Notes under the pieces: model-generated | What the model saw: only the letters and a program-made list of their open reading frames with translations | The model's database searches: none | What the model was told of the DNA's origin: nothing | Shown: positions 1-64,000 of the stretch, one piece after another | Layout: each line of letters begins with the position of its first letter | Numbering within the stretch: the stretch's first letter is position 1 | From: Terrimesophilobacter mesophilus | Lineage (GTDB): Bacteria; Actinomycetota; Actinomycetes; Actinomycetales; Microbacteriaceae | Direction: 5' to 3' | DNA: 64,000 nucleotides | NCBI RefSeq assembly: GCF_014200375.1 | Contig: NZ_JACHBP010000001.1 | Span: 806,001-870,000, forward strand | Translations under genes and position numbers: made by a program

Positions 1-830
1 TTCCCTGCGGCGTCCGCAGTGCCGGTGGCGGGGATCAGAATAGAGTCGCCATCGGGGTCTTCGATGTGCACGTAGACGTTACTGTTCGGGATCCAGTTGG
101 TCCCGGTCAGGGTGATGCCGGTCGCTGCGGCCTCGTCCACCGTGAGAGTGGTCGCGGAGATCGCACGGGTCGGCGCCGGCAGGAAGTAGTTCGCGGCGTC
201 ACCCCAGTGGATGGCCTGGATGACCGCGGTGTCCGCGGCTCCCACCCAGAGGCCGTATCCGAGCAGCCGCGGTGCCTCGCCAGCGAAGATCGCCGTTGCG
301 AAATTCGCGAGTGTGTCAGTGGCGCCGGCCGCGTAGGAGCCGAATGCCTGGCTCGTCACCCAGGTCTCGGCCCCAGGATTGCCACTGTCGATGTTGCCCG
401 TGAAGTTCGGGCGAAGAGTCGTGAAGTCCGAGTCCGTCGTGCCTTCCGCGAACATGGGGATCTGGTACGTCCACTTCGTGGCGTCGTCCGATGCGACGGC
501 CAGGGTTCCCACGAGGCCGATGAACTCGACGGCGTCGGCGGGCTGCGGACCGACGTTCTGGTTGAGAATCTGGACGTCGCCGCTCGCGTCACCATTGAGT
601 TCGAGCCCGTCGATCGTGAACGCGTGCGGGCCGTCTGTACCGGCCGCATCGCCGAAGAACCAATCGACACCGCTCGGGTAGCTCGAAGTCTCGACACCGA
701 AGTCGGATGCGCCATAGAAGGTGCCATCTCCCACCACGGTGGACGCCATGGCCGGAGCGGCCGTCATCAGGGCGCCCGCAGCGGCCAGGAGCGCAGCGAG
801 TGACACTGCTACGGTTTTCGAGCTCTTCAT
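1..830 (-). CDS. Secreted protein of unknown function, 5' part only
   Basis: The reading frame starts at the ATG at 828-830 and stays open to the left edge, so the C-terminus is missing (about 276 residues visible). The N-terminus is a typical Sec signal peptide: Lys at positions 2-5, a long Ala/Leu core, and a likely cleavage site after the APAMA at residues 25-29. The mature part is rich in Gly, Thr, Asp and aromatic residues with no cysteines noticed, which suggests a beta-rich extracellular protein. The last visible stretch (TLTGTNWIPNSNVYVHIED) resembles a surface-protein Ig-like repeat. I do not recognise the family. No strong ribosome binding site is visible before the start. Confidence 0.8.
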   Translation of the reverse strand, partial: MKSSKTVAVSLAALLAAAGALMTAAPAMASTVVGDGTFYGASDFGVETSSYPSGVDWFFGDAAGTDGPHAFTIDGLELNGDASGDVQILNQNVGPQPADAVEFIGLVGTLAVASDDATKWTYQIPMFAEGTTDSDFTTLRPNFTGNIDSGNPGAETWVTSQAFGSYAAGATDTLANFATAIFAGEAPRLLGYGLWVGAADTAVIQAIHWGDAANYFLPAPTRAISATTLTVDEAAATGITLTGTNWIPNSNVYVHIEDPDGDSILIPATGTADAAG

Positions 831-1036
831 GAGGTTCCCCAACTTTCGGCGCGGGCGCGTACACGGCATTCTTGCGTGGTCGCTCAACGATACCGGACAT
901 GAGCAAAGATTTACAACCACCTCAGGAGCGAAGATGCCCAATCGACGCGGGACTATGCTGGCTGTAGCCGAGCGAGCCGCATCCGGTTTCGTCGGCCTGT
1001 TTCCGTGCCCATAAGGCCAGCACACCGGAGTGACCC

Positions 1037-2098
1037 ATGCCCACGACAGCCGTTCAGCTCGAATCGATTCCCTTCGACCACGAGAGGGTGGTGATGGTCA
1101 CCGGTTCTCGAAGCCGTCTGCCCATCATCGTTGCGGTGCACTCCACGGTGCTCGGCCAGGCTCTCGGCGGCGCCCGCCTGTGGGCATACCCGCACTGGAC
1201 GGATGCGCTCGCAGACGCCCTGCGCCTCTCCGAGGGGATGACGCTCAAGAATGCGGCGGCCGGGCTGAACCGAGGAGGCGGCAAGTCGGTCATCTGCCTG
1301 CCGATGCGAGCCGCGCTCACCGACGAGCAGAAGCGCGATGCGATGCTCGACCTCGGCGACGTCGTCGAGAGCCTCGGAGGCGCCTATATGACGGCCGAGG
1401 ACGTCGGCTCGAGCGCTGAACTCATGGCGATCGTCTCCGAGCGCACGAAGCACGTCTGCGGCCTCCCGGCGGAGCAGGGCGGAGTCGGCGAGCCCGCGGA
1501 TGCGACCTCGGAGGGGGTGCACTCGAGCATTCTCGCGACCCTCGACGCACTGTTCGGCAGCAAGGACGTCTCAGGTCGTCGTATCGTCATCTCCGGCCTC
1601 GGCCAGGTCGGCGGCCGCCTCGCCAGGCGCCTCGCCGCGGAGGGAGCCGCCCTCACCGTGACGGATGTGAACCTCGGGAAGAAGGAACTCGCCGATTCGC
1701 TGGGCGCCACCTGGGTCGACGCTGCGGATGCCCTCACCGTCGAGGCGGACCTCTTCGTGCCGTGCGGCCTCGGCGGTGTGCTCACCTCCCAGGCCATCGC
1801 GGACCTGCGCGTCAAGGGCGTCGTCGGTGCGGCGAACAACCAGCTCGCGAGCCACGACGGTGCGGCGGAGCTCGCAGCCCGCGGCATCCTCTGGGCTCCT
1901 GACTTCGTCGTCAATGGCGGCGGTGTCATCTACCTCGACATGGCCATGCGGCCGGGGGCGGATGCCGCGGCGATCGCCGCGCGCGTGACCGAGATCGGCG
2001 ACGTGGTCGCCACGATCTTCCGCGACTCCGCCGCCAAGGGCATCACGACGCTCGCGGCCGCCGAGCAGCTCGCGGCCGCGCGCCTCGACGCAGCCTGA
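1037..2098 (+). CDS. Leu/Glu/Phe/Val dehydrogenase family protein
   Basis: A 353-residue amino acid dehydrogenase that would oxidatively deaminate a branched-chain or aromatic amino acid with NAD. The N-terminal substrate domain shows MTLKNAAAGL (Lys71) and GGGKSVI (Lys83, the expected catalytic lysine), then a TAED motif near residue 119. The C-terminal Rossmann domain has GLGQVGG at 187-193. The length and the GLNRGGGK signature fit leucine/valine dehydrogenases better than the longer glutamate dehydrogenases. The ATG has a GGAG seven bases upstream. It converges with the TerC gene, with only 9 bp between stop codons. Exact substrate cannot be told from sequence. Confidence 0.88.
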   Translation: MPTTAVQLESIPFDHERVVMVTGSRSRLPIIVAVHSTVLGQALGGARLWAYPHWTDALADALRLSEGMTLKNAAAGLNRGGGKSVICLPMRAALTDEQKRDAMLDLGDVVESLGGAYMTAEDVGSSAELMAIVSERTKHVCGLPAEQGGVGEPADATSEGVHSSILATLDALFGSKDVSGRRIVISGLGQVGGRLARRLAAEGAALTVTDVNLGKKELADSLGATWVDAADALTVEADLFVPCGLGGVLTSQAIADLRVKGVVGAANNQLASHDGAAELAARGILWAPDFVVNGGGVIYLDMAMRPGADAAAIAARVTEIGDVVATIFRDSAAKGITTLAAAEQLAAARLDAA

Positions 2099-2107
2099 TC
2101 CGCGGGA

Positions 2108-3094
2108 CTACGCCCCGCGCGCCCGATCGACGCGCAGTTTCACGAGGCTCGCGATCGTCGCGATCGCCATCGCTCCGACGATGACGCCGAGCGACACCCA
2201 GGTGCTGATATCCGGAGCCCACTCGATCGGCTTGCCGCCATTGACGAACGGCAACTCGTTCGAATGCAGGGCGTGCAGGACCAGCTTGACCCCGATGAAC
2301 GCCAGGATGAACGCGATCCCGTAGTGCAGGTAAACGAGGCGATCGATGAGGTCGCCGAGCAGGAAGTAGAGCTGCCGAAGCCCCATGAGCGCGAACACGT
2401 TCGCTGCGAACACGAGGAACGCATTCTGCGTGATGCCGAAGATCGCGGGGATCGAGTCGAGCGCGAAGACGAGGTCGGTCGCACCGAGCGCGACGATCAC
2501 GACAAGAACGGGAGTGAACATCCGCGTGCCGTCCACCGTGGTGCGCAGTTTCCCTTCATCGAACTGGTCGGTGATGGCGACGTGCCTGCGCAGGAACCGG
2601 ATCATGCGGTTCTCGGTCTGTTCGTCATCCTCATAGCCGGTGAACGCCTGCCGCCACGCCGTGTACAGCAGGAATGCGCCGAAGAGGTAGAAGATCCAGC
2701 TGAAGCTCTCGATGAGTTGTGCACCGATGAGGATGAAGATCGCCCGCAGGATGAGGGCGATGAGGATTCCGACCATCAGGATCTCCTGCTGGTACTTCCT
2801 CGGCACCTTGAACTGGCCCATGATGAGCAGGAATACGAAGAGGTTGTCGATACTCAGGCTGTACTCGGTGAGCCAGCCTGCCACGAACTGGCCGGCGTGC
2901 TCGACATCGCCGAGCCAGACGAGGAGCCCGGCGAACACGAGAGCGAGAGCGACATAGAAGCCGACCCACAGGCTGGATTCGCGCACGCTCGGGATGTGCG
3001 GTCGCCGGTAGGCGATCACCAGATCGGCGATGATGATGACGCTCAGAACGATGAGCGCGCCGAGTTCGAACCACATGGGGATGACTGGATCCAC
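2108..3094 (-). CDS. TerC/Alx family integral membrane protein
   Basis: A multi-pass membrane protein of the TerC family, whose members are linked to metal (Mn) export or to metalation of exported proteins. Visible family features are the early helix WFELGALIVLSVIIIADL, the conserved SLSIDNLFVFLLIM segment, and ATDLVFALDSIPAIFGIT, both carrying the membrane-embedded Asp residues. About eight to nine hydrophobic segments can be seen. I chose the GTG at 3092-3094, which has GGAA upstream and gives 328 residues beginning VDPVIPMWFE. Alternatives are the ATG at 3074-3076 or a longer frame from 3157. It stands alone and faces away from the reductase gene to its right. Confidence 0.88.
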   Translation of the reverse strand: MDPVIPMWFELGALIVLSVIIIADLVIAYRRPHIPSVRESSLWVGFYVALALVFAGLLVWLGDVEHAGQFVAGWLTEYSLSIDNLFVFLLIMGQFKVPRKYQQEILMVGILIALILRAIFILIGAQLIESFSWIFYLFGAFLLYTAWRQAFTGYEDDEQTENRMIRFLRRHVAITDQFDEGKLRTTVDGTRMFTPVLVVIVALGATDLVFALDSIPAIFGITQNAFLVFAANVFALMGLRQLYFLLGDLIDRLVYLHYGIAFILAFIGVKLVLHALHSNELPFVNGGKPIEWAPDISTWVSLGVIVGAMAIATIASLVKLRVDRARGA

Positions 3095-3338
3095 GGGATT
3101 TCCGATCGTGAAGGGGTCGGGACAGGTTCGAAAGTCTCTCCCGTGCCGTTCGCGCACGACACCACCGCATCCGGGTCAGCGTCATTGCCGGCCGTCTTGA
3201 CGATTGCGGCGAATCGGGATACTCCCCTTCGCTCCCGCCATGCTATCGGATGGAGTGGGTTTCACCCGCACTGGGCACTGTCGGCCGAAAGGTCGATAAT
3301 CGTCGAATCAGTTCACGGTCTCGGTGAGGAGTCACATC

Positions 3339-3938
3339 ATGAGCACGGTCTACAGCGACATCGCGATATCCGCGGACGGGTACGCGGCGGGACCCCATCA
3401 GAGTGAGGATGCGCCGCTCGGCGAGTTCCCGGAGAACTGGCTGCACGGGTGGATGTTCGACGCCTACGAGGAGAACAAGGCCGAGGTGGATGCGATCGTC
3501 GACTCCGGTGCGACCATCATGGGACGCAACATGTTCGGCCCAGTGCGGGGGGAGTGGGACCGCGACTGGCGCGGCTGGTGGGGCGATGACCCGCCGTACC
3601 ACGGGCCCGTCTTCGTCCTCACCCATTTCGCGCACGACCCCATCGAGATGGAGGGTGGCACGACATTCCATTTCGTCACCGACGGCATCCATGCTGCCTT
3701 CGAACGGGCACGCGCGGCTGCGGGCGACCGGAACATCTCGATCGCGGGCGGAGCGTCGACGGTCAACCAGTACCTCGCGGCGGGGCTGCTCGAGGAGCTG
3801 CGCCTCCACATCACGCCGTGCATCCTCGGCGCAGGCGAGCGAGTGTTCGACGGCGTGCCGATGCAGGCGCTTGAGCGTGTCTCGGTGCGCGCGACGTCGC
3901 TCGTCACGCACGTGACCTATCGGCCGGTGCGGGCCTGA
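3339..3938 (+). CDS. Dihydrofolate reductase / RibD C-terminal domain family protein
   Basis: A 199-residue reductase-like protein with the fold shared by dihydrofolate reductase and the C-terminal domain of RibD. It shows an N-terminal strand ending in ISADGYAAG, the motif TIMGRNMFGPV near residue 65, and the nucleotide-binding stretch NISIAGGASTVNQYLAAGL in the second half. The family is broad, and most members act on unknown NADPH-dependent substrates, so calling it a true DHFR would be unsafe. The ATG at 3339 is preceded by GAGGAG at a good distance. A longer frame from the GTG at 3324 overlaps that ribosome site and is less likely. A GATAAT box lies at 3294-3299. Confidence 0.85.
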   Translation: MSTVYSDIAISADGYAAGPHQSEDAPLGEFPENWLHGWMFDAYEENKAEVDAIVDSGATIMGRNMFGPVRGEWDRDWRGWWGDDPPYHGPVFVLTHFAHDPIEMEGGTTFHFVTDGIHAAFERARAAAGDRNISIAGGASTVNQYLAAGLLEELRLHITPCILGAGERVFDGVPMQALERVSVRATSLVTHVTYRPVRA

Positions 3939-3965
3939 CGGTCGGAGACAACGCTGTCTTTACTG

Positions 3966-4038
3966 TGACCCCAACCGGATTCGAACCGGTGTTACCGCCG
4001 TGAGAGGGCGGCGTACTAGGCCACTATACGATGGGGCC
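3966..4038 (-). tRNA. tRNA-Glu (CTC anticodon)
   Basis: Read on the minus strand this folds as a 73-nt tRNA. The acceptor arms GGCCCCA and TGGGGTC pair, with one G-U pair and discriminator A. The anticodon stem CCGCC/GGCGG encloses loop CTCTCAC, giving anticodon CTC for GAG codons. The T arm contains GGTTCGAATCC. The 3' CCA is not encoded. It lies between the reductase gene and a lipoprotein gene. Confidence 0.96.
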
Positions 4039-4118
4039 GTAGTGGACGGACTCATAGAGTATGCCATAGAGGTGCGGGCCGACAAAAATGGTTCGCGGCG
4101 AGCAGACAAGGAACGTGC

Positions 4119-4625
4119 ATGGGCAAGCGGTTGTTCGGGGTCGTGTCGGTCATGAGCATCGCGCTTCTGTTGAGCGGATGCTCTCTCTTCAATCCTGGTC
4201 CCGCCCGGGACAGTGCCGGTCGCGTCACGGAGAGTGCCACGATCTCGGCTCGCGACCTGACCGAGGGCGATTGCTTCACCTTCAACTCCGCAGACGGCGG
4301 GATCGTCGACCAGGTGACGGTCATGCCGTGCACCCTCGAACACGATTACATCTCGATCGGACAGGGAACGCTCACGACAGCTGAGGTGGCGAGCGCCGGT
4401 TCCCTGCAAAACGCCGTCTCCGCCGCCTGCGCCCCCATCTTCGACACGTTCAAGGCCGCGGTGAAGGCGACGGCGAAGCCCAAGCAGCAGTTCCTCGTCT
4501 TCCCGGAGTCGGACAAGGCAGACTCCGATCAGCTCTACTCCTGCATCTCGACGGACCCCGACCAAACCGCTACGGCGTCGGCACCCGTAGAGCCGTCGCC
4601 GTCGGAGACGACGCCAGCACCCTGA
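4119..4625 (+). CDS. Putative lipoprotein
   Basis: A 168-residue predicted lipoprotein. The signal peptide has MGKR followed by a hydrophobic core and the lipobox LLSGC, so Cys21 would be lipidated after cleavage. The mature domain contains three more cysteines (in EGDCFTF, VMPCTLEH and LYSCIST) plus one in SAACAPIF, consistent with disulfides outside the membrane. This resembles the septum-formation-type or DUF4190-neighbour domains of actinobacterial lipoproteins, but I cannot assign a family with certainty. The C-terminus is a Thr/Ala/Pro/Ser-rich tail. AAGGA precedes the ATG. The last 56 bp overlap the convergent lipid-kinase gene. Confidence 0.82.
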   Translation: MGKRLFGVVSVMSIALLLSGCSLFNPGPARDSAGRVTESATISARDLTEGDCFTFNSADGGIVDQVTVMPCTLEHDYISIGQGTLTTAEVASAGSLQNAVSAACAPIFDTFKAAVKATAKPKQQFLVFPESDKADSDQLYSCISTDPDQTATASAPVEPSPSETTPAP

Positions 4626-5517
4626 GCGAACCCGGCACCACCTCGACCTCTATCGGCAGCGCGGAGACCCGCTCGCCATCGGCGTAGGCGACGATCCCGT
4701 CCGCATCGATCCGGATGCGGCGCGCCCGGCTGATCGACACCCTCGCGTCGGTCACGTGGGTGCCCTTGAACACGCGCGGGAAGATCCGAAGGAACGCGGT
4801 GCGCGAAAGCGGCTGGACCACCAGCACGTCCAGGAGACCGTCGTCGACCTGCGCATCCGGGGTCACGAGCATGCCACCCCCGAGCGACGTATTGTTGGCG
4901 ACCGCGACGAGCACGGCATCCGTCTCGCTCGCGACACCGTCGAGCTCCAGCCGGTAGCGAATGGGCTTCAGCATCGCGAGCTCGCGCAGGAGCGCGAGGT
5001 TGTAGCGTTGACGGCCGCGCGGCCAGCGCATGAGGTTCGCGCGCTCGTTGACGATCGCGTCGAATCCGGCGGAGAGGACGCAGGCGTACCAGCTCGTCGA
5101 GCCGTCGCCGTGGGTGACCCGGCCGGCATCGATCGTGCGCGGCGGCCGGCCGAGCGCGGCGAGCAGTGCATCGATGGCGCCCTCCGTGTTGCCGACCGGG
5201 ATTCGTAAGCCGCGCGACATGTCATTGCCCGTCCCGGAGGGGACGATGCCGAGCGGGATGCCGGTGCCCGCGACCAGGTTGACCCCGAGATTGACCATCC
5301 CGTCTCCGCCGACGACGACCAGGGCATCCGGTTTCTTCGCGAGCGCGGCGGCCGCAGCGGCGCGCAACTGCTCGAAGTCCGGCTCGGTGAGGCTCGTCAC
5401 ATCGTGCCCGGCCGCGCGCAGCGTGTGGACGACCGCGGGACCGACCGCGCGACTCCTGCCGAACGAGGCCTGCGGATTGATGGCGACGACGATGCGCCTG
5501 CCTCGGGTCGTCGTCAT
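4570..5517 (-). CDS. Diacylglycerol/lipid kinase family protein (DagK/YegS-like)
   Basis: A 315-residue protein of the diacylglycerol kinase catalytic superfamily, expected to phosphorylate a lipid hydroxyl with ATP at the membrane. The nucleotide site is intact: INPQASFG near residue 13, VVVGGDGMVN with GGDG at 70-73, and PSGTGNDMSRGL at 93-104. The C-terminal beta-sandwich holds the LLDVLVV and ADGE segments typical of the family. The substrate (diacylglycerol, undecaprenol, sphingoid base or other) cannot be told. It starts at the ATG at 5515-5517 and converges with the lipoprotein gene, overlapping it by 56 bp at the 3' ends. Confidence 0.87.
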   Translation of the reverse strand: MTTTRGRRIVVAINPQASFGRSRAVGPAVVHTLRAAGHDVTSLTEPDFEQLRAAAAAALAKKPDALVVVGGDGMVNLGVNLVAGTGIPLGIVPSGTGNDMSRGLRIPVGNTEGAIDALLAALGRPPRTIDAGRVTHGDGSTSWYACVLSAGFDAIVNERANLMRWPRGRQRYNLALLRELAMLKPIRYRLELDGVASETDAVLVAVANNTSLGGGMLVTPDAQVDDGLLDVLVVQPLSRTAFLRIFPRVFKGTHVTDARVSISRARRIRIDADGIVAYADGERVSALPIEVEVVPGSLRVLASSPTATALRVPTP

Positions 5518-5571
5518 CCCCCGATTATGGCGGGTTCGCCTCCCCGGTGGTGAACGAAGATCGGTCTCGGT

Positions 5572-7665
5572 TCAGCGCAGACGCAGCCGGCGCAGCAGTT
5601 GCGCGTTGAGGGCGACGACGATCGTCGACACCGACATGAGCACGGCACCCACCGCGGGCGATAACAGGATGCCCGCCCCGGCGAGCACGCCGGCCGCAAG
5701 GGGGATCGCGACGACGTTGTATCCGGTCGCCCAGAACAGGTTCTGCTCCATCTTCCGGTAGGTCGCCCTCGAGAGCATGAGTGCCTTCGCGACGCCGCGC
5801 GGGTCGCTCGAGGCGAGCACGATCCCCGCCGACTCGATCGCGACATCCGTGCCAGCGCCGATCGCGATGCCGATGTCGGCCTGGGCGAGCGCCGGCGCAT
5901 CGTTCACGCCGTCCCCGACCATGGCCACGACGGTGCCTCCTGCCTGCAGATTCCTCACGACCTCCGCCTTCTGCCCTGGGAGCACCTCGGCGAAGACCTC
6001 CTCGATGCCGAGCTGCGCCGCAACCGAGTTGCCCACCTCACGTGAATCACCGGTCAGCATGGCCACCCGGATGCCGCGCTTGCGCAACGCGGACACCGCC
6101 TCGGCCGATTCCTCCCGCACGACGTCGGCGAGCGCGATCATGCCGAGCACGTCGTCGCCGTCCACGACGTAGACGATCGACTTCCCGGCATCCGCGGCCT
6201 CCCCCGAAGCATGCACGAGGGACGCAGCCAGGAGCAGCCCTCGCTCGTTGACGACGCGGCGGCTCGCCACCGTGACGGTGCGCCCCGCGACCAGTGCCTG
6301 CGCGCCTCGCCCTGCGAGCCCCTCGAACTTCGTGGCGCGCTCGATCTTGAGCTTCCTGGACTTCGCCTCCGCGACGATCGCACGACCGATCGGGTGCTCG
6401 GCCTTCGTCTCGACGGCCGCGGCGAGGGCGAGCATGCGGTTGGCCGCGTCGGGGTCGGCGGACTTGCCGTCCCCGTCGGCCGCGACCGCGACATCCGTGA
6501 CGCCCTGCTCCCCGCGGGTGAGCGTCCCGGTCTTGTCGAAGAGCACGACGTCGACTCGGCGGGCCTCTTCGAGCGCGCGGCGATTGCGCACGAGCAGGCC
6601 GTTCTTCGCACCGATCGCCGTAGAGATCTGGGCGACGAGGGGGATCGCGAGCCCCAGTGCGTGAGGGCACGCGATGATGAGCACGGTGACGACCCGCTCG
6701 AGCACGAAGCCGGGGTCGTCCGCGCGCAGCAGCATCCACGCCACGAGGGTGATGAGCGCGGCAGCGATCGCGATGTAGAAGAGCCAGGCCGCCGCGCGAT
6801 CGGCGAGCACCTGCACGCCGGACTTGCTCGCCTGGGCGTCCGCGACCATCCGCATGACACCCGCGAGCGCCGTGTCGTCGCCGACCTTGTCGACGCGCAC
6901 CGTGAGTGAACCGGTGCCGTTGATGCTGCCGGCGACGACGGATGCCCCTTCCGCCTTCTCCACGGCGGTCGACTCCCCGGTGAGGAGGGCTTCGTCCACG
7001 TCGGATTCGCCGTCGACGACGACGCCGTCGACGGGGATGCGCGCACCCGGCCTCACGACCACGTGGTCGCCGAGGGACAGGCTCGAGACCGCCACGGTCA
7101 TGACGTGGTCGCCGTGCACGAGGTCCGCCTCGTCCGGGATGAGCTTCGCGAGCTCACCGAGCGCGTCCTGAGCGCCCATGACGGCGGACATCTCGATCCA
7201 GTGACCGAGGAGCATGATCGTGATGAGGGTGGCGAGCTCCCACCAGAAGTCCATTCCGGCCAGCCCGAGGGTCACCGCGAGGGAGTAGCCGAGGGCGACG
7301 ACGATCGCGAGCGAGATGAGCGTCATCATGCCCGGTTGGCGCACCCGGAGCTCCGCGATGGCTCCGGCGATGAACACCCATCCGCCGTAGACGAAGATGG
7401 CCAGGCCGAACACCGCGGGAATGTACTGGCTGCCGGGGAACCGGGGGCCGGTGAGACCCAGGATGTCCTGGAGGCCGTGCGAGAACACGAGCGTCGGAAT
7501 CGTGAGGACGAGGCTCAGCCAGAACTTGCGGCGGAACTGCGTGGGGTCGTGATGGCTGTGGTCGCCATGGCCGCTGTGGTCGTGGTGGTCATGACTTGAA
7601 TGATCGTGATGGGTCTCGGCAGGCTCGACCGGAGAATCCGTGTGGTGGTGCTCGTGCACGCTCAC
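5572..7665 (-). CDS. copB: Copper-type P1B ATPase, CPH class (CopB-like)
   Basis: A 697-residue heavy-metal-transporting P-type ATPase that would pump copper ions out at the cost of ATP. There is no cysteine metal-binding domain. Instead the first 39 residues contain about fifteen histidines. Domain order is: two helices, two more helices, actuator TGES at 229-232, the metal-site helix with CPH at 333-335, phosphorylation motif DKTGT at 377-381, the HP motif in EHPIGRA, and hinge GDGVNDAP. The last helices carry ATGYNVVAIPL and MSVSTIVVALNAQ. CPH plus MSxST is the P1B-3 signature (CopB), as opposed to CPC in CopA. The start overlaps the stop of the upstream repressor gene by 4 bp, so the two form an operon. 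Confidence 0.94.
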   Translation of the reverse strand: MSVHEHHHTDSPVEPAETHHDHSSHDHHDHSGHGDHSHHDPTQFRRKFWLSLVLTIPTLVFSHGLQDILGLTGPRFPGSQYIPAVFGLAIFVYGGWVFIAGAIAELRVRQPGMMTLISLAIVVALGYSLAVTLGLAGMDFWWELATLITIMLLGHWIEMSAVMGAQDALGELAKLIPDEADLVHGDHVMTVAVSSLSLGDHVVVRPGARIPVDGVVVDGESDVDEALLTGESTAVEKAEGASVVAGSINGTGSLTVRVDKVGDDTALAGVMRMVADAQASKSGVQVLADRAAAWLFYIAIAAALITLVAWMLLRADDPGFVLERVVTVLIIACPHALGLAIPLVAQISTAIGAKNGLLVRNRRALEEARRVDVVLFDKTGTLTRGEQGVTDVAVAADGDGKSADPDAANRMLALAAAVETKAEHPIGRAIVAEAKSRKLKIERATKFEGLAGRGAQALVAGRTVTVASRRVVNERGLLLAASLVHASGEAADAGKSIVYVVDGDDVLGMIALADVVREESAEAVSALRKRGIRVAMLTGDSREVGNSVAAQLGIEEVFAEVLPGQKAEVVRNLQAGGTVVAMVGDGVNDAPALAQADIGIAIGAGTDVAIESAGIVLASSDPRGVAKALMLSRATYRKMEQNLFWATGYNVVAIPLAAGVLAGAGILLSPAVGAVLMSVSTIVVALNAQLLRRLRLR

Positions 7666-7943
7666 TCCCCCCTCACATTCGCCAGCTCGTAGACTTTGAG
7701 AAGTTCGTCCACCGCATGCTCCCTGCTGTCGCCGCCTTCGGCGAACATGTCGCTCACGTGCGTGCGCAGGTGGTTCTCCACGAGCAGCTTATTGAGGCTT
7801 CGGAGCCCCTTCTGGATGGCGAGGGACTGCGTGATGATGTCCATGCAGTAGTCCTCGTTGTCGATCATCTTCTCGAGGCCGCGCATCTGGCCTTCGAGAA
7901 TCCTGGCGCGGTGCAGTGCACGCTTCTTCAAATCTGAGATCAT
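7662..7943 (-). CDS. CsoR/RcnR-family metal-responsive repressor
   Basis: A 93-residue all-helical repressor of the CsoR/RcnR/FrmR family; it would hold its operator until metal binds. Candidate ligands are Cys33 (EDYCMD), His58 and His62 (NHLRTH). Classical CsoR proteins have Cys-His-Cys; the Cys-His-His set with this spacing matches RcnR, though RcnR's N-terminal His is not obvious here. The gene precedes and overlaps copB, which argues for copper. A TATAGT box (7950-7955) lies six bases before the ATG and no ribosome site is visible, so the message is probably leaderless. The operator covers that box, implying autorepression. Confidence 0.9.
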   Translation of the reverse strand: MISDLKKRALHRARILEGQMRGLEKMIDNEDYCMDIITQSLAIQKGLRSLNKLLVENHLRTHVSDMFAEGGDSREHAVDELLKVYELANVRGE

Positions 7944-7949
7944 GCCGCC

Positions 7950-7969
7950 ACTATACCCCCTAGGGGTAT
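7950..7969 (-). promoter_or_regulatory. Operator and -10 box of the csoR-like/copB operon
   Basis: The palindrome ATACCCCCTAGGGGTAT occupies 7953-7969 (7-bp arms around CTA). Its G/C tracts flanked by AT/TA match CsoR- and RcnR-type operators. On the minus strand it overlaps the -10 box TATAGT (7950-7955) of the repressor gene. On the plus strand it ends where the -35 of the divergent metallo-hydrolase promoter (TAAGAT box at 7989-7994) would lie, so both directions may respond to metal. Confidence 0.85.
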
Positions 7970-8000
7970 CAATTGCGCGCGCCCGCAATAAGATTCCCCC

Positions 8001-8639
8001 ATGAAGGTCACCAAACAGGAACACTCCTGCCTCATCATCGAGAGCGCGGGCAAGACGCTCATCGTCGACCCAGGGTCGTTCACGACGCTGCTCGTCGGCA
8101 TGAGTGACGTCGTCGCGATCGTCATCACCCACGAGCACCAGGACCACTGGACCGCTGACCAGCTCGAGCGCATCCTCGACCGCAACCCGGATGCACGCAT
8201 CTTCGGCCCCGCCGGCGTCGCGGCTGCGGCATCCGGTTTCGCGGTGGATGTCGTGAAGGGTGGTGACACGGTCCAGATCGAACCGTTCACCCTCCGGTTC
8301 TTCGGCGGACGGCACGCCGTCATCCACTCGTCGATCCCCGTCGTCGACAACGTCGGAGTGCTGATCGATGACGAGCTCTACTACGCCGGCGACTCGTTCA
8401 CGATCCCGGAGGGCGTCGAGGTCCCGACTCTCGCGGTGCCCGCCGGAGCACCCTGGCTGAAGATCGGCGAGGTCATGGACTATGTGACGGCCGTGGCACC
8501 CAGGCGCAGTTTCCCGGTGCACGAGATGGTGCTGTCGGTCGCGGGAAAGGCCATGTCCAACGCGCGCATCCAGGCCGCGACCGAGGTCGGCGGCGGCGAG
8601 TTCTTCCCACTCGAACCCGGCGAGTCGATCGACCTGTAA
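8001..8639 (+). CDS. Metallo-beta-lactamase-fold hydrolase
   Basis: A 212-residue single-domain protein of the metallo-beta-lactamase superfamily. The metal site THEHQDHW gives His44, His46, Asp48 and His49, and further candidates are the His in FGGRHAVIH and the Asp in YYAGDSF. Similarity in layout is to the UPF0173/UlaG-like hydrolases; the substrate is unknown. A TAAGAT box at 7989-7994 sits six bases before the ATG, with no ribosome site, suggesting a leaderless transcript. It is divergent from the copper repressor gene and shares its short promoter region, so metal control is possible but unproven. Confidence 0.88.
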   Translation: MKVTKQEHSCLIIESAGKTLIVDPGSFTTLLVGMSDVVAIVITHEHQDHWTADQLERILDRNPDARIFGPAGVAAAASGFAVDVVKGGDTVQIEPFTLRFFGGRHAVIHSSIPVVDNVGVLIDDELYYAGDSFTIPEGVEVPTLAVPAGAPWLKIGEVMDYVTAVAPRRSFPVHEMVLSVAGKAMSNARIQAATEVGGGEFFPLEPGESIDL

Positions 8640-8646
8640 CCGCGCC

Positions 8647-9522
8647 GTGGACGCGGAAACCGACATCGATGTCTCGCTGGTCCGGCGGCTGGTATCCGCC
8701 CAGCATCCTGACCTGTTGGGCACCATAAGGTTCTTCGACAACGGCTGGGACAACGCGCTCTTCCGACTCGGCGACACGCTTCTCGTGCGCTTGCCCCGGC
8801 GTGAGGCGGCGGCAGAACTCGCCATGCATGAGCAGCGCTGGCTTCCCGAGATCGCTCAACGACTCGATGTCGCCGTGCCGGTACCGAAACGCGTGGGACA
8901 TCCGGATATCGGATTCCCCTGGCACTGGAGCATCGTGCCCTGGTTCGACGGGACGACGGCCGCGAGCGCGAGCCGCAGCGATCTCGGACGTCTGGCCTCT
9001 GACCTCGCCCGCTTCGTCGGCCAACTGCACACGCCGGCACCCACTGACGCCCCGATCAGTCCGGTGCGAGGCGTTCCCCTGTCTCGACGAGATGAGTCGA
9101 TGCAGGCACGGTTCGATCGCGGGAGTCTCCCCCGATCCGCGGAGCTCGCCGCGTTGTGGTCGCGCCTGGTCGCCACTCCCGCGTGGTCCGGGCCGCCGCT
9201 CTGGCTGCACGGTGACCTGCACCCCATGAATCTGGTGCTCGACACCACGGGACGCCTGAGCGCCGTCATCGACTTCGGGGACGTCTGCGGCGGGGATCCC
9301 GCGACGGACCTCGCCGTCGCCTGGTTGGCGTTCGACCCGGCGGAACGACTCGCCTTTCGAGCCCTGGTCGACACGGATGCCGGATACGACGAGCACACAT
9401 GGCAGCGCGCCAGAGGCTGGGCGCTCGTGCTCGCGTCGGCAATCCTGCACGGGTCCGCCCATGATTCACCCATGATTGCGTTCGCGAACCATGCGCTCGC
9501 CCAGGTGCTTCTCGAGGAGTGA
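8647..9522 (+). CDS. Aminoglycoside phosphotransferase (APH) family kinase-like protein
   Basis: A 291-residue small-molecule kinase of the APH/choline-kinase fold. The catalytic loop WLHGDLHPMN spans residues 186-195 with Asp190 as catalytic base, and the metal-binding DFGD begins at Asp209. The N-terminal lobe has FRLGDTLLVRLPRR, the ATP-binding strand with Arg where a Lys is often found. Such proteins phosphorylate antibiotics, sugars or other metabolites, and nothing here fixes the substrate or implies resistance. It starts with a GTG 7 bp after the metallo-hydrolase stop and is probably cotranscribed with it. A strong hairpin follows at 9587-9616. Confidence 0.86.
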   Translation: MDAETDIDVSLVRRLVSAQHPDLLGTIRFFDNGWDNALFRLGDTLLVRLPRREAAAELAMHEQRWLPEIAQRLDVAVPVPKRVGHPDIGFPWHWSIVPWFDGTTAASASRSDLGRLASDLARFVGQLHTPAPTDAPISPVRGVPLSRRDESMQARFDRGSLPRSAELAALWSRLVATPAWSGPPLWLHGDLHPMNLVLDTTGRLSAVIDFGDVCGGDPATDLAVAWLAFDPAERLAFRALVDTDAGYDEHTWQRARGWALVLASAILHGSAHDSPMIAFANHALAQVLLEE

Positions 9523-9586
9523 GACGCGAGTCCGCGTGAAGGCACCCGCGAGTTCGCCAGCCGGAGCCCTGGACGGTCGAGTAGAC

Positions 9587-9616
9587 GGAAGGCCCGGTCG
9601 GACGACCGGGCCTTCC
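9587..9616. terminator. Bidirectional hairpin terminator
   Basis: A perfect 14-bp inverted repeat (arms 9587-9600 and 9603-9616, GGAAGGCCCGGTCG and its complement) with a 2-nt centre. It lies between two convergent genes, the APH-like gene ending at 9522 and the oxygenase-like gene ending at 9634. There is no T-run, which is common in high-GC actinobacteria. Confidence 0.85.
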
Positions 9617-9633
9617 GATGGCTCAAACGAGGA

Positions 9634-10407
9634 TCAGGCCTCGCTCATCGCGGTGACCTCGGCCTTGCCCTTGGCGGCGTAGTAGGCGGCACGCTCGGCG
9701 ATCCGGCGCGCCTGCTCGGCCTGTCCGGCATCCAGGATGTCCTGCGAGACCTCGACGTTCGGAACGCGGGCCTTGCCGTTGTACTTCGCGATGTAGGCAT
9801 CCAGCTCGGGGCCGGACTCCCACGAGGTGATGAGGCAGTAGCGAGCCGTCTCACTGTTGTGAGTCGTGGCATGCCAGAGGCGCTGCGTGTCGACGATCAG
9901 CTGGGCGCCGGCCGGGAGCGCGATGCGGTGCTCGATGCTCGGGTCGGTGCGGTTCTCGCGGAGAACGAAATAGCTCTCCTTGTCGTCGGTGAGGTTGAAG
10001 AAGCCGCGCACGACCCAGCCGGTGCCATCCGGGTTGAGGCGGTTGTTGTCGTCCTGGTGGAGGTTGTAGAGGCAGTCGGCGTAGTCGGTGGGCTGCAGCT
10101 CGATGACGCGACAGCGGCCGACGTTGGCGCCCGGCTCCTGTGCGCGACGGGTCAGGTTCGGGGCCTTCTCGACCTGGGACGGGATCCAGACGCCGTCCTT
10201 GTCGGTGCGCGGGTTCTGCCCGTGCCAGAAGCCATTGCACTCGATCTCGCCCTCTTTGGAGGCCAGCGGCGCGAAGCGCGTCTCGCCCGACGACTTCCAG
10301 TCGACGAACTCGATGTCGAGCCATTCCTTCGGGTCGAGCTCCTGGTTGTAGCGGTCGAGAACCACATAGCCGGTCTCTTCGAGCGCGGCGGATTTGATGT
10401 AACCCAT
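9634..10407 (-). CDS. Putative Fe(II)/2-oxoglutarate-type oxygenase, iron-box linked
   Basis: A 257-residue soluble protein whose family I do not recognise by name. It carries a facial-triad pattern: HQD with His117 and Asp119, a distal His179 in RLWHATTH, and Arg189 ten residues later in TARYCLI. This His-x-Asp...His...Arg spacing is what Fe(II)/2-oxoglutarate dioxygenases of the cupin fold use, so a hydroxylase-type role is inferred. The C-terminal 50 residues are helical and Ala/Lys/Glu-rich. The gene has AGAAAGG well upstream of the ATG and a TTAAAA box. A DtxR/IdeR-like box covers its -35 region. It is divergent from the DUF262 gene and ends at a strong terminator. Confidence 0.65.
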   Translation of the reverse strand: MGYIKSAALEETGYVVLDRYNQELDPKEWLDIEFVDWKSSGETRFAPLASKEGEIECNGFWHGQNPRTDKDGVWIPSQVEKAPNLTRRAQEPGANVGRCRVIELQPTDYADCLYNLHQDDNNRLNPDGTGWVVRGFFNLTDDKESYFVLRENRTDPSIEHRIALPAGAQLIVDTQRLWHATTHNSETARYCLITSWESGPELDAYIAKYNGKARVPNVEVSQDILDAGQAEQARRIAERAAYYAAKGKAEVTAMSEA

Positions 10408-10458
10408 GAGGTGGATTGGTACCTTTCTTCGGGGCCAGCACGTTTTAACAAGCCCAAC

Positions 10459-10477
10459 TTAGGTAAGCCTAACATCG
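10459..10477. promoter_or_regulatory. DtxR/IdeR-type iron box in a divergent promoter
   Basis: Read on the minus strand the core is TTAGGCTTACCTAA, a near-palindrome matching the DtxR/IdeR consensus core TTAGGC-TAACCTAA with few differences. It lies 52 bp before the oxygenase start and over its likely -35. On the plus strand it ends 2 bp before a TAGGCT -10 box (10480-10485) pointing toward the DUF262 gene. Iron-bound repressor here could silence both genes. The regulator itself is not in the window. Confidence 0.7.
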
Positions 10478-10560
10478 GGTAGGCTGCGTACTGGCTGGCA
10501 TTGTGCGGAGAGCCCGGGTCCAGCAATACCGCTGAACCCCTCAAGGAGCAGACCTCGAAG

Positions 10561-12567
10561 ATGGTCACCGCCACCAACGTCGACGCCACGGCAGTCAGCA
10601 CCATCGGCTGGCTTTCGACCTCCGAGGCCACGATCGTCGTCCCGGTGTACCAGCGGCAGTACCGCTGGGATATCGGCGGATGCGAGCGGCTGCTCGCCGA
10701 CATCCGCGCCGTCTCGGATGCCGGCCCCGGCCACCGGCACTTCCTCGGTTCGATCCTGTCCTCGGCGAACGCCGGCGATGGATCCGGCGAGCTCGTGCTC
10801 ATCGACGGGCAACAGCGCATCACGACGCTCATGCTGCTCATCGCCGCCCTGCACCACACGGTCAAGGACGACGATCCCGGGCTGGCGGCCGAACTGTCGG
10901 CCGTGCTCGTGCACGCCGATGACCCGACACGGACCCGCCTGCGCCCGCACCGCGCCTGGGCCGAGATCTTCGACAGTGTCGTGCTCGATCGCCGACTCTC
11001 CGAGCACGATGCCCGCGACTCGAGGTTCGACGACAATTACGCCTTCTTCCGCAGCCAGGTGCGCGGTCAGGAGGTGCCGAGGATCTGGCGTGGCCTGCAG
11101 AAGCTCGAGCACGTGGCGATCTCGCTCGGCACCGATGCGAACGCCCAGCAGATCTTCGAGAGCCTCAACTCGACGGGAGCGCCGCTGCGCGATCACGAGC
11201 TCATCCACAACTACCTGCTCATGGGCCTCTCGCACGAGGAGCAGCTCGAGATCGAGGACTCCTTCTGGGTGCCCATCGAGCAGAACACCGGCGAGTCGAT
11301 CGGCAGCTTCTGGCGCCATTACCTCGTCATGACGACCGGGCGCGAGGTCGCTGTCGCCGGCGAACGCGGGGTGTACGACGCCTTCCGACAGCGGTTCCCG
11401 AGGCTGGGCCTCGGAACGCTGCGCCAGCACGCGGCCGAGTGGCGGGAGTTCTCGGAGATCTACCGCATCCTGCTGGACCCATCGCTCGAGCAGGATGCCG
11501 AGATCGGCCGCCAGCTCGCCTGGGTCAACGCCTTCGGCCGTGGGATGTACCCACTCGTCCTCCGCGCGTACCACGACCACGCGCGCGGGGTCATCGAGAA
11601 GGCGGCCCTCGTCGAGACGCTCGAGCAGGTCCAGTCGCTGCTCCTGCGCCGGGCCGTCGTCGGCGTGAGCACCGATCGGCTCGTGGCACGGATGTGCCGC
11701 GCACGCGAAGCCGGAGCAGAGAGTCTCGAACGCGCGATCGCCCGCATCACCCCCTCCGACGAGCGCGTGCGCGTCGCCCTCAAGTACGCGGAGCTTCCCT
11801 ACCCCGGATACGTGCTCGGGCGGCTCGCCGGGGTCGACAGCATCGATGTCGAGGTCGACCACATCGTGCCGCTGGCCCCCTCCGACACGTGGAGCGGCGA
11901 CGGCGTGCGGGAGTGGGCGGACTACAGCGAGGACGAGCAGAACAGTCACCGCGCCCTCGCCCCGACCCTCGGCAACCTCGCCCTGCTGGAGGAGCCGCTT
12001 CTCGAGCGCGCGCTGGGGGCATCCTTCCCGGTGAAGCGGGACCGGTTCTACGCCTCGAGCGCGATCCCGGCGACGCGGTCTCTCGCCGAGGTGTCGGCCT
12101 GGAGCACTGCGGCGATCGCCGAGCGTTCGGCCCAGGTGACCGAGCAGTTCCTCACTCTCTGGAAGCGGCCGGGCGCGCTCGAGATCGATGACGACGGGCT
12201 CACGCCCATCCTCGACGCCCACTCACGGCGCGGCTGGCCGCATGGCTGGCAGCGCGAGTTCGACTACGTGGAGTACCGCGGGGAGCACTGGGAGGTGCAC
12301 GACGTCAAGCACCTGTTCCACCGGGTGTTCCTGCGGCTCTGGGCGGATGCGCGGGCGGATGTCGTGCGGTTCAGCGATCGCCGCGGCGGCCCGCTCTTCG
12401 AATCGCAGGCCTGGAACGGCGAGTGGGAAGCGTTCGATGACACCCACCACCTCTACCTCGGCTGGGACTCGCGCTACATGATGACCGCGGTGCAGGGCGT
12501 GCTCGAGGAGGCCGGCCTCGCCGCCGAGGTCTTCATCAAGTACTCCTACATCGGCGACGCGATGTAG
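10561..12567 (+). CDS. DUF262/DUF1524 protein, GmrSD-like nuclease candidate
   Basis: A 668-residue protein with the two domains of GmrSD-type type IV restriction enzymes. The N-terminal DUF262 (ParB-like nucleotide-binding) domain shows YQRQYRW at 30-36 and DGQQR at 82-86. The DUF1524 His-Me nuclease domain shows DHIVP (Asp433, His434) and LGNLALLE near 470, followed by FPVKRDRFYAS. After it comes an extra domain of about 100 residues (565-668) ending in EVFIKYSYIGDAM that I cannot name. Known relatives cut modified phage DNA; that role here is inference. I chose the ATG at 10561 (AAGGAG about 12 bases upstream); an upstream GTG at 10501 would add 20 poor residues. No methylase or other defence gene is adjacent. 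Confidence 0.85.
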   Translation: MVTATNVDATAVSTIGWLSTSEATIVVPVYQRQYRWDIGGCERLLADIRAVSDAGPGHRHFLGSILSSANAGDGSGELVLIDGQQRITTLMLLIAALHHTVKDDDPGLAAELSAVLVHADDPTRTRLRPHRAWAEIFDSVVLDRRLSEHDARDSRFDDNYAFFRSQVRGQEVPRIWRGLQKLEHVAISLGTDANAQQIFESLNSTGAPLRDHELIHNYLLMGLSHEEQLEIEDSFWVPIEQNTGESIGSFWRHYLVMTTGREVAVAGERGVYDAFRQRFPRLGLGTLRQHAAEWREFSEIYRILLDPSLEQDAEIGRQLAWVNAFGRGMYPLVLRAYHDHARGVIEKAALVETLEQVQSLLLRRAVVGVSTDRLVARMCRAREAGAESLERAIARITPSDERVRVALKYAELPYPGYVLGRLAGVDSIDVEVDHIVPLAPSDTWSGDGVREWADYSEDEQNSHRALAPTLGNLALLEEPLLERALGASFPVKRDRFYASSAIPATRSLAEVSAWSTAAIAERSAQVTEQFLTLWKRPGALEIDDDGLTPILDAHSRRGWPHGWQREFDYVEYRGEHWEVHDVKHLFHRVFLRLWADARADVVRFSDRRGGPLFESQAWNGEWEAFDDTHHLYLGWDSRYMMTAVQGVLEEAGLAAEVFIKYSYIGDAM

Positions 12568-12591
12568 CGGTCGGCTGCCGGAGTGCGCGGC

Positions 12592-12897
12592 CTAGCCACG
12601 TACCAGTTGCTGGAGCTGCGCGCTCACCGCGTCGGGGTTCATGCCGTACTCCGGCGCAACGATCTCGGCCAGCGACAGTGCCTCCTCGCAGCATGCCTGG
12701 CATCCGCGGAGATGCACCCGGAACGCCTCAGAGAGGGTGCTCGTCTCGGCGAGGAAGGCCTCGATCATCTCATCCGCCTGGTCGAAGCAGTCATCGCACG
12801 ACAGATACGGGTCGGTGTCCAGCACGAGTTCTGTGATAGCCGCGTCGCTCAGGGGTGGCGTGGTACTCGCGTCGGGATGGTGTTGTTCTTGCGTCAT
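12592..12897 (-). CDS. Zinc-type soluble anti-sigma factor (ZAS family) candidate
   Basis: A 101-residue acidic protein with no membrane segment. It has HxxxCxxC (His62, Cys66, Cys69, followed by Cys70), the hallmark of zinc-binding anti-sigma factors, and a second pair Cys34-x2-Cys37. Such proteins bind an ECF sigma factor and release it, in redox-sensing cases through disulfide formation. Its start codon overlaps the stop of the sigma factor gene by 4 bp, so the pair is translationally coupled. The fold and gene position make the assignment likely. The signal it senses is unknown, but the extra cysteines make a redox or zinc signal plausible. Confidence 0.75.
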   Translation of the reverse strand: MTQEQHHPDASTTPPLSDAAITELVLDTDPYLSCDDCFDQADEMIEAFLAETSTLSEAFRVHLRGCQACCEEALSLAEIVAPEYGMNPDAVSAQLQQLVRG

Positions 12898-13628
12898 CGT
12901 GTCTCCCAGACCGGTGTGGTGTGATTCTCCGTGCGCGAATCGGTGTCGACGAGGCCGCGTGCTTCAAGGTAGAGGCGCAGCTTCTTCCGCGATTCATGCA
13001 CAGTCTTGTAGAGCGCCCCGCGACTCGTTCCCAAACGCTCAGCCAGCACATCGATGGGGACCTCGTCGATCAGCAGTGCGGTGGCGATGCGGCGCTGATG
13101 CTGCGTGAGCGCCTCGGCGAGGCCGCGCCGCACGGCCTGGTGCAGGTCGTTCACTTCGGCGGTCGCCTCTGGTGCGTTGTCGACCGGATTCGGGATGTCG
13201 AAGGAGTCGTCCAGCTGGATCTCACGGTCGCGCCACACCAGTCGCCGCATTTCGACCTTCGCGTGCAGGACCCCGAATTTGAACGCCCACGTCGTGAAAC
13301 GGCTTCGCCCCTCGAACGTATCGAGCCGGGAGAGAACCACCAGGGTCGCCTCGTTCGCGGCAGAGTGCACGACTTCATCGACCCTGGCAGCGCCGATCCG
13401 GTCCGCACCGTGCATGCGATGCACCTGGTGCCCGGCAGCCTTCAGCATCAACTCCCGGAGGCTCAGGATGGCGTCGTCCCGTACTCGGCCGGTGGTCGTG
13501 AGTCGTCGCATCCATTCGTCATTGCTGATCGATGCGCCGCGCGGTTGTTGCGACGGCCGATCGTCGTCGGCTGCGCGAAGGACCCCGTCGCACTCGTCGT
13601 CGACAGGCAGGGCAAGGGTCTCGTTCAT
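12894..13628 (-). CDS. ECF-type sigma-70 family RNA polymerase sigma factor
   Basis: A 244-residue sigma factor with regions 2 and 4 only. Region 2 runs about 50-130 and includes DTFEGRSRFTTWAFKFG at 103-119, which is the core-binding and -10 recognition part. Region 4 (about 160-222) has the helix-turn-helix PIDVLAERLGTSRGALYKTV. The first 35 residues are an acidic extension. It overlaps by 4 bp with a small gene upstream and with the anti-sigma gene downstream, forming a three-gene unit. A motif in front of this operon also occurs before the divergent lipoprotein gene, suggesting self-activation and a shared regulon. Confidence 0.9.
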   Translation of the reverse strand: MNETLALPVDDECDGVLRAADDDRPSQQPRGASISNDEWMRRLTTTGRVRDDAILSLRELMLKAAGHQVHRMHGADRIGAARVDEVVHSAANEATLVVLSRLDTFEGRSRFTTWAFKFGVLHAKVEMRRLVWRDREIQLDDSFDIPNPVDNAPEATAEVNDLHQAVRRGLAEALTQHQRRIATALLIDEVPIDVLAERLGTSRGALYKTVHESRKKLRLYLEARGLVDTDSRTENHTTPVWETR

Positions 13629-13870
13629 GACCTGGCCCCTCTCTCCGTGCGGTGATTCTCAGAGTACTGAGTCGCAACGCACGCCCGGGCCTCGGCATCC
13701 TCGATGAGCGCGTGAATGTCGAAGACGGGGTCCTTCGCGTACCGGCCCGCCGTGATCTCGTCGAACCGCGCGCGAAGGAGTTCGTCGCGCCGGAAGCGGA
13801 TCTCCTGCCCGGTCAGGATCCCTGGAGCGGCCTTCGGGATGCCGAAGTGGCGGGCGGGCGAACTGGTCAT
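13625..13870 (-). CDS. Small hypothetical protein leading the sigma operon
   Basis: An 81-residue basic/acidic soluble protein, first gene of the operon with the ECF sigma factor, which it overlaps by 4 bp. It begins MTSSPARHFGIPKAAPG and continues with a charged, probably helical middle (EIRFRRDELLRARFDEI). I know no family for it. There is no ribosome site at the ATG. The promoter motif CACTC ends seven bases before it, so the message may be leaderless. A longer frame from 13978 would run through the promoter motif and is unlikely. Confidence 0.6.
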   Translation of the reverse strand: MTSSPARHFGIPKAAPGILTGQEIRFRRDELLRARFDEITAGRYAKDPVFDIHALIEDAEARACVATQYSENHRTERGARS

Positions 13871-13877
13871 ACTTCGT

Positions 13878-13907
13878 GAGTGTCCGCGCGGATGCCGTTC
13901 CTTACCG
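13878..13907 (-). promoter_or_regulatory. Putative ECF-sigma promoter of the sigma operon
   Basis: On the minus strand: CGGTAAG (13907-13901), 14 nt, CGGACACTC (13886-13878), then 7 nt to the ATG at 13870. The same two half-motifs with 15-nt spacing occur in the divergent promoter at 13951-13980. This is a typical -35/-10 distance for ECF sigma factors. Confidence 0.55.
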
Positions 13908-13950
13908 TTCTCCCCCAAAAAAACTTTCGAGCGGTGAATTCTTCGCATTT

Positions 13951-13980
13951 CGGTAAGACTCCGGCAGCGGGTCGGCACTC
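13951..13980 (+). promoter_or_regulatory. Putative ECF-sigma promoter of the lipoprotein gene
   Basis: CGGTAAG (13951-13957), 15 nt, CGGCACTC (13973-13980). It mirrors the element in front of the sigma operon. A start about 7 nt downstream would leave a leader of about 100 nt before the lipoprotein ATG at 14090, which has its own strong ribosome site. Confidence 0.5.
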
Positions 13981-14089
13981 ATGGGGCAGACGGTTCGACA
14001 CGGCCACGAAACGGGCCTCCCGATCCACACGAACCGGGAGTCGCGATCGACCGCACGGCACACCGCCGTAACCCAGGAGGAGAAATCTC

Positions 14090-14788
14090 ATGTTGACGTC
14101 ACGTACTCGCCTATCGGCCATCGCACTCGCGGGGGCCCTCATCCTCAGCGGCGGACTGCTGACCGCCTGCTCCCCATCCGGCCCGGGCTCAGGTCCCGCG
14201 CCCATCATGCAGGACCACTCAGCGATGCACATGGAGTCGCCGGCGAGCCAGAGCGCGCAGTCCGCGCTGTACGGCGAGATGCGCGAGTTGTGGGCCGATC
14301 ACATGCAGTGGACCTACGCGACCGTGAAGGACTTCTTCCACAATCAGGAAGCGCTGCCCGACACTCTCAACCGGCTCCTGCAGAATCAGGTCTTCCTGGG
14401 GGACGCGATCGGCACGTACTACGGTGACGACGCCGGACACGCCCTCACCAAGCTCCTGACCGAGCACATCCAGCTCGCCGTGCCGGTCCTGACCGCCGCC
14501 AAGGCGGGCGACGACGCGGGCCTGAAGGCCGGGCTCGACGACTGGTACGCCAACGCCCAGGCCATCGCCGACTTCCTCACGGCAGCGAACCCCCAGTCGT
14601 GGCCGGCAGGAACCACGAGCGAGATGATGAAGGCCCACATCGACACGACGGTGGCCTACTCGGTCGACCTGCTCACAGGCGATTACAAGAAGTCGATCGC
14701 GGACTACGACATCGCCTTCCACCACATGATGGACATGGCGGATGCCCTTTCCGCGGGCATCGTCGCCCAGTTCCCGGACCGGTTCTAG
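14090..14788 (+). CDS. Putative lipoprotein with helical His-rich domain
   Basis: A 232-residue predicted lipoprotein. The signal peptide ends in the lipobox LLTAC, with Cys27 as the lipidation site, followed by a Pro/Gly/Ser linker and a DHSAMHM stretch that could bind metal. The rest is all-helical, with two similar halves starting LWADHMQWTYATVKDFF and AHIDTTVAYSVDLLTGDY, each bearing His and Trp/Tyr residues. Similar proteins in Bacillus and actinobacteria carry misleading names such as glycosyltransferase; I treat the function as unknown. AGGAGGAG precedes the ATG. It is divergent from the ECF sigma operon and shares its promoter motif, so it may be a target of that sigma factor. Confidence 0.8.
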   Translation: MLTSRTRLSAIALAGALILSGGLLTACSPSGPGSGPAPIMQDHSAMHMESPASQSAQSALYGEMRELWADHMQWTYATVKDFFHNQEALPDTLNRLLQNQVFLGDAIGTYYGDDAGHALTKLLTEHIQLAVPVLTAAKAGDDAGLKAGLDDWYANAQAIADFLTAANPQSWPAGTTSEMMKAHIDTTVAYSVDLLTGDYKKSIADYDIAFHHMMDMADALSAGIVAQFPDRF

Positions 14789-14812
14789 GGAGCCGTCTCC
14801 GTGAGGCTGGGT

Positions 14813-14830
14813 CGGTAGCACTCACTACCG
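14813..14830. terminator. Weak hairpin between convergent genes
   Basis: A 6-bp stem CGGTAG/CTACCG (14813-14818 and 14825-14830) with a 6-nt loop, located between the lipoprotein stop (14788) and the end of the convergent gene (14872). It may act as a terminator, but the stem is short. Confidence 0.3.
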
Positions 14831-14871
14831 GTCCGGCCTGCTGTCACGCCGGCATCAGCACCAGCTCCGGG

Positions 14872-15486
14872 TCACCCGCGATCGAACTGTATGTCCGCCG
14901 CACTGAAGGTCGAGGACCCGAGCATCTCCCGCGCTGCACGGTAGTGCGACGGGGTCACGCCGGAGGCTTCCAACTGTCGCGCGCGATCGGCGTAGCCGAA
15001 CCCGTTCGGGATGCCGCCGGCCTCCAGCTCGCGGGTCCTCTGCTCGCGCAGCATCGACCCCGGCGACACGAAGCCCTGCGGCTCGTACTGGTAGAGGTCC
15101 CAGCACCAGGAGACCGCGCGTGCTCTGGTGAACCCGACCCAGTCGCCCTCGGTGACGAGTTCATCGGCATCCGGGGCCGCGAAGGCGGATGCCACGGCCT
15201 CCCGGCCGCGCTGCTCCCGCTGGCGGGCGGCATCCTGGATCGCGGCCTCGACTTCCGCCTCGGCCCGATCAAGCTCGGCGGCAACCTGCTCCAGGGATTT
15301 CGGCACGGTCGGGGCGCCATTCGTCACGGCCGCGAACAGCGACGGCTCGTGCAGACGCAATACCCTGACCCTCGCCTCCTGGCGCCGTCGATCATTGACA
15401 CTGCCCGCGCCTTCGTCGCCGGCGCTCAGCCCGAGTCGCGCCCACCACTCGCGCTCGACCGGTTCGTAGATCTCTTTCGTGGACAT
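14872..15486 (-). CDS. Hypothetical protein with coiled-coil segment
   Basis: A 204-residue soluble protein I do not recognise. The N-terminus (MSTKEIYEPVEREWWARLG) is followed by a charged region and a probable coiled coil around residues 60-100 rich in Glu, Ala, Arg and Gln. A C-terminal half carries aromatic residues (SWCWDLYQYEPQGFVSPG) and ends with helices. There is no signal peptide, membrane segment or catalytic motif. The ATG at 15486 has AAGGGG upstream. It converges with the lipoprotein gene. The 200 bp to its right separate it from the divergent fetB-like gene. Confidence 0.65.
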   Translation of the reverse strand: MSTKEIYEPVEREWWARLGLSAGDEGAGSVNDRRRQEARVRVLRLHEPSLFAAVTNGAPTVPKSLEQVAAELDRAEAEVEAAIQDAARQREQRGREAVASAFAAPDADELVTEGDWVGFTRARAVSWCWDLYQYEPQGFVSPGSMLREQRTRELEAGGIPNGFGYADRARQLEASGVTPSHYRAAREMLGSSTFSAADIQFDRG

Positions 15487-15673
15487 GGGGTTTCCCCTTC
15501 TCCGGGGATGACCCCCATCGACACTTGCACCACGAGGTCTCGTGGGCCCGTTCTTCCCCTGGGACACCCGGGAATCGATGGATTCGGGTTGTCGTGCGGC
15601 CGGCCAGGTACCTACGGACGCAACTCTGGAACGTGGCATCAGAATAGCCGAGCGCACCGACATCCGCAGTGCG

Positions 15674-15679
15674 TAGTCT
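15674..15679 (+). promoter_or_regulatory. -10 box of a leaderless transcript
   Basis: TAGTCT is followed by exactly 7 nt and then the ATG of the fetB-like gene at 15687, with no ribosome binding site between. This spacing places the transcription start at the first base of the start codon. Confidence 0.5.
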
Positions 15680-15686
15680 CGATGGC

Positions 15687-16436
15687 ATGCCAGACGTCCC
15701 CAACCTGTTACCCACCCTCGTCGGGGTCATCGCTCTCGCCGCTCTGGGCACTGCGGTACTCGCCTGGTGCGGCGTCCCGCACCGCTGGTCACCGCTGCTG
15801 GCGATCCTTCGCGGCGTTCTCCAGCTCGCGATCATCAGCGTCATCCTCGCCGGCATCATCACGAACGGCTTCTGGGTGGGAGTCGCGTTGCTCGTCATGT
15901 TCGGCATCGCAGCGTTCACCGCCACGCGTCGGATCGGCTGGTCCTGGGAGCATGCGGGCCTCATCGGTTCGGCGATGGCGCTCGGGATCTCGGTGACGCT
16001 CGCCATCGTGTTCGCGACCGGTGCCATCGAGTTCTCCGCCCGGTATGCGCTCGCCATCGGCGGCATCGTGATCGGCAACGCGATGAGCATCGCGACGCTC
16101 GCCGGGCGAAACACGACCGAGGCGATCATCGACCACTGGGACGATGTCGAGGGGTGGATGGCGATCGGGGCGACTCCGCGCCAGTCCACGCTCCACCTGG
16201 CGAGGCATGCCGTCTACAACGCGCTCGTCCCGTCGATCGACCAGACGAAGACGACGGGACTCGTGACGCTGCCCGGAGCCTTTGTCGGCGCGATCTTCGG
16301 CGGAGTCTCACCGCTCGAGGCGGGCCGCTTCCAGGTCGTCGTCCTCGCGTCGATCATGGCGGCGGGCGCCATCACCGCCGTCGTCGTGACGGCGTGGCTT
16401 GCCCCGGTCAGGATGAAGCCGGTCGCGCTCGCCTGA
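15687..16436 (+). CDS. fetB: FetB/UPF0014 family ABC transporter permease (orphan)
   Basis: A 249-residue membrane protein of the FetB (YbbM, UPF0014) family; in E. coli FetAB exports iron. About seven transmembrane helices can be seen. The conserved cytoplasmic stretch runs from the Asn in IVIGNAMS through DDVEGWMAIGATPRQSTLHL to SIDQTKTTGLVTLPGAFVGAIFGG, which includes the region that contacts the ATPase. The FetA ATPase partner normally next door is absent. The gene stands alone between a convergent-facing region and tRNA-Gln. The start is chosen at 15687 because of the TAGTCT box; a GTG at 15669 would lie upstream of that box. Confidence 0.85.
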   Translation: MPDVPNLLPTLVGVIALAALGTAVLAWCGVPHRWSPLLAILRGVLQLAIISVILAGIITNGFWVGVALLVMFGIAAFTATRRIGWSWEHAGLIGSAMALGISVTLAIVFATGAIEFSARYALAIGGIVIGNAMSIATLAGRNTTEAIIDHWDDVEGWMAIGATPRQSTLHLARHAVYNALVPSIDQTKTTGLVTLPGAFVGAIFGGVSPLEAGRFQVVVLASIMAAGAITAVVVTAWLAPVRMKPVALA

Positions 16437-16472
16437 AGCGAAGGATGCCTACTGCTGATGGAGGCGAATGAG

Positions 16473-16544
16473 CTGGGGTACCTGGACTCGAACCAAGAAC
16501 AAAAGAATCAGAATCTTCCGTGTTGCCAATTACACCATACCCCA
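16473..16544 (-). tRNA. tRNA-Gln (CTG anticodon)
   Basis: Read on the minus strand this is a 72-nt tRNA: acceptor TGGGGTA/TACCCCA with discriminator G, D arm GGTGTAATTGGCAAC, anticodon loop TTCTGAT (anticodon CTG, reading CAG), and T arm GGTTCGAGTCC. CCA is not encoded. In actinobacteria this tRNA is normally charged with Glu by GltX and then amidated; gltX lies about 0.6 kb away. Confidence 0.95.
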
Positions 16545-16608
16545 ATGGCCGTGACCGAAGCCGGGCCGACTGTCTACTTTAGCGTATCCGACGACGCGGC
16601 GAGGCGGT

Positions 16609-17130
16609 TCAGGCCCGGGGTGGCTGCAACCGCCTGATGAGGCGCCTCAGTGTCGGCAGGCCGCGCGAGGTGACCCTGACATCCAGCATCCGCTCGAGCG
16701 TCGGTGTTCCATTGCTCTCCCGCTCTCGGTCGTTCAGGCAGACCGCATAGCCTGGCCCTCCGCGAATAATGGTGCAGCGCCGGCCCGGCAGGGGAATACT
16801 CCCTGCCACCGCCACCGCCTCGTCGAAGAGCGACAGCTCGGTATTCGCCGAGATCGGCACGTCGGAGTCCAGTCCGCGAACCAGTTCGGCGAGCCAGTCG
16901 ACCGGACGGACGAAGACCACGTCGTCCCAGTCGGACGCCGCACGCACCGTCATCGCCGCATCCCGGATGCACACGGCGACGTCCTCCGCGGAGAACACGA
17001 CGGTGCCGTTGCCCTGAACGAGAAGGACATCGGTCGCACCCTCGTTGACGAACGCGCGCTCCAGGATCACCGACGACGGGCTGCGCCGCTGCCCCTGATT
17101 CAGATTGCGGAAGAACGCGACCGACAGCAT
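16609..17130 (-). CDS. DUF1697-family protein
   Basis: A 173-residue soluble protein with the DUF1697 layout: an N-terminal strand MLSVAFFRNLNQGQRRSPS, followed by a helix (ILERAFVNEGA) and LLVQGNGTVVFSA, which corresponds to the family's QSGNVVF-type segment. The C-terminal half has CTIIRGGPGYAVCLND and the basic tail VTSRGLPTLRRLIRRL. The biochemical role of this family is not established as far as I know. It starts 16 bp after the gltX stop and is probably cotranscribed with it. Confidence 0.75.
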   Translation of the reverse strand: MLSVAFFRNLNQGQRRSPSSVILERAFVNEGATDVLLVQGNGTVVFSAEDVAVCIRDAAMTVRAASDWDDVVFVRPVDWLAELVRGLDSDVPISANTELSLFDEAVAVAGSIPLPGRRCTIIRGGPGYAVCLNDRERESNGTPTLERMLDVRVTSRGLPTLRRLIRRLQPPRA

Positions 17131-17146
17131 GGCTCGCCCGATCCGA

Positions 17147-18625
17147 TCACAACCGTTCCGCCAGGCCCGCGATCCGCGCGAGTGTCGACTCCTTGCCGAG
17201 CAGCTCCATCGACTCGAAGAGCGGCGGGCTGATCCGCCGACCGGAGATCGCCGTGCGCAACGGTCCGAAGGCGACGCGGGGCTTGAGTCCCAATTCGTCG
17301 ATGAGGGCGCCGCGCAGGGTCGCCTCGATCGCCGATGTGGTCCAGTCGCCGAGCCGCGACAGGGCCGTGCTCGCCACGGCGAGCACCTCGGGGCCGCCAT
17401 CGCCCGGCAGGGCATCCGCCTCGAACTCGAGTTCGTCATCGCGCGTGAAGAGGAACGCGAGCAGACCGGGCGCCTCACCGAGAAGCTGCATGCGCTCCTG
17501 CACGAGCGGCGCGGCGCGATGCAGCAGGGTGCGATCGGCATCCGTCTGAACGAGGTCGCCGAGGTAGGGCAGCATCCGATCGGCGAAGTCCTCGACTTCG
17601 AGGAGCCGGATGTGGTCGCCGTTGATCGACTCGGCCTTCTTCACGTCGAACCGGGCCGGGTTCGGATTAACGTCTGCGACGTCGAATGCGGCGACCATCT
17701 CATCGATCGAGAAGACGTCCCGGTCGGGAGCGAGCGACCAGCCGAGGAGCGCGAGGTAGTTGATGAGCCCCTCCGGGATGAACCCGCGGTCGCGGTGGTG
17801 GAACAGGCTCGACTCCGGGTCGCGCTTGGAGAGCTTCTTGTTCCCCTCGCCCATGACGTAGGGCAGATGTCCGAATCGCGGGATGGCGGTGGCCAGTCCG
17901 ATCTCGATGAGCGCGTGGTACAGCGCGATCTGCCGCGGCGTGCTCGAGAGCAGGTCCTCGCCGCGCAGCACGTGGGTGACGCCCATGAGCGCGTCATCCA
18001 CAGGGTTCACGAAGGTGTAGAGCGGGATGCCGTTGGGGCGCACGACGACGAAGTCGGTGAAACTTCCGGCGGGGAACGTGATGTCCCCCCGGACGAGGTC
18101 CGTGAAGCTCAGGTCGGAGTCCGGCACGCGCAGGCGCAGCGCCGGCTCACGGCCCTCTGCACGGTACGCGGCGCACTCGTCCTCGGTGAGGTCGCGCTCG
18201 AAGTTGTCGTAACCCTGCTTGGGGTCGCGGCCGTTCTCCACGTTGCGAGCCTCGATCTCCTCGCCGGTCGCAAAACTCTCGTAGAGATGACCGGACCGAC
18301 GCAACCGCTCGATGACACCCTGGTAGATGTCACCTCGCTGCGACTGGCGGTATGGTCCGTGCGGTCCGCCGACGCCCTCGCCCTCATCCCAGGTGATGTT
18401 GAGCCAGGACAAACCGTCGAGGAGTTGCTCATAGCTTTCCTCGCTGTCGCGAGCTGCATCCGTGTCCTCGATGCGGAAGATGAGCTTGCCGCCCGTGTGC
18501 CGCGCATAGGCCCAGTTGAACAGCGCCGTGCGGATGAGGCCGACGTGCGGCGTTCCCGTCGGTGATGGGCAGAATCGCACCCGGATGTCGGAACCGGTCG
18601 CGGTCGTAAAGGTGGCGTCAGTCAT
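17147..18625 (-). CDS. gltX: Glutamyl-tRNA synthetase
   Basis: A 492-residue class I aminoacyl-tRNA synthetase that charges tRNA-Glu and, in bacteria lacking a glutaminyl enzyme, also tRNA-Gln before amidation by GatCAB. The HIGH-type motif [10 protein letters not shown] lies at residues 20-29, [11 protein letters not shown] follows, and the KMSKS-type loop is KLSKRD. The C-terminal helical domain binds the anticodon. The ATG at 18625 is preceded by TAGAAT and exactly 7 nt with no ribosome site, indicating a leaderless message from its own promoter. A longer frame to 18733 would run through the repeat hairpin. Gene order with a fumarylacetoacetase-like gene upstream is conserved in actinobacteria. 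Confidence 0.96.
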
Positions 18626-18632
18626 CGCTGCA

Positions 18633-18638
18633 ATTCTA
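18633..18638 (-). promoter_or_regulatory. -10 box of leaderless gltX transcript
   Basis: On the minus strand TAGAAT is followed by TGCAGCG (7 nt) and the gltX ATG. The distance puts the transcript start on the start codon. Confidence 0.55.
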
Positions 18639-18710
18639 GGCGAGTCGAGGCTGCGCTCTCGCTGCCGCCGTCGCTCGGCGCCGGCCGTGCCACCTGGGCG
18701 ATGCGGTGAC

Positions 18711-18752
18711 TTGTCTGCGATGCGCGGATTCACACCTCCGCATCGCAGACAA
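18711..18752. repeat. Palindromic repeat, copy 1
   Basis: Inverted repeat with 14-nt perfect arms, TTGTCTGCGATGCG at 18711-18724 and its complement at 18739-18752, around a 14-nt loop. The 12-nt core GTCTGCGATGCG is identical to that of the hairpin at 32527-32564; the loops differ. Both lie just after the stop of a minus-strand gene and before the next minus-strand gene. It may be a terminator or a dispersed palindromic element. Confidence 0.75.
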
Positions 18753-18769
18753 AGACCCGCAGCGCGGTG

Positions 18770-19540
18770 TCAGGCGCGGTTGCGCGCAGGATTCGAGAGC
18801 GTTCCGATCCCGGTGATCGTGATGTCGACGGTCTGGCCGTCGGTGAACCCGCCGAGCCCGGCGGGTGTGCCGGTGCAGATGACGTCACCGGGAAGCAGGG
18901 TCCACACACTCGATGCGAATTCGATGATCTCCGGGATCTTGTAGAGCATGTCGCTCGTGTTGCCGTGCCGTCGCGGCTCACCATCCACGTAGGTCTGGAT
19001 CTCGAGGTCTCCCGGGTCGAGTTCGGTCTCGATCCACGGGCCGAGCGGGCAGAACGTGTCGTAACCCTTCGCTCTGGCCCACTGACCGTCCGCGAACATG
19101 ACGTCCCGCGCGGAGATGTCGTTCGCGATCGTGTAACCGAACACGTAGTCGGCCCAGTTCGCGGCGGAGACGAGCTTGGCGATCTTGCCGATGACGATCG
19201 CGAGTTCGCCCTCGTGCACGATCCGGCCATCCACCGGTGGGATCTGGATCGTGTCTCCCGGGCCGATCACCGCGGTGTTGGGCTTCAGGAAGATGAGCGG
19301 GTTGTTCGGAGTGTCGGCGTGCAGTTCCGCCTTGTGCGCCGCGTAGTTCATGCCGACGCACACGACCTTCGAACGCGGGATGACCGGCGCGAGCAGTTTC
19401 GCGTCCGCGAGCGCAACCCGCTCCCCCGTCGTTCCGAACCCGCTGAACATGGGGTCCCCGCTGAGCACGACGAGTTCGTCGTCGTCGACGATTCCGTAGC
19501 GGGGGTCGTCGTTGGTCGTACTGAAACGCGCGATTCTCAC
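18770..19540 (-). CDS. Fumarylacetoacetate hydrolase family protein
   Basis: A 256-residue FAH-family enzyme, predicted to hydrolyse or decarboxylate/isomerise a 2-oxo- or enol-acid using a divalent metal. Key motifs are VCVGMNYAAH, HEGELAIVIG with the metal-binding Glu pair, and IANDISARDV, followed by LLPGDVICTGTPAGLG. The substrate is unknown; annotations as homoprotocatechuate isomerase are guesses. It is the conserved upstream neighbour of gltX in actinobacteria. The start is the GTG at 19540, 10 bp after the ilvE stop. A TAGGCT box seven bases before that GTG suggests an extra leaderless promoter inside the end of ilvE. Confidence 0.88.
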   Translation of the reverse strand: MRIARFSTTNDDPRYGIVDDDELVVLSGDPMFSGFGTTGERVALADAKLLAPVIPRSKVVCVGMNYAAHKAELHADTPNNPLIFLKPNTAVIGPGDTIQIPPVDGRIVHEGELAIVIGKIAKLVSAANWADYVFGYTIANDISARDVMFADGQWARAKGYDTFCPLGPWIETELDPGDLEIQTYVDGEPRRHGNTSDMLYKIPEIIEFASSVWTLLPGDVICTGTPAGLGGFTDGQTVDITITGIGTLSNPARNRA

Positions 19541-19550
19541 GGATTCGAGC

Positions 19551-20711
19551 CTAGCCGCGGCCCGCATCGCCTGCGGGGCGTGCGCCGTCGCCGCCGCCGG
19601 CATCGAGTCGCGTGAGCCAGCCGTGGCGATCTTCCTCGCGGCCGTACTGGATGTCAGTGAGCTCCTTGCGCAGCGACATCGTGATCTCGCCGGCCGCCGC
19701 ATCCGCCGAACCGATCGTGAAGTTCGCGGCCTTCAACTGGGCGATGGGCGTGACGACGGCGGCTGTACCGCACGCGAAGACCTCCACGATGTCGCCGGAT
19801 TCCGCCCCCTCGCGCCACTCGTCGATCGTGACGGGCCGCTCCTCCACCGTGTGGCCGCGGTCGCGCGCCAACTGCAGGATCGAGTCGCGCGTGATTCCCT
19901 CGAGGATGCTGTCCGACTTCGGCGTGACGAGCGAACCGTCCCTGTAGACGAGCACGATGTTCATGCCGCCGAGTTCCTCGAGGTACGTGCCCTCCGCAGA
20001 ATCCAGGAACATGACCTGGGCACACCCCTGCGCGGATGCCTCGGCCTGGGCGATGAGGGACGACGCGTAGTTGCCGCCCGTCTTCGCCGCGCCGGTGCCC
20101 CCACGGCCCGCGCGCGCGTAGTCGGTCGACAACCAGATCGACACCGGTGCGACCCCGCCGTGGAAGTACGCCCCCGCGGGGCTCGCGATGACGTAGAAGG
20201 CGACCTTGTCCGCGGGGCGCACACCGAGGAACGCCTCCTTCGCGAACATGTACGGGCGCAGGTACAGGCTCGTCTCGGGGGCGGACGGTACCCAGTCCCC
20301 ATCCACGGCGATGAGCTGACGGAGGGAGTCGATGAAGTACTCGACCGGCAGCTCCGGCAGGGCGAGCCGGTGAGCCGAGCGCTGCATCCTGCGTGCGTTG
20401 GCGTCGGGCCGGAACGACCAGATCGAACCGTCGGCGTGACGGTACGCCTTGAGTCCCTCGAAGATCTCCTGCCCGTAGTGCAGCACCGCGGCAGCAGGGT
20501 CGAGGCTGATCGGCCCGTAGGGCTGAACGCGCGGCCGGTGCCATCCGCCCTTGCCCGACCAGCAGATGTCGACCATGTGGTCGGTGAAGAATGTGCCGAA
20601 TCCGGGGTCGGCGAGGATCTTCGCGCGGTCCTGCGGACTCTTTCCCGCGAGGTTCCTGGTGACCTGCCAGGTCAGGTCGGTCGCGGCTGGTGCGTCGGCG
20701 GCAATGGTCAT
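19551..20711 (-). CDS. ilvE: Branched-chain amino acid aminotransferase
   Basis: A 386-residue fold-type IV aminotransferase that makes Ile, Val and Leu from their oxo-acids with glutamate. The PLP lysine is Lys210 in GTGAAKTGGNYASS, and EELGGMNIVLV follows about 35 residues later. The segments YGQEIFEGLKAYR and RPDANARRMQRSA near residues 79-113 are typical of the long actinobacterial form. It lies 24 bp downstream of leuB and has GAAGGA before the ATG, so leuB and ilvE form an operon. Confidence 0.95.
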   Translation of the reverse strand: MTIAADAPAATDLTWQVTRNLAGKSPQDRAKILADPGFGTFFTDHMVDICWSGKGGWHRPRVQPYGPISLDPAAAVLHYGQEIFEGLKAYRHADGSIWSFRPDANARRMQRSAHRLALPELPVEYFIDSLRQLIAVDGDWVPSAPETSLYLRPYMFAKEAFLGVRPADKVAFYVIASPAGAYFHGGVAPVSIWLSTDYARAGRGGTGAAKTGGNYASSLIAQAEASAQGCAQVMFLDSAEGTYLEELGGMNIVLVYRDGSLVTPKSDSILEGITRDSILQLARDRGHTVEERPVTIDEWREGAESGDIVEVFACGTAAVVTPIAQLKAANFTIGSADAAAGEITMSLRKELTDIQYGREEDRHGWLTRLDAGGGDGARPAGDAGRG

Positions 20712-20735
20712 GATCGGTCCTTCGTGATGTGTCAG

Positions 20736-21788
20736 TCAGTGGTGGGTGAGCCGGCCGGCGATCGCCGAGCCCACCTCGTGGGTGCTGCGCGTCGTGGTTC
20801 CGCGCTCCGCCAGGTCGGCTGTCACGGCGGCGGTGATGCTCGCTGCGGCCTCCGGATAGCCCTGCTGTTCCAGCAGGAGTGCGACCGAGAGGATCGCGGC
20901 GGTGGGGTCGGCCACGTTCTTGCCCGCGATGTCCGGTGCGGAACCGTGTACCGGTTCGAACATGCTGGGGTAGGTGCCGTCCGGGTTGATGTTGCCGGAT
21001 GCCGCCAATCCGATGCCGCCGCTGATTGCGCCGGCCAGGTCGGTGATGATGTCGCCGAAGAGGTTGTCGGTGACGATCACGTCAAATCTACTCGGATTCG
21101 TGACGAGGTGGATCGTCGCCGCGTCGACGTGCTGATAGCCGACCTCGACATCCGGATGCTCGGCCGCCACGGCGTCGACCGTACGTTGCCAGAGGGATCC
21201 CGCATAGCTCATCACATTCGTCTTGTGCACGAGGGTCAGTTGCTTGCGCCTGGTCTCCGCGAGGGTGAACGCGTACCTCACGACGCGCTCGACGCCGTAT
21301 GCCGTGTTGACGCTCACCTCGCTCGCGATCTCCTGCGGCGTCCCGGTGCGGATGCTGCCGCCGGTTCCGGCGTACGGTCCCTCCGTGCCTTCGCGCACGA
21401 CCACGAAGTCGACGATGCCCGGATCCCTCAGCGGGCTCTCGACACCGGGCAGGATGACGGTGGGACGCAGGTTCACGTAGTGGTCGAATGCGAAGCGGAG
21501 TCTGAGCAGGAGGCCACGTTCGATGATCCCTCCGGCGAGCCTCGGATCGCGTGGATCGCCGCCGACGGCGCCCAGGAGGATCACGTCGTGTCGGCGGAGC
21601 GCGGCGAGGTCATCGTCGCCGAGGATCGTTCCCGTCGCAAGGAAGTGACCGGCGCCGAACGGATACTCCGTCGTCGTGACGGTCGTGTCCGCCGGGACGG
21701 CCGCACGCAGTACGGTCACCGCCTCGGCGATGACCTCGGGGCCGATTCCGTCGCCCGCGATGACGGCGACATCGAGCGTGCGCGACAT
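20736..21788 (-). CDS. leuB: 3-isopropylmalate dehydrogenase
   Basis: A 350-residue NAD-dependent decarboxylating dehydrogenase of leucine biosynthesis. It shows [16 protein letters not shown] at the N-terminus, the substrate loop with Arg/Tyr residues in [21 protein letters not shown] with the catalytic Lys, and [22 protein letters not shown] with the metal-binding Asp residues, then [18 protein letters not shown] precedes the ATG. It is the first gene of the leuB-ilvE unit. The 57 bp upstream hold the promoter. Confidence 0.95.
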
Positions 21789-21845
21789 GGATCCTCCGAG
21801 AATTGCTGGGTTTCCAGCGTACCGCGCGGTTCGCCTGCGCTTCGC

Positions 21846-23750
21846 TCAGCGGCCGCCACCGCCCCCGCCTCCTCCACCGCCGCCGGAGAACCCTCCGCCG
21901 AACGAGCCGCCGGAGAAGCTGCCCCCGCTGCTGCCCGACCACGAGGATCCGGAGGATGCCGTCGGGGTCGATCGTGCGACCGAGGTGCTCGAGAGTGTGC
22001 TGAGTGCGTTCGAGAACATCACGGCGTCGAAGCCGCCGGACGACACGAACCAGTCCGGTGCGGCATCGCCATAGGAGAGCGTGAGTTCCTTCGCCCACTC
22101 CCTCTCGATGCCCCAGAGCACGGCGAAGGGCAACAGTTTCTCGTAGAGCTTGACCTTGTCCGCGGGTCTCGACGGGTCGAGGCCCTCGACGCGAACGCGT
22201 TCGGCGCCCTCCGGACTCTGCAGCATCCGGAACCGGTCGGCCTCCGCGAGCTGCAGGTAGTCCCGCATGCCCAGGAGGTAGTCGCGTCGTTCAGCGCCCT
22301 CCGCGGTGAGCGCCGCGGGCCGGAAGGCGAAGCCAACGCAGACGAACACCGCGAAGAACGCGAGAACTATCGACAGGATCCCCCAGCCGCTGAACCACTG
22401 GAAGAGCCCGGACAGGATGACGAATCCGACGGCGACGAAGATCAGGATGAACATGCCCAGGGCGATGAGCAGGCCGGCAAGAGACGATCGCTTCTTCTTG
22501 AAGCCGCGATCCAGCATTCGCCTGCGGACACCGCCCGACACCCCCGCGACAGCGCGAGCGGCGGTGTCGTCGATCACGCCGACCTCGCGCACGGCGCCGG
22601 CTGTCGTCCCGCCGAAGACTGCGGTCAGCAGCTCCAGTTCTTCGTCATCGACCCCGGTCGGGTTCAGCAACTGCAGGGTGTACTGGGCGCCGCTCGCCGT
22701 CACCGGGTAGTCGAGGATGCGGATCCTGCCCCGCACGGCGAAGCTCACGAGCTGCGCAGGCACACCCGTCCATGACCGCCCGACGACATCCGCCGACTCC
22801 AGCAGGTTCAGGTCCTTCGGAACGGTGTACTGGGGAATGATGATCCCCGACCCCTTGGATGCGGCGGGGACGATGAAGCGCCAGACGATGGTGAACGCCG
22901 ACCCGAGTACGGCCAGGGCGGCGACGACGATCGACCCCGCGTGCACCCACCATGGCGTCTCCGTCTGTCCCAGCTGGAACGGGTGACCCGGATCGGTCCC
23001 CGGATCCTGCTGCTCCGCAGGCACCTGGGCGAACGTGCCGAGGGTGAATCCGATGGCGACCGTCACGGTCTCCCCCGGCCCGAGGTTGCGAGCGGATGCC
23101 GAGAACACCACGTCGCCGTCGGGCTGGGTCTCCTGCGTCATCCCGCAGGCATCGGTCGAACCCTGGGGCCCCTGATAGCATGCGTTGTTTCCCGTGAGGA
23201 AGTCCTTCAGCGCTGACGCGACGTGTACACGCGCGCTCACCGAGGCGAACGGCTGGGCGAATCCGGTCCCGTTCGTGTCCCAGTAGAGCTCGTCGTCGTT
23301 CGTGTCCGTGAACGCGCGCACGACGTTCTGCTGGGTGTAGGTGATCGTGTAGGTCGTTCGACCGTGCACGTAGTCGTCGGTGCCGAGCGCGAGCTCTGTG
23401 AAGCCGCCGCTGTCGGCCTTCTCGAACGGCACATCCTCGCCGTTCTCATCGACGACCGACTGCACGTTCGTTCGGAGTGGAACACCGTCGTAATCGTTCG
23501 GGATGGCGCGGATGATGCCGCGGTTCTGGTCGAAATCCGGGAACCTGGCGACGAAGGTCTCGACCGTCGTCAACGTCGAGTGATTCTGCGCATCGCGATC
23601 GAGGTAGTAGTCGGCGGAGTAGGAGTCGAAGGTGAAGTCCTGCACCCCGGTCTCCACCGTGGACGGGACCGCTGCCGCCGACGCTGCCAACGGCGCACCG
23701 AAAAGGAAGCCGAAGACGAGAATGGCGAGGGCAGTCGACGATCGCTTCAC
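21846..23750 (-). CDS. DUF2207 domain-containing membrane protein
   Basis: A 634-residue envelope protein: N-terminal signal peptide, an extracellular domain of about 250 residues (DUF2207), one membrane helix around WVHAGSIVVAALAVLGSAF, a cytoplasmic stretch, and two adjacent helices near LAGLLIALGMFILIFVAVG. A second cytoplasmic domain then leads to a Ser/Gly tail that ends in a run of glycines. The family is common in actinobacteria and its role is unknown. The start is a GTG; a TAGGCT box at 23757-23762 lies six bases before it, so the transcript may be leaderless. It is cotranscribed at most with itself. Confidence 0.85.
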   Translation of the reverse strand: MKRSSTALAILVFGFLFGAPLAASAAAVPSTVETGVQDFTFDSYSADYYLDRDAQNHSTLTTVETFVARFPDFDQNRGIIRAIPNDYDGVPLRTNVQSVVDENGEDVPFEKADSGGFTELALGTDDYVHGRTTYTITYTQQNVVRAFTDTNDDELYWDTNGTGFAQPFASVSARVHVASALKDFLTGNNACYQGPQGSTDACGMTQETQPDGDVVFSASARNLGPGETVTVAIGFTLGTFAQVPAEQQDPGTDPGHPFQLGQTETPWWVHAGSIVVAALAVLGSAFTIVWRFIVPAASKGSGIIIPQYTVPKDLNLLESADVVGRSWTGVPAQLVSFAVRGRIRILDYPVTASGAQYTLQLLNPTGVDDEELELLTAVFGGTTAGAVREVGVIDDTAARAVAGVSGGVRRRMLDRGFKKKRSSLAGLLIALGMFILIFVAVGFVILSGLFQWFSGWGILSIVLAFFAVFVCVGFAFRPAALTAEGAERRDYLLGMRDYLQLAEADRFRMLQSPEGAERVRVEGLDPSRPADKVKLYEKLLPFAVLWGIEREWAKELTLSYGDAAPDWFVSSGGFDAVMFSNALSTLSSTSVARSTPTASSGSSWSGSSGGSFSGGSFGGGFSGGGGGGGGGGGR

Positions 23751-23857
23751 GATGCGAGCCTATCGGCGGGACTGACCCAGCCTGCACTCAGGTGTTCCCC
23801 AGCCCATGTACATGAAACCCCGAAACAGTGGGTTGCTCAAGGAAAGGAATCGAGATT

Positions 23858-24121
23858 ATGGGAATCGGAAGCGGAATAGCCCTGTTCGTCATCGGCGCGA
23901 TCCTGACGTTCGCGATCAATGTGGATGTGACCTGGGCGAACCTCGACCTGATCGGATACATCCTGATGGGCGCGGGCTTCGTCATCTTCGTCATCTCGCT
24001 GATCCTCGTGCTGCGCAAGCGGTCGAGCGTGGAGACGGTTCGCCACGTCGACAGTGCAGGCGAGCGCCTCACCGAGCATGAAACCCGCTCAGACGGGAGC
24101 AACTCGGACCCCCTCTTATGA
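23858..24121 (+). CDS. DUF6458-like small membrane protein
   Basis: An 87-residue protein with two transmembrane helices (MGIGSGIALFVIGAILTFA and IGYILMGAGFVIFVISLIL) and a hydrophilic charged tail. The opening MGIGSGI and helix spacing fit the DUF6458 family of small actinobacterial membrane proteins, whose function is unknown. AAGGAA precedes the ATG. It is a single gene ending at a hairpin terminator shared with the convergent serA gene. Confidence 0.8.
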   Translation: MGIGSGIALFVIGAILTFAINVDVTWANLDLIGYILMGAGFVIFVISLILVLRKRSSVETVRHVDSAGERLTEHETRSDGSNSDPLL

Positions 24122-24144
24122 CCCGTCGGATCCCGACATGAATG

Positions 24145-24174
24145 ACGGCCCGGAGAAATGTGCCTCCGGGCCGT
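24145..24174. terminator. Bidirectional hairpin terminator
   Basis: An 11-bp perfect stem (ACGGCCCGGAG at 24145-24155 pairing with 24164-24174) with an 8-nt loop, followed by TTGT on the plus strand. It lies between the convergent DUF6458-like gene and serA. Confidence 0.85.
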
Positions 24175-24193
24175 TGTCGTCGATGACGCCGAT

Positions 24194-25783
24194 CTAGGCG
24201 GTGATGTCGATCTCGCGAAGCAGTTCGGCGTCGATGGCCGTGCGCACCTTATCGAGCAGGCCATCCGGTACGGGGGAATCGACCGTGAGAACGCTGAGCG
24301 CCTGGCCGCCGGCGACCTTGCGGCTCACCTGCATCCCGGCGATGTTGATGCCGGCGTCGCCGAATTCGCTTCCGAAGATCGCCACGATGCCCGGGCGGTC
24401 GGTGTACACCATGACGATGAGGTGGTCGGCGACGGGTACCTCGACGTCGTATCCGTTGATCTCGACGATCTTCTCGACCTGCTTGGTGCCGGTGAGCGTC
24501 CCCGACACGGAGATCTCCATGCCGTCCGCGAGGCCGCCGCGAATCGTCAGAAGGTTGCGATACTCGTCGCTCACCGGTTCCTTCACGAGGCGCACGGGGA
24601 TGCCGCGCTGTTCGGCCAGGAGCGGCGCGTTCACATAGGAGACGGACTCGCTCACGATGTTCGTGAAGTAGCCCTTGAGGGCGGCGAGCTTCAGCACGTT
24701 GACGTCGAACTCGACGATCTCGCCGCGCACCTCGACGTCGATGCTCGTCACGGGGCTGTCCGCGAGGCCGCTGAACACCTGGCCGAGCTTCTCCATGAGC
24801 GGGATGCCGGGCCGCACCGTCGGGTCGATGACTCCGCCCGCGACGTTCACGGCATCCGGAACCAACTCGCCGTCGAGCGCGAGCCGCACGGAGCGGGCGA
24901 CGGCAACGCCGGCCTTCTCCTGGGCTTCAGCGGTCGACGCGCCGAGGTGCGGTGTGAGGATGATGTTGTCGAGGCCGAGAAGCGCCGAGCCGGTCGGTGG
25001 TTCGTTGACGAAGACGTCCAGGCCCGCGCCGGCGATCCGCTTCGACCGGATCGCGTCGACGAGCGCGTCCTCGTCGATGATCCCGCCCCTGCTGCAGTTG
25101 ACGATGCGCAATGACGGCCTGGCCTTCGCGAACTGCGCCGCGCCGATCATGCCGGTCGTCTCCACCGTGCGCGGGATGTGGATCGTGATGAAGTCCGAGC
25201 GCTCCATCACCTCGTCGAGGCTCGCCAGTTGCACGCCGAGCTGCTGCGCGCGAGTCGGGGTCACGTAGGGGTCGTAGGCGATGATGGCCGCGTCGAACCC
25301 GGCGAGACGCTGGGCGACAAGGGTACCGATGCGGCCGAGCCCGATGATGCCGATCGTCTTCTCGAACAGCTCGGTACCGGTGAACGCGGAGCGCTTCCAC
25401 TCGCCCGCCTTGGCGGACCGGTTGGCATCCGGGATGAATCGCGCGAGCGACAGCAGGTGGCCAATGGCGAGCTCGGCGGCCGAGACCACATTCGATGTCG
25501 GCGCGTTGACGACCATCACGCCCGCCTCCGTCGCCGCCTTGACGTCGACGTTGTCGAGGCCGACACCGGCACGCGCGATGACCTTGAGCGACGTGCCCGC
25601 CGCGATCGCCTCCGCGTCGAGATGGGTCGCAGAGCGGATGAGGATCGCACTCGCCTCCGGGAGCGCGGCGAGCAGCGCCTCGCGGTCCGTACCGTCGACG
25701 TTCCGGATGTCGAAGTCCGGGCCGAGCGCGTCGACGGTTGCCGGCGAGAGTTCTTCAGCGATCAGTACGACGGGCTTAGGCAC
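24194..25783 (-). CDS. serA: D-3-phosphoglycerate dehydrogenase
   Basis: A 529-residue enzyme that starts serine biosynthesis by oxidising 3-phosphoglycerate with NAD. The long form is present: substrate domain, Rossmann domain with IGLGRIGTLVAQRL, catalytic stretch including TPHLGASTAEAQEKAG, an intervening ASB-type domain of about 140 residues, and a C-terminal ACT domain (HLIVMVYTDRPGIVAIFG) for serine feedback. It begins with a GTG at 25783, preceded by GAAGGA. In Mycobacterium serA also lies between leuB and ilvC, so the order is conserved. Confidence 0.96.
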   Translation of the reverse strand: MPKPVVLIAEELSPATVDALGPDFDIRNVDGTDREALLAALPEASAILIRSATHLDAEAIAAGTSLKVIARAGVGLDNVDVKAATEAGVMVVNAPTSNVVSAAELAIGHLLSLARFIPDANRSAKAGEWKRSAFTGTELFEKTIGIIGLGRIGTLVAQRLAGFDAAIIAYDPYVTPTRAQQLGVQLASLDEVMERSDFITIHIPRTVETTGMIGAAQFAKARPSLRIVNCSRGGIIDEDALVDAIRSKRIAGAGLDVFVNEPPTGSALLGLDNIILTPHLGASTAEAQEKAGVAVARSVRLALDGELVPDAVNVAGGVIDPTVRPGIPLMEKLGQVFSGLADSPVTSIDVEVRGEIVEFDVNVLKLAALKGYFTNIVSESVSYVNAPLLAEQRGIPVRLVKEPVSDEYRNLLTIRGGLADGMEISVSGTLTGTKQVEKIVEINGYDVEVPVADHLIVMVYTDRPGIVAIFGSEFGDAGINIAGMQVSRKVAGGQALSVLTVDSPVPDGLLDKVRTAIDAELLREIDITA

Positions 25784-25901
25784 GGCGACAGTCCTTCGAT
25801 TGCGGCAATGGGCGGATGCGCCGCGACCGTGGGGCGCTGTAGGGTCACCACTCTACTGGCTGCTCCGCGGCGCAACCGCCATTGTTGCGCCACGACGGCG
25901 T

Positions 25902-26354
25902 TCAGGCGAGCGCGCCGGCGAGGACGGAGAAGCTGAGGCTGAGCGCTCCGACGACCCCGAGCCCGGCCAGGAGGGTGATCACGAGAATGCCCACGTTGCG
26001 CTTGCGCGCGACGAGTATGCACAGGCCGAACACGACGACCGGCAGGAGCAGGTTCGCGATGAGAACACCCCAGGGGATCGCCACGGTGTTCAAACCGATG
26101 AGGGTCGCGTTCTCGTTGTATTTGGTGATCTGAGCCGCGACGCCGAACGTGTCCGACAATGCCTCGAAAAGGTCGTACGCGTAGAGCAGGGCGAACAGGA
26201 CGATGACCGTGAGCCTGAACCACGGTGTCTTACGCACTGCGGGTTTCGTCTTCGCGTCGCCGGGCTTGCCGCTCACATCGGCGGGCCTGCCCTTCGCCGC
26301 GGCGGGCGCGCCCTTCGCATCGGCAGGCGAGGCAGTCTTGTCGTCAGTCGACAT
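25902..26354 (-). CDS. Hypothetical membrane protein
   Basis: A 150-residue protein with a hydrophilic N-terminal tail of about 45 residues built from imperfect repeats of Asp/Ala/Lys/Gly/Pro (ADAKGAPAAAKGRPAD), then three transmembrane helices (LTVIVLFALLYAYDLFEAL, IPWGVLIANLLLPVVVFGL and VGILVITLLAGLGVVGAL). No family recognised. It follows another small membrane-protein gene by 10 bp, so the two are an operon, facing away from the flavin-type oxidoreductase gene. Confidence 0.7.
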   Translation of the reverse strand: MSTDDKTASPADAKGAPAAAKGRPADVSGKPGDAKTKPAVRKTPWFRLTVIVLFALLYAYDLFEALSDTFGVAAQITKYNENATLIGLNTVAIPWGVLIANLLLPVVVFGLCILVARKRNVGILVITLLAGLGVVGALSLSFSVLAGALA

Positions 26355-26364
26355 CCGGTCTCCC

Positions 26365-26766
26365 CTATCCGCCCACGATGAACGGCCATGGCGCCAGAAG
26401 CAGCACGCCGACGAACAGCCACAGCAATCGCCACGCGGGCCGCTTCACGAGCAGCCACACGGCGCCGGCCCAGAGGAACGGGCTCGCGATCGAGAAGAAC
26501 TCGCCCAGTTGGTACATGATCACGGGAAAGATCCCGGCGACAGGCACCGAGTGGGCAAACGCGTGGATGCCCCATCCGATCGCGTAGAGGAGGTAGATCC
26601 CCGCGAGGATGCCGAACACGACGAGCAGCAGCGAACTCGAACCGGGTCGTGCTTCGCCCCCGAGCGCGGGAGCGGCGGTCGCGTTCGCGGCCGATGGCGC
26701 ACCGACGTGGGTCGGATCGGTCTCGCCCGACCAGCTCAGGGCTTCCTCGTCCGGATCAGCGGCCAT
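26365..26766 (-). CDS. Hypothetical membrane protein
   Basis: A 133-residue protein with an acidic cytoplasmic start (MAADPDEEALSW), a Pro/Ala/Gly-rich linker and three membrane helices, the last ending LLLAPWPFIVGG. No family recognised. A TAGGGT box lies six bases before the ATG with no ribosome site, consistent with a leaderless transcript for this gene and the membrane-protein gene 10 bp downstream. Confidence 0.7.
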   Translation of the reverse strand: MAADPDEEALSWSGETDPTHVGAPSAANATAAPALGGEARPGSSSLLLVVFGILAGIYLLYAIGWGIHAFAHSVPVAGIFPVIMYQLGEFFSIASPFLWAGAVWLLVKRPAWRLLWLFVGVLLLAPWPFIVGG

Positions 26767-26804
26767 GCAGAAACCCTACCGCCCCGGCGGCGTATCGTGA
26801 GGGG

Positions 26805-27242
26805 ATGCCCAGCGACAGAGCGCTCAAGGTCATGAACACGGTGAACCGGATGGCGCAGCGGCTGAGTCGCGGACGCTTCGGCTGGGAGCTGCGCGGCATG
26901 CCCGTGCTCGAGGTGACCACGACCGGGCGGAAGTCCGGCCAGCGGCGGACGACCCTGTTGACCTCGCCGCTCCAGGTGGATGACGGCTTCATCGTCGTCG
27001 CATCCCGCGGCGGTGACGACGTGCATCCGGCGTGGTTCCTGAACCTGCGGGACGACCCGGAGGTCATGGTTGCCGTGCAGGGGCACGCCGCCCGGCCCAT
27101 GCACGCGCACATCGCCACGCCTGCCGAGCGCGCAGACCTGTGGCCGCGCGTCACGGCCCGCCACCCGCACTACGCCGGCTACCAGGAGCGCACGGACCGC
27201 GAGATCCCGCTCGTCGTCCTCGCTCCCGATCCGACGAGATAG
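26805..27242 (+). CDS. Deazaflavin-dependent nitroreductase family (DDN/F420-type) protein
   Basis: A 145-residue split-barrel protein of the F420-dependent nitroreductase-like family common in actinobacteria. Family signs are RLSRGRFGWELRGMPVLEVTTTGRKSGQRRTTLL near the start, VVASRGGDDVHPAWFLNLRDDPEV in the middle, and the C-terminal HPHYAGYQERTDREIP. Members reduce diverse compounds with coenzyme F420, but some use flavins or heme, so the cofactor is not certain. TATCGT at 26793-26798 lies six bases before the ATG, suggesting a leaderless transcript. Confidence 0.85.
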   Translation: MPSDRALKVMNTVNRMAQRLSRGRFGWELRGMPVLEVTTTGRKSGQRRTTLLTSPLQVDDGFIVVASRGGDDVHPAWFLNLRDDPEVMVAVQGHAARPMHAHIATPAERADLWPRVTARHPHYAGYQERTDREIPLVVLAPDPTR

Positions 27243-27258
27243 GTGACCTGCCCGCTAC

Positions 27259-28819
<1,561 letters not shown>

Positions 28820-28821
28820 GG

Positions 28822-30654
28822 CTAGTCCTCCTCCCATTCCGGCGCTTTCTCCCGCGCGTACTGCACGCTCGAATTCCCGACGCCCTGGGGCACCATCGGC
28901 CACACCATGGCATCCGCGCTCACAATGAAGTCGATGACGACCGGACGGTCGTTCGTCTCATTGGCGAGCTTGATGGCGGCATCCACCTCGTCCTTCGTCG
29001 TGACGCGGATGCCGAGTGCGCCGTACGCCTCCGCGAGCTTCACGAAGTCGGGGACCATGACGGTGTCATGCCCGGTGTTGAGGTCGGTGAACGAGTGACG
29101 CCCGTTGTAGAACAGCGTCTGCCACTGCCGGACCATCCCGAGCGACGAGTTGTTGATGATCGCGACCTTGATCGGGATGTTGTTGATCGTGCAGGTGGCG
29201 AGCTCCTGGTTCGTCATCTGGAAACAACCATCGCCGTCGATCGCCCACACGGTGCGGTCGGGATTGGCCACCTTCGCACCCATCGCCGCGGGCACTCCGT
29301 ACCCCATCGTCCCCGCGCCGCCGGAGTTGAGCCAGGCGTTCGGCCGCTCGTACTTGATGTACTGGGCAGCCCACATCTGGTGCTGGCCGACACCGGCGGC
29401 GTAGATCGCCTCCGGGCCGGTGATGGCGCCGATGCGTTCGATCACGTACTGCGGGGACAGCAGGCCGTCCTCCGGCTCGTCATAACCGAGGGGAAAGCGC
29501 GTCTTGAGCTCTCCCAGTCGCGCCCACCATGCCGAGATGTCCGGCTTCGTCTTCTTGACGACCTCCGCGTACGCATCGGTCAGGTCGGCGATGACCTCCT
29601 TGGCATCGCCGACGATCGGGACGTCCGCGATCCGGATCTTCGAGATCTCGGCCGGGTCGACATCCACGTGCACGACCGTCGCATCCGGAGCGAACTCGCT
29701 CGGCTTTCCGGTCACCCTGTCGTCGAAGCGCGCGCCGAGTGCGACGAGCACATCGGCCTCCTGGAGCGCGAGCACGGCCGGCACCGTTCCGTGCATCCCG
29801 GGCATACCCAGGTGTTGTCTATGCGAATCGGGGAATGCGCCGCGGGCCATCAGGGTCGTCACGACGGGGACACCGGTCTTCTCGGCGAGCGCGAACAGTT
29901 CCTCCGACGCCTTCGCGCGCACGACGCCTCCGCCGACGTAGAAGACGGGGCGCTTCGCCTCCGCGATGAGTCGCGCAGCGGCCTGCACCTGCTTGCCGTG
30001 CGCCTTCGTGACCGGTCGGTAGCCGGGAAGGTCGACCTTCGGCGGCCAGATGAAGGGGGCACTGTTCTGCTGTGCATCCTTCGTCACATCGACGAGCACG
30101 GGGCCAGGGCGACCGGTCGTCGCGATGAGGTAGGCCGCGGCGATCGTGGCCGGGACGTCCTCAGGACGCGTCACGAGGAAGGAGTGCTTCGTGATCGGCA
30201 TCGCGATGCCGACGATGTCGACCTCCTGGAACGCGTCGGTCCCCATCGAGGTCGAGAAGACCTGGCCGGTGATCGCCAGGAGTGGCACGGAGTCCATGTG
30301 GGCATCCGCGATGGCCGTGACGAGGTTCGTCGCACCCGGTCCGCTCGTGGCGATCGCGACACCGATCCTCCCGGTCGAAGACGCGTAGCCCTCCGCCGCG
30401 TGTCCGGCTCCCTGTTCGTGGCGTACGAGGATGTGGCGGATGGTCGTCGAAGACATCAACTCGTCGTAGAACGGCATGATGGCGCCGCCGGGGAGGCCGA
30501 AGACATCCTTGACGCCGAGTTTCTCCAGTGAGCGGAGGATCGCGCCGGAACCGGTGAGGATCTCCTCCTTCGCGGCGCTCGCCGCCTTCCTCGGTGGCAC
30601 GAGCGAGGCGTCTCGCTTCGCCGGCGTTGGCACGGGTCTCGATTCCGTGGGCAT
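28822..30654 (-). CDS. ilvB: Acetolactate synthase, large (catalytic) subunit
   Basis: A 610-residue ThDP- and FAD-dependent enzyme joining pyruvate to pyruvate or 2-oxobutyrate. The conserved catalytic glutamate is Glu80 in [15 protein letters not shown], and the ThDP motif is [16 protein letters not shown]. The first 30 residues are a Pro/Lys-rich extension. The ribosome site TAAGGA overlaps the stop codon of a Thr/Ile/Val-rich frame directly upstream, which may be an attenuating leader. ilvD lies 62 bp upstream on the same strand. Confidence 0.96.
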
Positions 30655-30667
30655 GAGGTGCGTGTCC

Positions 30668-30718
30668 TTAGTGGTTGTCCGTCGTGGTGACGATGGTGGT
30701 CGTCGTGGGCGCGCGACT
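30668..30718 (-). other. Possible Thr/Ile/Val-rich leader peptide before ilvB
   Basis: Between ilvD and ilvB one minus-strand frame reads [16 protein letters not shown] and stops with TAA at 30668-30670; the TAA is part of the ilvB ribosome site TAAGGA. Nine consecutive Thr, Ile or Val codons just before a branched-chain pathway gene look like a regulatory leader. The weakness is the start: no ATG or GTG is in frame, only a CTG at 30739 inside ilvD. Confidence 0.35.
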
Positions 30719-32411
30719 ATCCGGTGATCGCGCCCTCAGCTGCTGAGTGCACGAGCTTCGAATATTTCGCGAGAACGCCACGGGTGTAGCGCGGAGGAAG
30801 TGGAGCCCAGCCTTGGCGGCGAGCTTCGAGCTCTTCAGGCTCGACCAGTAGATCGAGCGAGCGAGCTGCGATATCGACCCGTATCAGATCACCATCGCGC
30901 ACGAAGGCGATGGGACCTGCGTCCACCGCTTCGGGAGCTATATGGCCGATGCACAGGCCGGTTGTGCCGCCTGAGAATCTGCCGTCCGTCAAGAGTAATA
31001 CATCTTTCCCGAGCCCTGCTCCCTTGATGGCGGCGGTGATCGCGAGCATCTCGCGCATCCCCGGCCCGCCCTTCGGGCCCTCGTAGCGGATGATGACGAC
31101 GTCGCCCTTGGTGATGCGCCCCTCGGTGAGGGCGTCCATGGCCGCGCGCTCGCGCTCGAACACGCGGGCTGGACCTTCGAACACGTCGAGGTCGAAGCCG
31201 GCCGTCTTGACAACCGCGCCATCCGGTGCGAACGACCCGTGCAGGATCGTGAGGCCACCCGTCGCGTGGATGGGGTTGTCGAGCGTGCGGATGACCTCTC
31301 CGTCGAGCGGCTGCGGATTGATCTCCGCGAGGTTCTCCGCGACGGTCTTGCCCGTCACGGTGAGCGCGTCGCCGTGGAGGAGGCCCGCGTCCAGGAGCGC
31401 CTTCATGACGACGGGCACCCCGCCGTGCCGGTCCACGTCGTTCATGACGTATTTGCCGAATGGCTTGAGGTCGCCGATGTGCGGCGTCTTGTCCCCGATG
31501 CGGTTGAAGTCGGCGAGCGTGAGTTCGACATCCGCCTCGCGGGCGATCGCGAGCAGGTGCAGCACGACGTTGGTCGAGCCGCCGAAGGCCATGGCGACGG
31601 CGATCGCGTTCTCGAACGCCTTCTTGGTGAGGATGTCGCGGGCCGTGATGCCGAGGCGCAGCATGTTGACCACGGCCTCCCCTGAGCGGTGCGCGAAGTA
31701 ATCGCGGCGGCGGTCGGCGGCAGGCGGGGCTGCGGACCCGGGAAGGCTCATCCCGAGGGCCTCCGCGACGCTCGCCATGGTGTTCGCGGTGTACATGCCG
31801 CCGCAGGCACCTTCGCCGGGCGCGATCGCGCACTCGATGCGGTGGGCGTCGATCGCCGACATCGTTCCGGCCTTCACAGCCCCGACGGCCTCGAAGGAGT
31901 CGATGATCGTGACATCCTTCTCGGTACCGTCGGAGAGCTTGACCCAGCCTGGCGCGATCGACCCCGCGTAGAGGAAGACGGAGGCGAGGTCGAGGCGGGC
32001 GGCGGCCATGAGCATCCCGGGGAGCGATTTGTCGCATCCGGCCAGCAGAACGGAGCCGTCGAGGCGCTCGGCCATCATGACGGTCTCCACGGAGTCGGCG
32101 ATGACCTCGCGGGAGACGAGCGAGAAGTGCATGCCCTCGTGGCCCATCGAGATGCCGTCGGAGACCGAGATCGTGCCGAACTGAAGCGGGTATCCTCCGC
32201 CGGAGTGCACGCCCTCCTTCGACGCCTGGGCGAGCCGGTCGAGGCTGAGGTTGCATGGCGTGATCTCGTTCCAGGAGCTCGCGATGCCGATCTGCGGCTT
32301 GTCCCAGTCCGCGTCGCCCATGCCGACCGCCCGGAGCATCCCGCGCGAGGTCATGGCTTCGATCCCGTCGGTGACGACACGCGAGCGGGGCTTCAGATCG
32401 TGCTCAGGCAT
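30717..32411 (-). CDS. ilvD: Dihydroxy-acid dehydratase
   Basis: A 564-residue Fe-S enzyme that dehydrates dihydroxy acids to the oxo-acids of Ile, Val and Leu. Cluster-binding and active-site motifs are visible: [31 protein letters not shown], and [16 protein letters not shown]; the C-terminus has [21 protein letters not shown]. The ATG at 32411 follows TAGACT by exactly 7 nt with no ribosome site, so ilvD probably starts a leaderless message that could continue into ilvB, ilvN and ilvC. A longer frame to 32576 would run through the palindromic repeat and is rejected. Confidence 0.96.
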
Positions 32412-32418
32412 GTTCCCG

Positions 32419-32424
32419 AGTCTA
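32419..32424 (-). promoter_or_regulatory. -10 box of leaderless ilvD transcript
   Basis: On the minus strand TAGACT is followed by CGGGAAC (7 nt) and the ilvD ATG; no ribosome binding site is present. Confidence 0.55.
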
Positions 32425-32526
32425 GAACTTCCCATCGGAGACCGACTTCGATGGTTGGGCGTCCTACTACTCGGCGCTGCCCGGTGATAACCGGTGCCAC
32501 CCGGTGCGGCCGCGGTGCTGCGGTTC

Positions 32527-32564
32527 GTCTGCGATGCGGATGTTCGAAGCACCGCATCGCAGAC
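32527..32564. repeat. Palindromic repeat, copy 2
   Basis: Inverted repeat with 13-nt arms GTCTGCGATGCGG (32527-32539) and complement (32552-32564) around a 12-nt loop containing TTCGAA. Its core is identical to copy 1 at 18711-18752. The flanks to its left also share short blocks with copy 1 (CTCGGCGC and GTGCCACC). It sits between mrpG and ilvD, both on the minus strand. Confidence 0.75.
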
Positions 32565-32591
32565 AGACCTGCGCATCGTGCGACGGGCAGG

Positions 32592-32990
32592 TCACCGCGG
32601 CGGCGGGTTGGAGTCGTCGGGTGACTCCTCGACGACGTCGCGCTGCGCCTCCTCGATCGCACGCTCGAGCTCGTCGACGAGAAGAGAGCCGGGAGCCACC
32701 ACGCCCGTGCGGTATCCGGCACGCCCGACCATGTGGGCCGAGATCGGTGCCGTCAGCATCTGGAACACCAGGATCGTGAGGAGTACGAGCACCGTCGTCC
32801 AGCGCCGATCCTGCAGCGCGATCGCGGCCAGGATGAAGAGGAGTCCGAGGATCTGCGGTTTCGTCGTCGCGTGCATGCGCGCGATGGCATCCGGGAACCG
32901 GAGGAGACCGACACCCGCAGCGAGCGAGAGGAATGCTCCGAGGACGAGGCAGCTCCCGGTGAGGATGTCGAGAACGAGGTCGAGGTTCAC
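32592..32990 (-). CDS. mrpG: Mrp antiporter subunit G
   Basis: A 132-residue MnhG/PhaG-type subunit of the multi-protein Na+/H+ antiporter. It has three membrane helices, starting ILTGSCLVLGAFLSLAAGVG, with the family stretch GLLRFPDAIARMHATTKPQ between helices. The C-terminal 40 residues form an acidic cytoplasmic tail (DELERAIEEAQRDVVEESPDD). It begins with a GTG overlapping the mrpF stop by 4 bp and is the last gene of the operon. Confidence 0.92.
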   Translation of the reverse strand: MNLDLVLDILTGSCLVLGAFLSLAAGVGLLRFPDAIARMHATTKPQILGLLFILAAIALQDRRWTTVLVLLTILVFQMLTAPISAHMVGRAGYRTGVVAPGSLLVDELERAIEEAQRDVVEESPDDSNPPPR

Positions 32991-33253
32991 CTGCTCCCCC
33001 TCCTCGAGACGTATCGCGCGACGACGACGGCCGCAAGGAACGCCGTCGCGGCGAGGACGAGCATCGCCGTGAGGTTGCGGGTATGGCCGTTGTAGACCAT
33101 CTCGGCACCCATCGCGCAGATGATCGTCGTGAGCAGCATGTCGGAGGCGATCATCCGATCGAGGATCGACGGGCCGCGCGCGATGCGATACAGCGCCATG
33201 ACAGCGGCCGCGGTCAGCAGCACGCCGACGACGATGAACACCCACTCGCTCAT
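32987..33253 (-). CDS. mrpF: Mrp antiporter subunit F
   Basis: An 88-residue MnhF-type subunit with three transmembrane helices and the signature ARGPSILDRMIASDML between the first two. It overlaps mrpE upstream and mrpG downstream by 4 bp each. It has no catalytic role alone and acts in the membrane complex. Confidence 0.93.
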   Translation of the reverse strand: MSEWVFIVVGVLLTAAAVMALYRIARGPSILDRMIASDMLLTTIICAMGAEMVYNGHTRNLTAMLVLAATAFLAAVVVARYVSRRGSR

Positions 33254-33888
33254 GACCTGGCCTCCCGCTCGCCGGAATGCGCCTCTGCGGCACGCGGTCC
33301 GTTGGAACGGATGCGCTCGAGATCCGCCTTCGACCCGATCGCCCTCACGATGCGCGCCTCGACGACGAGCACCTTTCTCCGCATCGCCTCCACATCCTCC
33401 AGCGACTCCGTCGCGAAGGTGTGCAGATACAGGGTCGAGCGCTCGCGATCGGCCTCCACGACGAGCGAGCCGGGGACGAGGGACATCGCTATCGCATCGA
33501 GCGTCATGATCAGGTCCGACCGCGTGCGCAGCTGGATGCCGATGACGGAGGAGTGCGGAACGGGTTTCGGCCACACCGCCTGGAACGCGACCTGGAAGGA
33601 TGCGACCGCGACGTCCAGGAAGAAGTGCGACAGGAACACGAGCAGGTACCAGGGGTTGATCCGTCCGGAGAGCTCGACCGGCGGCAGGTAGAAGACGCGC
33701 GTGACGACGATCGCGACGATCACGCCGGTCACGAGGCTCAACGCGGTGAACTGTCCCCAGAGCACCATCCAGAGCACGACGAGCGCGATGAGTAGTGGCA
33801 ACTGCTGCCACAGGCGCTGGCGCACCTCGCGCCGGTCCGGCTCCGCGACGTCCTTCGCCACGGGATCCGCGTTCAGCCCCGCGCTCAT
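33250..33888 (-). CDS. mrpE: Mrp antiporter subunit E
   Basis: A 212-residue MnhE-type subunit. Two hydrophobic segments near the N-terminus (LPLLIALVVLWMVLWG and LSLVTGVIVAIVVTRVF) are followed by a third (WYLLVFLSHFFLDVAVASF) and then a cytoplasmic domain with SDLIMTLDAIAMSLVPGSLVVEA. The last 40 residues are charged and appear longer than in typical MrpE. Overlaps of 4 bp occur at both ends. Confidence 0.92.
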   Translation of the reverse strand: MSAGLNADPVAKDVAEPDRREVRQRLWQQLPLLIALVVLWMVLWGQFTALSLVTGVIVAIVVTRVFYLPPVELSGRINPWYLLVFLSHFFLDVAVASFQVAFQAVWPKPVPHSSVIGIQLRTRSDLIMTLDAIAMSLVPGSLVVEADRERSTLYLHTFATESLEDVEAMRRKVLVVEARIVRAIGSKADLERIRSNGPRAAEAHSGEREARS

Positions 33889-35441
33889 TCGGACTCCCCC
33901 GTCACGACGAGGGTGATGTAGTACTCGGGACCGTCGATGTTGTCGCCTGCACGCGAGCTCACGTTGTAGAGCGGACCCGCGAACACGGTGAGCGAGATGC
34001 TCAGCGCGACCATGGCCGCCGTCGCCCCGACCATGATCCGCGGGATGCTCCTGGTCGACTTGACCTCGGTCACGACCCCGACCTGGCTGAGAACCGGCAG
34101 CGGATTGTCGTAGTCGGCCACCTCATCCGCATCGCGCCAGAACGTCATGCTCCATGCTCGCGCGAGGGCGTACAGCGTGAGAAGCGAGACGAGCGCACCG
34201 GATGCGATGAGCACCCAGGCGAGGACGGAGCCGTCCTGCGCGCCCGCCTCGAAGAGCGCGAGCTTTCCGAGGAATCCGGAGAACGGCGGGATGCCGCCGA
34301 GGCTCAGCAGGGGGATGAAGAACAGTACGCCGATCATCGGGGACGCTTTGAGCATCCCGCCGAGGCGGTTGATGGACGTGGTCCCGCCCTGGCGTTCGAC
34401 GAGCCCCGCCGCGAGGAAGAGGGTCGTCTGGACGGTGATGTGGTGCACGACGTAGTAGGTGGCTGCGGCGAGCCCCGCTGCCGTCCCGAGCCCGATGCCG
34501 AACAGCATGTAGCCGATGTGGCTCACGAGGGTGAACGAGAGGAGCCTCTTGATGTCGGCCTGCGCCACCGCACCGAGGATGCCGACGATCATCGTGAGTG
34601 CTGCGACGATCATGATCGGGGTGTTGAGTTCGTTGCCCGGGAACATGATCATCTCCGTGCGCATGATCGCGTACACGCCGACCTTCGTGAGGAGGCCGGC
34701 GAAGACCGCTGTGACCGGCGCCGGGGCTGTCGGGTACGAATCCGGCAACCAGAAGGACAGCGGGAAGACTGCCGCCTTGATGCCGAAGGCCACGAGCAGC
34801 ATGACGTGCAGGACGAGTTGGATGTCGTGCGGCAGCTCCCCGATCCGCACGGCGAGCTGGGCGATGTTGACCGTACCGACGGAGGCGTAGATCATGGCGA
34901 TCGCCGCCAGGAAGATGACCGAGGAGACGAGGCTCACGACGATGTAGGTGACACCCGCCCGGATCCGCAGTTCTGTGCCGCCGACGGTGATGAGCACGTA
35001 GCTCGCGACGAGCAGGATCTCGAAACTCACGTACAGGTTGAACAGGTCGCCGGCGAGGAAGGCGTTGAAGACGCCGGTCGCGAGGATGAGGTAGGTCGGG
35101 TAGTAGATCGACACCGGGGTCTCCCGGTCCCCGTCCGCGAGGCCCTGCCCCACCGAGAACACGAGCACCGAGAGCAGCACCGCTGCCGAGATGACGAGCA
35201 GCAGCGCCGCCAGGCGGTCGACGACGAGCACGATGCCGACCGGAGCATCCCACCCACCGATCGCGACGGCGATCGCTCCGTGGTCGTCCACCGCGAACAA
35301 GAGGATCACACCGATGATGAGCACGACCCCGAGCACGCCGACGGCGATGAAGGTCTGGAGTCTCGGATGCTTCGCCTGGGTGAGCGCGACGGCCGCGCCG
35401 AGCAGCGGCAGCAGGACGACGAGCGGGACGAGGACGGTCAT
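33885..35441 (-). CDS. mrpD: Mrp antiporter subunit D
   Basis: A 518-residue proton-translocating subunit related to NuoM/NuoN of complex I. About fourteen membrane helices can be followed. The family motif region contains HVMLLVAFGIKAAVFPLSFWLPDSYPTAPAPVTAVFAGLLTKVGVYA, including the key Lys residues, and HIGYMLFGIG. Together with MrpA it is expected to form the ion channels. It overlaps mrpC and mrpE by 4 bp. Confidence 0.95.
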   Translation of the reverse strand: MTVLVPLVVLLPLLGAAVALTQAKHPRLQTFIAVGVLGVVLIIGVILLFAVDDHGAIAVAIGGWDAPVGIVLVVDRLAALLLVISAAVLLSVLVFSVGQGLADGDRETPVSIYYPTYLILATGVFNAFLAGDLFNLYVSFEILLVASYVLITVGGTELRIRAGVTYIVVSLVSSVIFLAAIAMIYASVGTVNIAQLAVRIGELPHDIQLVLHVMLLVAFGIKAAVFPLSFWLPDSYPTAPAPVTAVFAGLLTKVGVYAIMRTEMIMFPGNELNTPIMIVAALTMIVGILGAVAQADIKRLLSFTLVSHIGYMLFGIGLGTAAGLAAATYYVVHHITVQTTLFLAAGLVERQGGTTSINRLGGMLKASPMIGVLFFIPLLSLGGIPPFSGFLGKLALFEAGAQDGSVLAWVLIASGALVSLLTLYALARAWSMTFWRDADEVADYDNPLPVLSQVGVVTEVKSTRSIPRIMVGATAAMVALSISLTVFAGPLYNVSSRAGDNIDGPEYYITLVVTGESE

Positions 35442-36049
35442 GGCCGATCACCGTCCGTGCTCTCGGTGTGATCCGGATCCAGCCGCTCGGCATCCAGCGG
35501 CTCGGCGTCCAGCGATGCGGTATCGAGGGGCTCGACTTCACGCCGGAGCTGCTCCTCGAACCGGTGCAGCATTTCGAGGCGCTCCGCCTCCTCCAGCCGC
35601 TCCTGCTCCGCGAGGTCGACCGCGGTGGACACCGCGGCGGTCGCCCTCGTCCCGAACTCGGTGTCGTCGCTCGCGATCTCGGGCTCCGCTGCGACGGAGA
35701 CATCCCGACGGCCGACGGCCACGTCCTCTGTGTCGTCCTCGACGACATCCGCGTGGGCGAGCCGCCAGGACCGGTAGATGAGCGCCATGAGGAACGCCGA
35801 CACCCCGAACGTGATGACGATCGACGTCAGCACGAAGGCCTGAGGGAGGGGGTCTGCAAGCGGATCCGACTCTCCGTAGAACGGTGCTGCGCCCGCCCGG
35901 CCGGAGACGACGAGGATGAGCAGGTTGGTCGCATTCCCGACGAGCAGGAAGCCGAGAAGCACACGCGTCATGCTCCGCTCGAGGAGGAGGTACACGCCGC
36001 AGGAGTAGAGCACCGCCATGACGGCGACGAGGACGAGGGAGACGCTCAT
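35438..36049 (-). CDS. mrpC: Mrp antiporter subunit C with acidic C-terminal tail
   Basis: A 203-residue protein. The first 115 residues are a normal MnhC/NuoK-like subunit with three membrane helices (including LLGFLLVGNATNLLILVVSG and VLTSIVITFGVSAFLMALIY). The remaining 85 or so form an unusual Glu/Asp-rich cytoplasmic tail that ends with four five-residue repeats of the type xEPLD, encoded by a 15-bp tandem repeat at 35477-35536. Typical MrpC is about 110-125 residues, so the tail is an extension. It overlaps mrpA and mrpD by 4 bp. Confidence 0.93.
   Translation of the reverse strand: MSVSLVLVAVMAVLYSCGVYLLLERSMTRVLLGFLLVGNATNLLILVVSGRAGAAPFYGESDPLADPLPQAFVLTSIVITFGVSAFLMALIYRSWRLAHADVVEDDTEDVAVGRRDVSVAAEPEIASDDTEFGTRATAAVSTAVDLAEQERLEEAERLEMLHRFEEQLRREVEPLDTASLDAEPLDAERLDPDHTESTDGDRP
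35477..35536 (-). repeat. 15-bp tandem repeat (4 copies) in mrpC
   Basis: Four imperfect 15-bp units starting at 35477, 35492, 35507 and 35522. The first two differ at one base (ATCCAGCCGCTCGGC and ATCCAGCGGCTCGGC). They encode repeated LD-ending pentapeptides at the MrpC C-terminus. Confidence 0.8.
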
Positions 36050-38991
36050 ATCGTGCTCCCCTCCTCGAGTTCGTCGCTCGCTTCCTCCTGCTGGCGGTCG
36101 ACCTCTGCTCCGAGACTCCTCAGCACGTCGAGCACCATGCCGATGACGACGAGGTAGACGCCGACGTCGAAGATCGTCGACGTGGTGAACTCGATGTGTC
36201 CGAGCACGGGGATGGTGGCGTCGAACCAGGCGGATGTCAGGGCGTGCGCGCCGAAGAACAGGGGCGTGACCGCCGTGCCTGCTGCGAGCAGAAGACCGAC
36301 TCCGAGGAGTCGACCGGCGTCGACCGGTGCCGCAGCCCCGAGCTCGTATCGCCCGCCGGCCAGGTAGCGCCCTGCGAGCGCGAGGCCTGCCACGAGGCCG
36401 CCGGCGAACCCGCCACCCGGCGAATTGTGCCCGGCGAACAGGATGAACACGGAGACGACCACGACGGCATGGAACAGCAGACGGATGACGACTTCAAGCA
36501 GGATGGACCGGTTCTCCGGCGCGAGCTTGAGCCCGGCGAGCAGCCAGGCGTTGCGCGTCGAGGGGTCCTTCACTCCGGGCACATACTCCGCGGAGACCGT
36601 CTCGCGCACGGGGCGAAGGCGGGAACGGAGGCTGCGGCGAACAGCATCCGGAACCCGCGGCAGGTTGTCCGTGCGGCTCCGCAGGAACACGAGGCTCGCG
36701 ACGCCCGTCGCCGCCGCGATGAGCACGGAGAGCTCTCCGAGGGTGTCCCAGCCGCGGACATCCACGAGCACGACGTTGACGACGTTGCTCCCGTGCCCCA
36801 CGTCGTGGGCGAGGTCGGGAAGGGCCAGGGAGATGGGCAGGTGGGTTCTGGCGCCGAGCGCCACGATCGCCACGGCCGCCATCATGAGCCCGACGCTCAC
36901 GCTCACGACCGCGCGCACTCCCCTGTGCGCGGAACCGTGGGTCTGGCCGAGCCGCGCCGGCAGCCTGCGCAGCACGAGCACGAAGGCGATGAGCGTGACG
37001 GTCTCGACGAGCACCTGGGTGAGAGCGAGATCCGGGGCGCCATGGAAGGCGAAGAGCGCAGCCATCCCGTACCCCGTGACGCCGACGAGCAGAGCGGCTG
37101 CGAACCGCTTGTCCGCCCTCGTGAGCGCGACCGCGGCGACGGCCATGATCCCGCCGATGACGAGCTGCGCCGGGCTGTCCCACAGCCGCCACTCTGCCGG
37201 CCAGGTGCGGTTCATCACGAGCGTTGCGCCCACCGTGCCCACGAGCGTGAGGAGGATGATGCTGAGATAGAACGGGAGCGAACCGCGCTGCGTCGCAGAG
37301 GTGACCCGCGCGGCGAGACGGTCGAGGCCGGTCATCGTCCTGCCGTACAGCTCGCTCGTGTTCACGATCGGCGGCAGTTTCGCCTGCGCCGTGGAGACGG
37401 ATGTGCGGGCCCAGAACAGGGTGAGCCCCGCCAGGAGCGTGAAGGTCGAGACGAGGAGAGCGCCGTCGAAACCGTGCCAGAGGCCGAGGTGGTAGTCGTG
37501 CGCATCCGGCGGGAAGCGGTTCGGATAGCCGGCGAGAAGGTCCCCGACGAGTCGGAACAGGGGCGCGAGCACGATCCCGGAGACCGCGAGTATCGCGGGA
37601 GCGGCGAGGAACGACACGCTCTCGTGCACAGGGCGGACCTTCTCGACCCCCTTCTTGCGGGCGAACGCACCCCACAGGAAGCGAGCACTGTACGCGACGG
37701 TGAGCGTCGAACCCAACGCGACGCCGACGAGCGCGATCCATCCCGCCGCGGATCCCGGCCCAGCCCCTCCCGCACCCTGTGCCGCACCGAGGAACCCGGC
37801 CAGCACAGCCTCCTTCGCGACGAATCCTGCGGTGAACGGCACCCCCGCCATCGAGAGCACCGAGAGCATCCCGACGATCGCGAGCACGGGTGCTTCACGC
37901 CCGAGACCGGAGAGTTTGCGGAGGTCTCTCGTTCCGGCACGATGGTCGATGATTCCCACGACGAGAAAGAGCGCAGCCTTGAACAGCGCGTGTGCGAGCA
38001 GGAGGGCCACCCCGGCGAGTGCGGCAGTGCGCGTGCCGAAACCGGTCACGACGATGAGGAAGCCGAGCTGGCTCACCGTTCCGTACGCGAGCAGGAGTTT
38101 GAGGTCGTTCTGGCGGAGGGCGCGCCACCCGCCCACGAGCATCGTCGCAAGGCCGAGCCCCAGGAGCAGCGGATGCCATCCCGGCGTCGCGGAGAAGCCC
38201 GGCGCGAGGCGCGCGACGAGGTAGATCCCGGCCTGCACCATGGCCGCGGCGTGCAGGTAGGCGCTCACCGGGGTCGGTGCCGCCATCGCGGCAGGCAGCC
38301 AGAAATGGAACGGGATGATCGCCGACTTGCTGAGGGCCCCGACGAGCACGAGGATGACCGCGGTCGTCACGAGCGGCGCCGCGAGGTCGAGCCGCCCATC
38401 CTGCGCCATTGCGACGAGATCGGACAGGCGGGATGTTCCAGCCGGTACGGCGAGCATGACGAGCCCGACGAGCATGACGAGCCCGCCCGCCGTCGTGACG
38501 ATGAGCGCCTGTAACGCGGCGACGCGGCTCGCCCGGCGACCGGTGTAGTGACCGATGAGAAGATAGGAGAAGACGCTCGTCGCCTCCCAGAAGATGAACA
38601 GCAGGAACACGTCGTCCGCGATCACGAGCCCGTACATCGTTCCGGTGAAGGCGAGCAGGACGGAGGCGAAACGGCCGAGGCCCTCCTCGGCGTCGGTGAA
38701 ATACCACGCGCAGTACACGAGCACGAGCGCACCGATGCCGGTGACGATGAGCGCCAGGAGCCAGGAGAGCGTGTCGACGCGCACCGCGAAGCTCATCTCG
38801 AGCTGGGGGATCCAGGGGATCACCTCGGTGGGCGCGGACCCGGCCAGGATCTTGGGCGTCTGCGTGAGCGTGAAGACGAATGCCGCAGCGGGAATGAGTG
38901 CGATGACCGGGAACACCCGCCGTCCGAGCCGGCGCGTCAGTGCGGGTACGACGAGGGGAACCAGGGCGAACACCACGAGGAATGCGAGCAC
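36046..38991 (-). CDS. mrpA: Mrp antiporter subunit A fused to subunit B (MrpAB)
   Basis: A 981-residue membrane protein and the largest Mrp subunit. The N-terminal two thirds are the NuoL-like MrpA with motifs such as LLIGHYTGRRASRVAALQAL and IPFHFWLPAAMAAPTPVSAYLHAAAMVQAG. The C-terminal portion corresponds to MrpB: VIRLLFHAVVVVSVFILFAGHNSPGGGFAGGLVAG. A fused A-B gene explains why no separate mrpB is seen. The start is a GTG at 38991 after GGGAGGAATC. A TAGAAT box at 39068-39073, overlapping the end of otsB, is a likely promoter with a leader of about 70 nt. Confidence 0.95.
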   Translation of the reverse strand: MLAFLVVFALVPLVVPALTRRLGRRVFPVIALIPAAAFVFTLTQTPKILAGSAPTEVIPWIPQLEMSFAVRVDTLSWLLALIVTGIGALVLVYCAWYFTDAEEGLGRFASVLLAFTGTMYGLVIADDVFLLFIFWEATSVFSYLLIGHYTGRRASRVAALQALIVTTAGGLVMLVGLVMLAVPAGTSRLSDLVAMAQDGRLDLAAPLVTTAVILVLVGALSKSAIIPFHFWLPAAMAAPTPVSAYLHAAAMVQAGIYLVARLAPGFSATPGWHPLLLGLGLATMLVGGWRALRQNDLKLLLAYGTVSQLGFLIVVTGFGTRTAALAGVALLLAHALFKAALFLVVGIIDHRAGTRDLRKLSGLGREAPVLAIVGMLSVLSMAGVPFTAGFVAKEAVLAGFLGAAQGAGGAGPGSAAGWIALVGVALGSTLTVAYSARFLWGAFARKKGVEKVRPVHESVSFLAAPAILAVSGIVLAPLFRLVGDLLAGYPNRFPPDAHDYHLGLWHGFDGALLVSTFTLLAGLTLFWARTSVSTAQAKLPPIVNTSELYGRTMTGLDRLAARVTSATQRGSLPFYLSIILLTLVGTVGATLVMNRTWPAEWRLWDSPAQLVIGGIMAVAAVALTRADKRFAAALLVGVTGYGMAALFAFHGAPDLALTQVLVETVTLIAFVLVLRRLPARLGQTHGSAHRGVRAVVSVSVGLMMAAVAIVALGARTHLPISLALPDLAHDVGHGSNVVNVVLVDVRGWDTLGELSVLIAAATGVASLVFLRSRTDNLPRVPDAVRRSLRSRLRPVRETVSAEYVPGVKDPSTRNAWLLAGLKLAPENRSILLEVVIRLLFHAVVVVSVFILFAGHNSPGGGFAGGLVAGLALAGRYLAGGRYELGAAAPVDAGRLLGVGLLLAAGTAVTPLFFGAHALTSAWFDATIPVLGHIEFTTSTIFDVGVYLVVIGMVLDVLRSLGAEVDRQQEEASDELEEGSTI

Positions 38992-39070
38992 GATTCCTCC
39001 CAGAGCGTCAGTGCGGCAGGCGCTCGGCGCATGGAATTACCCCGAAGTTGTGATCATCCGCACATCGATT

Positions 39071-39868
39071 CTACCGGGGCGAAGCGGCCTTTCGCTCCCG
39101 GAGTCCGGCGAGCAGCGCGAGCAGTTCCGCCACTGCTTGAGGGTCGGCGACGCGATGCGAGGCCGCGGTCTCCCCCGGTCCGACCTTGACGCCGACGTCG
39201 TGTCCGGACAGCACGGCGAAGCCGTCCTCGTCCGTCACGTCGTCGCCCACGAACAGGACGGCGGAGGCGGCGGTGCGGTGCCTGATCACGTCGAGAGCAG
39301 TCCCCTTGTCCGCTTCGCGCACCGTGAACTCGAGGATGTCCTTGCCGTAGCGCTCCGTGATCCCGCTCGACGGTCCGAGTGCGGCGACCGCGGCGAGCGC
39401 GTCGGCCCTGGCCGCGTCCGCGTCTGCCGGCGACGACATCCGCGTGTGAAGTCCTGACCCGGCCGGTTTCCTCTCGGTCCTGGCACCCGGATATCGGGCT
39501 GCGACGGTTTCGACCGCCGCGTACAGCCGATCGAGCATCTTCCGCTCGTCGCCGTCCAGTTCAGGGCCGGAGACGGCGCCGCCGAATCGGAATTCCGCCC
39601 CGTGCGACCCGACGAGGATGGTCGAGTCCGGAAGCCTGGCCACCGACGCCAGGTTGCCGATCGATCGCCCGGACACGAGGGCGATCCGCGTCTTCTCCAA
39701 GTCCTCGAGCGCGAGGATCGCGGCCATGGCATCCGGATGAGAGCGAGCACTCGCAGGGTCGTCGACGGTCGGGGCGAGGGTGCCGTCGAAGTCGAGCGCG
39801 ACGAGAAGCTCGTCGACGTCCGCGATCCGCTCGATCGCGGCGACGAGCGCCGGGGGCAGCGCACTCAT
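39071..39868 (-). CDS. otsB: Trehalose-6-phosphate phosphatase
   Basis: A 265-residue HAD-superfamily phosphatase releasing trehalose from trehalose-6-phosphate. The nucleophile motif is LDFDGTLAP (Asp26, Asp28), SGR follows in motif II, KGTALDVI supplies the Lys, and GDDVTDEDGF provides the metal-binding acidic residues. The start at 39868 overlaps the otsA stop by 4 bp, so the two pathway genes are coupled. Confidence 0.94.
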   Translation of the reverse strand: MSALPPALVAAIERIADVDELLVALDFDGTLAPTVDDPASARSHPDAMAAILALEDLEKTRIALVSGRSIGNLASVARLPDSTILVGSHGAEFRFGGAVSGPELDGDERKMLDRLYAAVETVAARYPGARTERKPAGSGLHTRMSSPADADAARADALAAVAALGPSSGITERYGKDILEFTVREADKGTALDVIRHRTAASAVLFVGDDVTDEDGFAVLSGHDVGVKVGPGETAASHRVADPQAVAELLALLAGLRERKAASPR

Positions 39869-41355
39869 CGAGACCTCGTGTCCTTCTCGTGCCGGTGGTG
39901 CGCGAGCACCTCGAGGAAGCCGTTCGACCACTTCTCGACATCGTTGTCGAAGACCCGCTTGCGCAGGTACCGCATCCGGGACCGCCGCTCGTCGTGCGGC
40001 ATCTCGACGGCGCGCATGAACGCATCCTTGAGCCCGTCGATGTCGTGGGGGTTCACCCGGATGGCGCGGGTGAGCTCATCGGATGCGCCGGCGAACTCCG
40101 AGAGCACGAGGACCCCGTCATCGTCGAAGCGCGATGCGACGTACTCCTTCGCCACGAGGTTCATCCCGTCGCGAAGCGCCGTGACGAGCATGATGTCCGC
40201 CGCGAGATACAGCGCGACCATCTCCTCGCGGGGATAACTGTGATGGTGATAGCTGATCGCCTGGTGGCCGAGCTCGGAGTATTCGCCGTTGATCCTTCCG
40301 ACGGTGAGCTCGATCTCGTCGCGCAGGTCGATGTAGCTCTTGACGCGTTCACGACTCGGGCTCGCGACCTGAACGAGGATGACCTCGGTCGGGTTGATCC
40401 GGCCCTCTGCGAGCAGTTCGCCGTAGGCCTGCAGCCGGTGCCGGATGCCCTTCGTGTAGTCGAGCCGGTCGACGCCCAGCATGATCATGGCCGGGTTCCC
40501 GAGGTCTGCGCGGATCTGCCGCGCGCGTGCTCGGATGCCGGGATCCTTCGCGGCAGCGCGGTAGATATCGGCGTCGATCGAGATCGGGAACTTCTTCGCG
40601 ATCACCGTGCGGGAGGGCGCGCCGCGTTTGATGGGCGAGAACACCCTCACGCCGGGCGACTCGTCGACGATGGGCACTTCGATCCGCGACCCCGTCGTCG
40701 CGTAGCCCTTGAGCCTGCGCACCGCCTGGGCGAAGTTGCCCGCGTCGGCATCGCGTTGAAAGCCCACGACATCCGCCCCCAGCAACCCCTCGATGACGTG
40801 CGTGCGCCACGGCAACTGGGAGAACAGGCCGTACGGGGGGAACGGGATGTGGTCGAAGAATCCGATCGTCAGGTCCGGCCGGAGTTCGCGGAGCATTTTC
40901 GGCACGAGCTGGAGCTGGTAGTCCTGCACCCAGACGACGGCGCCCTTCGCCGAAACCGCTGCGACGATGTCGGCGAATCGCTGGTTCACGGCGCGGTAGG
41001 CATCCCACCATTCGCGGTGGAACGACGGGGCGGCGATGACGTCGTGATAGAGGGGCCAGAGCGTGTCGTTGGAGAACCCCTCGTAGTATTCCCTGACCTC
41101 CGCAGCGGACAACCTCACCGGGACCAGATGCAGGCCGTCGATGTCGAACGGGTCGAGTTCGAGGTCGGCTTCGCCTGCCCAGCCGACCCACGCACCGTCG
41201 TGGCTGTGCATGACCGGCTCGAGGGCCGCGACGAGCCCACCGGGGGATCTCGACCAGCCCTGGCCACCGTCGGCATTCACCACGCTGTCGACCGGGAGCC
41301 GATTGGACGCGACGATGAAATCGAAGAGTCTCGCTGAGGGGGCAGTCGTGCTCAT
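39865..41355 (-). CDS. otsA: Trehalose-6-phosphate synthase (GT20)
   Basis: A 496-residue retaining glycosyltransferase of family GT20 that joins UDP-glucose and glucose-6-phosphate. Visible motifs include IVASNRLPV at the N-terminus, WVQDYQLQLVPKMLRELRPD, FHDIPFPP-type sequence (FFDHIPFPPYGLF), VDRLDYTKGIRHRL, and EYVASRFDDDGVLVLSEFAG near the C-terminus. I chose the ATG at 41355 with AGGG upstream over a longer frame to 41394. It forms an operon with otsB. Trehalose serves as osmoprotectant and carbon store. Confidence 0.95.
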   Translation of the reverse strand: MSTTAPSARLFDFIVASNRLPVDSVVNADGGQGWSRSPGGLVAALEPVMHSHDGAWVGWAGEADLELDPFDIDGLHLVPVRLSAAEVREYYEGFSNDTLWPLYHDVIAAPSFHREWWDAYRAVNQRFADIVAAVSAKGAVVWVQDYQLQLVPKMLRELRPDLTIGFFDHIPFPPYGLFSQLPWRTHVIEGLLGADVVGFQRDADAGNFAQAVRRLKGYATTGSRIEVPIVDESPGVRVFSPIKRGAPSRTVIAKKFPISIDADIYRAAAKDPGIRARARQIRADLGNPAMIMLGVDRLDYTKGIRHRLQAYGELLAEGRINPTEVILVQVASPSRERVKSYIDLRDEIELTVGRINGEYSELGHQAISYHHHSYPREEMVALYLAADIMLVTALRDGMNLVAKEYVASRFDDDGVLVLSEFAGASDELTRAIRVNPHDIDGLKDAFMRAVEMPHDERRSRMRYLRKRVFDNDVEKWSNGFLEVLAHHRHEKDTRSR

Positions 41356-41477
41356 TGCCCTGCCGATCCCTCCTTCGACGCCGACGGATGTCACCGGCCG
41401 CCCGTCAGGCCAACGCTACCAGCCGTTCCTGAGCCCGGTGCAGCAGCGTTCAGGATGTCTGCTTAGACTGAAAGTCC

Positions 41478-42371
41478 ATGATTCGCATCGGAATGAGCAC
41501 GTCGGCGGTGTACCCGCTACCGCCGGAGCACGCATTCCGGCTCGCGCGGTTGGCCGGTTTCGACGGCATCGAGGTCATGGTGACGAACGATGAGGTCACC
41601 CAGGAAGCCGGTGCGCTCCTCGAGCTCTCAGAGCGTTACGAGCTCCCCATCCTGTCCATCCACGCTCCCGTGCTCCTGCTCACCCACTTCGTCTGGGGCC
41701 GCGACCCGCGAGTGAAACTGGAACGGTCCGCCGAGCTCGCACGGGCGGTCGGTGCGACGACCGTCGTGGTCCACCCGCCGTTCCGCTGGCAGGCGCAGTA
41801 CGCGCGAGACTTTCTGCGCATCGTGCGGGCGACATCCGCGGCATCCGGCGTCGAGATCGCCGTCGAGAACATGTTCCCGTGGAAGGTCGCGGGGAGAAAC
41901 CTCAAGGCGTATTCCCCCGGCTCGGACCCGACCGCCATGGACTGCGACCACATGACGCTCGACTTCTCGCACGCTTCGCTGTCCGGACGCGATTCTCTCG
42001 AACTCGCCATGTCGATGGGCACCCGGCTCCGGCACGTGCACCTGTGCGACGGTTCCGGTTCGATGGACGAGGGCAGGATCTTCGACGAGCACCTGCTGCC
42101 CGGCCGAGGCAGCGAACCGGTCGGTGAGGTCCTGGACTATCTCCTCGCCCGGGGCTGGGACGGATCCGTGGTCGCGGAGGTCAACACGCGTAAGGCGAAG
42201 ACGGAACAGGAGCGGCTGGACCTGCTGACCGAGACGCTGAATTTCGCGCAGAACCGGCTTCACGTCGCCCCGCGCAGGCAGTTCGGCTGGCATCCCCGCC
42301 CGGCCGATGCGCTCGGCATCTTCCGCAGGGCAGGGCGACGCGCACTCACGGCGCTGCGCTCGTCGAACTGA
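41478..42371 (+). CDS. Sugar phosphate isomerase/epimerase (AP endonuclease 2-like TIM barrel)
   Basis: A 297-residue TIM-barrel protein of the xylose isomerase-like superfamily. Metal-site candidates are the Glu/His pairs typical of the fold: ILSIHAP, VVVHPPFRWQ, IAVENMFPWK, LDFSHASLSG, HVHLCDGSGS and VAEVNT. The reaction is unknown; the superfamily contains isomerases, epimerases and endonuclease IV. TAGACT lies eight bases before the ATG with no ribosome site, suggesting a leaderless transcript. It is divergent from otsA. Confidence 0.85.
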   Translation: MIRIGMSTSAVYPLPPEHAFRLARLAGFDGIEVMVTNDEVTQEAGALLELSERYELPILSIHAPVLLLTHFVWGRDPRVKLERSAELARAVGATTVVVHPPFRWQAQYARDFLRIVRATSAASGVEIAVENMFPWKVAGRNLKAYSPGSDPTAMDCDHMTLDFSHASLSGRDSLELAMSMGTRLRHVHLCDGSGSMDEGRIFDEHLLPGRGSEPVGEVLDYLLARGWDGSVVAEVNTRKAKTEQERLDLLTETLNFAQNRLHVAPRRQFGWHPRPADALGIFRRAGRRALTALRSSN

Positions 42372-42400
42372 GTCGGCCGAGGAGCTCGCGGTAGCCCTCC

Positions 42401-44260
42401 TCAGGCGGTGCGCACCGGCACCAGACCGAGCGATCGCGCCGTCCTCACCCTCCGGATCGCGAGCAGGGACAGCAGGATGCTTCCCACGGCGAACAGGGCG
42501 AGCACGAACGCGGCGCCGACGATCGGACCGGCGGATGCCCGGGCGATGATCCCTTGCATTCCGCTCACCCCGTAGGTGAGCGGGAGCAGCGGGCTCACCC
42601 ACTGGAACGGGGTCGCGAGGAGTTGCACGGGATACAGCCCGCCCGTCGCCGTGACCTGGACAGCCAGCACGAAGAGCGACACGACGAGACCGGCCCTGCC
42701 GAGACCGACGGTCAACAGGTAGTGGAACGCCGTGAACGCGAACGCCATGAGCAGTGAGAATCCGAGCGTCGCCGGAAGCGCCGCCCACGTCACGCCGACC
42801 ACGAGATGGAGCAGTGCGACGAGCAGGACGGCCTGCGCCGCACTGATCGCCGACGCCTTCGCGAGCGAATGCGCCACGAGTCGGCCGTTGCCCGCGGTCG
42901 AACCCAGCGAACGCGGGTTCACGGGACGCATCACCAGGAAGATGGCGAGCGCGCCGATCCAGAGGCCGAGTGGCACGAAGAAGGTGGCGATCCCCTGGCC
43001 GATGCCGGCGACCTCGTTGTCCCGCGTCACCGTGACCGACACCGGGTCGGCGACGACCTCGGCGTTCGCGGCCGAGGAGCCCGTGTCACCGATCGGCAGT
43101 CGGGCAGCCCCCGCCGAAAGCCCGTCGGACAGGCTCGTCGCTCCCGTGGCCAGTTCGCCTGCACCGCTCGATGCGGATGCCGCACCGGTCGACAGGCTCG
43201 ACAGGCCGCTCGCGAGCGAGGATGCCCCGTCTCTCAGCCCCGATGATCCGGCGGACAGCCTGGCGGCGCCAGAGGCACTGGACGCGATGCCGCTCTGGAT
43301 GCCCGTCACGGCTCCCTGCGTCTGTGCGGCCAGCGTCGATCCGCCTGCTGCTGCGGCAGTCAGCTGTGCGCTCAGGGTGTTGACGGTGGCCAGCGCGACG
43401 GGGTCGCCCGGGTTCGCCTGCAGGGTCGCGTTCGCGGTCGCGAGCGCGTGTGCGAGGGCCGTCACCGAATCCGTGAACCCTTCGACTCCGTCGCTCACAC
43501 CCGTGAGCCCTGCGGCACCCGAGCGCAGTTGCAAAAGCCCCTTGCTCAACGAATCGACGCCACCCGTGTAACTGCGGACCCCGCCGGCCAGTCCTGTGGC
43601 CCCTCCGCTCGCCGTCGCGACGCCGTCGGCGAGGGTCGACAGCCCCGCCTCGAGGTCGCTCGCTCCGCTCGACAGGGACCCGGCGCCATCCGCCGCCGAA
43701 CTGAGCGATGTGCCCAGTTCGCCCATGCTCGAATAGATGCCGGCGATGTACTGCGCGGTGATGGCCTTGCCGAAGGTGGAGGCCATGCCCTCCCCCACGG
43801 ACTGCGCCACCGCGCCGGAGAGATAGCTGTGGGCGTCGTCGGTCGTGATGGCGAGGTCTGCACGCTGGGGTTTCGAGGACGAGAGCGACAGGATCGAGGG
43901 GGAGAAGTCCTTCGGGATCGTGAGGATCGCGTAGACCTTCCCCGCGGCGAGTGCCTTCTTCGCGTCTTCGTCGTTCGTGACGGTCCAGTTCACACCCGTC
44001 GTGTCGCCCGTGAGCTCCGTCACGAGTTGCCGCCCGGCGAACACCGGTGTCCTCGTTCCCGAATCGGTCGTGTAGACGAGCGTGTCATTGTTCACGATCG
44101 CGGCCGGGATGCGATCGAGCGAGGTGTCGGCCTTCGAGAGTGCGCCGATGAAGAGGCCGGCGAACGCGAGCGGGACGAGGATGATCGCGCCGATAGTCGC
44201 GCGACGGATCCAGCGTGCCCGTTCGCCAGAGCGCGGTGTCATAGTGGTCGATGTGCTCAC
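42401..44260 (-). CDS. YhgE/Pip-family membrane protein
   Basis: A 619-residue protein of the YhgE/Pip family, related to ABC-2 type permeases and to ESX/type VII secretion-like envelope proteins. It has one N-terminal helix (ATIGAIILVPLAFAGLFIG), a long extracellular region with heptad-like repeats of Ser/Gly/Ala/Leu (pattern LSSGAxxLxxGxxxLxxG) around residues 190-400, and a C-terminal block of five to six membrane helices. The function is not known with certainty; phage infection, lipid export or secretion have been linked to relatives. The GTG at 44260 overlaps the MMPL stop by 4 bp, so the two are made together. Confidence 0.87.
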   Translation of the reverse strand: MSTSTTMTPRSGERARWIRRATIGAIILVPLAFAGLFIGALSKADTSLDRIPAAIVNNDTLVYTTDSGTRTPVFAGRQLVTELTGDTTGVNWTVTNDEDAKKALAAGKVYAILTIPKDFSPSILSLSSSKPQRADLAITTDDAHSYLSGAVAQSVGEGMASTFGKAITAQYIAGIYSSMGELGTSLSSAADGAGSLSSGASDLEAGLSTLADGVATASGGATGLAGGVRSYTGGVDSLSKGLLQLRSGAAGLTGVSDGVEGFTDSVTALAHALATANATLQANPGDPVALATVNTLSAQLTAAAAGGSTLAAQTQGAVTGIQSGIASSASGAARLSAGSSGLRDGASSLASGLSSLSTGAASASSGAGELATGATSLSDGLSAGAARLPIGDTGSSAANAEVVADPVSVTVTRDNEVAGIGQGIATFFVPLGLWIGALAIFLVMRPVNPRSLGSTAGNGRLVAHSLAKASAISAAQAVLLVALLHLVVGVTWAALPATLGFSLLMAFAFTAFHYLLTVGLGRAGLVVSLFVLAVQVTATGGLYPVQLLATPFQWVSPLLPLTYGVSGMQGIIARASAGPIVGAAFVLALFAVGSILLSLLAIRRVRTARSLGLVPVRTA

Positions 44261-47200
44261 GGTGTCGTACCTTCCCGGTGGCCCGCCGGACCCGCGAGGG
44301 GCTCGGCTGCGAGGTGGATCGCATGGTGATCTGAGCGGTCGTCTGACTGGTCGCCGGCGTGGTCGCCCGAGTCGTCGCCCGAGTCGTCGTTTCGGGCGCG
44401 CAGGTCGAGGTCGACTACTGCGCGCCCGATCGACGTCGCACGCGGTCGGTCGCCCGCCACGGATGCGCTGAGCACGATCGCCGTGGTCGCCGGCGCGAGC
44501 GTGCCGACGGCGGCCAGCACGTCGTCGCGCTCGTCGACGGTGAGTTCGTATCCCGAGAACTCGAGCACGATCATGGTCGGACGTTCGGCCAGGGCCACAG
44601 CGGAGAGTGCAATCGCACGGTCGAGTACGGGCAACGCCCCGAGACGTGACCGTACGGTGAGCGGTCGATCGAGCACCTGGCCCAGCCTGCCGATCCACTG
44701 GGCGGCGATCCTGCCACTCGGCCAGGCGCGGTACCAGGGAAGCGTGACGCGCAGTCGTTCCTCGAACAGCTCACCGAGAGCGGGGTCGGCGTCCCCGCGA
44801 TCGAGGATGCCGATATCCATCATCGCGACCCGTCTTGCGACGCGCGCGACCTCGGACGGCAGCGGATGCCCTCCCACCTGGACACGCCCGGACAGGACGG
44901 GCACCCGGCCGGCGAGCGTCGCCGCGATGAGGCGTCGGTCGAGTGCAGACCCTGTGACGGTCAGGATCGCCCCGGTGGGCACCCGCAGGTCGAACGGTCC
45001 GACGACTTCGGGTGTCGGCGATGTTCCGCTCACCGCGACCACGAGTCGCTCCGCGGTGATGGCGTCGCCACGCTGGTTCTCGGTCCACGCCACCTCGTCG
45101 AGGTGACCGCGAAGGTGCTCACCCTCGATGTCCATGTTGGGAAGGAGGCGGGACAGCCATCCGGGCATCCACCAGGCCGCGCGTCCGAGGAGGGCCATGA
45201 TGGCGGGGCCGAGCGTCATCCGCACGAGGAATGCGTCGAAGGCGATCCCGGTCGCGAGGCCCAGCGCGATCGGTTTGATCATGCCGGAGCCTTCGGGGAC
45301 GAAGGCGAAGAAGACGAAGAACATGATGAGCGCTGCCGCCGTGACGACGCGCGAACCGTTGGCGAACCCGCGCGAGATCGCCGTTCTCGAGCTGCCGGTC
45401 TTCACGAACTCTTCGCGCATCCCCGACACGAGGAACACCTCGTAGTCCATGGCGAGCCCGAACAGCACCGCCATGAGGATGATGGGCATGAAGCTCAGGA
45501 TGGGTCCCGTCGATGTCAGCTGCAGCAGGTCGCCGAGCCATCCCCACTGGAAGACCGCGACGGTCACGCCGAACGCTGCGACGACGGACAGCAGGAACCC
45601 GAGCGCGGCCTTGATGGGGATCAGGACGGAGCGGAACACCATCATGAGCAACACGATCGAGAGTCCGACGACGATGAGCCCGAAGGGCACGAGCGCGGCG
45701 GAGAGCCGGTTCGAGATGTCGATGCCGACGGCTGTCGTGCCGGTCACGAAGATCTTCGTGTCGTACTCCGCGTCGATCGTCGGTGCGAGGTCCCGGATGG
45801 ACTGCACGAGCCTCTTGGTCGCCTCCGCGTCGGGCGCGCTGGAGGGAACGACCTGGATGATCGCGGTGTCGAGGCCGGCATCCGGAAGCCCCTGGCTCAC
45901 CCACTCCACGCCGTCGAGTTGTCGGAGGTCATGACCGATCCGCTCGAGGTCGTTCATGATGTCGGTCGTCTGGGTGATGTCGACGGCGACGACGAGCGGG
46001 CCGTTGTAGCCGGCACCGAACCCCTCGGTCACGTGGTCGTACGCGAGCCGCTGGGTGGACCCCGCCGGCTCTGCACCGCCATCCGGAAGGCTCAGTTGCA
46101 GGCTGAGCGCCGGCACGGCGAGCGCACCGAGCAGACCGACGACGGCCACCGAGGCGACGATCGGATGCCGCATGACGCCGGTCACCCAGCGCAGCCCCAT
46201 GCTGCGCCCGGCTGGATCGTGCCCTGAGACGTTCGCCGAGGCGTGCGCCGCAGCGTGCTCCGCAGCGTGCGCGAGCGCGCGCTTCTCGGCCCGCGACCCC
46301 GCCCTGGGGCGCAGCCGCACACCGGCGAGCCCGAGCATGGCGGGGAGGAGCGTCGTCGCGACGCCGATCGCGATGAGTACGGCGAACGCGGCACCGATGC
46401 CCATGACGCTCAGGAACGGTATCCCCACGACGAGTAGCCCGAGCAGTGCGATGATGACGGTCACTCCGGCGAAGACGACAGCACTTCCCGCTGTCCCGAC
46501 GGCTGTCGCCGCGGACTCTTGCGGGTCGTCGCCCGTTGCGAGCTGATTGCGGTGCCTCGAGAGGATGAAGAGCGTGTAGTCGATCCCCACCGCGAGGCCG
46601 ATCATGAGTGCGAGCAGCGGGGCCGAGCTGGAGATGGTCGTGAATGCGGACGCCGTCGTGATCCCGCCGATGACTATTCCCACGCCGAGGAGCGCAGTCA
46701 GAAGGGGCATCCCGGCGGCGAGGAGGGAACCGAAGGTGACGAGCAGGACGATGGCCGCGAACACGAGGCCGAACACCTCGGTGATCGTGATGCCGAAGGT
46801 GGTGTCCTGGAACACCTGACCGCCGAATTCGACTGTCAGTCCGGCGTCTTCGGCGATCGACGCGGTCTTCTTGAGTGCGGTGAGCGTCGCATCCGTCACC
46901 GACGAGGACACCTCGTCGAACTGGATGCGCGTGATCGCCATCGTGCCGTCGTCGCTGAGCTGCTTCCCGGCGTATTCGTCGAACGGCGTCGTGACCGAGT
47001 TGATGCCGGGGATGTCCTCCATCGCAGTGGCCATCTGCGAGATCGACGCGGTGAACGCCGGACTGCTGACACTCGCACCGTCCGGTGCGACGTAGACCGC
47101 CTCCGCGCTCGCCCCCGCGACCTGCGGGAACACGGCCTCGAGACGGTCGAGCGCGTTCTGGGATTCGGTGCCGGGGATGGCGAACGCTTCCTGTGATTGG

Positions 47201-47316
47201 CCGCCGAGCGCGATGCCACCGCCGAGGATCGCGACGAGGAGGACGAGCCAGACGCCGATGACGCGCCACGGGCGCCGGAATGAGTACCGGCCGAGCCGAT
47301 AGAGCAGGGTTGCCAC
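44257..47316 (-). CDS. MMPL (RND-type) transporter with degenerate ABC-ATPase-like tail
   Basis: A 1019-residue membrane protein. Residues 1-726 are a normal MMPL/RND transporter: twelve helices in two halves, each with an external domain, and the charged stretch GLAVGIDYTLFILSRHR and GLAMDYEVFLVSGMREEF that are hallmarks of the family. Such proteins export lipids or drugs by proton drive. Residues about 754-975 look like an ABC ATPase that has lost its catalytic residues: TVTGSALDRRLIAATLAG in place of Walker A, and PTMIVLEFSG in place of Walker B. An Asp/His-rich tail follows. The GTG at 47316 has AGGAG upstream and lies 4 bp after the TetR stop. Confidence 0.9.
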   Translation of the reverse strand: MATLLYRLGRYSFRRPWRVIGVWLVLLVAILGGGIALGGQSQEAFAIPGTESQNALDRLEAVFPQVAGASAEAVYVAPDGASVSSPAFTASISQMATAMEDIPGINSVTTPFDEYAGKQLSDDGTMAITRIQFDEVSSSVTDATLTALKKTASIAEDAGLTVEFGGQVFQDTTFGITITEVFGLVFAAIVLLVTFGSLLAAGMPLLTALLGVGIVIGGITTASAFTTISSSAPLLALMIGLAVGIDYTLFILSRHRNQLATGDDPQESAATAVGTAGSAVVFAGVTVIIALLGLLVVGIPFLSVMGIGAAFAVLIAIGVATTLLPAMLGLAGVRLRPRAGSRAEKRALAHAAEHAAAHASANVSGHDPAGRSMGLRWVTGVMRHPIVASVAVVGLLGALAVPALSLQLSLPDGGAEPAGSTQRLAYDHVTEGFGAGYNGPLVVAVDITQTTDIMNDLERIGHDLRQLDGVEWVSQGLPDAGLDTAIIQVVPSSAPDAEATKRLVQSIRDLAPTIDAEYDTKIFVTGTTAVGIDISNRLSAALVPFGLIVVGLSIVLLMMVFRSVLIPIKAALGFLLSVVAAFGVTVAVFQWGWLGDLLQLTSTGPILSFMPIILMAVLFGLAMDYEVFLVSGMREEFVKTGSSRTAISRGFANGSRVVTAAALIMFFVFFAFVPEGSGMIKPIALGLATGIAFDAFLVRMTLGPAIMALLGRAAWWMPGWLSRLLPNMDIEGEHLRGHLDEVAWTENQRGDAITAERLVVAVSGTSPTPEVVGPFDLRVPTGAILTVTGSALDRRLIAATLAGRVPVLSGRVQVGGHPLPSEVARVARRVAMMDIGILDRGDADPALGELFEERLRVTLPWYRAWPSGRIAAQWIGRLGQVLDRPLTVRSRLGALPVLDRAIALSAVALAERPTMIVLEFSGYELTVDERDDVLAAVGTLAPATTAIVLSASVAGDRPRATSIGRAVVDLDLRARNDDSGDDSGDHAGDQSDDRSDHHAIHLAAEPLAGPAGHREGTTP
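44350..44385 (-). repeat. 12-bp tandem repeat in the MMPL gene
   Basis: Two perfect copies of GTCGCCCGAGTC (44362-44373 and 44374-44385) preceded by a diverged third copy at 44350-44361. They encode the Asp/Ser/Gly repeats of the C-terminal tail. Confidence 0.75.
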
Positions 47317-47320
47317 GCGG

Positions 47321-47890
47321 TTACTCCTGGTGGGTCGAGACCGGCACGGGCGCCAGCAGTTCGGTGATGATGGTGATGAGTGACGAGCGGATCTCCTCGT
47401 CGGGCGCGTCGACCGCACCGACAGTCTGCTGGGTGACGAGCATGTACGCCGCGCCGCCGAGTGCGACTCCGAACCGCATCCGGTGCTCGGTGCTCATCGC
47501 TGTCGACGCGAAGAAATCGGCGAGGTGCTGGACGAGTTCGTTGGCCCTGTCGACGACGGGGACGTCGATCAGGGATGGGCCCTGGTTGATGAACAGGTGC
47601 ACCTCGAGACGGTGTTGCAGCAGGAAGTCGACGAAGTCGGCGATGAACTCGCGACGGCTCGCCTTCGTGACCGGTCGACTCGCCATTGATTCGAGGATCT
47701 GCTGCATACGCTCGATCGCGGGTGTGACGACCGCTTCCAGGAGGGCGTCCTTCGACGCGAAGTGGTACAGGACGCTCGATTTGGAGAGGCCGGCGAGGTC
47801 GGCGATGCGGTGTATCGACGTGCCGGCGTATCCGGATGTCGCGAACTCCGTGAGCGCGATGGCACGCAGGTCTTCGGCACTCGTGGACAT
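47321..47890 (-). CDS. TetR-family transcriptional regulator
   Basis: A 189-residue repressor. The N-terminal helix-turn-helix (ALTEFATSGYAGTSIHRIADLAGLSKSSVLYHFASKDALLEAV, residues about 10-52) is typical, and the C-terminal ligand domain is variable. It is the first gene of the TetR-MMPL-YhgE operon. I chose the ATG at 47890 because a TATTGT -10 box ends exactly 7 nt before it and there is no ribosome site; the GTG at 47899 would overlap the box. Two palindromic operators directly upstream imply autorepression and control of the transporter genes by an unknown ligand. Confidence 0.93.
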   Translation of the reverse strand: MSTSAEDLRAIALTEFATSGYAGTSIHRIADLAGLSKSSVLYHFASKDALLEAVVTPAIERMQQILESMASRPVTKASRREFIADFVDFLLQHRLEVHLFINQGPSLIDVPVVDRANELVQHLADFFASTAMSTEHRMRFGVALGGAAYMLVTQQTVGAVDAPDEEIRSSLITIITELLAPVPVSTHQE

Positions 47891-47904
47891 GGATTTCACA
47901 ATAG

Positions 47905-47938
47905 CTGACCGATCGGTCAGATCCTGTCCGATCGGTCA
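47905..47938 (-). promoter_or_regulatory. Tandem TetR operators
   Basis: TGACCGATCGGTCA, a perfect 14-bp palindrome, lies at 47906-47919 (16 bp if flanking C/G are counted). A second copy with one changed base, TGTCCGATCGGTCA, lies at 47925-47938. The 19-bp offset is nearly two helical turns. The first occupies the spacer before the -10 box (47898-47903), and the second overlaps the expected -35. Confidence 0.88.
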
Positions 47939-48027
47939 GTTTCGGAGCGAACTCTCAGCCAGTGCCGACCGTGCGGCGTCGTGCGGGACCATGCCGCTCG
48001 TCAACCGGTTCAGCGACCGTGCGACGG

Positions 48028-49488
48028 TCAACCCGTCGCGGCTCTCCGCAGGTGCTCCAGGAGCGGATTCTTGGAGCACAGCTTCACGGGCACCCTGGCG
48101 GCGTCGACCGTGGGCGGTGGAATGAGCCAGAACTCGGCGTCTCGCCGCTCGATCTCCCAGTGATTGTTGTGCAACTGGAGGTGATGGAATCGGCACAGCA
48201 GCACGCCGTCGTCGACATCCGTTCGACCTCGGTCGCGCTTCCACTGTCTCGTATGGTGCGCCTCGGTGAACGCGGGAGGCCGATCGCAATCGGGCCAGAG
48301 ACATCCGCCGTCTCGAGCGGCGAGCGCTTCGCGCTGGCGGCGGTCGTAGAGCCGGCTGGTTCGCCCGAGATCGAGCGGCCTTCCGTTCCGATCGATGGTC
48401 AGTTCGAGCGTGTCCCCGTCGCACACACTGAGCTGGACCGTCGCCGCCGATACGACCTCCCCATTGTCCTCGAGCACGCCGAAGCCGCGTCCTTTCTGGG
48501 CTCCCGCATCGGCCTCGGCCCCGTTTCGCGGAACCTCCACGACGGTGTCGACCGTCGTCACGATCTTGACGAGCGTTCGCCGTTTCGGCTGCATCTTCTG
48601 CGGATCGACCGACGCACCGAGCGTCACGAGTTCAAGCAGGCCGTCGAGCGTGAGCCGCTCCGTCGTGCGCGGGTCATCGATGATGGCCTGCGCCCTGGCG
48701 GCATCGTCGGGCCGCGTGAATCGCGGACCACCACGCCGGGGGCTCGTATAGGGGTCGAGAGCAGTTGTCAGGATGGCCGCCGACTCCGGGTCGAGCTGCC
48801 CGGTCAGGCGCCACATCCCGTCCGGTTGCGACGACAGTCTCACTCCGCCGCGTTCGTAGAGTTCCTGCTGCCTGGCCTGGATGCCGTCGAGGTCGATGAG
48901 GTCCCGCTCCAGGCGCGCAGCCTTCAATATCCGGTCGGCGCTGAGATTCGACTTCTCCCGGATGAGCCGCTCGGCCACGTCGCTGAGCATGCCGCCGGTG
49001 ACGGTGACGGTCGGTTGCCCGAGCCCGCGACGAAGTGCGTCTGCGCAGTCGACGGTGAGGGTACCGGTGGTGATCGCCTGGCAGATGGGTTCGTCCCACG
49101 CCGGTTCCACCGGAACCCCGCCGAGTTCCGTCACACCGGTGTCGATGAGTTCGCGTGCGGCTTCGGCCTCCCCCATGGCATTACCCAGCGCGACGAGTTG
49201 CCCCGCCTCCCGGGCCGTCACCTTGGTGACCTCCTGAAGCAGCTTCTGGGGAGAGGCGAACCCGTTTCGTGCAGCCAATCCGGTGTGCCCGAACTCCCGT
49301 CGGGACCTGCGGGCGATCTGGGCGGCGTGCTGCGTCTTGACGAGCCCGAAGGCGCGCTCGAGAGCCGCGATGGCCACCCCCAGTTCGATGACCCGCTCAT
49401 CCGTGAGGGCGTCGTAGTCCGCGGAACTCGCACCGAACGTCGCGACCGCTGCTGCGGATTCGACGAGCGATTGTTCGAATGTGGACAT
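48028..49488 (-). CDS. DUF222/HNH endonuclease domain protein (13E12-type)
   Basis: A 486-residue protein with an N-terminal DUF222 domain and a C-terminal HNH domain. The HNH part holds CLWPDCDRPPAFTEAHHTRQW (Cys pair and His residues), followed by VDDGVLLCRFHHLQLHNN. Such genes occur in many copies in actinobacterial genomes; their biological role is not established, though mobile or restriction functions have been suggested. The ATG at 49488 has GGAGAG upstream. A longer frame to 49698 reads through an AT-rich promoter region and is rejected. Confidence 0.88.
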   Translation of the reverse strand: MSTFEQSLVESAAAVATFGASSADYDALTDERVIELGVAIAALERAFGLVKTQHAAQIARRSRREFGHTGLAARNGFASPQKLLQEVTKVTAREAGQLVALGNAMGEAEAARELIDTGVTELGGVPVEPAWDEPICQAITTGTLTVDCADALRRGLGQPTVTVTGGMLSDVAERLIREKSNLSADRILKAARLERDLIDLDGIQARQQELYERGGVRLSSQPDGMWRLTGQLDPESAAILTTALDPYTSPRRGGPRFTRPDDAARAQAIIDDPRTTERLTLDGLLELVTLGASVDPQKMQPKRRTLVKIVTTVDTVVEVPRNGAEADAGAQKGRGFGVLEDNGEVVSAATVQLSVCDGDTLELTIDRNGRPLDLGRTSRLYDRRQREALAARDGGCLWPDCDRPPAFTEAHHTRQWKRDRGRTDVDDGVLLCRFHHLQLHNNHWEIERRDAEFWLIPPPTVDAARVPVKLCSKNPLLEHLRRAATG

Positions 49489-49591
49489 GCAATGATTCTC
49501 TCCGACTCGGAGATATGTATTCCAGTGATTTTCAACATTGGTGGAGAAGTTATTTTCCACAGGCCTGTCAGGGAGGGGAGTTTCGCCGAGC

Positions 49592-49637
49592 CGGACTCGG
49601 CCCAAACCGAGCGGGCAGAGCGGCCGCGCCGAGTCCG
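49592..49637. terminator. Inverted repeat between phosphoribosyltransferase and HNH genes
   Basis: CGGACTCGGC (49592-49601) and its perfect complement (49628-49637) flank a 26-nt loop. It begins about 30 bp after the phosphoribosyltransferase stop (49667, minus strand), so a terminator is the simplest reading. A separate 10-bp palindrome ACAGGCCTGT lies nearby, upstream of the HNH gene. Confidence 0.5.
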
Positions 49638-49666
49638 ACCGAGCGCACCGAGCCCCCGAACCCCCG

Positions 49667-50347
49667 TCACGCTCGCAGCAACCGCCGCACCTCGGCATCC
49701 GTGGTCTGCGTGAAGTCGAGATAGGCCTGCCCGACCGCCCAGAACGGTTCCGGCACCCTCACGCAGACGACCCGGTCGACGAGCGCCTCGAGTTCCGCCA
49801 CGGTGTCGGCCGGCGCCACGGGAACCGCGACCGTCACGGATGCCGGCCCACTCGTCGCGAGCGCCATGATCGCCGCGCGCATGGTTGCCCCCGTCGCGAT
49901 ACCGTCGTCCACCAGGATGACATCGCTCCCGCGGACAGTCAGCGGCGCAAGCCCGGCACGATACGACTCCTGCCGCCGCTCGAGCTCCGCCCGCTCGACG
50001 GCGGCGACCTCATCGAACCGGCGCAGAGCATCCGGCCCCACCGAACGCAGCACCGAATCGTTGCGCACCTCGACGACCGATCCGGCAATCGAGGCGAGTG
50101 CGCCCATCGCGAGCTCGGACTGGCCGGGCACACCGACCTTTCGTACCACGATGACGTCGAGCGGCGCGCCGAGTGCACTGGCCACGACCGCAGCGACCGG
50201 AACCCCGCCGCGTGGAAGGGCGAGCACGATCGCTCTCGTCCCGTCGGCATCCGTGAGGCGGGCAGCGAGCGCCCGGCCGGCATCCTGGCGATCGACGAAC
50301 CGGTCAGTTGACCGATCGCCATACCGGTCGACATACCGCCTGGGCAT
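49667..50347 (-). CDS. Phosphoribosyltransferase-domain protein
   Basis: A 226-residue protein of the type I phosphoribosyltransferase fold. The PRPP loop is VILVDDGIATGAT at residues 143-155, with ALPRGGVPVAAVVA and VRKVGVPGQSELAMGA earlier, a pattern shared by stand-alone PRTase-like proteins of unknown substrate in actinobacteria. The N-terminal 20 residues are rich in Arg, Asp and Tyr. TAGGCT at 50354-50359 lies six bases before the ATG with no ribosome site, so the message is probably leaderless. Confidence 0.85.
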   Translation of the reverse strand: MPRRYVDRYGDRSTDRFVDRQDAGRALAARLTDADGTRAIVLALPRGGVPVAAVVASALGAPLDVIVVRKVGVPGQSELAMGALASIAGSVVEVRNDSVLRSVGPDALRRFDEVAAVERAELERRQESYRAGLAPLTVRGSDVILVDDGIATGATMRAAIMALATSGPASVTVAVPVAPADTVAELEALVDRVVCVRVPEPFWAVGQAYLDFTQTTDAEVRRLLRA

Positions 50348-50423
50348 GTCGCCAGCCTATGCGCGACCTGTGTATCGCATCTGTGAATTCCCTCGGCCTG
50401 AACGGGCACGGTAGCGTTGAGGA

Positions 50424-50612
50424 ATGAGGAAGTTCATTTTCAGCGGCACGATGCTGAGCGCCGTTTTCGGCGGCTGGAGCACCGTGCAGGCGACCCGTAA
50501 GGGGCCACGCGACTGGCGACTCGGCCTCATGTGGATCATCTGGGGCCTGACGATCGCGGTTGCGGTCGGGACAGTCCTCAAGGAACGCGACATCGACGAA
50601 CTCGAGGAGTAG
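50424..50612 (+). CDS. Small hypothetical membrane protein
   Basis: A 62-residue protein with one or two hydrophobic stretches (FSGTMLSAVFGGW and LGLMWIIWGLTIAVAVGTVL) and an acidic tail DELEE. No family recognised. GAGGA and a TAGCGT box both precede the ATG. It ends 2 bp before the next small membrane-protein gene; the two are an operon. Confidence 0.65.
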   Translation: MRKFIFSGTMLSAVFGGWSTVQATRKGPRDWRLGLMWIIWGLTIAVAVGTVLKERDIDELEE

Positions 50613-50614
50613 CA

Positions 50615-51097
50615 ATGTTCATGCCCGACTTCGGCTGGGGCTTCGGCCACGGCTTCCTGTCCATCATCGGAAGCGTGTTCTTCGGAGTAGTCTGGCTCAT
50701 CTGCTTCGCCATCACCGTCGCGGTCATCTTCCTCCTGGTGCGGTTCCTGCTCGTCGGCACGCGGGCCGCGCAGATCTACATCGCCAAGAACGAGCCGCCC
50801 CGCCCCGTGACGCCGCCTGCTGCGCCCACCGCCCCTGCTGCACCGGATGCCTCCGCCTCGGCCAAGACCGCGCCGGATGCGGCTCCCGCGGCGACCGCGA
50901 AGACGAGCGCGGCGACGGCGCCGACCACGGCCGCGGTGGAAACCGCAGCGGCAGCCGCTCCCGCGGCGCCGGCGCGGACCACGCCATCGACGTCGGCCAA
51001 GGCTCCCACGAAGCCGGCGCCGAGCGTTCCCCGCACTCCGAAGCCGTCGACGAAGGCTGCTCCCCGATCGGCCCCGAAGAAGCCATCGGCATCCTAA
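50615..51097 (+). CDS. Membrane protein with Ala/Pro/Lys-rich tail
   Basis: A 160-residue protein. The N-terminal part has one strong membrane helix (SIIGSVFFGVVWLICFAITVAVIFLLVRFLL) after MFMPDFGWGFGHGF. The C-terminal 95 residues are low-complexity Ala/Pro/Thr/Ser with Lys becoming frequent toward the end (KPAPSVPRTPKPSTKAAP), resembling histone-like or cell-wall-spanning tails. GAGGAG at the end of the preceding gene is the ribosome site. Function unknown. Confidence 0.7.
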   Translation: MFMPDFGWGFGHGFLSIIGSVFFGVVWLICFAITVAVIFLLVRFLLVGTRAAQIYIAKNEPPRPVTPPAAPTAPAAPDASASAKTAPDAAPAATAKTSAATAPTTAAVETAAAAAPAAPARTTPSTSAKAPTKPAPSVPRTPKPSTKAAPRSAPKKPSAS

Positions 51098-51106
51098 GAT
51101 GGGGTC

Positions 51107-51283
51107 ATGAACGGTATCGGTTTCGTCGTCTCCTTCGCGCTCTTCGCCCTGGGCCTCTTCCTCATGGGAAGCGCGTTCGACGTCGCGGAGAACCTCGGTC
51201 TCGTGACATTCGCCGGCGGCCTGCTCGCTGTGTGCGCCGGAGTGTTCATCCCCGTGCACATCATGCACCGCATCGACCGCTGA
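51107..51283 (+). CDS. Small two-helix membrane protein
   Basis: A 58-residue protein beginning MNGIGFVVSFALFALGLFLM and ending IPVHIMHRIDR, with two hydrophobic helices separated by a short acidic loop (SAFDVAENLG). It lies 9 bp after the preceding gene and is probably the third gene of the same unit. No family recognised. The ATG is followed by an open frame ending in TGA at 51281-51283. Confidence 0.65.
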   Translation: MNGIGFVVSFALFALGLFLMGSAFDVAENLGLVTFAGGLLAVCAGVFIPVHIMHRIDR

Positions 51284-51454
51284 CCTGACTCGCAGAACCA
51301 CCCCGTGGAGCCGGGCGCAGAGCACCGAGAGCGGTGATCGTCAGCCCGACCGCGACACCGTGCGCACCGACGGCGCTGACGAATCCGCCCGCACACGGTG
51401 GGCGAGCGTCGGTGTGTTCCTCCGCGTCACAGGCTTGAATGCAACGATGGTCGC

Positions 51455-51972
51455 GTGAACCGCGCAGGGGATCGACCGGAGCTCTCGACTACGACGTGGC
51501 TGGACAGGATCTTCTGGGCGGTCCTGGTCCTGAAGGGTCTCGACGGAGTCCTCGAACTCGTCGGCGGCATCCTTCTGCTCGCCGTCTCACCCGAGCGGAT
51601 CAGCGCGATCGCGCGCATCCTGACCCAGCACGAGCTCTCCGAGGACCCGAATGACCTCATCGCGACGAACCTGTTGCGCCTCACGAACGGGTTGGGCGCC
51701 TCCGCGACGCTGTTCGGCGCGGCCTATCTGCTGCTTCACGGTCTCGTCAAGGTCGTATTGGTCTGGGCGGTTCTCCGGGACAGGCTGTGGGCCTACCCAT
51801 GGATGATCGGGTTCCTCGTCGTCTTTGTCGGGTATCAGGCCTACCAGCTCGTACTCGACTTCTCCTGGTGGTTGCTGCTGCTCACCGTGTTCGACATCGT
51901 CATGGTCGTCCTCACCTGGCGCGAGTACGGCATCCACCGTGCGCGACGTCGTGGCCAGAACAGCTTCTCTGG

Positions 51973-51991
<19 letters not shown>
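51455..51991 (+). CDS. DUF2127-like membrane protein
   Basis: A 178-residue integral membrane protein with about four helices, including WAVLVLKGLDGVLELVGGI, AAYLLLHGLVKVVLVWAVL and WWLLLLTVFDIVMVVLTW. The order of Gly/Leu-rich helices with KGLDG and HGLVK matches DUF2127, whose function is unknown. It begins with a GTG at 51455 with no clear ribosome site. Its last six codons and stop are antisense to the 3' end of tRNA-Lys. Confidence 0.72.
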
Positions 51992-52045
<54 letters not shown>

Positions 52046-52139
52046 GCAGGCCCGGTCGTGAAACCCGGGCCGACGAACAAGATTAGCATGAGAGGCAGGG
52101 GCCGGAAAGTCGCCCAGCAATTCAGCCATCGGAGGCACC

Positions 52140-52619
52140 ATGTCGGAAACCGTGACACTTCAGCCGGGCGATACCGCCCCGTCGTTCACTCTCAGCGATG
52201 AGAACGGAGCATCGGTTTCGCTCTCCGATTACCGGGGGAAGAAGGTCATCGTGTACTTCTACCCCGCGGCATCCACGCCCGGATGCACCACGGAGGCCTG
52301 CGACTTCCGCGACAATCTCAACTCCCTCGGTTCGGCCGGGTATCAGGTCCTCGGGCTCTCCAAGGACGAGCTCCCCGCCCTCGTGAAGTTCAAAGACGAG
52401 GAGGGGCTGACGTTCCCGCTTCTCAGCGATCCCGGCCTCGAGACGCACAAGGCCTACGGGGCGTGGGGGGAGAAGTCCCTGTATGGGAACCTGGTGACCG
52501 GCACGCTGCGCTCCACCTTCGTCGTCGACGAGGCGGGCAGGATCGAACTCGCCCTCTACAACGTGAAGGCGACGGGCCACGTCGCCATGCTCCGCAAGCG
52601 CCTGGGCCTCGACGCCTGA
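52140..52619 (+). CDS. bcp: Thioredoxin-dependent thiol peroxidase (Bcp/PrxQ)
   Basis: A 159-residue peroxiredoxin that reduces hydrogen peroxide and organic peroxides using thioredoxin. The peroxidatic motif is PAASTPGCTTEACDFRD with Cys49 and the likely resolving Cys54, the usual five-residue spacing of the Bcp/PrxQ class. KKVIVYFYP precedes it, and STFVVDEAGRI follows in the C-terminal half. GGAGG precedes the ATG. It converges with the next membrane-protein gene, 7 bp between stops. Confidence 0.94.
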   Translation: MSETVTLQPGDTAPSFTLSDENGASVSLSDYRGKKVIVYFYPAASTPGCTTEACDFRDNLNSLGSAGYQVLGLSKDELPALVKFKDEEGLTFPLLSDPGLETHKAYGAWGEKSLYGNLVTGTLRSTFVVDEAGRIELALYNVKATGHVAMLRKRLGLDA

Positions 52620-52626
52620 GGCCGCC

Positions 52627-53043
52627 CTATGGACGCCGCGTCGCAGTCATGACCGATCGCGTGAAGAGCAGACCGATCACCAGCACAGCCGGCACGAGCA
52701 GGTACCAGGCGATGTCATCCCTCGCGAACAGGCCCTGAAAACTCCCGATCGCGACCGCGAGCTGGAGCACCTGCCAGGTGAGCGCCGCCGCCCGCACCCA
52801 GGGTCGGGCGCGAAGAGCTCCTACCCCGACGAACACGAGCCACGCCGCGGCAAGGACGACGAGCACGAGGATGCTGAGAGCGCTCGCCAACGATGTCGGC
52901 ACCTCTGTGACGAGTTCGAACACGAGAAACGCGGCGAGGGCGGCCAGGAATGCGGCCTCGAGGAACAGGAGTGCGGCCAGCAGGGTGAGCGTCCGCGGAC
53001 GGCGTGACGGTGCACCACCCGCTTCCGCGTTGTCGTCACTCAC
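52627..53043 (-). CDS. Hypothetical membrane protein
   Basis: A 138-residue protein with four membrane helices (starting LTLLAALLFLEAAFLAALAA) after a short acidic N-terminus VSDDNAEAGG. No family recognised. The GTG at 53043 has GGGA upstream; an alternative longer frame to 53184 would run through the whiB promoter region and is unlikely. The gene is divergent from whiB1. Confidence 0.7.
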   Translation of the reverse strand: MSDDNAEAGGAPSRRPRTLTLLAALLFLEAAFLAALAAFLVFELVTEVPTSLASALSILVLVVLAAAWLVFVGVGALRARPWVRAAALTWQVLQLAVAIGSFQGLFARDDIAWYLLVPAVLVIGLLFTRSVMTATRRP

Positions 53044-53210
53044 AGCGACATCCCATCCAAACCTATTGATTTGCTCCAACCGGTATGAGAGTCTAGTTGA
53101 GGTTGATTTGCCGCTCACAGTGGCGTGGGCATATCCCAAAGCATCGTTCTCACCCGAATCAGGGTTCTTGAGCTGTGCACTCACGCGTACGAATTAGGAG
53201 CGAAATCATC

Positions 53211-53459
53211 ATGGACTGGCGCGACAAAGCCGCTTGCCTCACTGCCGACCCCGAGCTGTTCTTCCCCGTGGGGAACACCGGCCCCGCCGTCGATCAGATC
53301 GAGAAGGCGAAGGCCGTCTGCGCGCGCTGCACCGTGAGCGAGATGTGCCTCCAGTACGCGCTGGAGACCAACCAGGACTCCGGAGTCTGGGGCGGATTGA
53401 GCGAGGATGAGCGCCGCGCCCTCAAGCGCCGCGCCGCCCGCGCACGTCGCGCCTCCTGA
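53211..53459 (+). CDS. whiB1: WhiB-family iron-sulfur regulator, WhiB1/WblE type
   Basis: An 82-residue [4Fe-4S] protein. The four cluster ligands are Cys9, Cys37, Cys40 and Cys46, followed by the beta-turn GVWGG at 58-62 and the basic C-terminus RRALKRRAARARR that contacts DNA. The start MDWRDKAACLTADPELFFPVGN is close to mycobacterial WhiB1, which binds the primary sigma factor and responds to nitric oxide. AGGAG precedes the ATG. It faces the pdtaS-like gene with convergent ends; in Mycobacterium the same pair (Rv3219, Rv3220c) is adjacent. Confidence 0.93.
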   Translation: MDWRDKAACLTADPELFFPVGNTGPAVDQIEKAKAVCARCTVSEMCLQYALETNQDSGVWGGLSEDERRALKRRAARARRAS

Positions 53460-53534
53460 CAACCTCGGTACTCAGCGGGCCACGAAAGCATCGGCCGCGC
53501 AGCCCTTCGGGCGCATCGAAACCAACGCGTCGGG

Positions 53535-55028
53535 TTACGTCTTCCTCAACCACGTCATCGGCACTTCGATCGTGACCTCCGTGCCGCTGCCCATGATGGT
53601 GTGCCAGTCGATCGTGCCTCCGAGCTCGCCCTGGATGAGCGTGCGCACGATCTGCGTACCGAGCCCCGTACCGACCTTTCCTTCGGCGAGTCCAACTCCG
53701 TTGTCGCGCACCTTCACGCTCAGCGTCTCGCTCGTGCGATGCGCGTTGATCTCCACCTCGCCTTCGCGCCCGGCAAGACCGTGTTCGACAGCGTTCGTGA
53801 CGAGTTCGGTGAGCGCGAGAGCGAGCGGCGTCGCATAAGCACTCGGCAACTCGCCGAAACTCCCGGTGGAAACCGGGTGCGCCTTCGTCTGGTGCGGGGA
53901 CGCGACCTCGGCGATGAGCAGGAGCACACGCTCGAACACGGCGTCGAAGTCCACGTTCTGGCTGAGTCCCTCGCTCAGGGTGTCATGCACGACCGCGATG
54001 GCGCCCACCCGGCGCATGGCGTGATTGAGCGAGTCGCGGGCATCCTCCGAGTGCGACCTCCGCGCCTGGATCCGCAGAAGCGAGGCGACGGTCTGAAGGT
54101 TGTTCTTCACCCGATGGTGGATCTCGCGGATCGTCGCATCCTTGGTCAGGAGTTCCTGCTCCTGGTGCCGCAACTCCGTGACATCCCGGCTCAGCACGAT
54201 CGCGCCGACCCGCTCGCCGTTCTCCCGAAGCGGGATCGCTCGAAGCGACACCGAAACCCCCCGCGCCTCGAGGTCGGTGCGCCACGGCGCGCGCCCCGTG
54301 ACGACGAGGGGCAGAGACTCGTCGATGGCGATCGCGTTCTCGAGCAGATCCGAGGTGACCTCCGCGAGAGACTCCCCCTCGAGCTCGCCGACGAATCCCA
54401 TGCGGTTGAATGCGGAGAGCCCGTTGGGGCTCGCAAAGGTCACGATGCCGTCGACGTCGAGCGTCAGGAGGCCATCGGATGCGCGGGGCGCGCCGCGCCT
54501 CGGCCCGGTCGGCGCCACGAGATCCGGGAACACGCCTGCGGCCACCATCGCGAACAGCTCGTTCGCGCACTCGTTGAATGTGAGCTCCTGCCGGCTCGGC
54601 GTGCGCGCCTCGCTCAGGTTCGTGTGCCGGGTGAGGATGGCGATCGGATGCTCCGTGAGCTCAGGTGCGCCGGGGACGAGCCTGCGCATGACCGGCACCG
54701 CCCGCACTCTGGTCGGCGTCTCCTCGTACCAGTCGGGCGCCGACGAGTCTGTGATGGCCGCCGAGTCATACGCCGCCGAGACGAGTCCGCTCCACTCCGG
54801 TTTGATCTCCTGGCCCACGAAATCCCGGTAGAACAGCGTCGCAGACGACGATGGGCGAGCGTGGGTGACCGCGACGAATCCGCCCTCCCTGGTCGGCACC
54901 CAGAGGACGATATCGGCGAAGGCGAGGTCCGCCAGAAGCTGCAGATCACTCACCAGGAGGTGCAGCCAATCGATGTCTTCATCGGTCGCCCGACCGTGCG
55001 CCTGGACGAGATCAGAAAGTGTCGACAC
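53535..55028 (-). CDS. pdtaS: Sensor histidine kinase, PdtaS type
   Basis: A 497-residue cytosolic kinase. Domain order is: GAF-like N-terminal domain (1-160), PAS domain (about 185-285), and an HWE/HisKA_2 kinase with the phosphoacceptor EIHHRVKNNLQTVASLLRIQ (His304/His305) and ATP lid motifs ELVTNAVEHGL and DNGVGLAEGKVGTGLG. This matches mycobacterial PdtaS, which controls the antiterminator PdtaR. The PdtaR gene is not in the window. The start is a GTG at 55028; TAGGCT ends six bases before it with no ribosome site. Confidence 0.92.
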   Translation of the reverse strand: MSTLSDLVQAHGRATDEDIDWLHLLVSDLQLLADLAFADIVLWVPTREGGFVAVTHARPSSSATLFYRDFVGQEIKPEWSGLVSAAYDSAAITDSSAPDWYEETPTRVRAVPVMRRLVPGAPELTEHPIAILTRHTNLSEARTPSRQELTFNECANELFAMVAAGVFPDLVAPTGPRRGAPRASDGLLTLDVDGIVTFASPNGLSAFNRMGFVGELEGESLAEVTSDLLENAIAIDESLPLVVTGRAPWRTDLEARGVSVSLRAIPLRENGERVGAIVLSRDVTELRHQEQELLTKDATIREIHHRVKNNLQTVASLLRIQARRSHSEDARDSLNHAMRRVGAIAVVHDTLSEGLSQNVDFDAVFERVLLLIAEVASPHQTKAHPVSTGSFGELPSAYATPLALALTELVTNAVEHGLAGREGEVEINAHRTSETLSVKVRDNGVGLAEGKVGTGLGTQIVRTLIQGELGGTIDWHTIMGSGTEVTIEVPMTWLRKT

Positions 55029-55069
55029 GCGACTAGCCTAGGCGTACCCCGATACGGCATGCTGGCCTT

Positions 55070-55537
55070 ATGCAGACCCCCTCTGGCAGGCCTGACCGGA
55101 CGCTCATCGTCATTCTCTCGATCATCGCAGCGGTGGTGATTCTCGCTCTCGTGGTGGTATTCACGCGGGGCGGTCCTGCCGTGCTCGATCCGTCGACGCC
55201 GGAGGGCGTCGTGCAGACCTACACGAACACGGTCGTCTCCGGCGACCGCGACGCCGCCATGAAGCTCCTGTCGAGCGAGCTTCGCGACAACTGCGACACG
55301 TCGGATGTCGGCATCCTGTCGAGCGTACGCGTCACGCTCGTCTCCACGAAGGTCTTCGGTGACACCGCCACGGTGCGCGTGACGATCGCGAACGACCCGA
55401 ACAGCGGTGTGTTCGGCGGCGCATCCTATGAGTCGGAAGAGTCGTTCACGCTCGTGCGGGAGGGCGGGTCGAACTGGAAGATCGACTCCACCCCGTGGCA
55501 ACTCATGATCTGCTACAAAATGGAGGGCAACCAGTGA
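55070..55537 (+). CDS. Hypothetical membrane-anchored protein
   Basis: A 155-residue protein with one N-terminal membrane helix (TLIVILSIIAAVVILALVVVF) and an external domain of about 115 residues. The pattern of a helix followed by DGVVQTYTNTVVSGDRDAAMKLL and strands is reminiscent of NTF2-like (DUF4878-type) domains, but I am not certain. Two cysteines (in LRDNCDTSD and MICYKM) could form a disulfide. It overlaps the next gene by 4 bp. Confidence 0.72.
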   Translation: MQTPSGRPDRTLIVILSIIAAVVILALVVVFTRGGPAVLDPSTPEGVVQTYTNTVVSGDRDAAMKLLSSELRDNCDTSDVGILSSVRVTLVSTKVFGDTATVRVTIANDPNSGVFGGASYESEESFTLVREGGSNWKIDSTPWQLMICYKMEGNQ

Positions 55538-57207
55538 GCGCGCCAGACTCCGCACCGGCATCGCCGCTGGCTTCGGCAGCGCAGGCACCGCCTGCCGCTC
55601 CCGCACCCGCCGTCGGCGGCGTGCAGACCGTCCGCAGGGTGATCACCTACCTGCTCCTGCTCGTCATGGTCATCATCGCCGCGATGGGCCTGAGTGGACT
55701 TCTCGAACGTGCCCTCGGGCCCGACCGGAGCATCGTCTCCTACGACAACTACGGTCTGGCCCAAAATCTCGCGTTCTCGCTCATCGCCGGTCCGCTCGCC
55801 GCGTTGCTGTGGTGGCTCGTCTGGCGCACAAGCGCGAGTGCGCGCGATCGGGCATCCGTCGCCTGGCCGGTCTATCTCGTCATCACATCGACCATCGCGC
55901 TCATCACCTTCACGACGTCGCTCTTCGGCTGGGCAGCACAGGCGCTCGCCGGCGACTGGCAGCCGGGAGGACTCGCGACGGGCATCGTCTGGGGTCTCGT
56001 GTGGCTCTGGCATTACTGGATGTGGCGCCACCCGGCGAAGGGTCCGACGAGGCTCGTCGGGGTCGCCCCGGCGATCGCGTCGCTTGTCGGGCTCACCTAC
56101 GGAGTGGGCGGGCTCGTGTTCTCACTCTCCGGCCTCATCGACTCCACCGTGGATGCCTTCGGCCAGCTCGTCGTGAGCGGTTCCACCTGGGAGCCGATCG
56201 TGCAGCCTCTCGTCTGGGCGGTCGGTGGCGGCATCCTCTGGTGGTGGCACTGGTTCCGGGTCGGCGTGTGCAAGCAGACGACCGGCTTCGCGAATGTGCT
56301 GCTCGTCTTCATCACGGGCTTCGCGGCCTTCGCCGTGTTCGCGTTCGGCGTCACGCTCACACTCGCCACGATCCTCGAACTCGTGACCGGCTCCACGGAC
56401 CCGCTCGCTGTCCTGCTCGACCCGCTCGGGATCGCCATCGCCTGCGCAGCGTTCGGTGCGCTCACCCTCGTGTACCACGTGCGCGTCGTCGCGGCGCATC
56501 CGCCGGTGATCGCGTCCGCGACCCGACTCGTGACCTCCGGCGTGGCCCTCGCCTTCGCCGCGACCGGTGTCGGTGTCACCGTGAACGCACTCCTCGCGAC
56601 GTTCGCCTCGACGCTCGTCGCCGACAACATCCGCAATCTCCTGCTCGGCGGCATCAGCGCCCTGCTCGTCGGCGGTGCGCTGTGGTGGGTGACCTGGCGG
56701 CCGGTTTCTGCGTCATCGCCGGGACGCGTGGCAACGCCCGGTCGGCGCGTCTACCTCGTGGTGATCTTCGGGTTGAGCGCTCTCGTGGCGCTCATCACGC
56801 TGCTCGTCATCGGGTTCCAGCTGTTCTCATTCCTGCTCGACAGTGCGAACGGCGGAAGCTTCATCGACCGCTCGCGGCAGGCGATCGGCCTCCTCGCGGC
56901 GACGGTGCTCGTGGCCGCGTACCACTTCGCCATCTGGCGGAGCGATCGCAGCAACTCCATCGGGCATGAGCAGGTTCGCAGGATCGACCGCGTGACGCTC
57001 GTGACGGCATCGGGCGGAACCGATGCGGCCGACGCGATCCGTGCGGCGACCGGCGCGCGCGTGACGGTGTTACGACGAGCGGATGCCGTGCACGGCGAAG
57101 CGGACGGCGCCGCTCTTGCGAAGGCCCTCGACGGTGTCGAGGCCGGCCACGTGCTCGTCGTGGCGGGCGCGAAGTCCGCCGTGGAGGTCATCCGGCTCGG
57201 CGACTGA
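55534..57207 (+). CDS. DUF5671-type multi-pass membrane protein
   Basis: A 557-residue integral membrane protein with a Pro/Ala-rich N-terminal cytoplasmic tail, about twelve helices in repeated blocks of four that look like internally duplicated DUF5671 units (compare LLWWLVWRTSASARDRAS, WLWHYWMWRHPAKGPTR and GALWWVTWRPVSASSPGR), and a soluble C-terminal domain of about 75 residues. The start GTG overlaps the preceding stop as GTGA. The function is unknown. The last 20 bp overlap the convergent CpaE-like gene. Confidence 0.8.
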   Translation: MSAPDSAPASPLASAAQAPPAAPAPAVGGVQTVRRVITYLLLLVMVIIAAMGLSGLLERALGPDRSIVSYDNYGLAQNLAFSLIAGPLAALLWWLVWRTSASARDRASVAWPVYLVITSTIALITFTTSLFGWAAQALAGDWQPGGLATGIVWGLVWLWHYWMWRHPAKGPTRLVGVAPAIASLVGLTYGVGGLVFSLSGLIDSTVDAFGQLVVSGSTWEPIVQPLVWAVGGGILWWWHWFRVGVCKQTTGFANVLLVFITGFAAFAVFAFGVTLTLATILELVTGSTDPLAVLLDPLGIAIACAAFGALTLVYHVRVVAAHPPVIASATRLVTSGVALAFAATGVGVTVNALLATFASTLVADNIRNLLLGGISALLVGGALWWVTWRPVSASSPGRVATPGRRVYLVVIFGLSALVALITLLVIGFQLFSFLLDSANGGSFIDRSRQAIGLLAATVLVAAYHFAIWRSDRSNSIGHEQVRRIDRVTLVTASGGTDAADAIRAATGARVTVLRRADAVHGEADGAALAKALDGVEAGHVLVVAGAKSAVEVIRLGD

Positions 57208-58465
57208 TCCGTTTCGAGACCATCCGAGCCGATGGGGATCGTGCCGGCACGTCACGAGACGGAATGATCCGCGTCGACACGAAGCGGTTGATCGCGATTC
57301 GAGGGCCGGATTTCGGAGCGACATCCCTGAGCGTCTTTCCGGCGAGGATCGCCGCATCCAGTGCGCCCTGGTCGTGCGGCACCATGGTCGGCTCGACGAT
57401 GCCGCCGAACCGACGCAGCGTCTGCTCGACCTGAGCTGAGGGATTCGCTCCGATCACACTGCCCCGGATGCGGTTCATGACCGTGAGCACGCGCTCGGCC
57501 TCGACGATGTCCACGAGGTCGACGTGCGCGCGAAGGAATCGTGACAGCCCGACCGGATCCCCTGCGCCGACGGCGACCACGCGGTCGGCGTCCCTCAGCG
57601 CCGAGATCGTCGCGGCATTCCGCCGAGGAGCGAACAGGTCGCTGGAGATCTCCTCATCGTTCTCGAGGCTGAACCCGGTGTCGACGACGGTGTAGTCCAC
57701 CCAAACCCGGCACGCGGCGAGCGTGGCGGACACGCGGTCTCCTGACAGCTCCGGCCAGCGGTGTGGGCGGCCGATGCCGGTCAGAACCCAGAAACTGCCG
57801 TGCGGGGTCGAGTACCGCTCTGCAACCCGCTCCAACTCGGATGTCGCCAGGCTGTCTGTCGCCGCGAGCCTGCACGCCGCTGCGAATCCGGGGGCCTCAT
57901 CGAGCAGGCCGAGGGTCGGCGCGATCGAGCCGCTGTGGGTGTCGGCGTCCGCGAGCGCCACGGAGAAACCCTCTGCCGCGAGTTCTGCGGCGATCGAGAT
58001 GGCGACCGTGGTGCGTCCGGGTGCGCCGGCCGGACCCCACACGGCGATGACCTCCCCGCGCGCGGGAGCGGGCTCAGTGTCGTCGTCGACGTGGCCCGCC
58101 GCAGAGCGAACGGCGTCGCCGATGCCGGGGCCGTCGTCGAGAAGTGCTTCGATCTCCGTGACGGATGCCGTCGCGTCGAGCACTTCGCGAAGCCCGAGGT
58201 CCGCCGCGTAGCGCCGCTCGCCGTCGCTCGCCGCGAGCGCTACGGTCCTCACGCCGGCGGTGTCGCACAAGGCAAGAAGCTGTGACGACAGGATGTCTCC
58301 TCGCGCGGTGACCACTATCGCATCGAGCTCGCCGTTCGGCAGAAGGTCGACGATCTCGTCGATCCGCTTCGCCTGTGCGATGACGCGATGACCGTTTCGT
58401 TCGAGTTCGTGCGCGAGCCTGCGGCCCTCGCTTCCGGGCACGAACACGGCGAGGGAGTGCACCAT
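57188..58465 (-). CDS. CpaE/MinD-like P-loop protein with altered Walker A
   Basis: A 425-residue protein of the SIMIBI (ParA/MinD/CpaE) fold. An N-terminal receiver-like domain (about 1-110) is followed by the ATPase domain. The Walker A region reads GPAGAPGRTT at 144-153, where the usual signature Lys and P-loop Lys are replaced (Arg151). The later motif VALADADTHSGSIAPTLGL corresponds to the next ATPase motif. CpaE-like proteins position Flp/Tad pili. The start is the ATG at 58465, overlapping the SAF gene stop as TGATG; a GTG at 58468 is the alternative. Confidence 0.8.
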   Translation of the reverse strand: MVHSLAVFVPGSEGRRLAHELERNGHRVIAQAKRIDEIVDLLPNGELDAIVVTARGDILSSQLLALCDTAGVRTVALAASDGERRYAADLGLREVLDATASVTEIEALLDDGPGIGDAVRSAAGHVDDDTEPAPARGEVIAVWGPAGAPGRTTVAISIAAELAAEGFSVALADADTHSGSIAPTLGLLDEAPGFAAACRLAATDSLATSELERVAERYSTPHGSFWVLTGIGRPHRWPELSGDRVSATLAACRVWVDYTVVDTGFSLENDEEISSDLFAPRRNAATISALRDADRVVAVGAGDPVGLSRFLRAHVDLVDIVEAERVLTVMNRIRGSVIGANPSAQVEQTLRRFGGIVEPTMVPHDQGALDAAILAGKTLRDVAPKSGPRIAINRFVSTRIIPSRDVPARSPSARMVSKRISRRAG

Positions 58466-59109
58466 CACCTCGTCATCGGGATGCTCACGGGCACCAGCGA
58501 CACGGCGCTCTCGTCGGCGATCGCCTCGAGCACCCTGGCGATCCGGTCGCGGGGTATGAGCAGTTCGACCGCGCGCGCCCTGTCGTTGGCGATGATCCCG
58601 CTCGAGTCGAGCACCCTGACGACCGTGGCGGATCCGACGAGGACGGTGGGCGGGCCGAACATCCGGTCATCCAACACCGCGGAGGCCCACACGTCGACGA
58701 CCGCTCCCGGTGCGATGGACCTCGACAACTGGCCGCTGACGCCCACGACGACGGATGCCAGGCGAAGGCTCGCCGGCGACCCCACCGCGGACGCGGGGAT
58801 GAGCTCACCGGCCGCGACCGCGCGGGTGATGAGGACGCCATCGCTTGAGAGATCGCCTGCGGCCAGATAGTGGTCGATCGTGTCGCCGAGACGCACGGTC
58901 GACAGTGCGAGATCCGCCGGATACACGCGCTCCCCCGGCGTGAGCGCTGCGGTCGCCGAATACACGAGCGCGGAGCGGTCCGCCGCCGAGACGATCGTGT
59001 ACACGCCGGTCACCGATGCGACCACGAGCAGGAGCCCGATAACGAGGCGAGGATCGATCCGGAACCGCGCGGAGCGGCCCTTCCGAACGGTGTCACGCGA
59101 GCCGGCCAT
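58465..59109 (-). CDS. SAF-domain (CpaB/FlgA-like) membrane protein
   Basis: A 214-residue protein with one N-terminal membrane helix (LVIGLLLVVASVTGVYTIV) and an external SAF domain, seen in TPGERVYPADLALSTVRLGD and ITRAVAAGELIPASAVG. SAF domains of the CpaB/RcpC type stabilise Flp pilus secretion pores. GGGAGGA precedes the ATG at 59109. It is translationally coupled to the CpaE-like gene. No pilin, prepilin peptidase or CpaF gene is in the window. Confidence 0.8.
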   Translation of the reverse strand: MAGSRDTVRKGRSARFRIDPRLVIGLLLVVASVTGVYTIVSAADRSALVYSATAALTPGERVYPADLALSTVRLGDTIDHYLAAGDLSSDGVLITRAVAAGELIPASAVGSPASLRLASVVVGVSGQLSRSIAPGAVVDVWASAVLDDRMFGPPTVLVGSATVVRVLDSSGIIANDRARAVELLIPRDRIARVLEAIADESAVSLVPVSIPMTR

Positions 59110-59232
59110 GGCGTCCTCCCCGGATGTCGATGGGCTGGTGTGCCCGCCACTATGGTGGTGTTCCCGGGCGCAGACCATCGAAAGTTATCCACAGCCCGGT
59201 CCTGCGCCGGTGATCCCGCCGATAATCGAGGC

Positions 59233-59523
59233 ATGAACGATCCCAGCCCCCACCCCCTCGCACGGTTCCTCACGATCACCGATACGGCCGACGTGCTCAA
59301 CATCTCGGCCGGCCAGGCGTACTCGTTGGTCCGGTCTGGCGAGCTTCCGGCCATCAGGATCGGCAGCAAGGGGCAGTGGCGGGTGGAGAGGGATGTGCTC
59401 GAGTCCTACATCGAGGCGAAGTACGAGGAATCCAGGCGGTCGAGCCTCTGGAACCAGTCGGATTTCGGCAACGTCGCCGAATTCGCCTTCGGCGAGAGTC
59501 ACCACCGCACCAGGAGCACCTGA
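59233..59523 (+). CDS. Helix-turn-helix (excisionase-like) DNA-binding protein
   Basis: A 96-residue protein with a winged-helix HTH of the MerR/excisionase (HTH_17) class: LTITDTADVLNISAGQAYSLVRSGELPAIRIGSKGQWRV at about 14-52. The C-terminal 40 residues are charged and then rich in Ser/His. GATAAT (59221-59226) lies six bases before the ATG with no ribosome site, so the transcript is probably leaderless. The gene is divergent from the SAF/CpaE-like pair and its 3' end overlaps the next gene by 25 bp. No phage genes are nearby, so an excisionase role is unlikely. Confidence 0.8.
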   Translation: MNDPSPHPLARFLTITDTADVLNISAGQAYSLVRSGELPAIRIGSKGQWRVERDVLESYIEAKYEESRRSSLWNQSDFGNVAEFAFGESHHRTRST

Positions 59524-60092
59524 TCGATCGGGACGATGCGGTACTGGGCGACCGCGCTCGAGCGGCGAGGGGTACCCGCTTCGTGGACGGCGATGTCGAC
59601 GTGGTCCCTTCCCACCCGATCGATCGTCCCGTGAACGGTGGCACCAACCAGAACCAGGTCGAGTTCGCATCGCCGACGACACAGGTCCCGAAGCACGAAC
59701 GCCATCCCGAGCCGCACCGAAAGGCCGGTGTGTCCGGCGCGCGACGGGACGGCAACGCTGTTCGACGTCTGGTCCCGATCCAGGATGATCCCGCGGATCG
59801 AACGGAGCGGCACGATGACCTGAATGCGGTGCTCGGCCTCGCCCACGACCGAACCGGACAGCCAGTCCTTTCCCAGTCCGGACGGGGCGATTCTGATCAG
59901 CGAGCCGCCCACGTCCAGTCGCACGAGGTACCGGGCACCCGCAGAGTGCTCGTGAAGTGCCCACAGCCGGTCGCGGATGCTCATGCGCCCGATGCGCAGC
60001 CTCTCCTCCTCCGCCTGAAGGTCGCTGTCCTCAGCCCCGAGCTCGTGTTCGAGCTGACTTTCGAGGTCATCGAAGAGGTTGTTCCAGCGCAT
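59499..60092 (-). CDS. Conserved hypothetical protein
   Basis: A 197-residue soluble protein. The N-terminus MRWNNLFDDLESQLEHELGAED is helical and acidic, and the remainder appears beta-rich with repeated Val/Ile/Gly strands (ARYLVRLDVGGSLIRIAPSG, HRIQVIVPLRSIRGIILD), ending PIDQVLLVRW. I recognise it as a conserved actinobacterial small protein but know no function. TAACGT at 60099-60104 lies six bases before the ATG. It converges with the HTH gene. Confidence 0.72.
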   Translation of the reverse strand: MRWNNLFDDLESQLEHELGAEDSDLQAEEERLRIGRMSIRDRLWALHEHSAGARYLVRLDVGGSLIRIAPSGLGKDWLSGSVVGEAEHRIQVIVPLRSIRGIILDRDQTSNSVAVPSRAGHTGLSVRLGMAFVLRDLCRRRCELDLVLVGATVHGTIDRVGRDHVDIAVHEAGTPRRSSAVAQYRIVPIDQVLLVRW

Positions 60093-60268
60093 GGTGAGAC
60101 GTTAGCCATCCGCACCGTCACGGGCGTGAGGTTATCCACAACCTTTCGTCACAAGGGTAGACAGAGTAGTCGAGACCTGCTTGAGTATTCCCGGGCATGT
60201 CCCCCGGATGCGGGTAGACAGCGCCAGGCCCATCCGAGCACCACTTCGTCTCACAGTTCGGAGCCCCG

Positions 60269-60730
60269 ATGAGCAATGCCGTACCCCTCCCGCAGGACCT
60301 GCGAATTGTGAGGCACAGCCCGACCTCTGTCGCCGACACCGACCTCGAGTCCGATGAGTTCTTCGCGCACCAGCCGTCGTCGAGGGCAGCGCTTCCCGGC
60401 CCTCGCCCGCTGCTCGAGAACCTCACGCGATGCGTGATCGAGATCCTCGCCGGCGCCCGCGATCTCGAACAGATCTCCCGCTGGGTGACGGACGACGTCT
60501 ACCGCCATCTGCTCAAGCGCGTCGTGCTCTCCGCACGGGCGCGGCAGGTCAAGGGCCGGGCTCCCGCGCGCCCCGCGTTCTCGATCGGGTCGATCTCGAT
60601 CTTCGAGCCGAGGGATGGCGTCATCGAATCCGTCGTCATCGTGCTCGGGCGCGCTCGCGCCCGTGCCGTCGCCATCCGGCTCGAGGGGCTCGACAGCCGC
60701 TGGCGCGCGACAGCCATCAACGTGCTGTGA
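60269..60730 (+). CDS. Rv3235-family protein
   Basis: A 153-residue basic protein matching the Rv3235 family in layout: a variable N-terminal half with an acidic patch, then the conserved LTRCVIEILAGARDLEQISRWVTDDVYRHLLKRVVL and a C-terminal block ending AVAIRLEGLDSRWRATAINVL. The function is unknown. Its location close to secA is also seen in Mycobacterium. GGAG precedes the ATG. It converges with the exported-protein gene, 3 bp between stops. Confidence 0.82.
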   Translation: MSNAVPLPQDLRIVRHSPTSVADTDLESDEFFAHQPSSRAALPGPRPLLENLTRCVIEILAGARDLEQISRWVTDDVYRHLLKRVVLSARARQVKGRAPARPAFSIGSISIFEPRDGVIESVVIVLGRARARAVAIRLEGLDSRWRATAINVL

Positions 60731-60733
60731 ACC

Positions 60734-61444
60734 TCATTTGCAATCTGTCGGCATCAACCAATTCGGCTGAAGGTTCCCGTTTCCCATTGCGTCAACGGCA
60801 ACCATGTTGACGGTGAGAAGATTACCCAGACTTGGTGACATGGTGAAGGAGACAGCCCAAGCACCGCCCCTGTCGGTCAGTGCAAGTTTTCCGTATCCAC
60901 CAACGTAGGCATACACCGCAGTCACGGCGACATTGTCGGAAGCAGTCACTTGAATCGTCATCTGGCATCCGCCGGAAATGAAGTACCGCGAAGTAATGAC
61001 CGGCGCCTCCATGTCGTACACGGGAATCGTGGGCTGCGGATCCGGCTTCGGCGGCGAAGTGTTGACGACTGGTGCTTTAGCCGAGGGTGACGGCAACGCT
61101 GGCAGCGTCGTTACCGATTTGGTGGCGTGAGCACTGGGCGTCACGCTTCCGGTTGTGGTGCTGATGGTGGCGGACCACGCCGTCGGCCACTGGAGATCGT
61201 CGTTCATACACGTTCCGCTGAAGCCGACTGAGCAGGTGACAGGAATGTGTGTGTTCGTTGGTCCCGATCGCGCAACGGCATCATCGCGCGCGACCACAAT
61301 GCCAACGGTGATCACCAAAGCCAGGACGGCCATCAGGGCAATTCCAGCACGGTCGAAAACCTTGAGTGTGCGGGCACGGGCAGGTCCTCGCACTGTACGG
61401 TCCTCTGCCTGGATGGCTGCGGATCGACGCGACGGACTCGTCAT
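60734..61444 (-). CDS. Exported or membrane-anchored hypothetical protein, lower GC
   Basis: A 236-residue protein with a basic N-terminus, one membrane helix (AGIALMAVLALVITVGIVV), a Thr/Ser/Pro linker and an Ig-like C-terminal domain (EAPVITSRYFISGGCQMTIQVTASDN and VNMVAVDAMGNGNLQPNWLMP), with four cysteines outside the membrane. I know no family. The base composition is clearly lower than that of its neighbours: the 60 bases at 60781-60840 are 50% GC. TAAACT lies seven bases before the ATG. It follows secA on the same strand by 67 bp. Confidence 0.72.
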   Translation of the reverse strand: MTSPSRRSAAIQAEDRTVRGPARARTLKVFDRAGIALMAVLALVITVGIVVARDDAVARSGPTNTHIPVTCSVGFSGTCMNDDLQWPTAWSATISTTTGSVTPSAHATKSVTTLPALPSPSAKAPVVNTSPPKPDPQPTIPVYDMEAPVITSRYFISGGCQMTIQVTASDNVAVTAVYAYVGGYGKLALTDRGGAWAVSFTMSPSLGNLLTVNMVAVDAMGNGNLQPNWLMPTDCK

Positions 61445-61511
61445 GCGCGTTAGTTTAGTACCGTCGCATTCTCGAGTGTGGCTGCGCGATGGGAGCGAAC
61501 GCGACGAACCC

Positions 61512-64000
<2,489 letters not shown>

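Follow-up and report, generated by a model that had tools for sequence, protein, structure and literature searches.

In the window, a 64,000-nucleotide stretch of the Terrimesophilobacter mesophilus genome, an MMPL-type RND transporter ends in a tail that, by the reading of its motifs and its predicted structure, is an ABC nucleotide-binding domain (NBD) fold with a dead ATP site and a probable loss of hydrolysis. The account that we regard as probable is that an NBD was fused to the MMPL protein, lost its ATP site, and now docks the YhgE/Pip protein encoded by the next gene to the proton-powered MMPL pump. The locus is laid out as follows:

47321–47899, minus strand: TetR-type regulator, first gene of an apparent three-gene operon (TetR, MMPL, YhgE)
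44257–47316, minus strand: MMPL-type RND transporter of 1019 residues with an ABC-like tail at its C-terminus (GTG start, PF03176)
42401–44260, minus strand: YhgE/Pip protein (619 residues), with a predicted ABCG/ABCA-type permease fold and a long helical part
46567–46593, minus strand: Asp-Tyr proton-relay motif of TM4, AVGIDYTLF (sequence pattern)
45433–45459, minus strand: Asp-Tyr proton-relay motif of TM10, GLAMDYEVF (sequence pattern)

AGGAG precedes the GTG start of the MMPL gene, and the coupling to YhgE by 4 bp, reported by an earlier sequence-only reading of this DNA, is an overlap of GTGA at 44257–44260. The MMPL protein reaches 279.6 bits in Pfam against the PF03176 gathering cut-off of 20.5, thereby placing it in the MMPL family. 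An identical layout at 80 loci rejects an artefact of one genome. At locus L037, the MMPL is broken into two frames. The Asp-Tyr pairs of TM4 and TM10 are conserved in 134 of 134 MMPLs, a set excluding L037 (split) and L075 (core match shortened), and a stricter pattern gives the identical number. A proton-relay role of these pairs in MmpL3 is described in a passage of PMC10466384. With the relay residues retained, the MMPL core is predicted from sequence to be a proton-driven pump.

The tail and the remains of its ATP site comprise the following elements:

45085–45132, minus strand: DIEGE...W helix linking the MMPL core to the tail (D1, E3, G4, L7, H10 and W16 invariant in 79 tails)
about 44380–45072, minus strand: degenerate ABC NBD fold (AlphaFold2 model residues 21–251, Foldseek and profile matches)
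44932–44952, minus strand: P-loop remnant GSALDRR, whose first Arg takes the Walker A Lys position and is invariant
44725–44784, minus strand: segment after the Q-loop position, GELFEERL...PWYR, common to stand-alone YhgE-linked ABC proteins
44605–44646, minus strand: signature-motif position, without LSGGQ (alignment)
44554–44574, minus strand: Walker B strand MIVLEFS, with Glu in the window

The tail starts at the DIEGE helix (45132, minus strand); the range 44257–45060 given earlier for the feature begins later, at full-length residue 753. The AlphaFold2 model, built from 79 diverged tails, has a pLDDT of 85.7 and a pTM of 0.82, with the final 25 residues below a pLDDT of 50. Foldseek returns 1083 PDB matches at E ≤ 0.001 for this model (best E 7.5e-12), and FtsE aligns to it with Z 18.0 and rmsd 3.3 over 210 residues, a match spanning the entire domain, as expected of a PF00005 NBD. 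Structure prediction, which the sequence-only reading had proposed with a missing structural match as the adverse outcome, has thus yielded an ABC match. Furthermore, a PDB search with the tail profile yields 35 sequences at E ≤ 0.01, every one annotated as ABC or ATP-binding/permease, and hhalign matches it to the stand-alone YhgE-linked ABC proteins with E 8.6e-32 over 201 columns. The lone tail as a query has no significant match in Pfam, NCBIfam or PDB, and the window tail against ABC_tran (Pfam) gives no match at E ≤ 10 and so falls below the gathering score. Chance resemblance is rejected by the whole-domain fold match together with the profile match to stand-alone ABC proteins. The ABC order of motifs quoted from the tail, TGAILTVTGSALDRRLIAATLAG, SGRVQVGG and ALAERPTMIVLEFSG, is present and is borne out by the complete fold in the model.

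GSALDRR was placed by an ungapped count backwards from a TLAGR motif common to the tails and their stand-alone relatives. A Walker A Lys (GK[ST]) occurs in 0 of 82 tails of the window's group (80 loci, L167 and the window). In an 80-row alignment (the window and 79 others, L037 excluded), Arg stands at its place in all 80 tails and a second Arg follows in 78. In these rows, Asp occupies the Walker B place in 73 cases, with Glu in five (including the window), Asn in one and a gap in one; the catalytic Glu is absent from its place in this alignment, and an LSGGQ-type signature was not found in the aligned tails. In the window's own copy, the Lys of Walker A and the Asp-Glu of Walker B are missing, exactly as had been read, but the loss of the Walker B Asp does not carry over to the group. 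Compared with ABC transporter NBDs (PF00005), with which it shares the whole fold, the tail is without Walker A Lys, catalytic Glu and signature, and is covalently joined to an RND pump.

The retained residues leave some room for a tail that still binds nucleotide through the invariant Arg and gates YhgE as a nucleotide-dependent switch or a slow ATPase, a reading that we hold improbable, though less so than the other alternatives. Lys or Arg occupies the Walker A place in 39 of 40 stand-alone relative domains, with Arg in 28 of the 40 and many reading GxxGxGR[TS]; given this and the invariant Arg of the tails, nucleotide could still be bound, and the Walker B Asp of most tails fits as well. 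However, by reading of the alignments, the tail P-loop is one residue short and without the second and third Gly, and the catalytic Glu and signature are both missing. The window copy has replaced the Walker B Asp by Glu, and short tails elsewhere have lost most of the helical subdomain.

The stand-alone relatives of the tail adjoin YhgE at 27 of 27 loci fetched for such proteins. Five of five tested pass the Pfam ABC_tran cut-off, and the best PDB matches of their profile are ABCA NBDs (E 3.2e-28). Meanwhile, MMPL-ABC fusions with an intact GxxGxGKT exist in eight genomes, each beside YhgE; six of these eight were tested, and all six pass the MMPL and ABC_tran cut-offs in a single open frame. 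L182 scores 17.9 bits, below the ABC_tran cut-off. Because eight genomes still have GxxGxGKT, the domain is read from the sequences as having joined the MMPL protein with its P-loop still intact. In an MMPL tree of 67 rows, built by a quick method with SH-aLRT support alone, all 47 tailed MMPLs form one clade (SH-aLRT 100), which indicates one fusion; the ATP site, judged from its motifs, was afterwards lost at least two times. In the unrooted YhgE tree, the partners of fused proteins all lie on one side of a single branch (100/99).

In the ABC tree, six generic ABC ATPases group together (100/99) apart from the fused domains, which rejects a reading of the tail as an arbitrary ABC domain. Their group is itself placed among the YhgE-linked stand-alone proteins (98/89), which therefore do not amount to a demonstrated closed family; the fused and nearest stand-alone forms are joined at only 87/94, and the short tail of L108 falls outside the fused group. 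A search across the class gave matches in 384 of 394 genomes, a figure that is no measure of fusion frequency, since the matches listed include stand-alone ABC proteins (E near 1e-13). The proposal that an ABC domain was borrowed as an inert scaffold does not agree with these relationships: the domain is kin to YhgE-adjacent ABC proteins, and it appears to have been fused P-loop-intact and to have lost its ATP site later.

The YhgE protein exceeds the curated YhgE/Pip cut-offs in both halves (TIGR03061, 129.1 against 96.15 bits; TIGR03062, 168.7 against 102.2 bits), carries the LxxG heptad repeats of that family, and scores 76.4 bits for PF12698 against a Pfam cut-off of 31.6. ABCG2 aligns to its model with Z 18.4 and rmsd 3.3 over 215 residues, and ABCA proteins align too. 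YhgE therefore models as an ABCG/ABCA-type (type V ABC-2) permease, in keeping with its earlier description as ABC-2 permease-like. Foldseek alone on this model gives nothing at E ≤ 0.001, and MmpL5, the second-ranked match, was given no weight because the alignment runs along long helices. The long helical part covers about residues 176–387.

Among loci with room to show it, YhgE follows 112 of 112 tailed MMPLs versus 0 of 19 tail-less ones (Fisher p 2.8e-23). The 112 comprise 79 of 80 loci in L008–L087 (L016, at a contig edge, is not counted), 20 of 20 in L106 and L108–L126, and 13 of 13 in L176–L188; YhgE is also present at L142, L167 and the window, which are excluded from the count. The latter two sets and the 20 tail-less loci, of which L212 lies at a contig end, were hand-picked from among the matches listed. 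YhgE as a neighbour of MMPLs in general is rejected by the tail-less set, and no tailed MMPL without YhgE, the other adverse outcome named in the sequence-only reading, was met in the loci sampled. In a survey of 39 YhgE loci drawn from the best-scoring YhgE matches, a stand-alone ABC protein lies upstream in 11 and a degenerate ABC-like protein in 18 by pattern and in five more by eye (L140, L145, L148, L153 and L166). L163 has an ABC-like partner by a weak profile match (15.9 bits), no such partner was found at L129, L159 and L160, and L144 is cut.

The tail would then be the NBD of an exporter of the ABC-2 type, with YhgE as the membrane half. In the ancestor of the MMPL clade, the ATPase gene would have been joined to the end of the proton-driven pump. 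The domain would later, in the window's lineage, have lost its ATP site and kept its fold and, presumably, its docking to YhgE. The tail is thus most likely a non-hydrolysing docking domain holding YhgE to the MMPL pump, and we infer that the two proteins share one physical complex. This suggests a hybrid exporter in which ATP may have been exchanged for proton power, with the proton gradient driving YhgE export through MMPL. The long helical part of YhgE could form a conduit or a gate spanning the envelope, the cargo may be a lipid or hydrophobic compound, and the TetR regulator would control all three genes. That a full motor swap took place, with an ABC-2 exporter joined to an RND pump via its own NBD and its permease now proton-driven through MMPL, is put forward more tentatively. 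If so, the surviving GxxGxGKT fusions represent a dual-energy intermediate, and two transporter superfamilies have hybridised in one machine.

A vestigial tail under weak selection, with MMPL and YhgE as independent exporters in a shared TetR operon and the fusion mere history, seems to us somewhat less probable again than a nucleotide-binding one. Where core identity is about 0.7, tail identity averages 0.41 in the window's group (32 pairs) versus 0.66 in the group retaining the Lys (11 pairs), from sampled pairs (60 in the window's group, 60 for short tails, all 28 in the Lys group; just four short-tail pairs fall at 0.7 core identity). The tail thus outpaces the MMPL core after ATP-site loss, and in several other lineages it is shortened, without most of the helical subdomain; a decaying leftover would fit this too. 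Nevertheless, the full fold is predicted with high confidence from diverged tails, invariant residues persist, three Arg among them, and, where visible, YhgE accompanies every tailed MMPL and no tail-less one. Pairing of degenerate and intact NBDs is established for several ABC exporters, but a heterodimer of the tail with an intact NBD encoded elsewhere is very improbable, as the genome itself has one YhgE above cut-off and, by profile search, no second full-length relative of the tail (its six other matches are confined to profile positions 144–234, with E 2.9e-5 or weaker). A partner of this kind could still be a generic ABC ATPase.

Among the open-licence PubMed Central papers listed in searches, no title or abstract opening treats an MMPL-ABC fusion or YhgE-ABC pairing. 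A passage of PMC4999554 describes the YhgE/Pip N-terminal domain as without known function; the family here gains a partner and a testable role as an ABC permease of type V whose neighbouring gene encodes an ABC or pseudo-ABC partner, and, as a difference from the family as known, the actinomycete loci examined usually pair it with an ABC or ABC-like protein. From the intact ATPase as a stand-alone protein, through its intact and then dead fused forms, to the core-only domain, there runs a natural series in which the passage of an ABC permease from ATP to proton power can be tested. Like type V (ABCG/ABCA) exporters, the system has a permease whose transmembrane part aligns to ABCG2 and ABCA, and ABCA NBDs match its stand-alone partners best; unlike them, its NBD appears dead and is fused to MMPL rather than working with the permease alone. 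The ArsA-ArsB arsenite pump has a carrier running on membrane potential or coupled to an ATPase, but its proteins are unrelated and lack a lasting fusion to the motor of another permease. With MmpL3-like RND transporters (PF03176), the window protein shares two MMPL stretches, both Asp-Tyr pairs and the DIEGE/DVEGE-type core end. Tail-less MMPL relatives end 20–63 residues past the core in 19 of 20 sampled cases, whereas in the window protein a linker and about 230 residues of ABC fold follow. The tail-less L205 has a different extension of 155 residues after the core.

The C-terminal tail of the MMPL protein (1019 residues) is an ABC domain by its predicted fold. The AlphaFold2 model, with 79 tails as input, has a pLDDT of 85.7 and a pTM of 0.82, falling below pLDDT 50 in the last 25 residues only, and Foldseek matches it to 1083 solved chains at E ≤ 0.001, the best being CbiO (7.5e-12). 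A second structure aligner superimposes the model on FtsE over 210 residues (Z 18.0), a whole-domain match that bears out the ABC-ATPase likeness proposed by the sequence-only reading. The tail by itself has no match in Pfam or NCBIfam, and a single tail finds no significant match in the PDB by sequence (best the ABC protein 1ji0, E 0.65); with the tail profile, 35 PDB sequences come up at E ≤ 0.01, each carrying an ABC or ATP-binding/permease annotation.

In an 80-row alignment including the window (L037, one related locus, left out), the P-loop position of the tails reads GxxxDRR, with the Gly in 77, the first Arg in 80, and the second Arg in 78 rows. The reported loss of the Walker A Lys extends to all 80 tails, and neither a catalytic Glu nor a signature motif is found in them; the reported loss of the Walker B Asp does not hold generally, as Asp occupies this place in 73/80 rows (Glu in the window). 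By reading, the first Arg, placed by an ungapped count back from the TLAGR motif common to the stand-alone relatives (ABC proteins with their own gene beside YhgE), aligns with their Walker A Lys or Arg. Within the tail, a stretch following the Q-loop position (GELLAERL..PWYR, with one invariant Arg) is conserved and recurs in the stand-alone proteins; the corresponding region of type V exporters is turned toward the membrane domain.

The source assembly is a single 2.4-Mb contig, in which the tailed MMPL gene lies in an apparent operon:
47321–47899, minus strand: TetR, the first of three close genes
44257–47316, minus strand: MMPL with the tail, core 279.6 bits against PF03176
42401–44260, minus strand: YhgE/Pip, directly after the MMPL gene

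The last two genes overlap by 4 bp, just as first read. Among the best 80 of 140 relatives found, for the most part Microbacteriaceae where named, a TetR match lies upstream in 80/80 (cut by the contig end in L031) and YhgE downstream in 79/80, L016 stopping at the contig edge. Whether YhgE always accompanies tailed MMPLs had been asked: in the sampled loci, it adjoins 112/112 with a contig long enough to show the neighbour, versus 0/19 tail-less MMPLs. Tailed proteins were selected by their similarity to the tail or the whole protein, tail-less ones by similarity to the core, YhgE playing no part; the Fisher p of 2.8e-23 is an indication only, because the genomes are not random and related sequences are not independent. 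One tail-less MMPL (L205:442-3126), with no YhgE nearby, ends in a different extension, about 155 residues long (GTVRSSDGTALPGAIVTLTD...), by eye like a carboxypeptidase-regulatory-like beta domain.

The YhgE/PIP domain is described as without known function in PMC4999554. The YhgE model (pLDDT 85.2, pTM 0.60), with a long helical part at about residues 176–387, gives no Foldseek match at E ≤ 0.001, a weak result taken alone; it superimposes on ABCG2 (Z 18.4 over 215 residues), ABCG5/G8, and ABCA proteins, in agreement with 76.4 bits against Pfam ABC2_membrane_3 (cut-off 31.6). The suggested ABC-2 permease likeness is supported.

Searched against 347 genomes of the order, the tail profile matches tailed MMPLs and stand-alone proteins; aligned with the profile of the latter by hhalign, it gives E 8.6e-32. 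Stand-alone proteins adjoin YhgE in 27/27 fetched loci (20 from the order search, 7 from a class search), 5/5 tested pass the Pfam ABC_tran cut-off, and the best solved matches of their profile are ABCA-type NBDs. Walker A in 40 such domains has Lys in 11 and Arg in 28, L195 lying outside the pattern. A still more degenerate ABC-like protein with its own gene (hhalign E 1.7e-9 against the stand-alone profile) is encoded upstream of many other YhgE genes. These strongly degenerate proteins of many loci in L134-L166 (e.g. L134:5034-5837), with motifs like RPTVLGLIASGRM and SPDRHGG, give YhgE a second type of pseudo-NBD partner. In L142:2-7682, the genes directly after a tailed MMPL and YhgE pair encode TetR, a degenerate ABC-like protein, and another YhgE.

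Eight genomes (L176-L181, L183, L184) encode a fused ABC domain with a canonical GxxGxGKT and an Asp-Asp Walker B, YhgE coming next; these are the missing link between ABC protein and degenerate tail. In each of the six tested (L176-L179, L181, and L183), a single open frame scores above the MMPL cut-off and the ABC_tran cut-off alike. A ninth GxxGxGKT fusion, L182, has a core-only tail scoring 17.9 bits for ABC_tran against a cut-off of 25. Another 23 fused tails, of 178–239 residues, lack the Lys; in a 20-row alignment, most of the helical subdomain is missing, by eye, from all but L106.

The MMPL tree, built on 67 cores, places 47/47 tailed MMPLs in one clade (SH-aLRT 100), and the Lys-bearing label requires three changes, at least two forced by well-supported branches. 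In the ABC tree, 31/32 fused domains group together (91/93), the long-branched L108 straying, with a stand-alone clade as their neighbour (87/94); a clade of six generic ABC ATPases (100/99) joins among other stand-alone proteins (98/89). The unrooted YhgE tree (84 rows) splits partners of fused from those of stand-alone or degenerate proteins at one branch (100/99). The MMPL tree indicates that the fusion happened once and that the ATP site was then lost several times: at least twice, because regain of the whole motif is taken as unlikely, and perhaps three to five times by reading of the topology. Among sampled pairs at about 0.7 core identity, those with the Lys have a mean tail identity of 0.66 (11 pairs), against 0.41 for the window's Lys-less group (32 pairs) and 0.45 for short tails (4 pairs).

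PMC10466384 assigns proton carriage in MmpL3 to both Asp-Tyr pairs; both are kept in 134/134 MMPLs examined, tailed and tail-less. As the proton relay is intact, the permease lacks a working motor, and the motor domain is dead but kept, the simplest reading is a putative docking of YhgE to the MMPL via the tail, in which the MMPL would supply the energy. The MMPL, ABC, and YhgE parts are known families; titles and abstract starts of open-licence PubMed Central papers yielded no account of the MMPL-ABC fusion, the YhgE partner rule, or the repeated ATP-site loss.

The upstream side of the operon adjoins a DUF222 protein (48028–49698, 61.1 bits) whose C-terminal end, judged by eye, is HNH-like. 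On the downstream side, 39865–42371 encodes a member of glycosyltransferase family 20, by family of the trehalose-6-phosphate synthase type, and a TIM-barrel protein resembling xylose isomerase.
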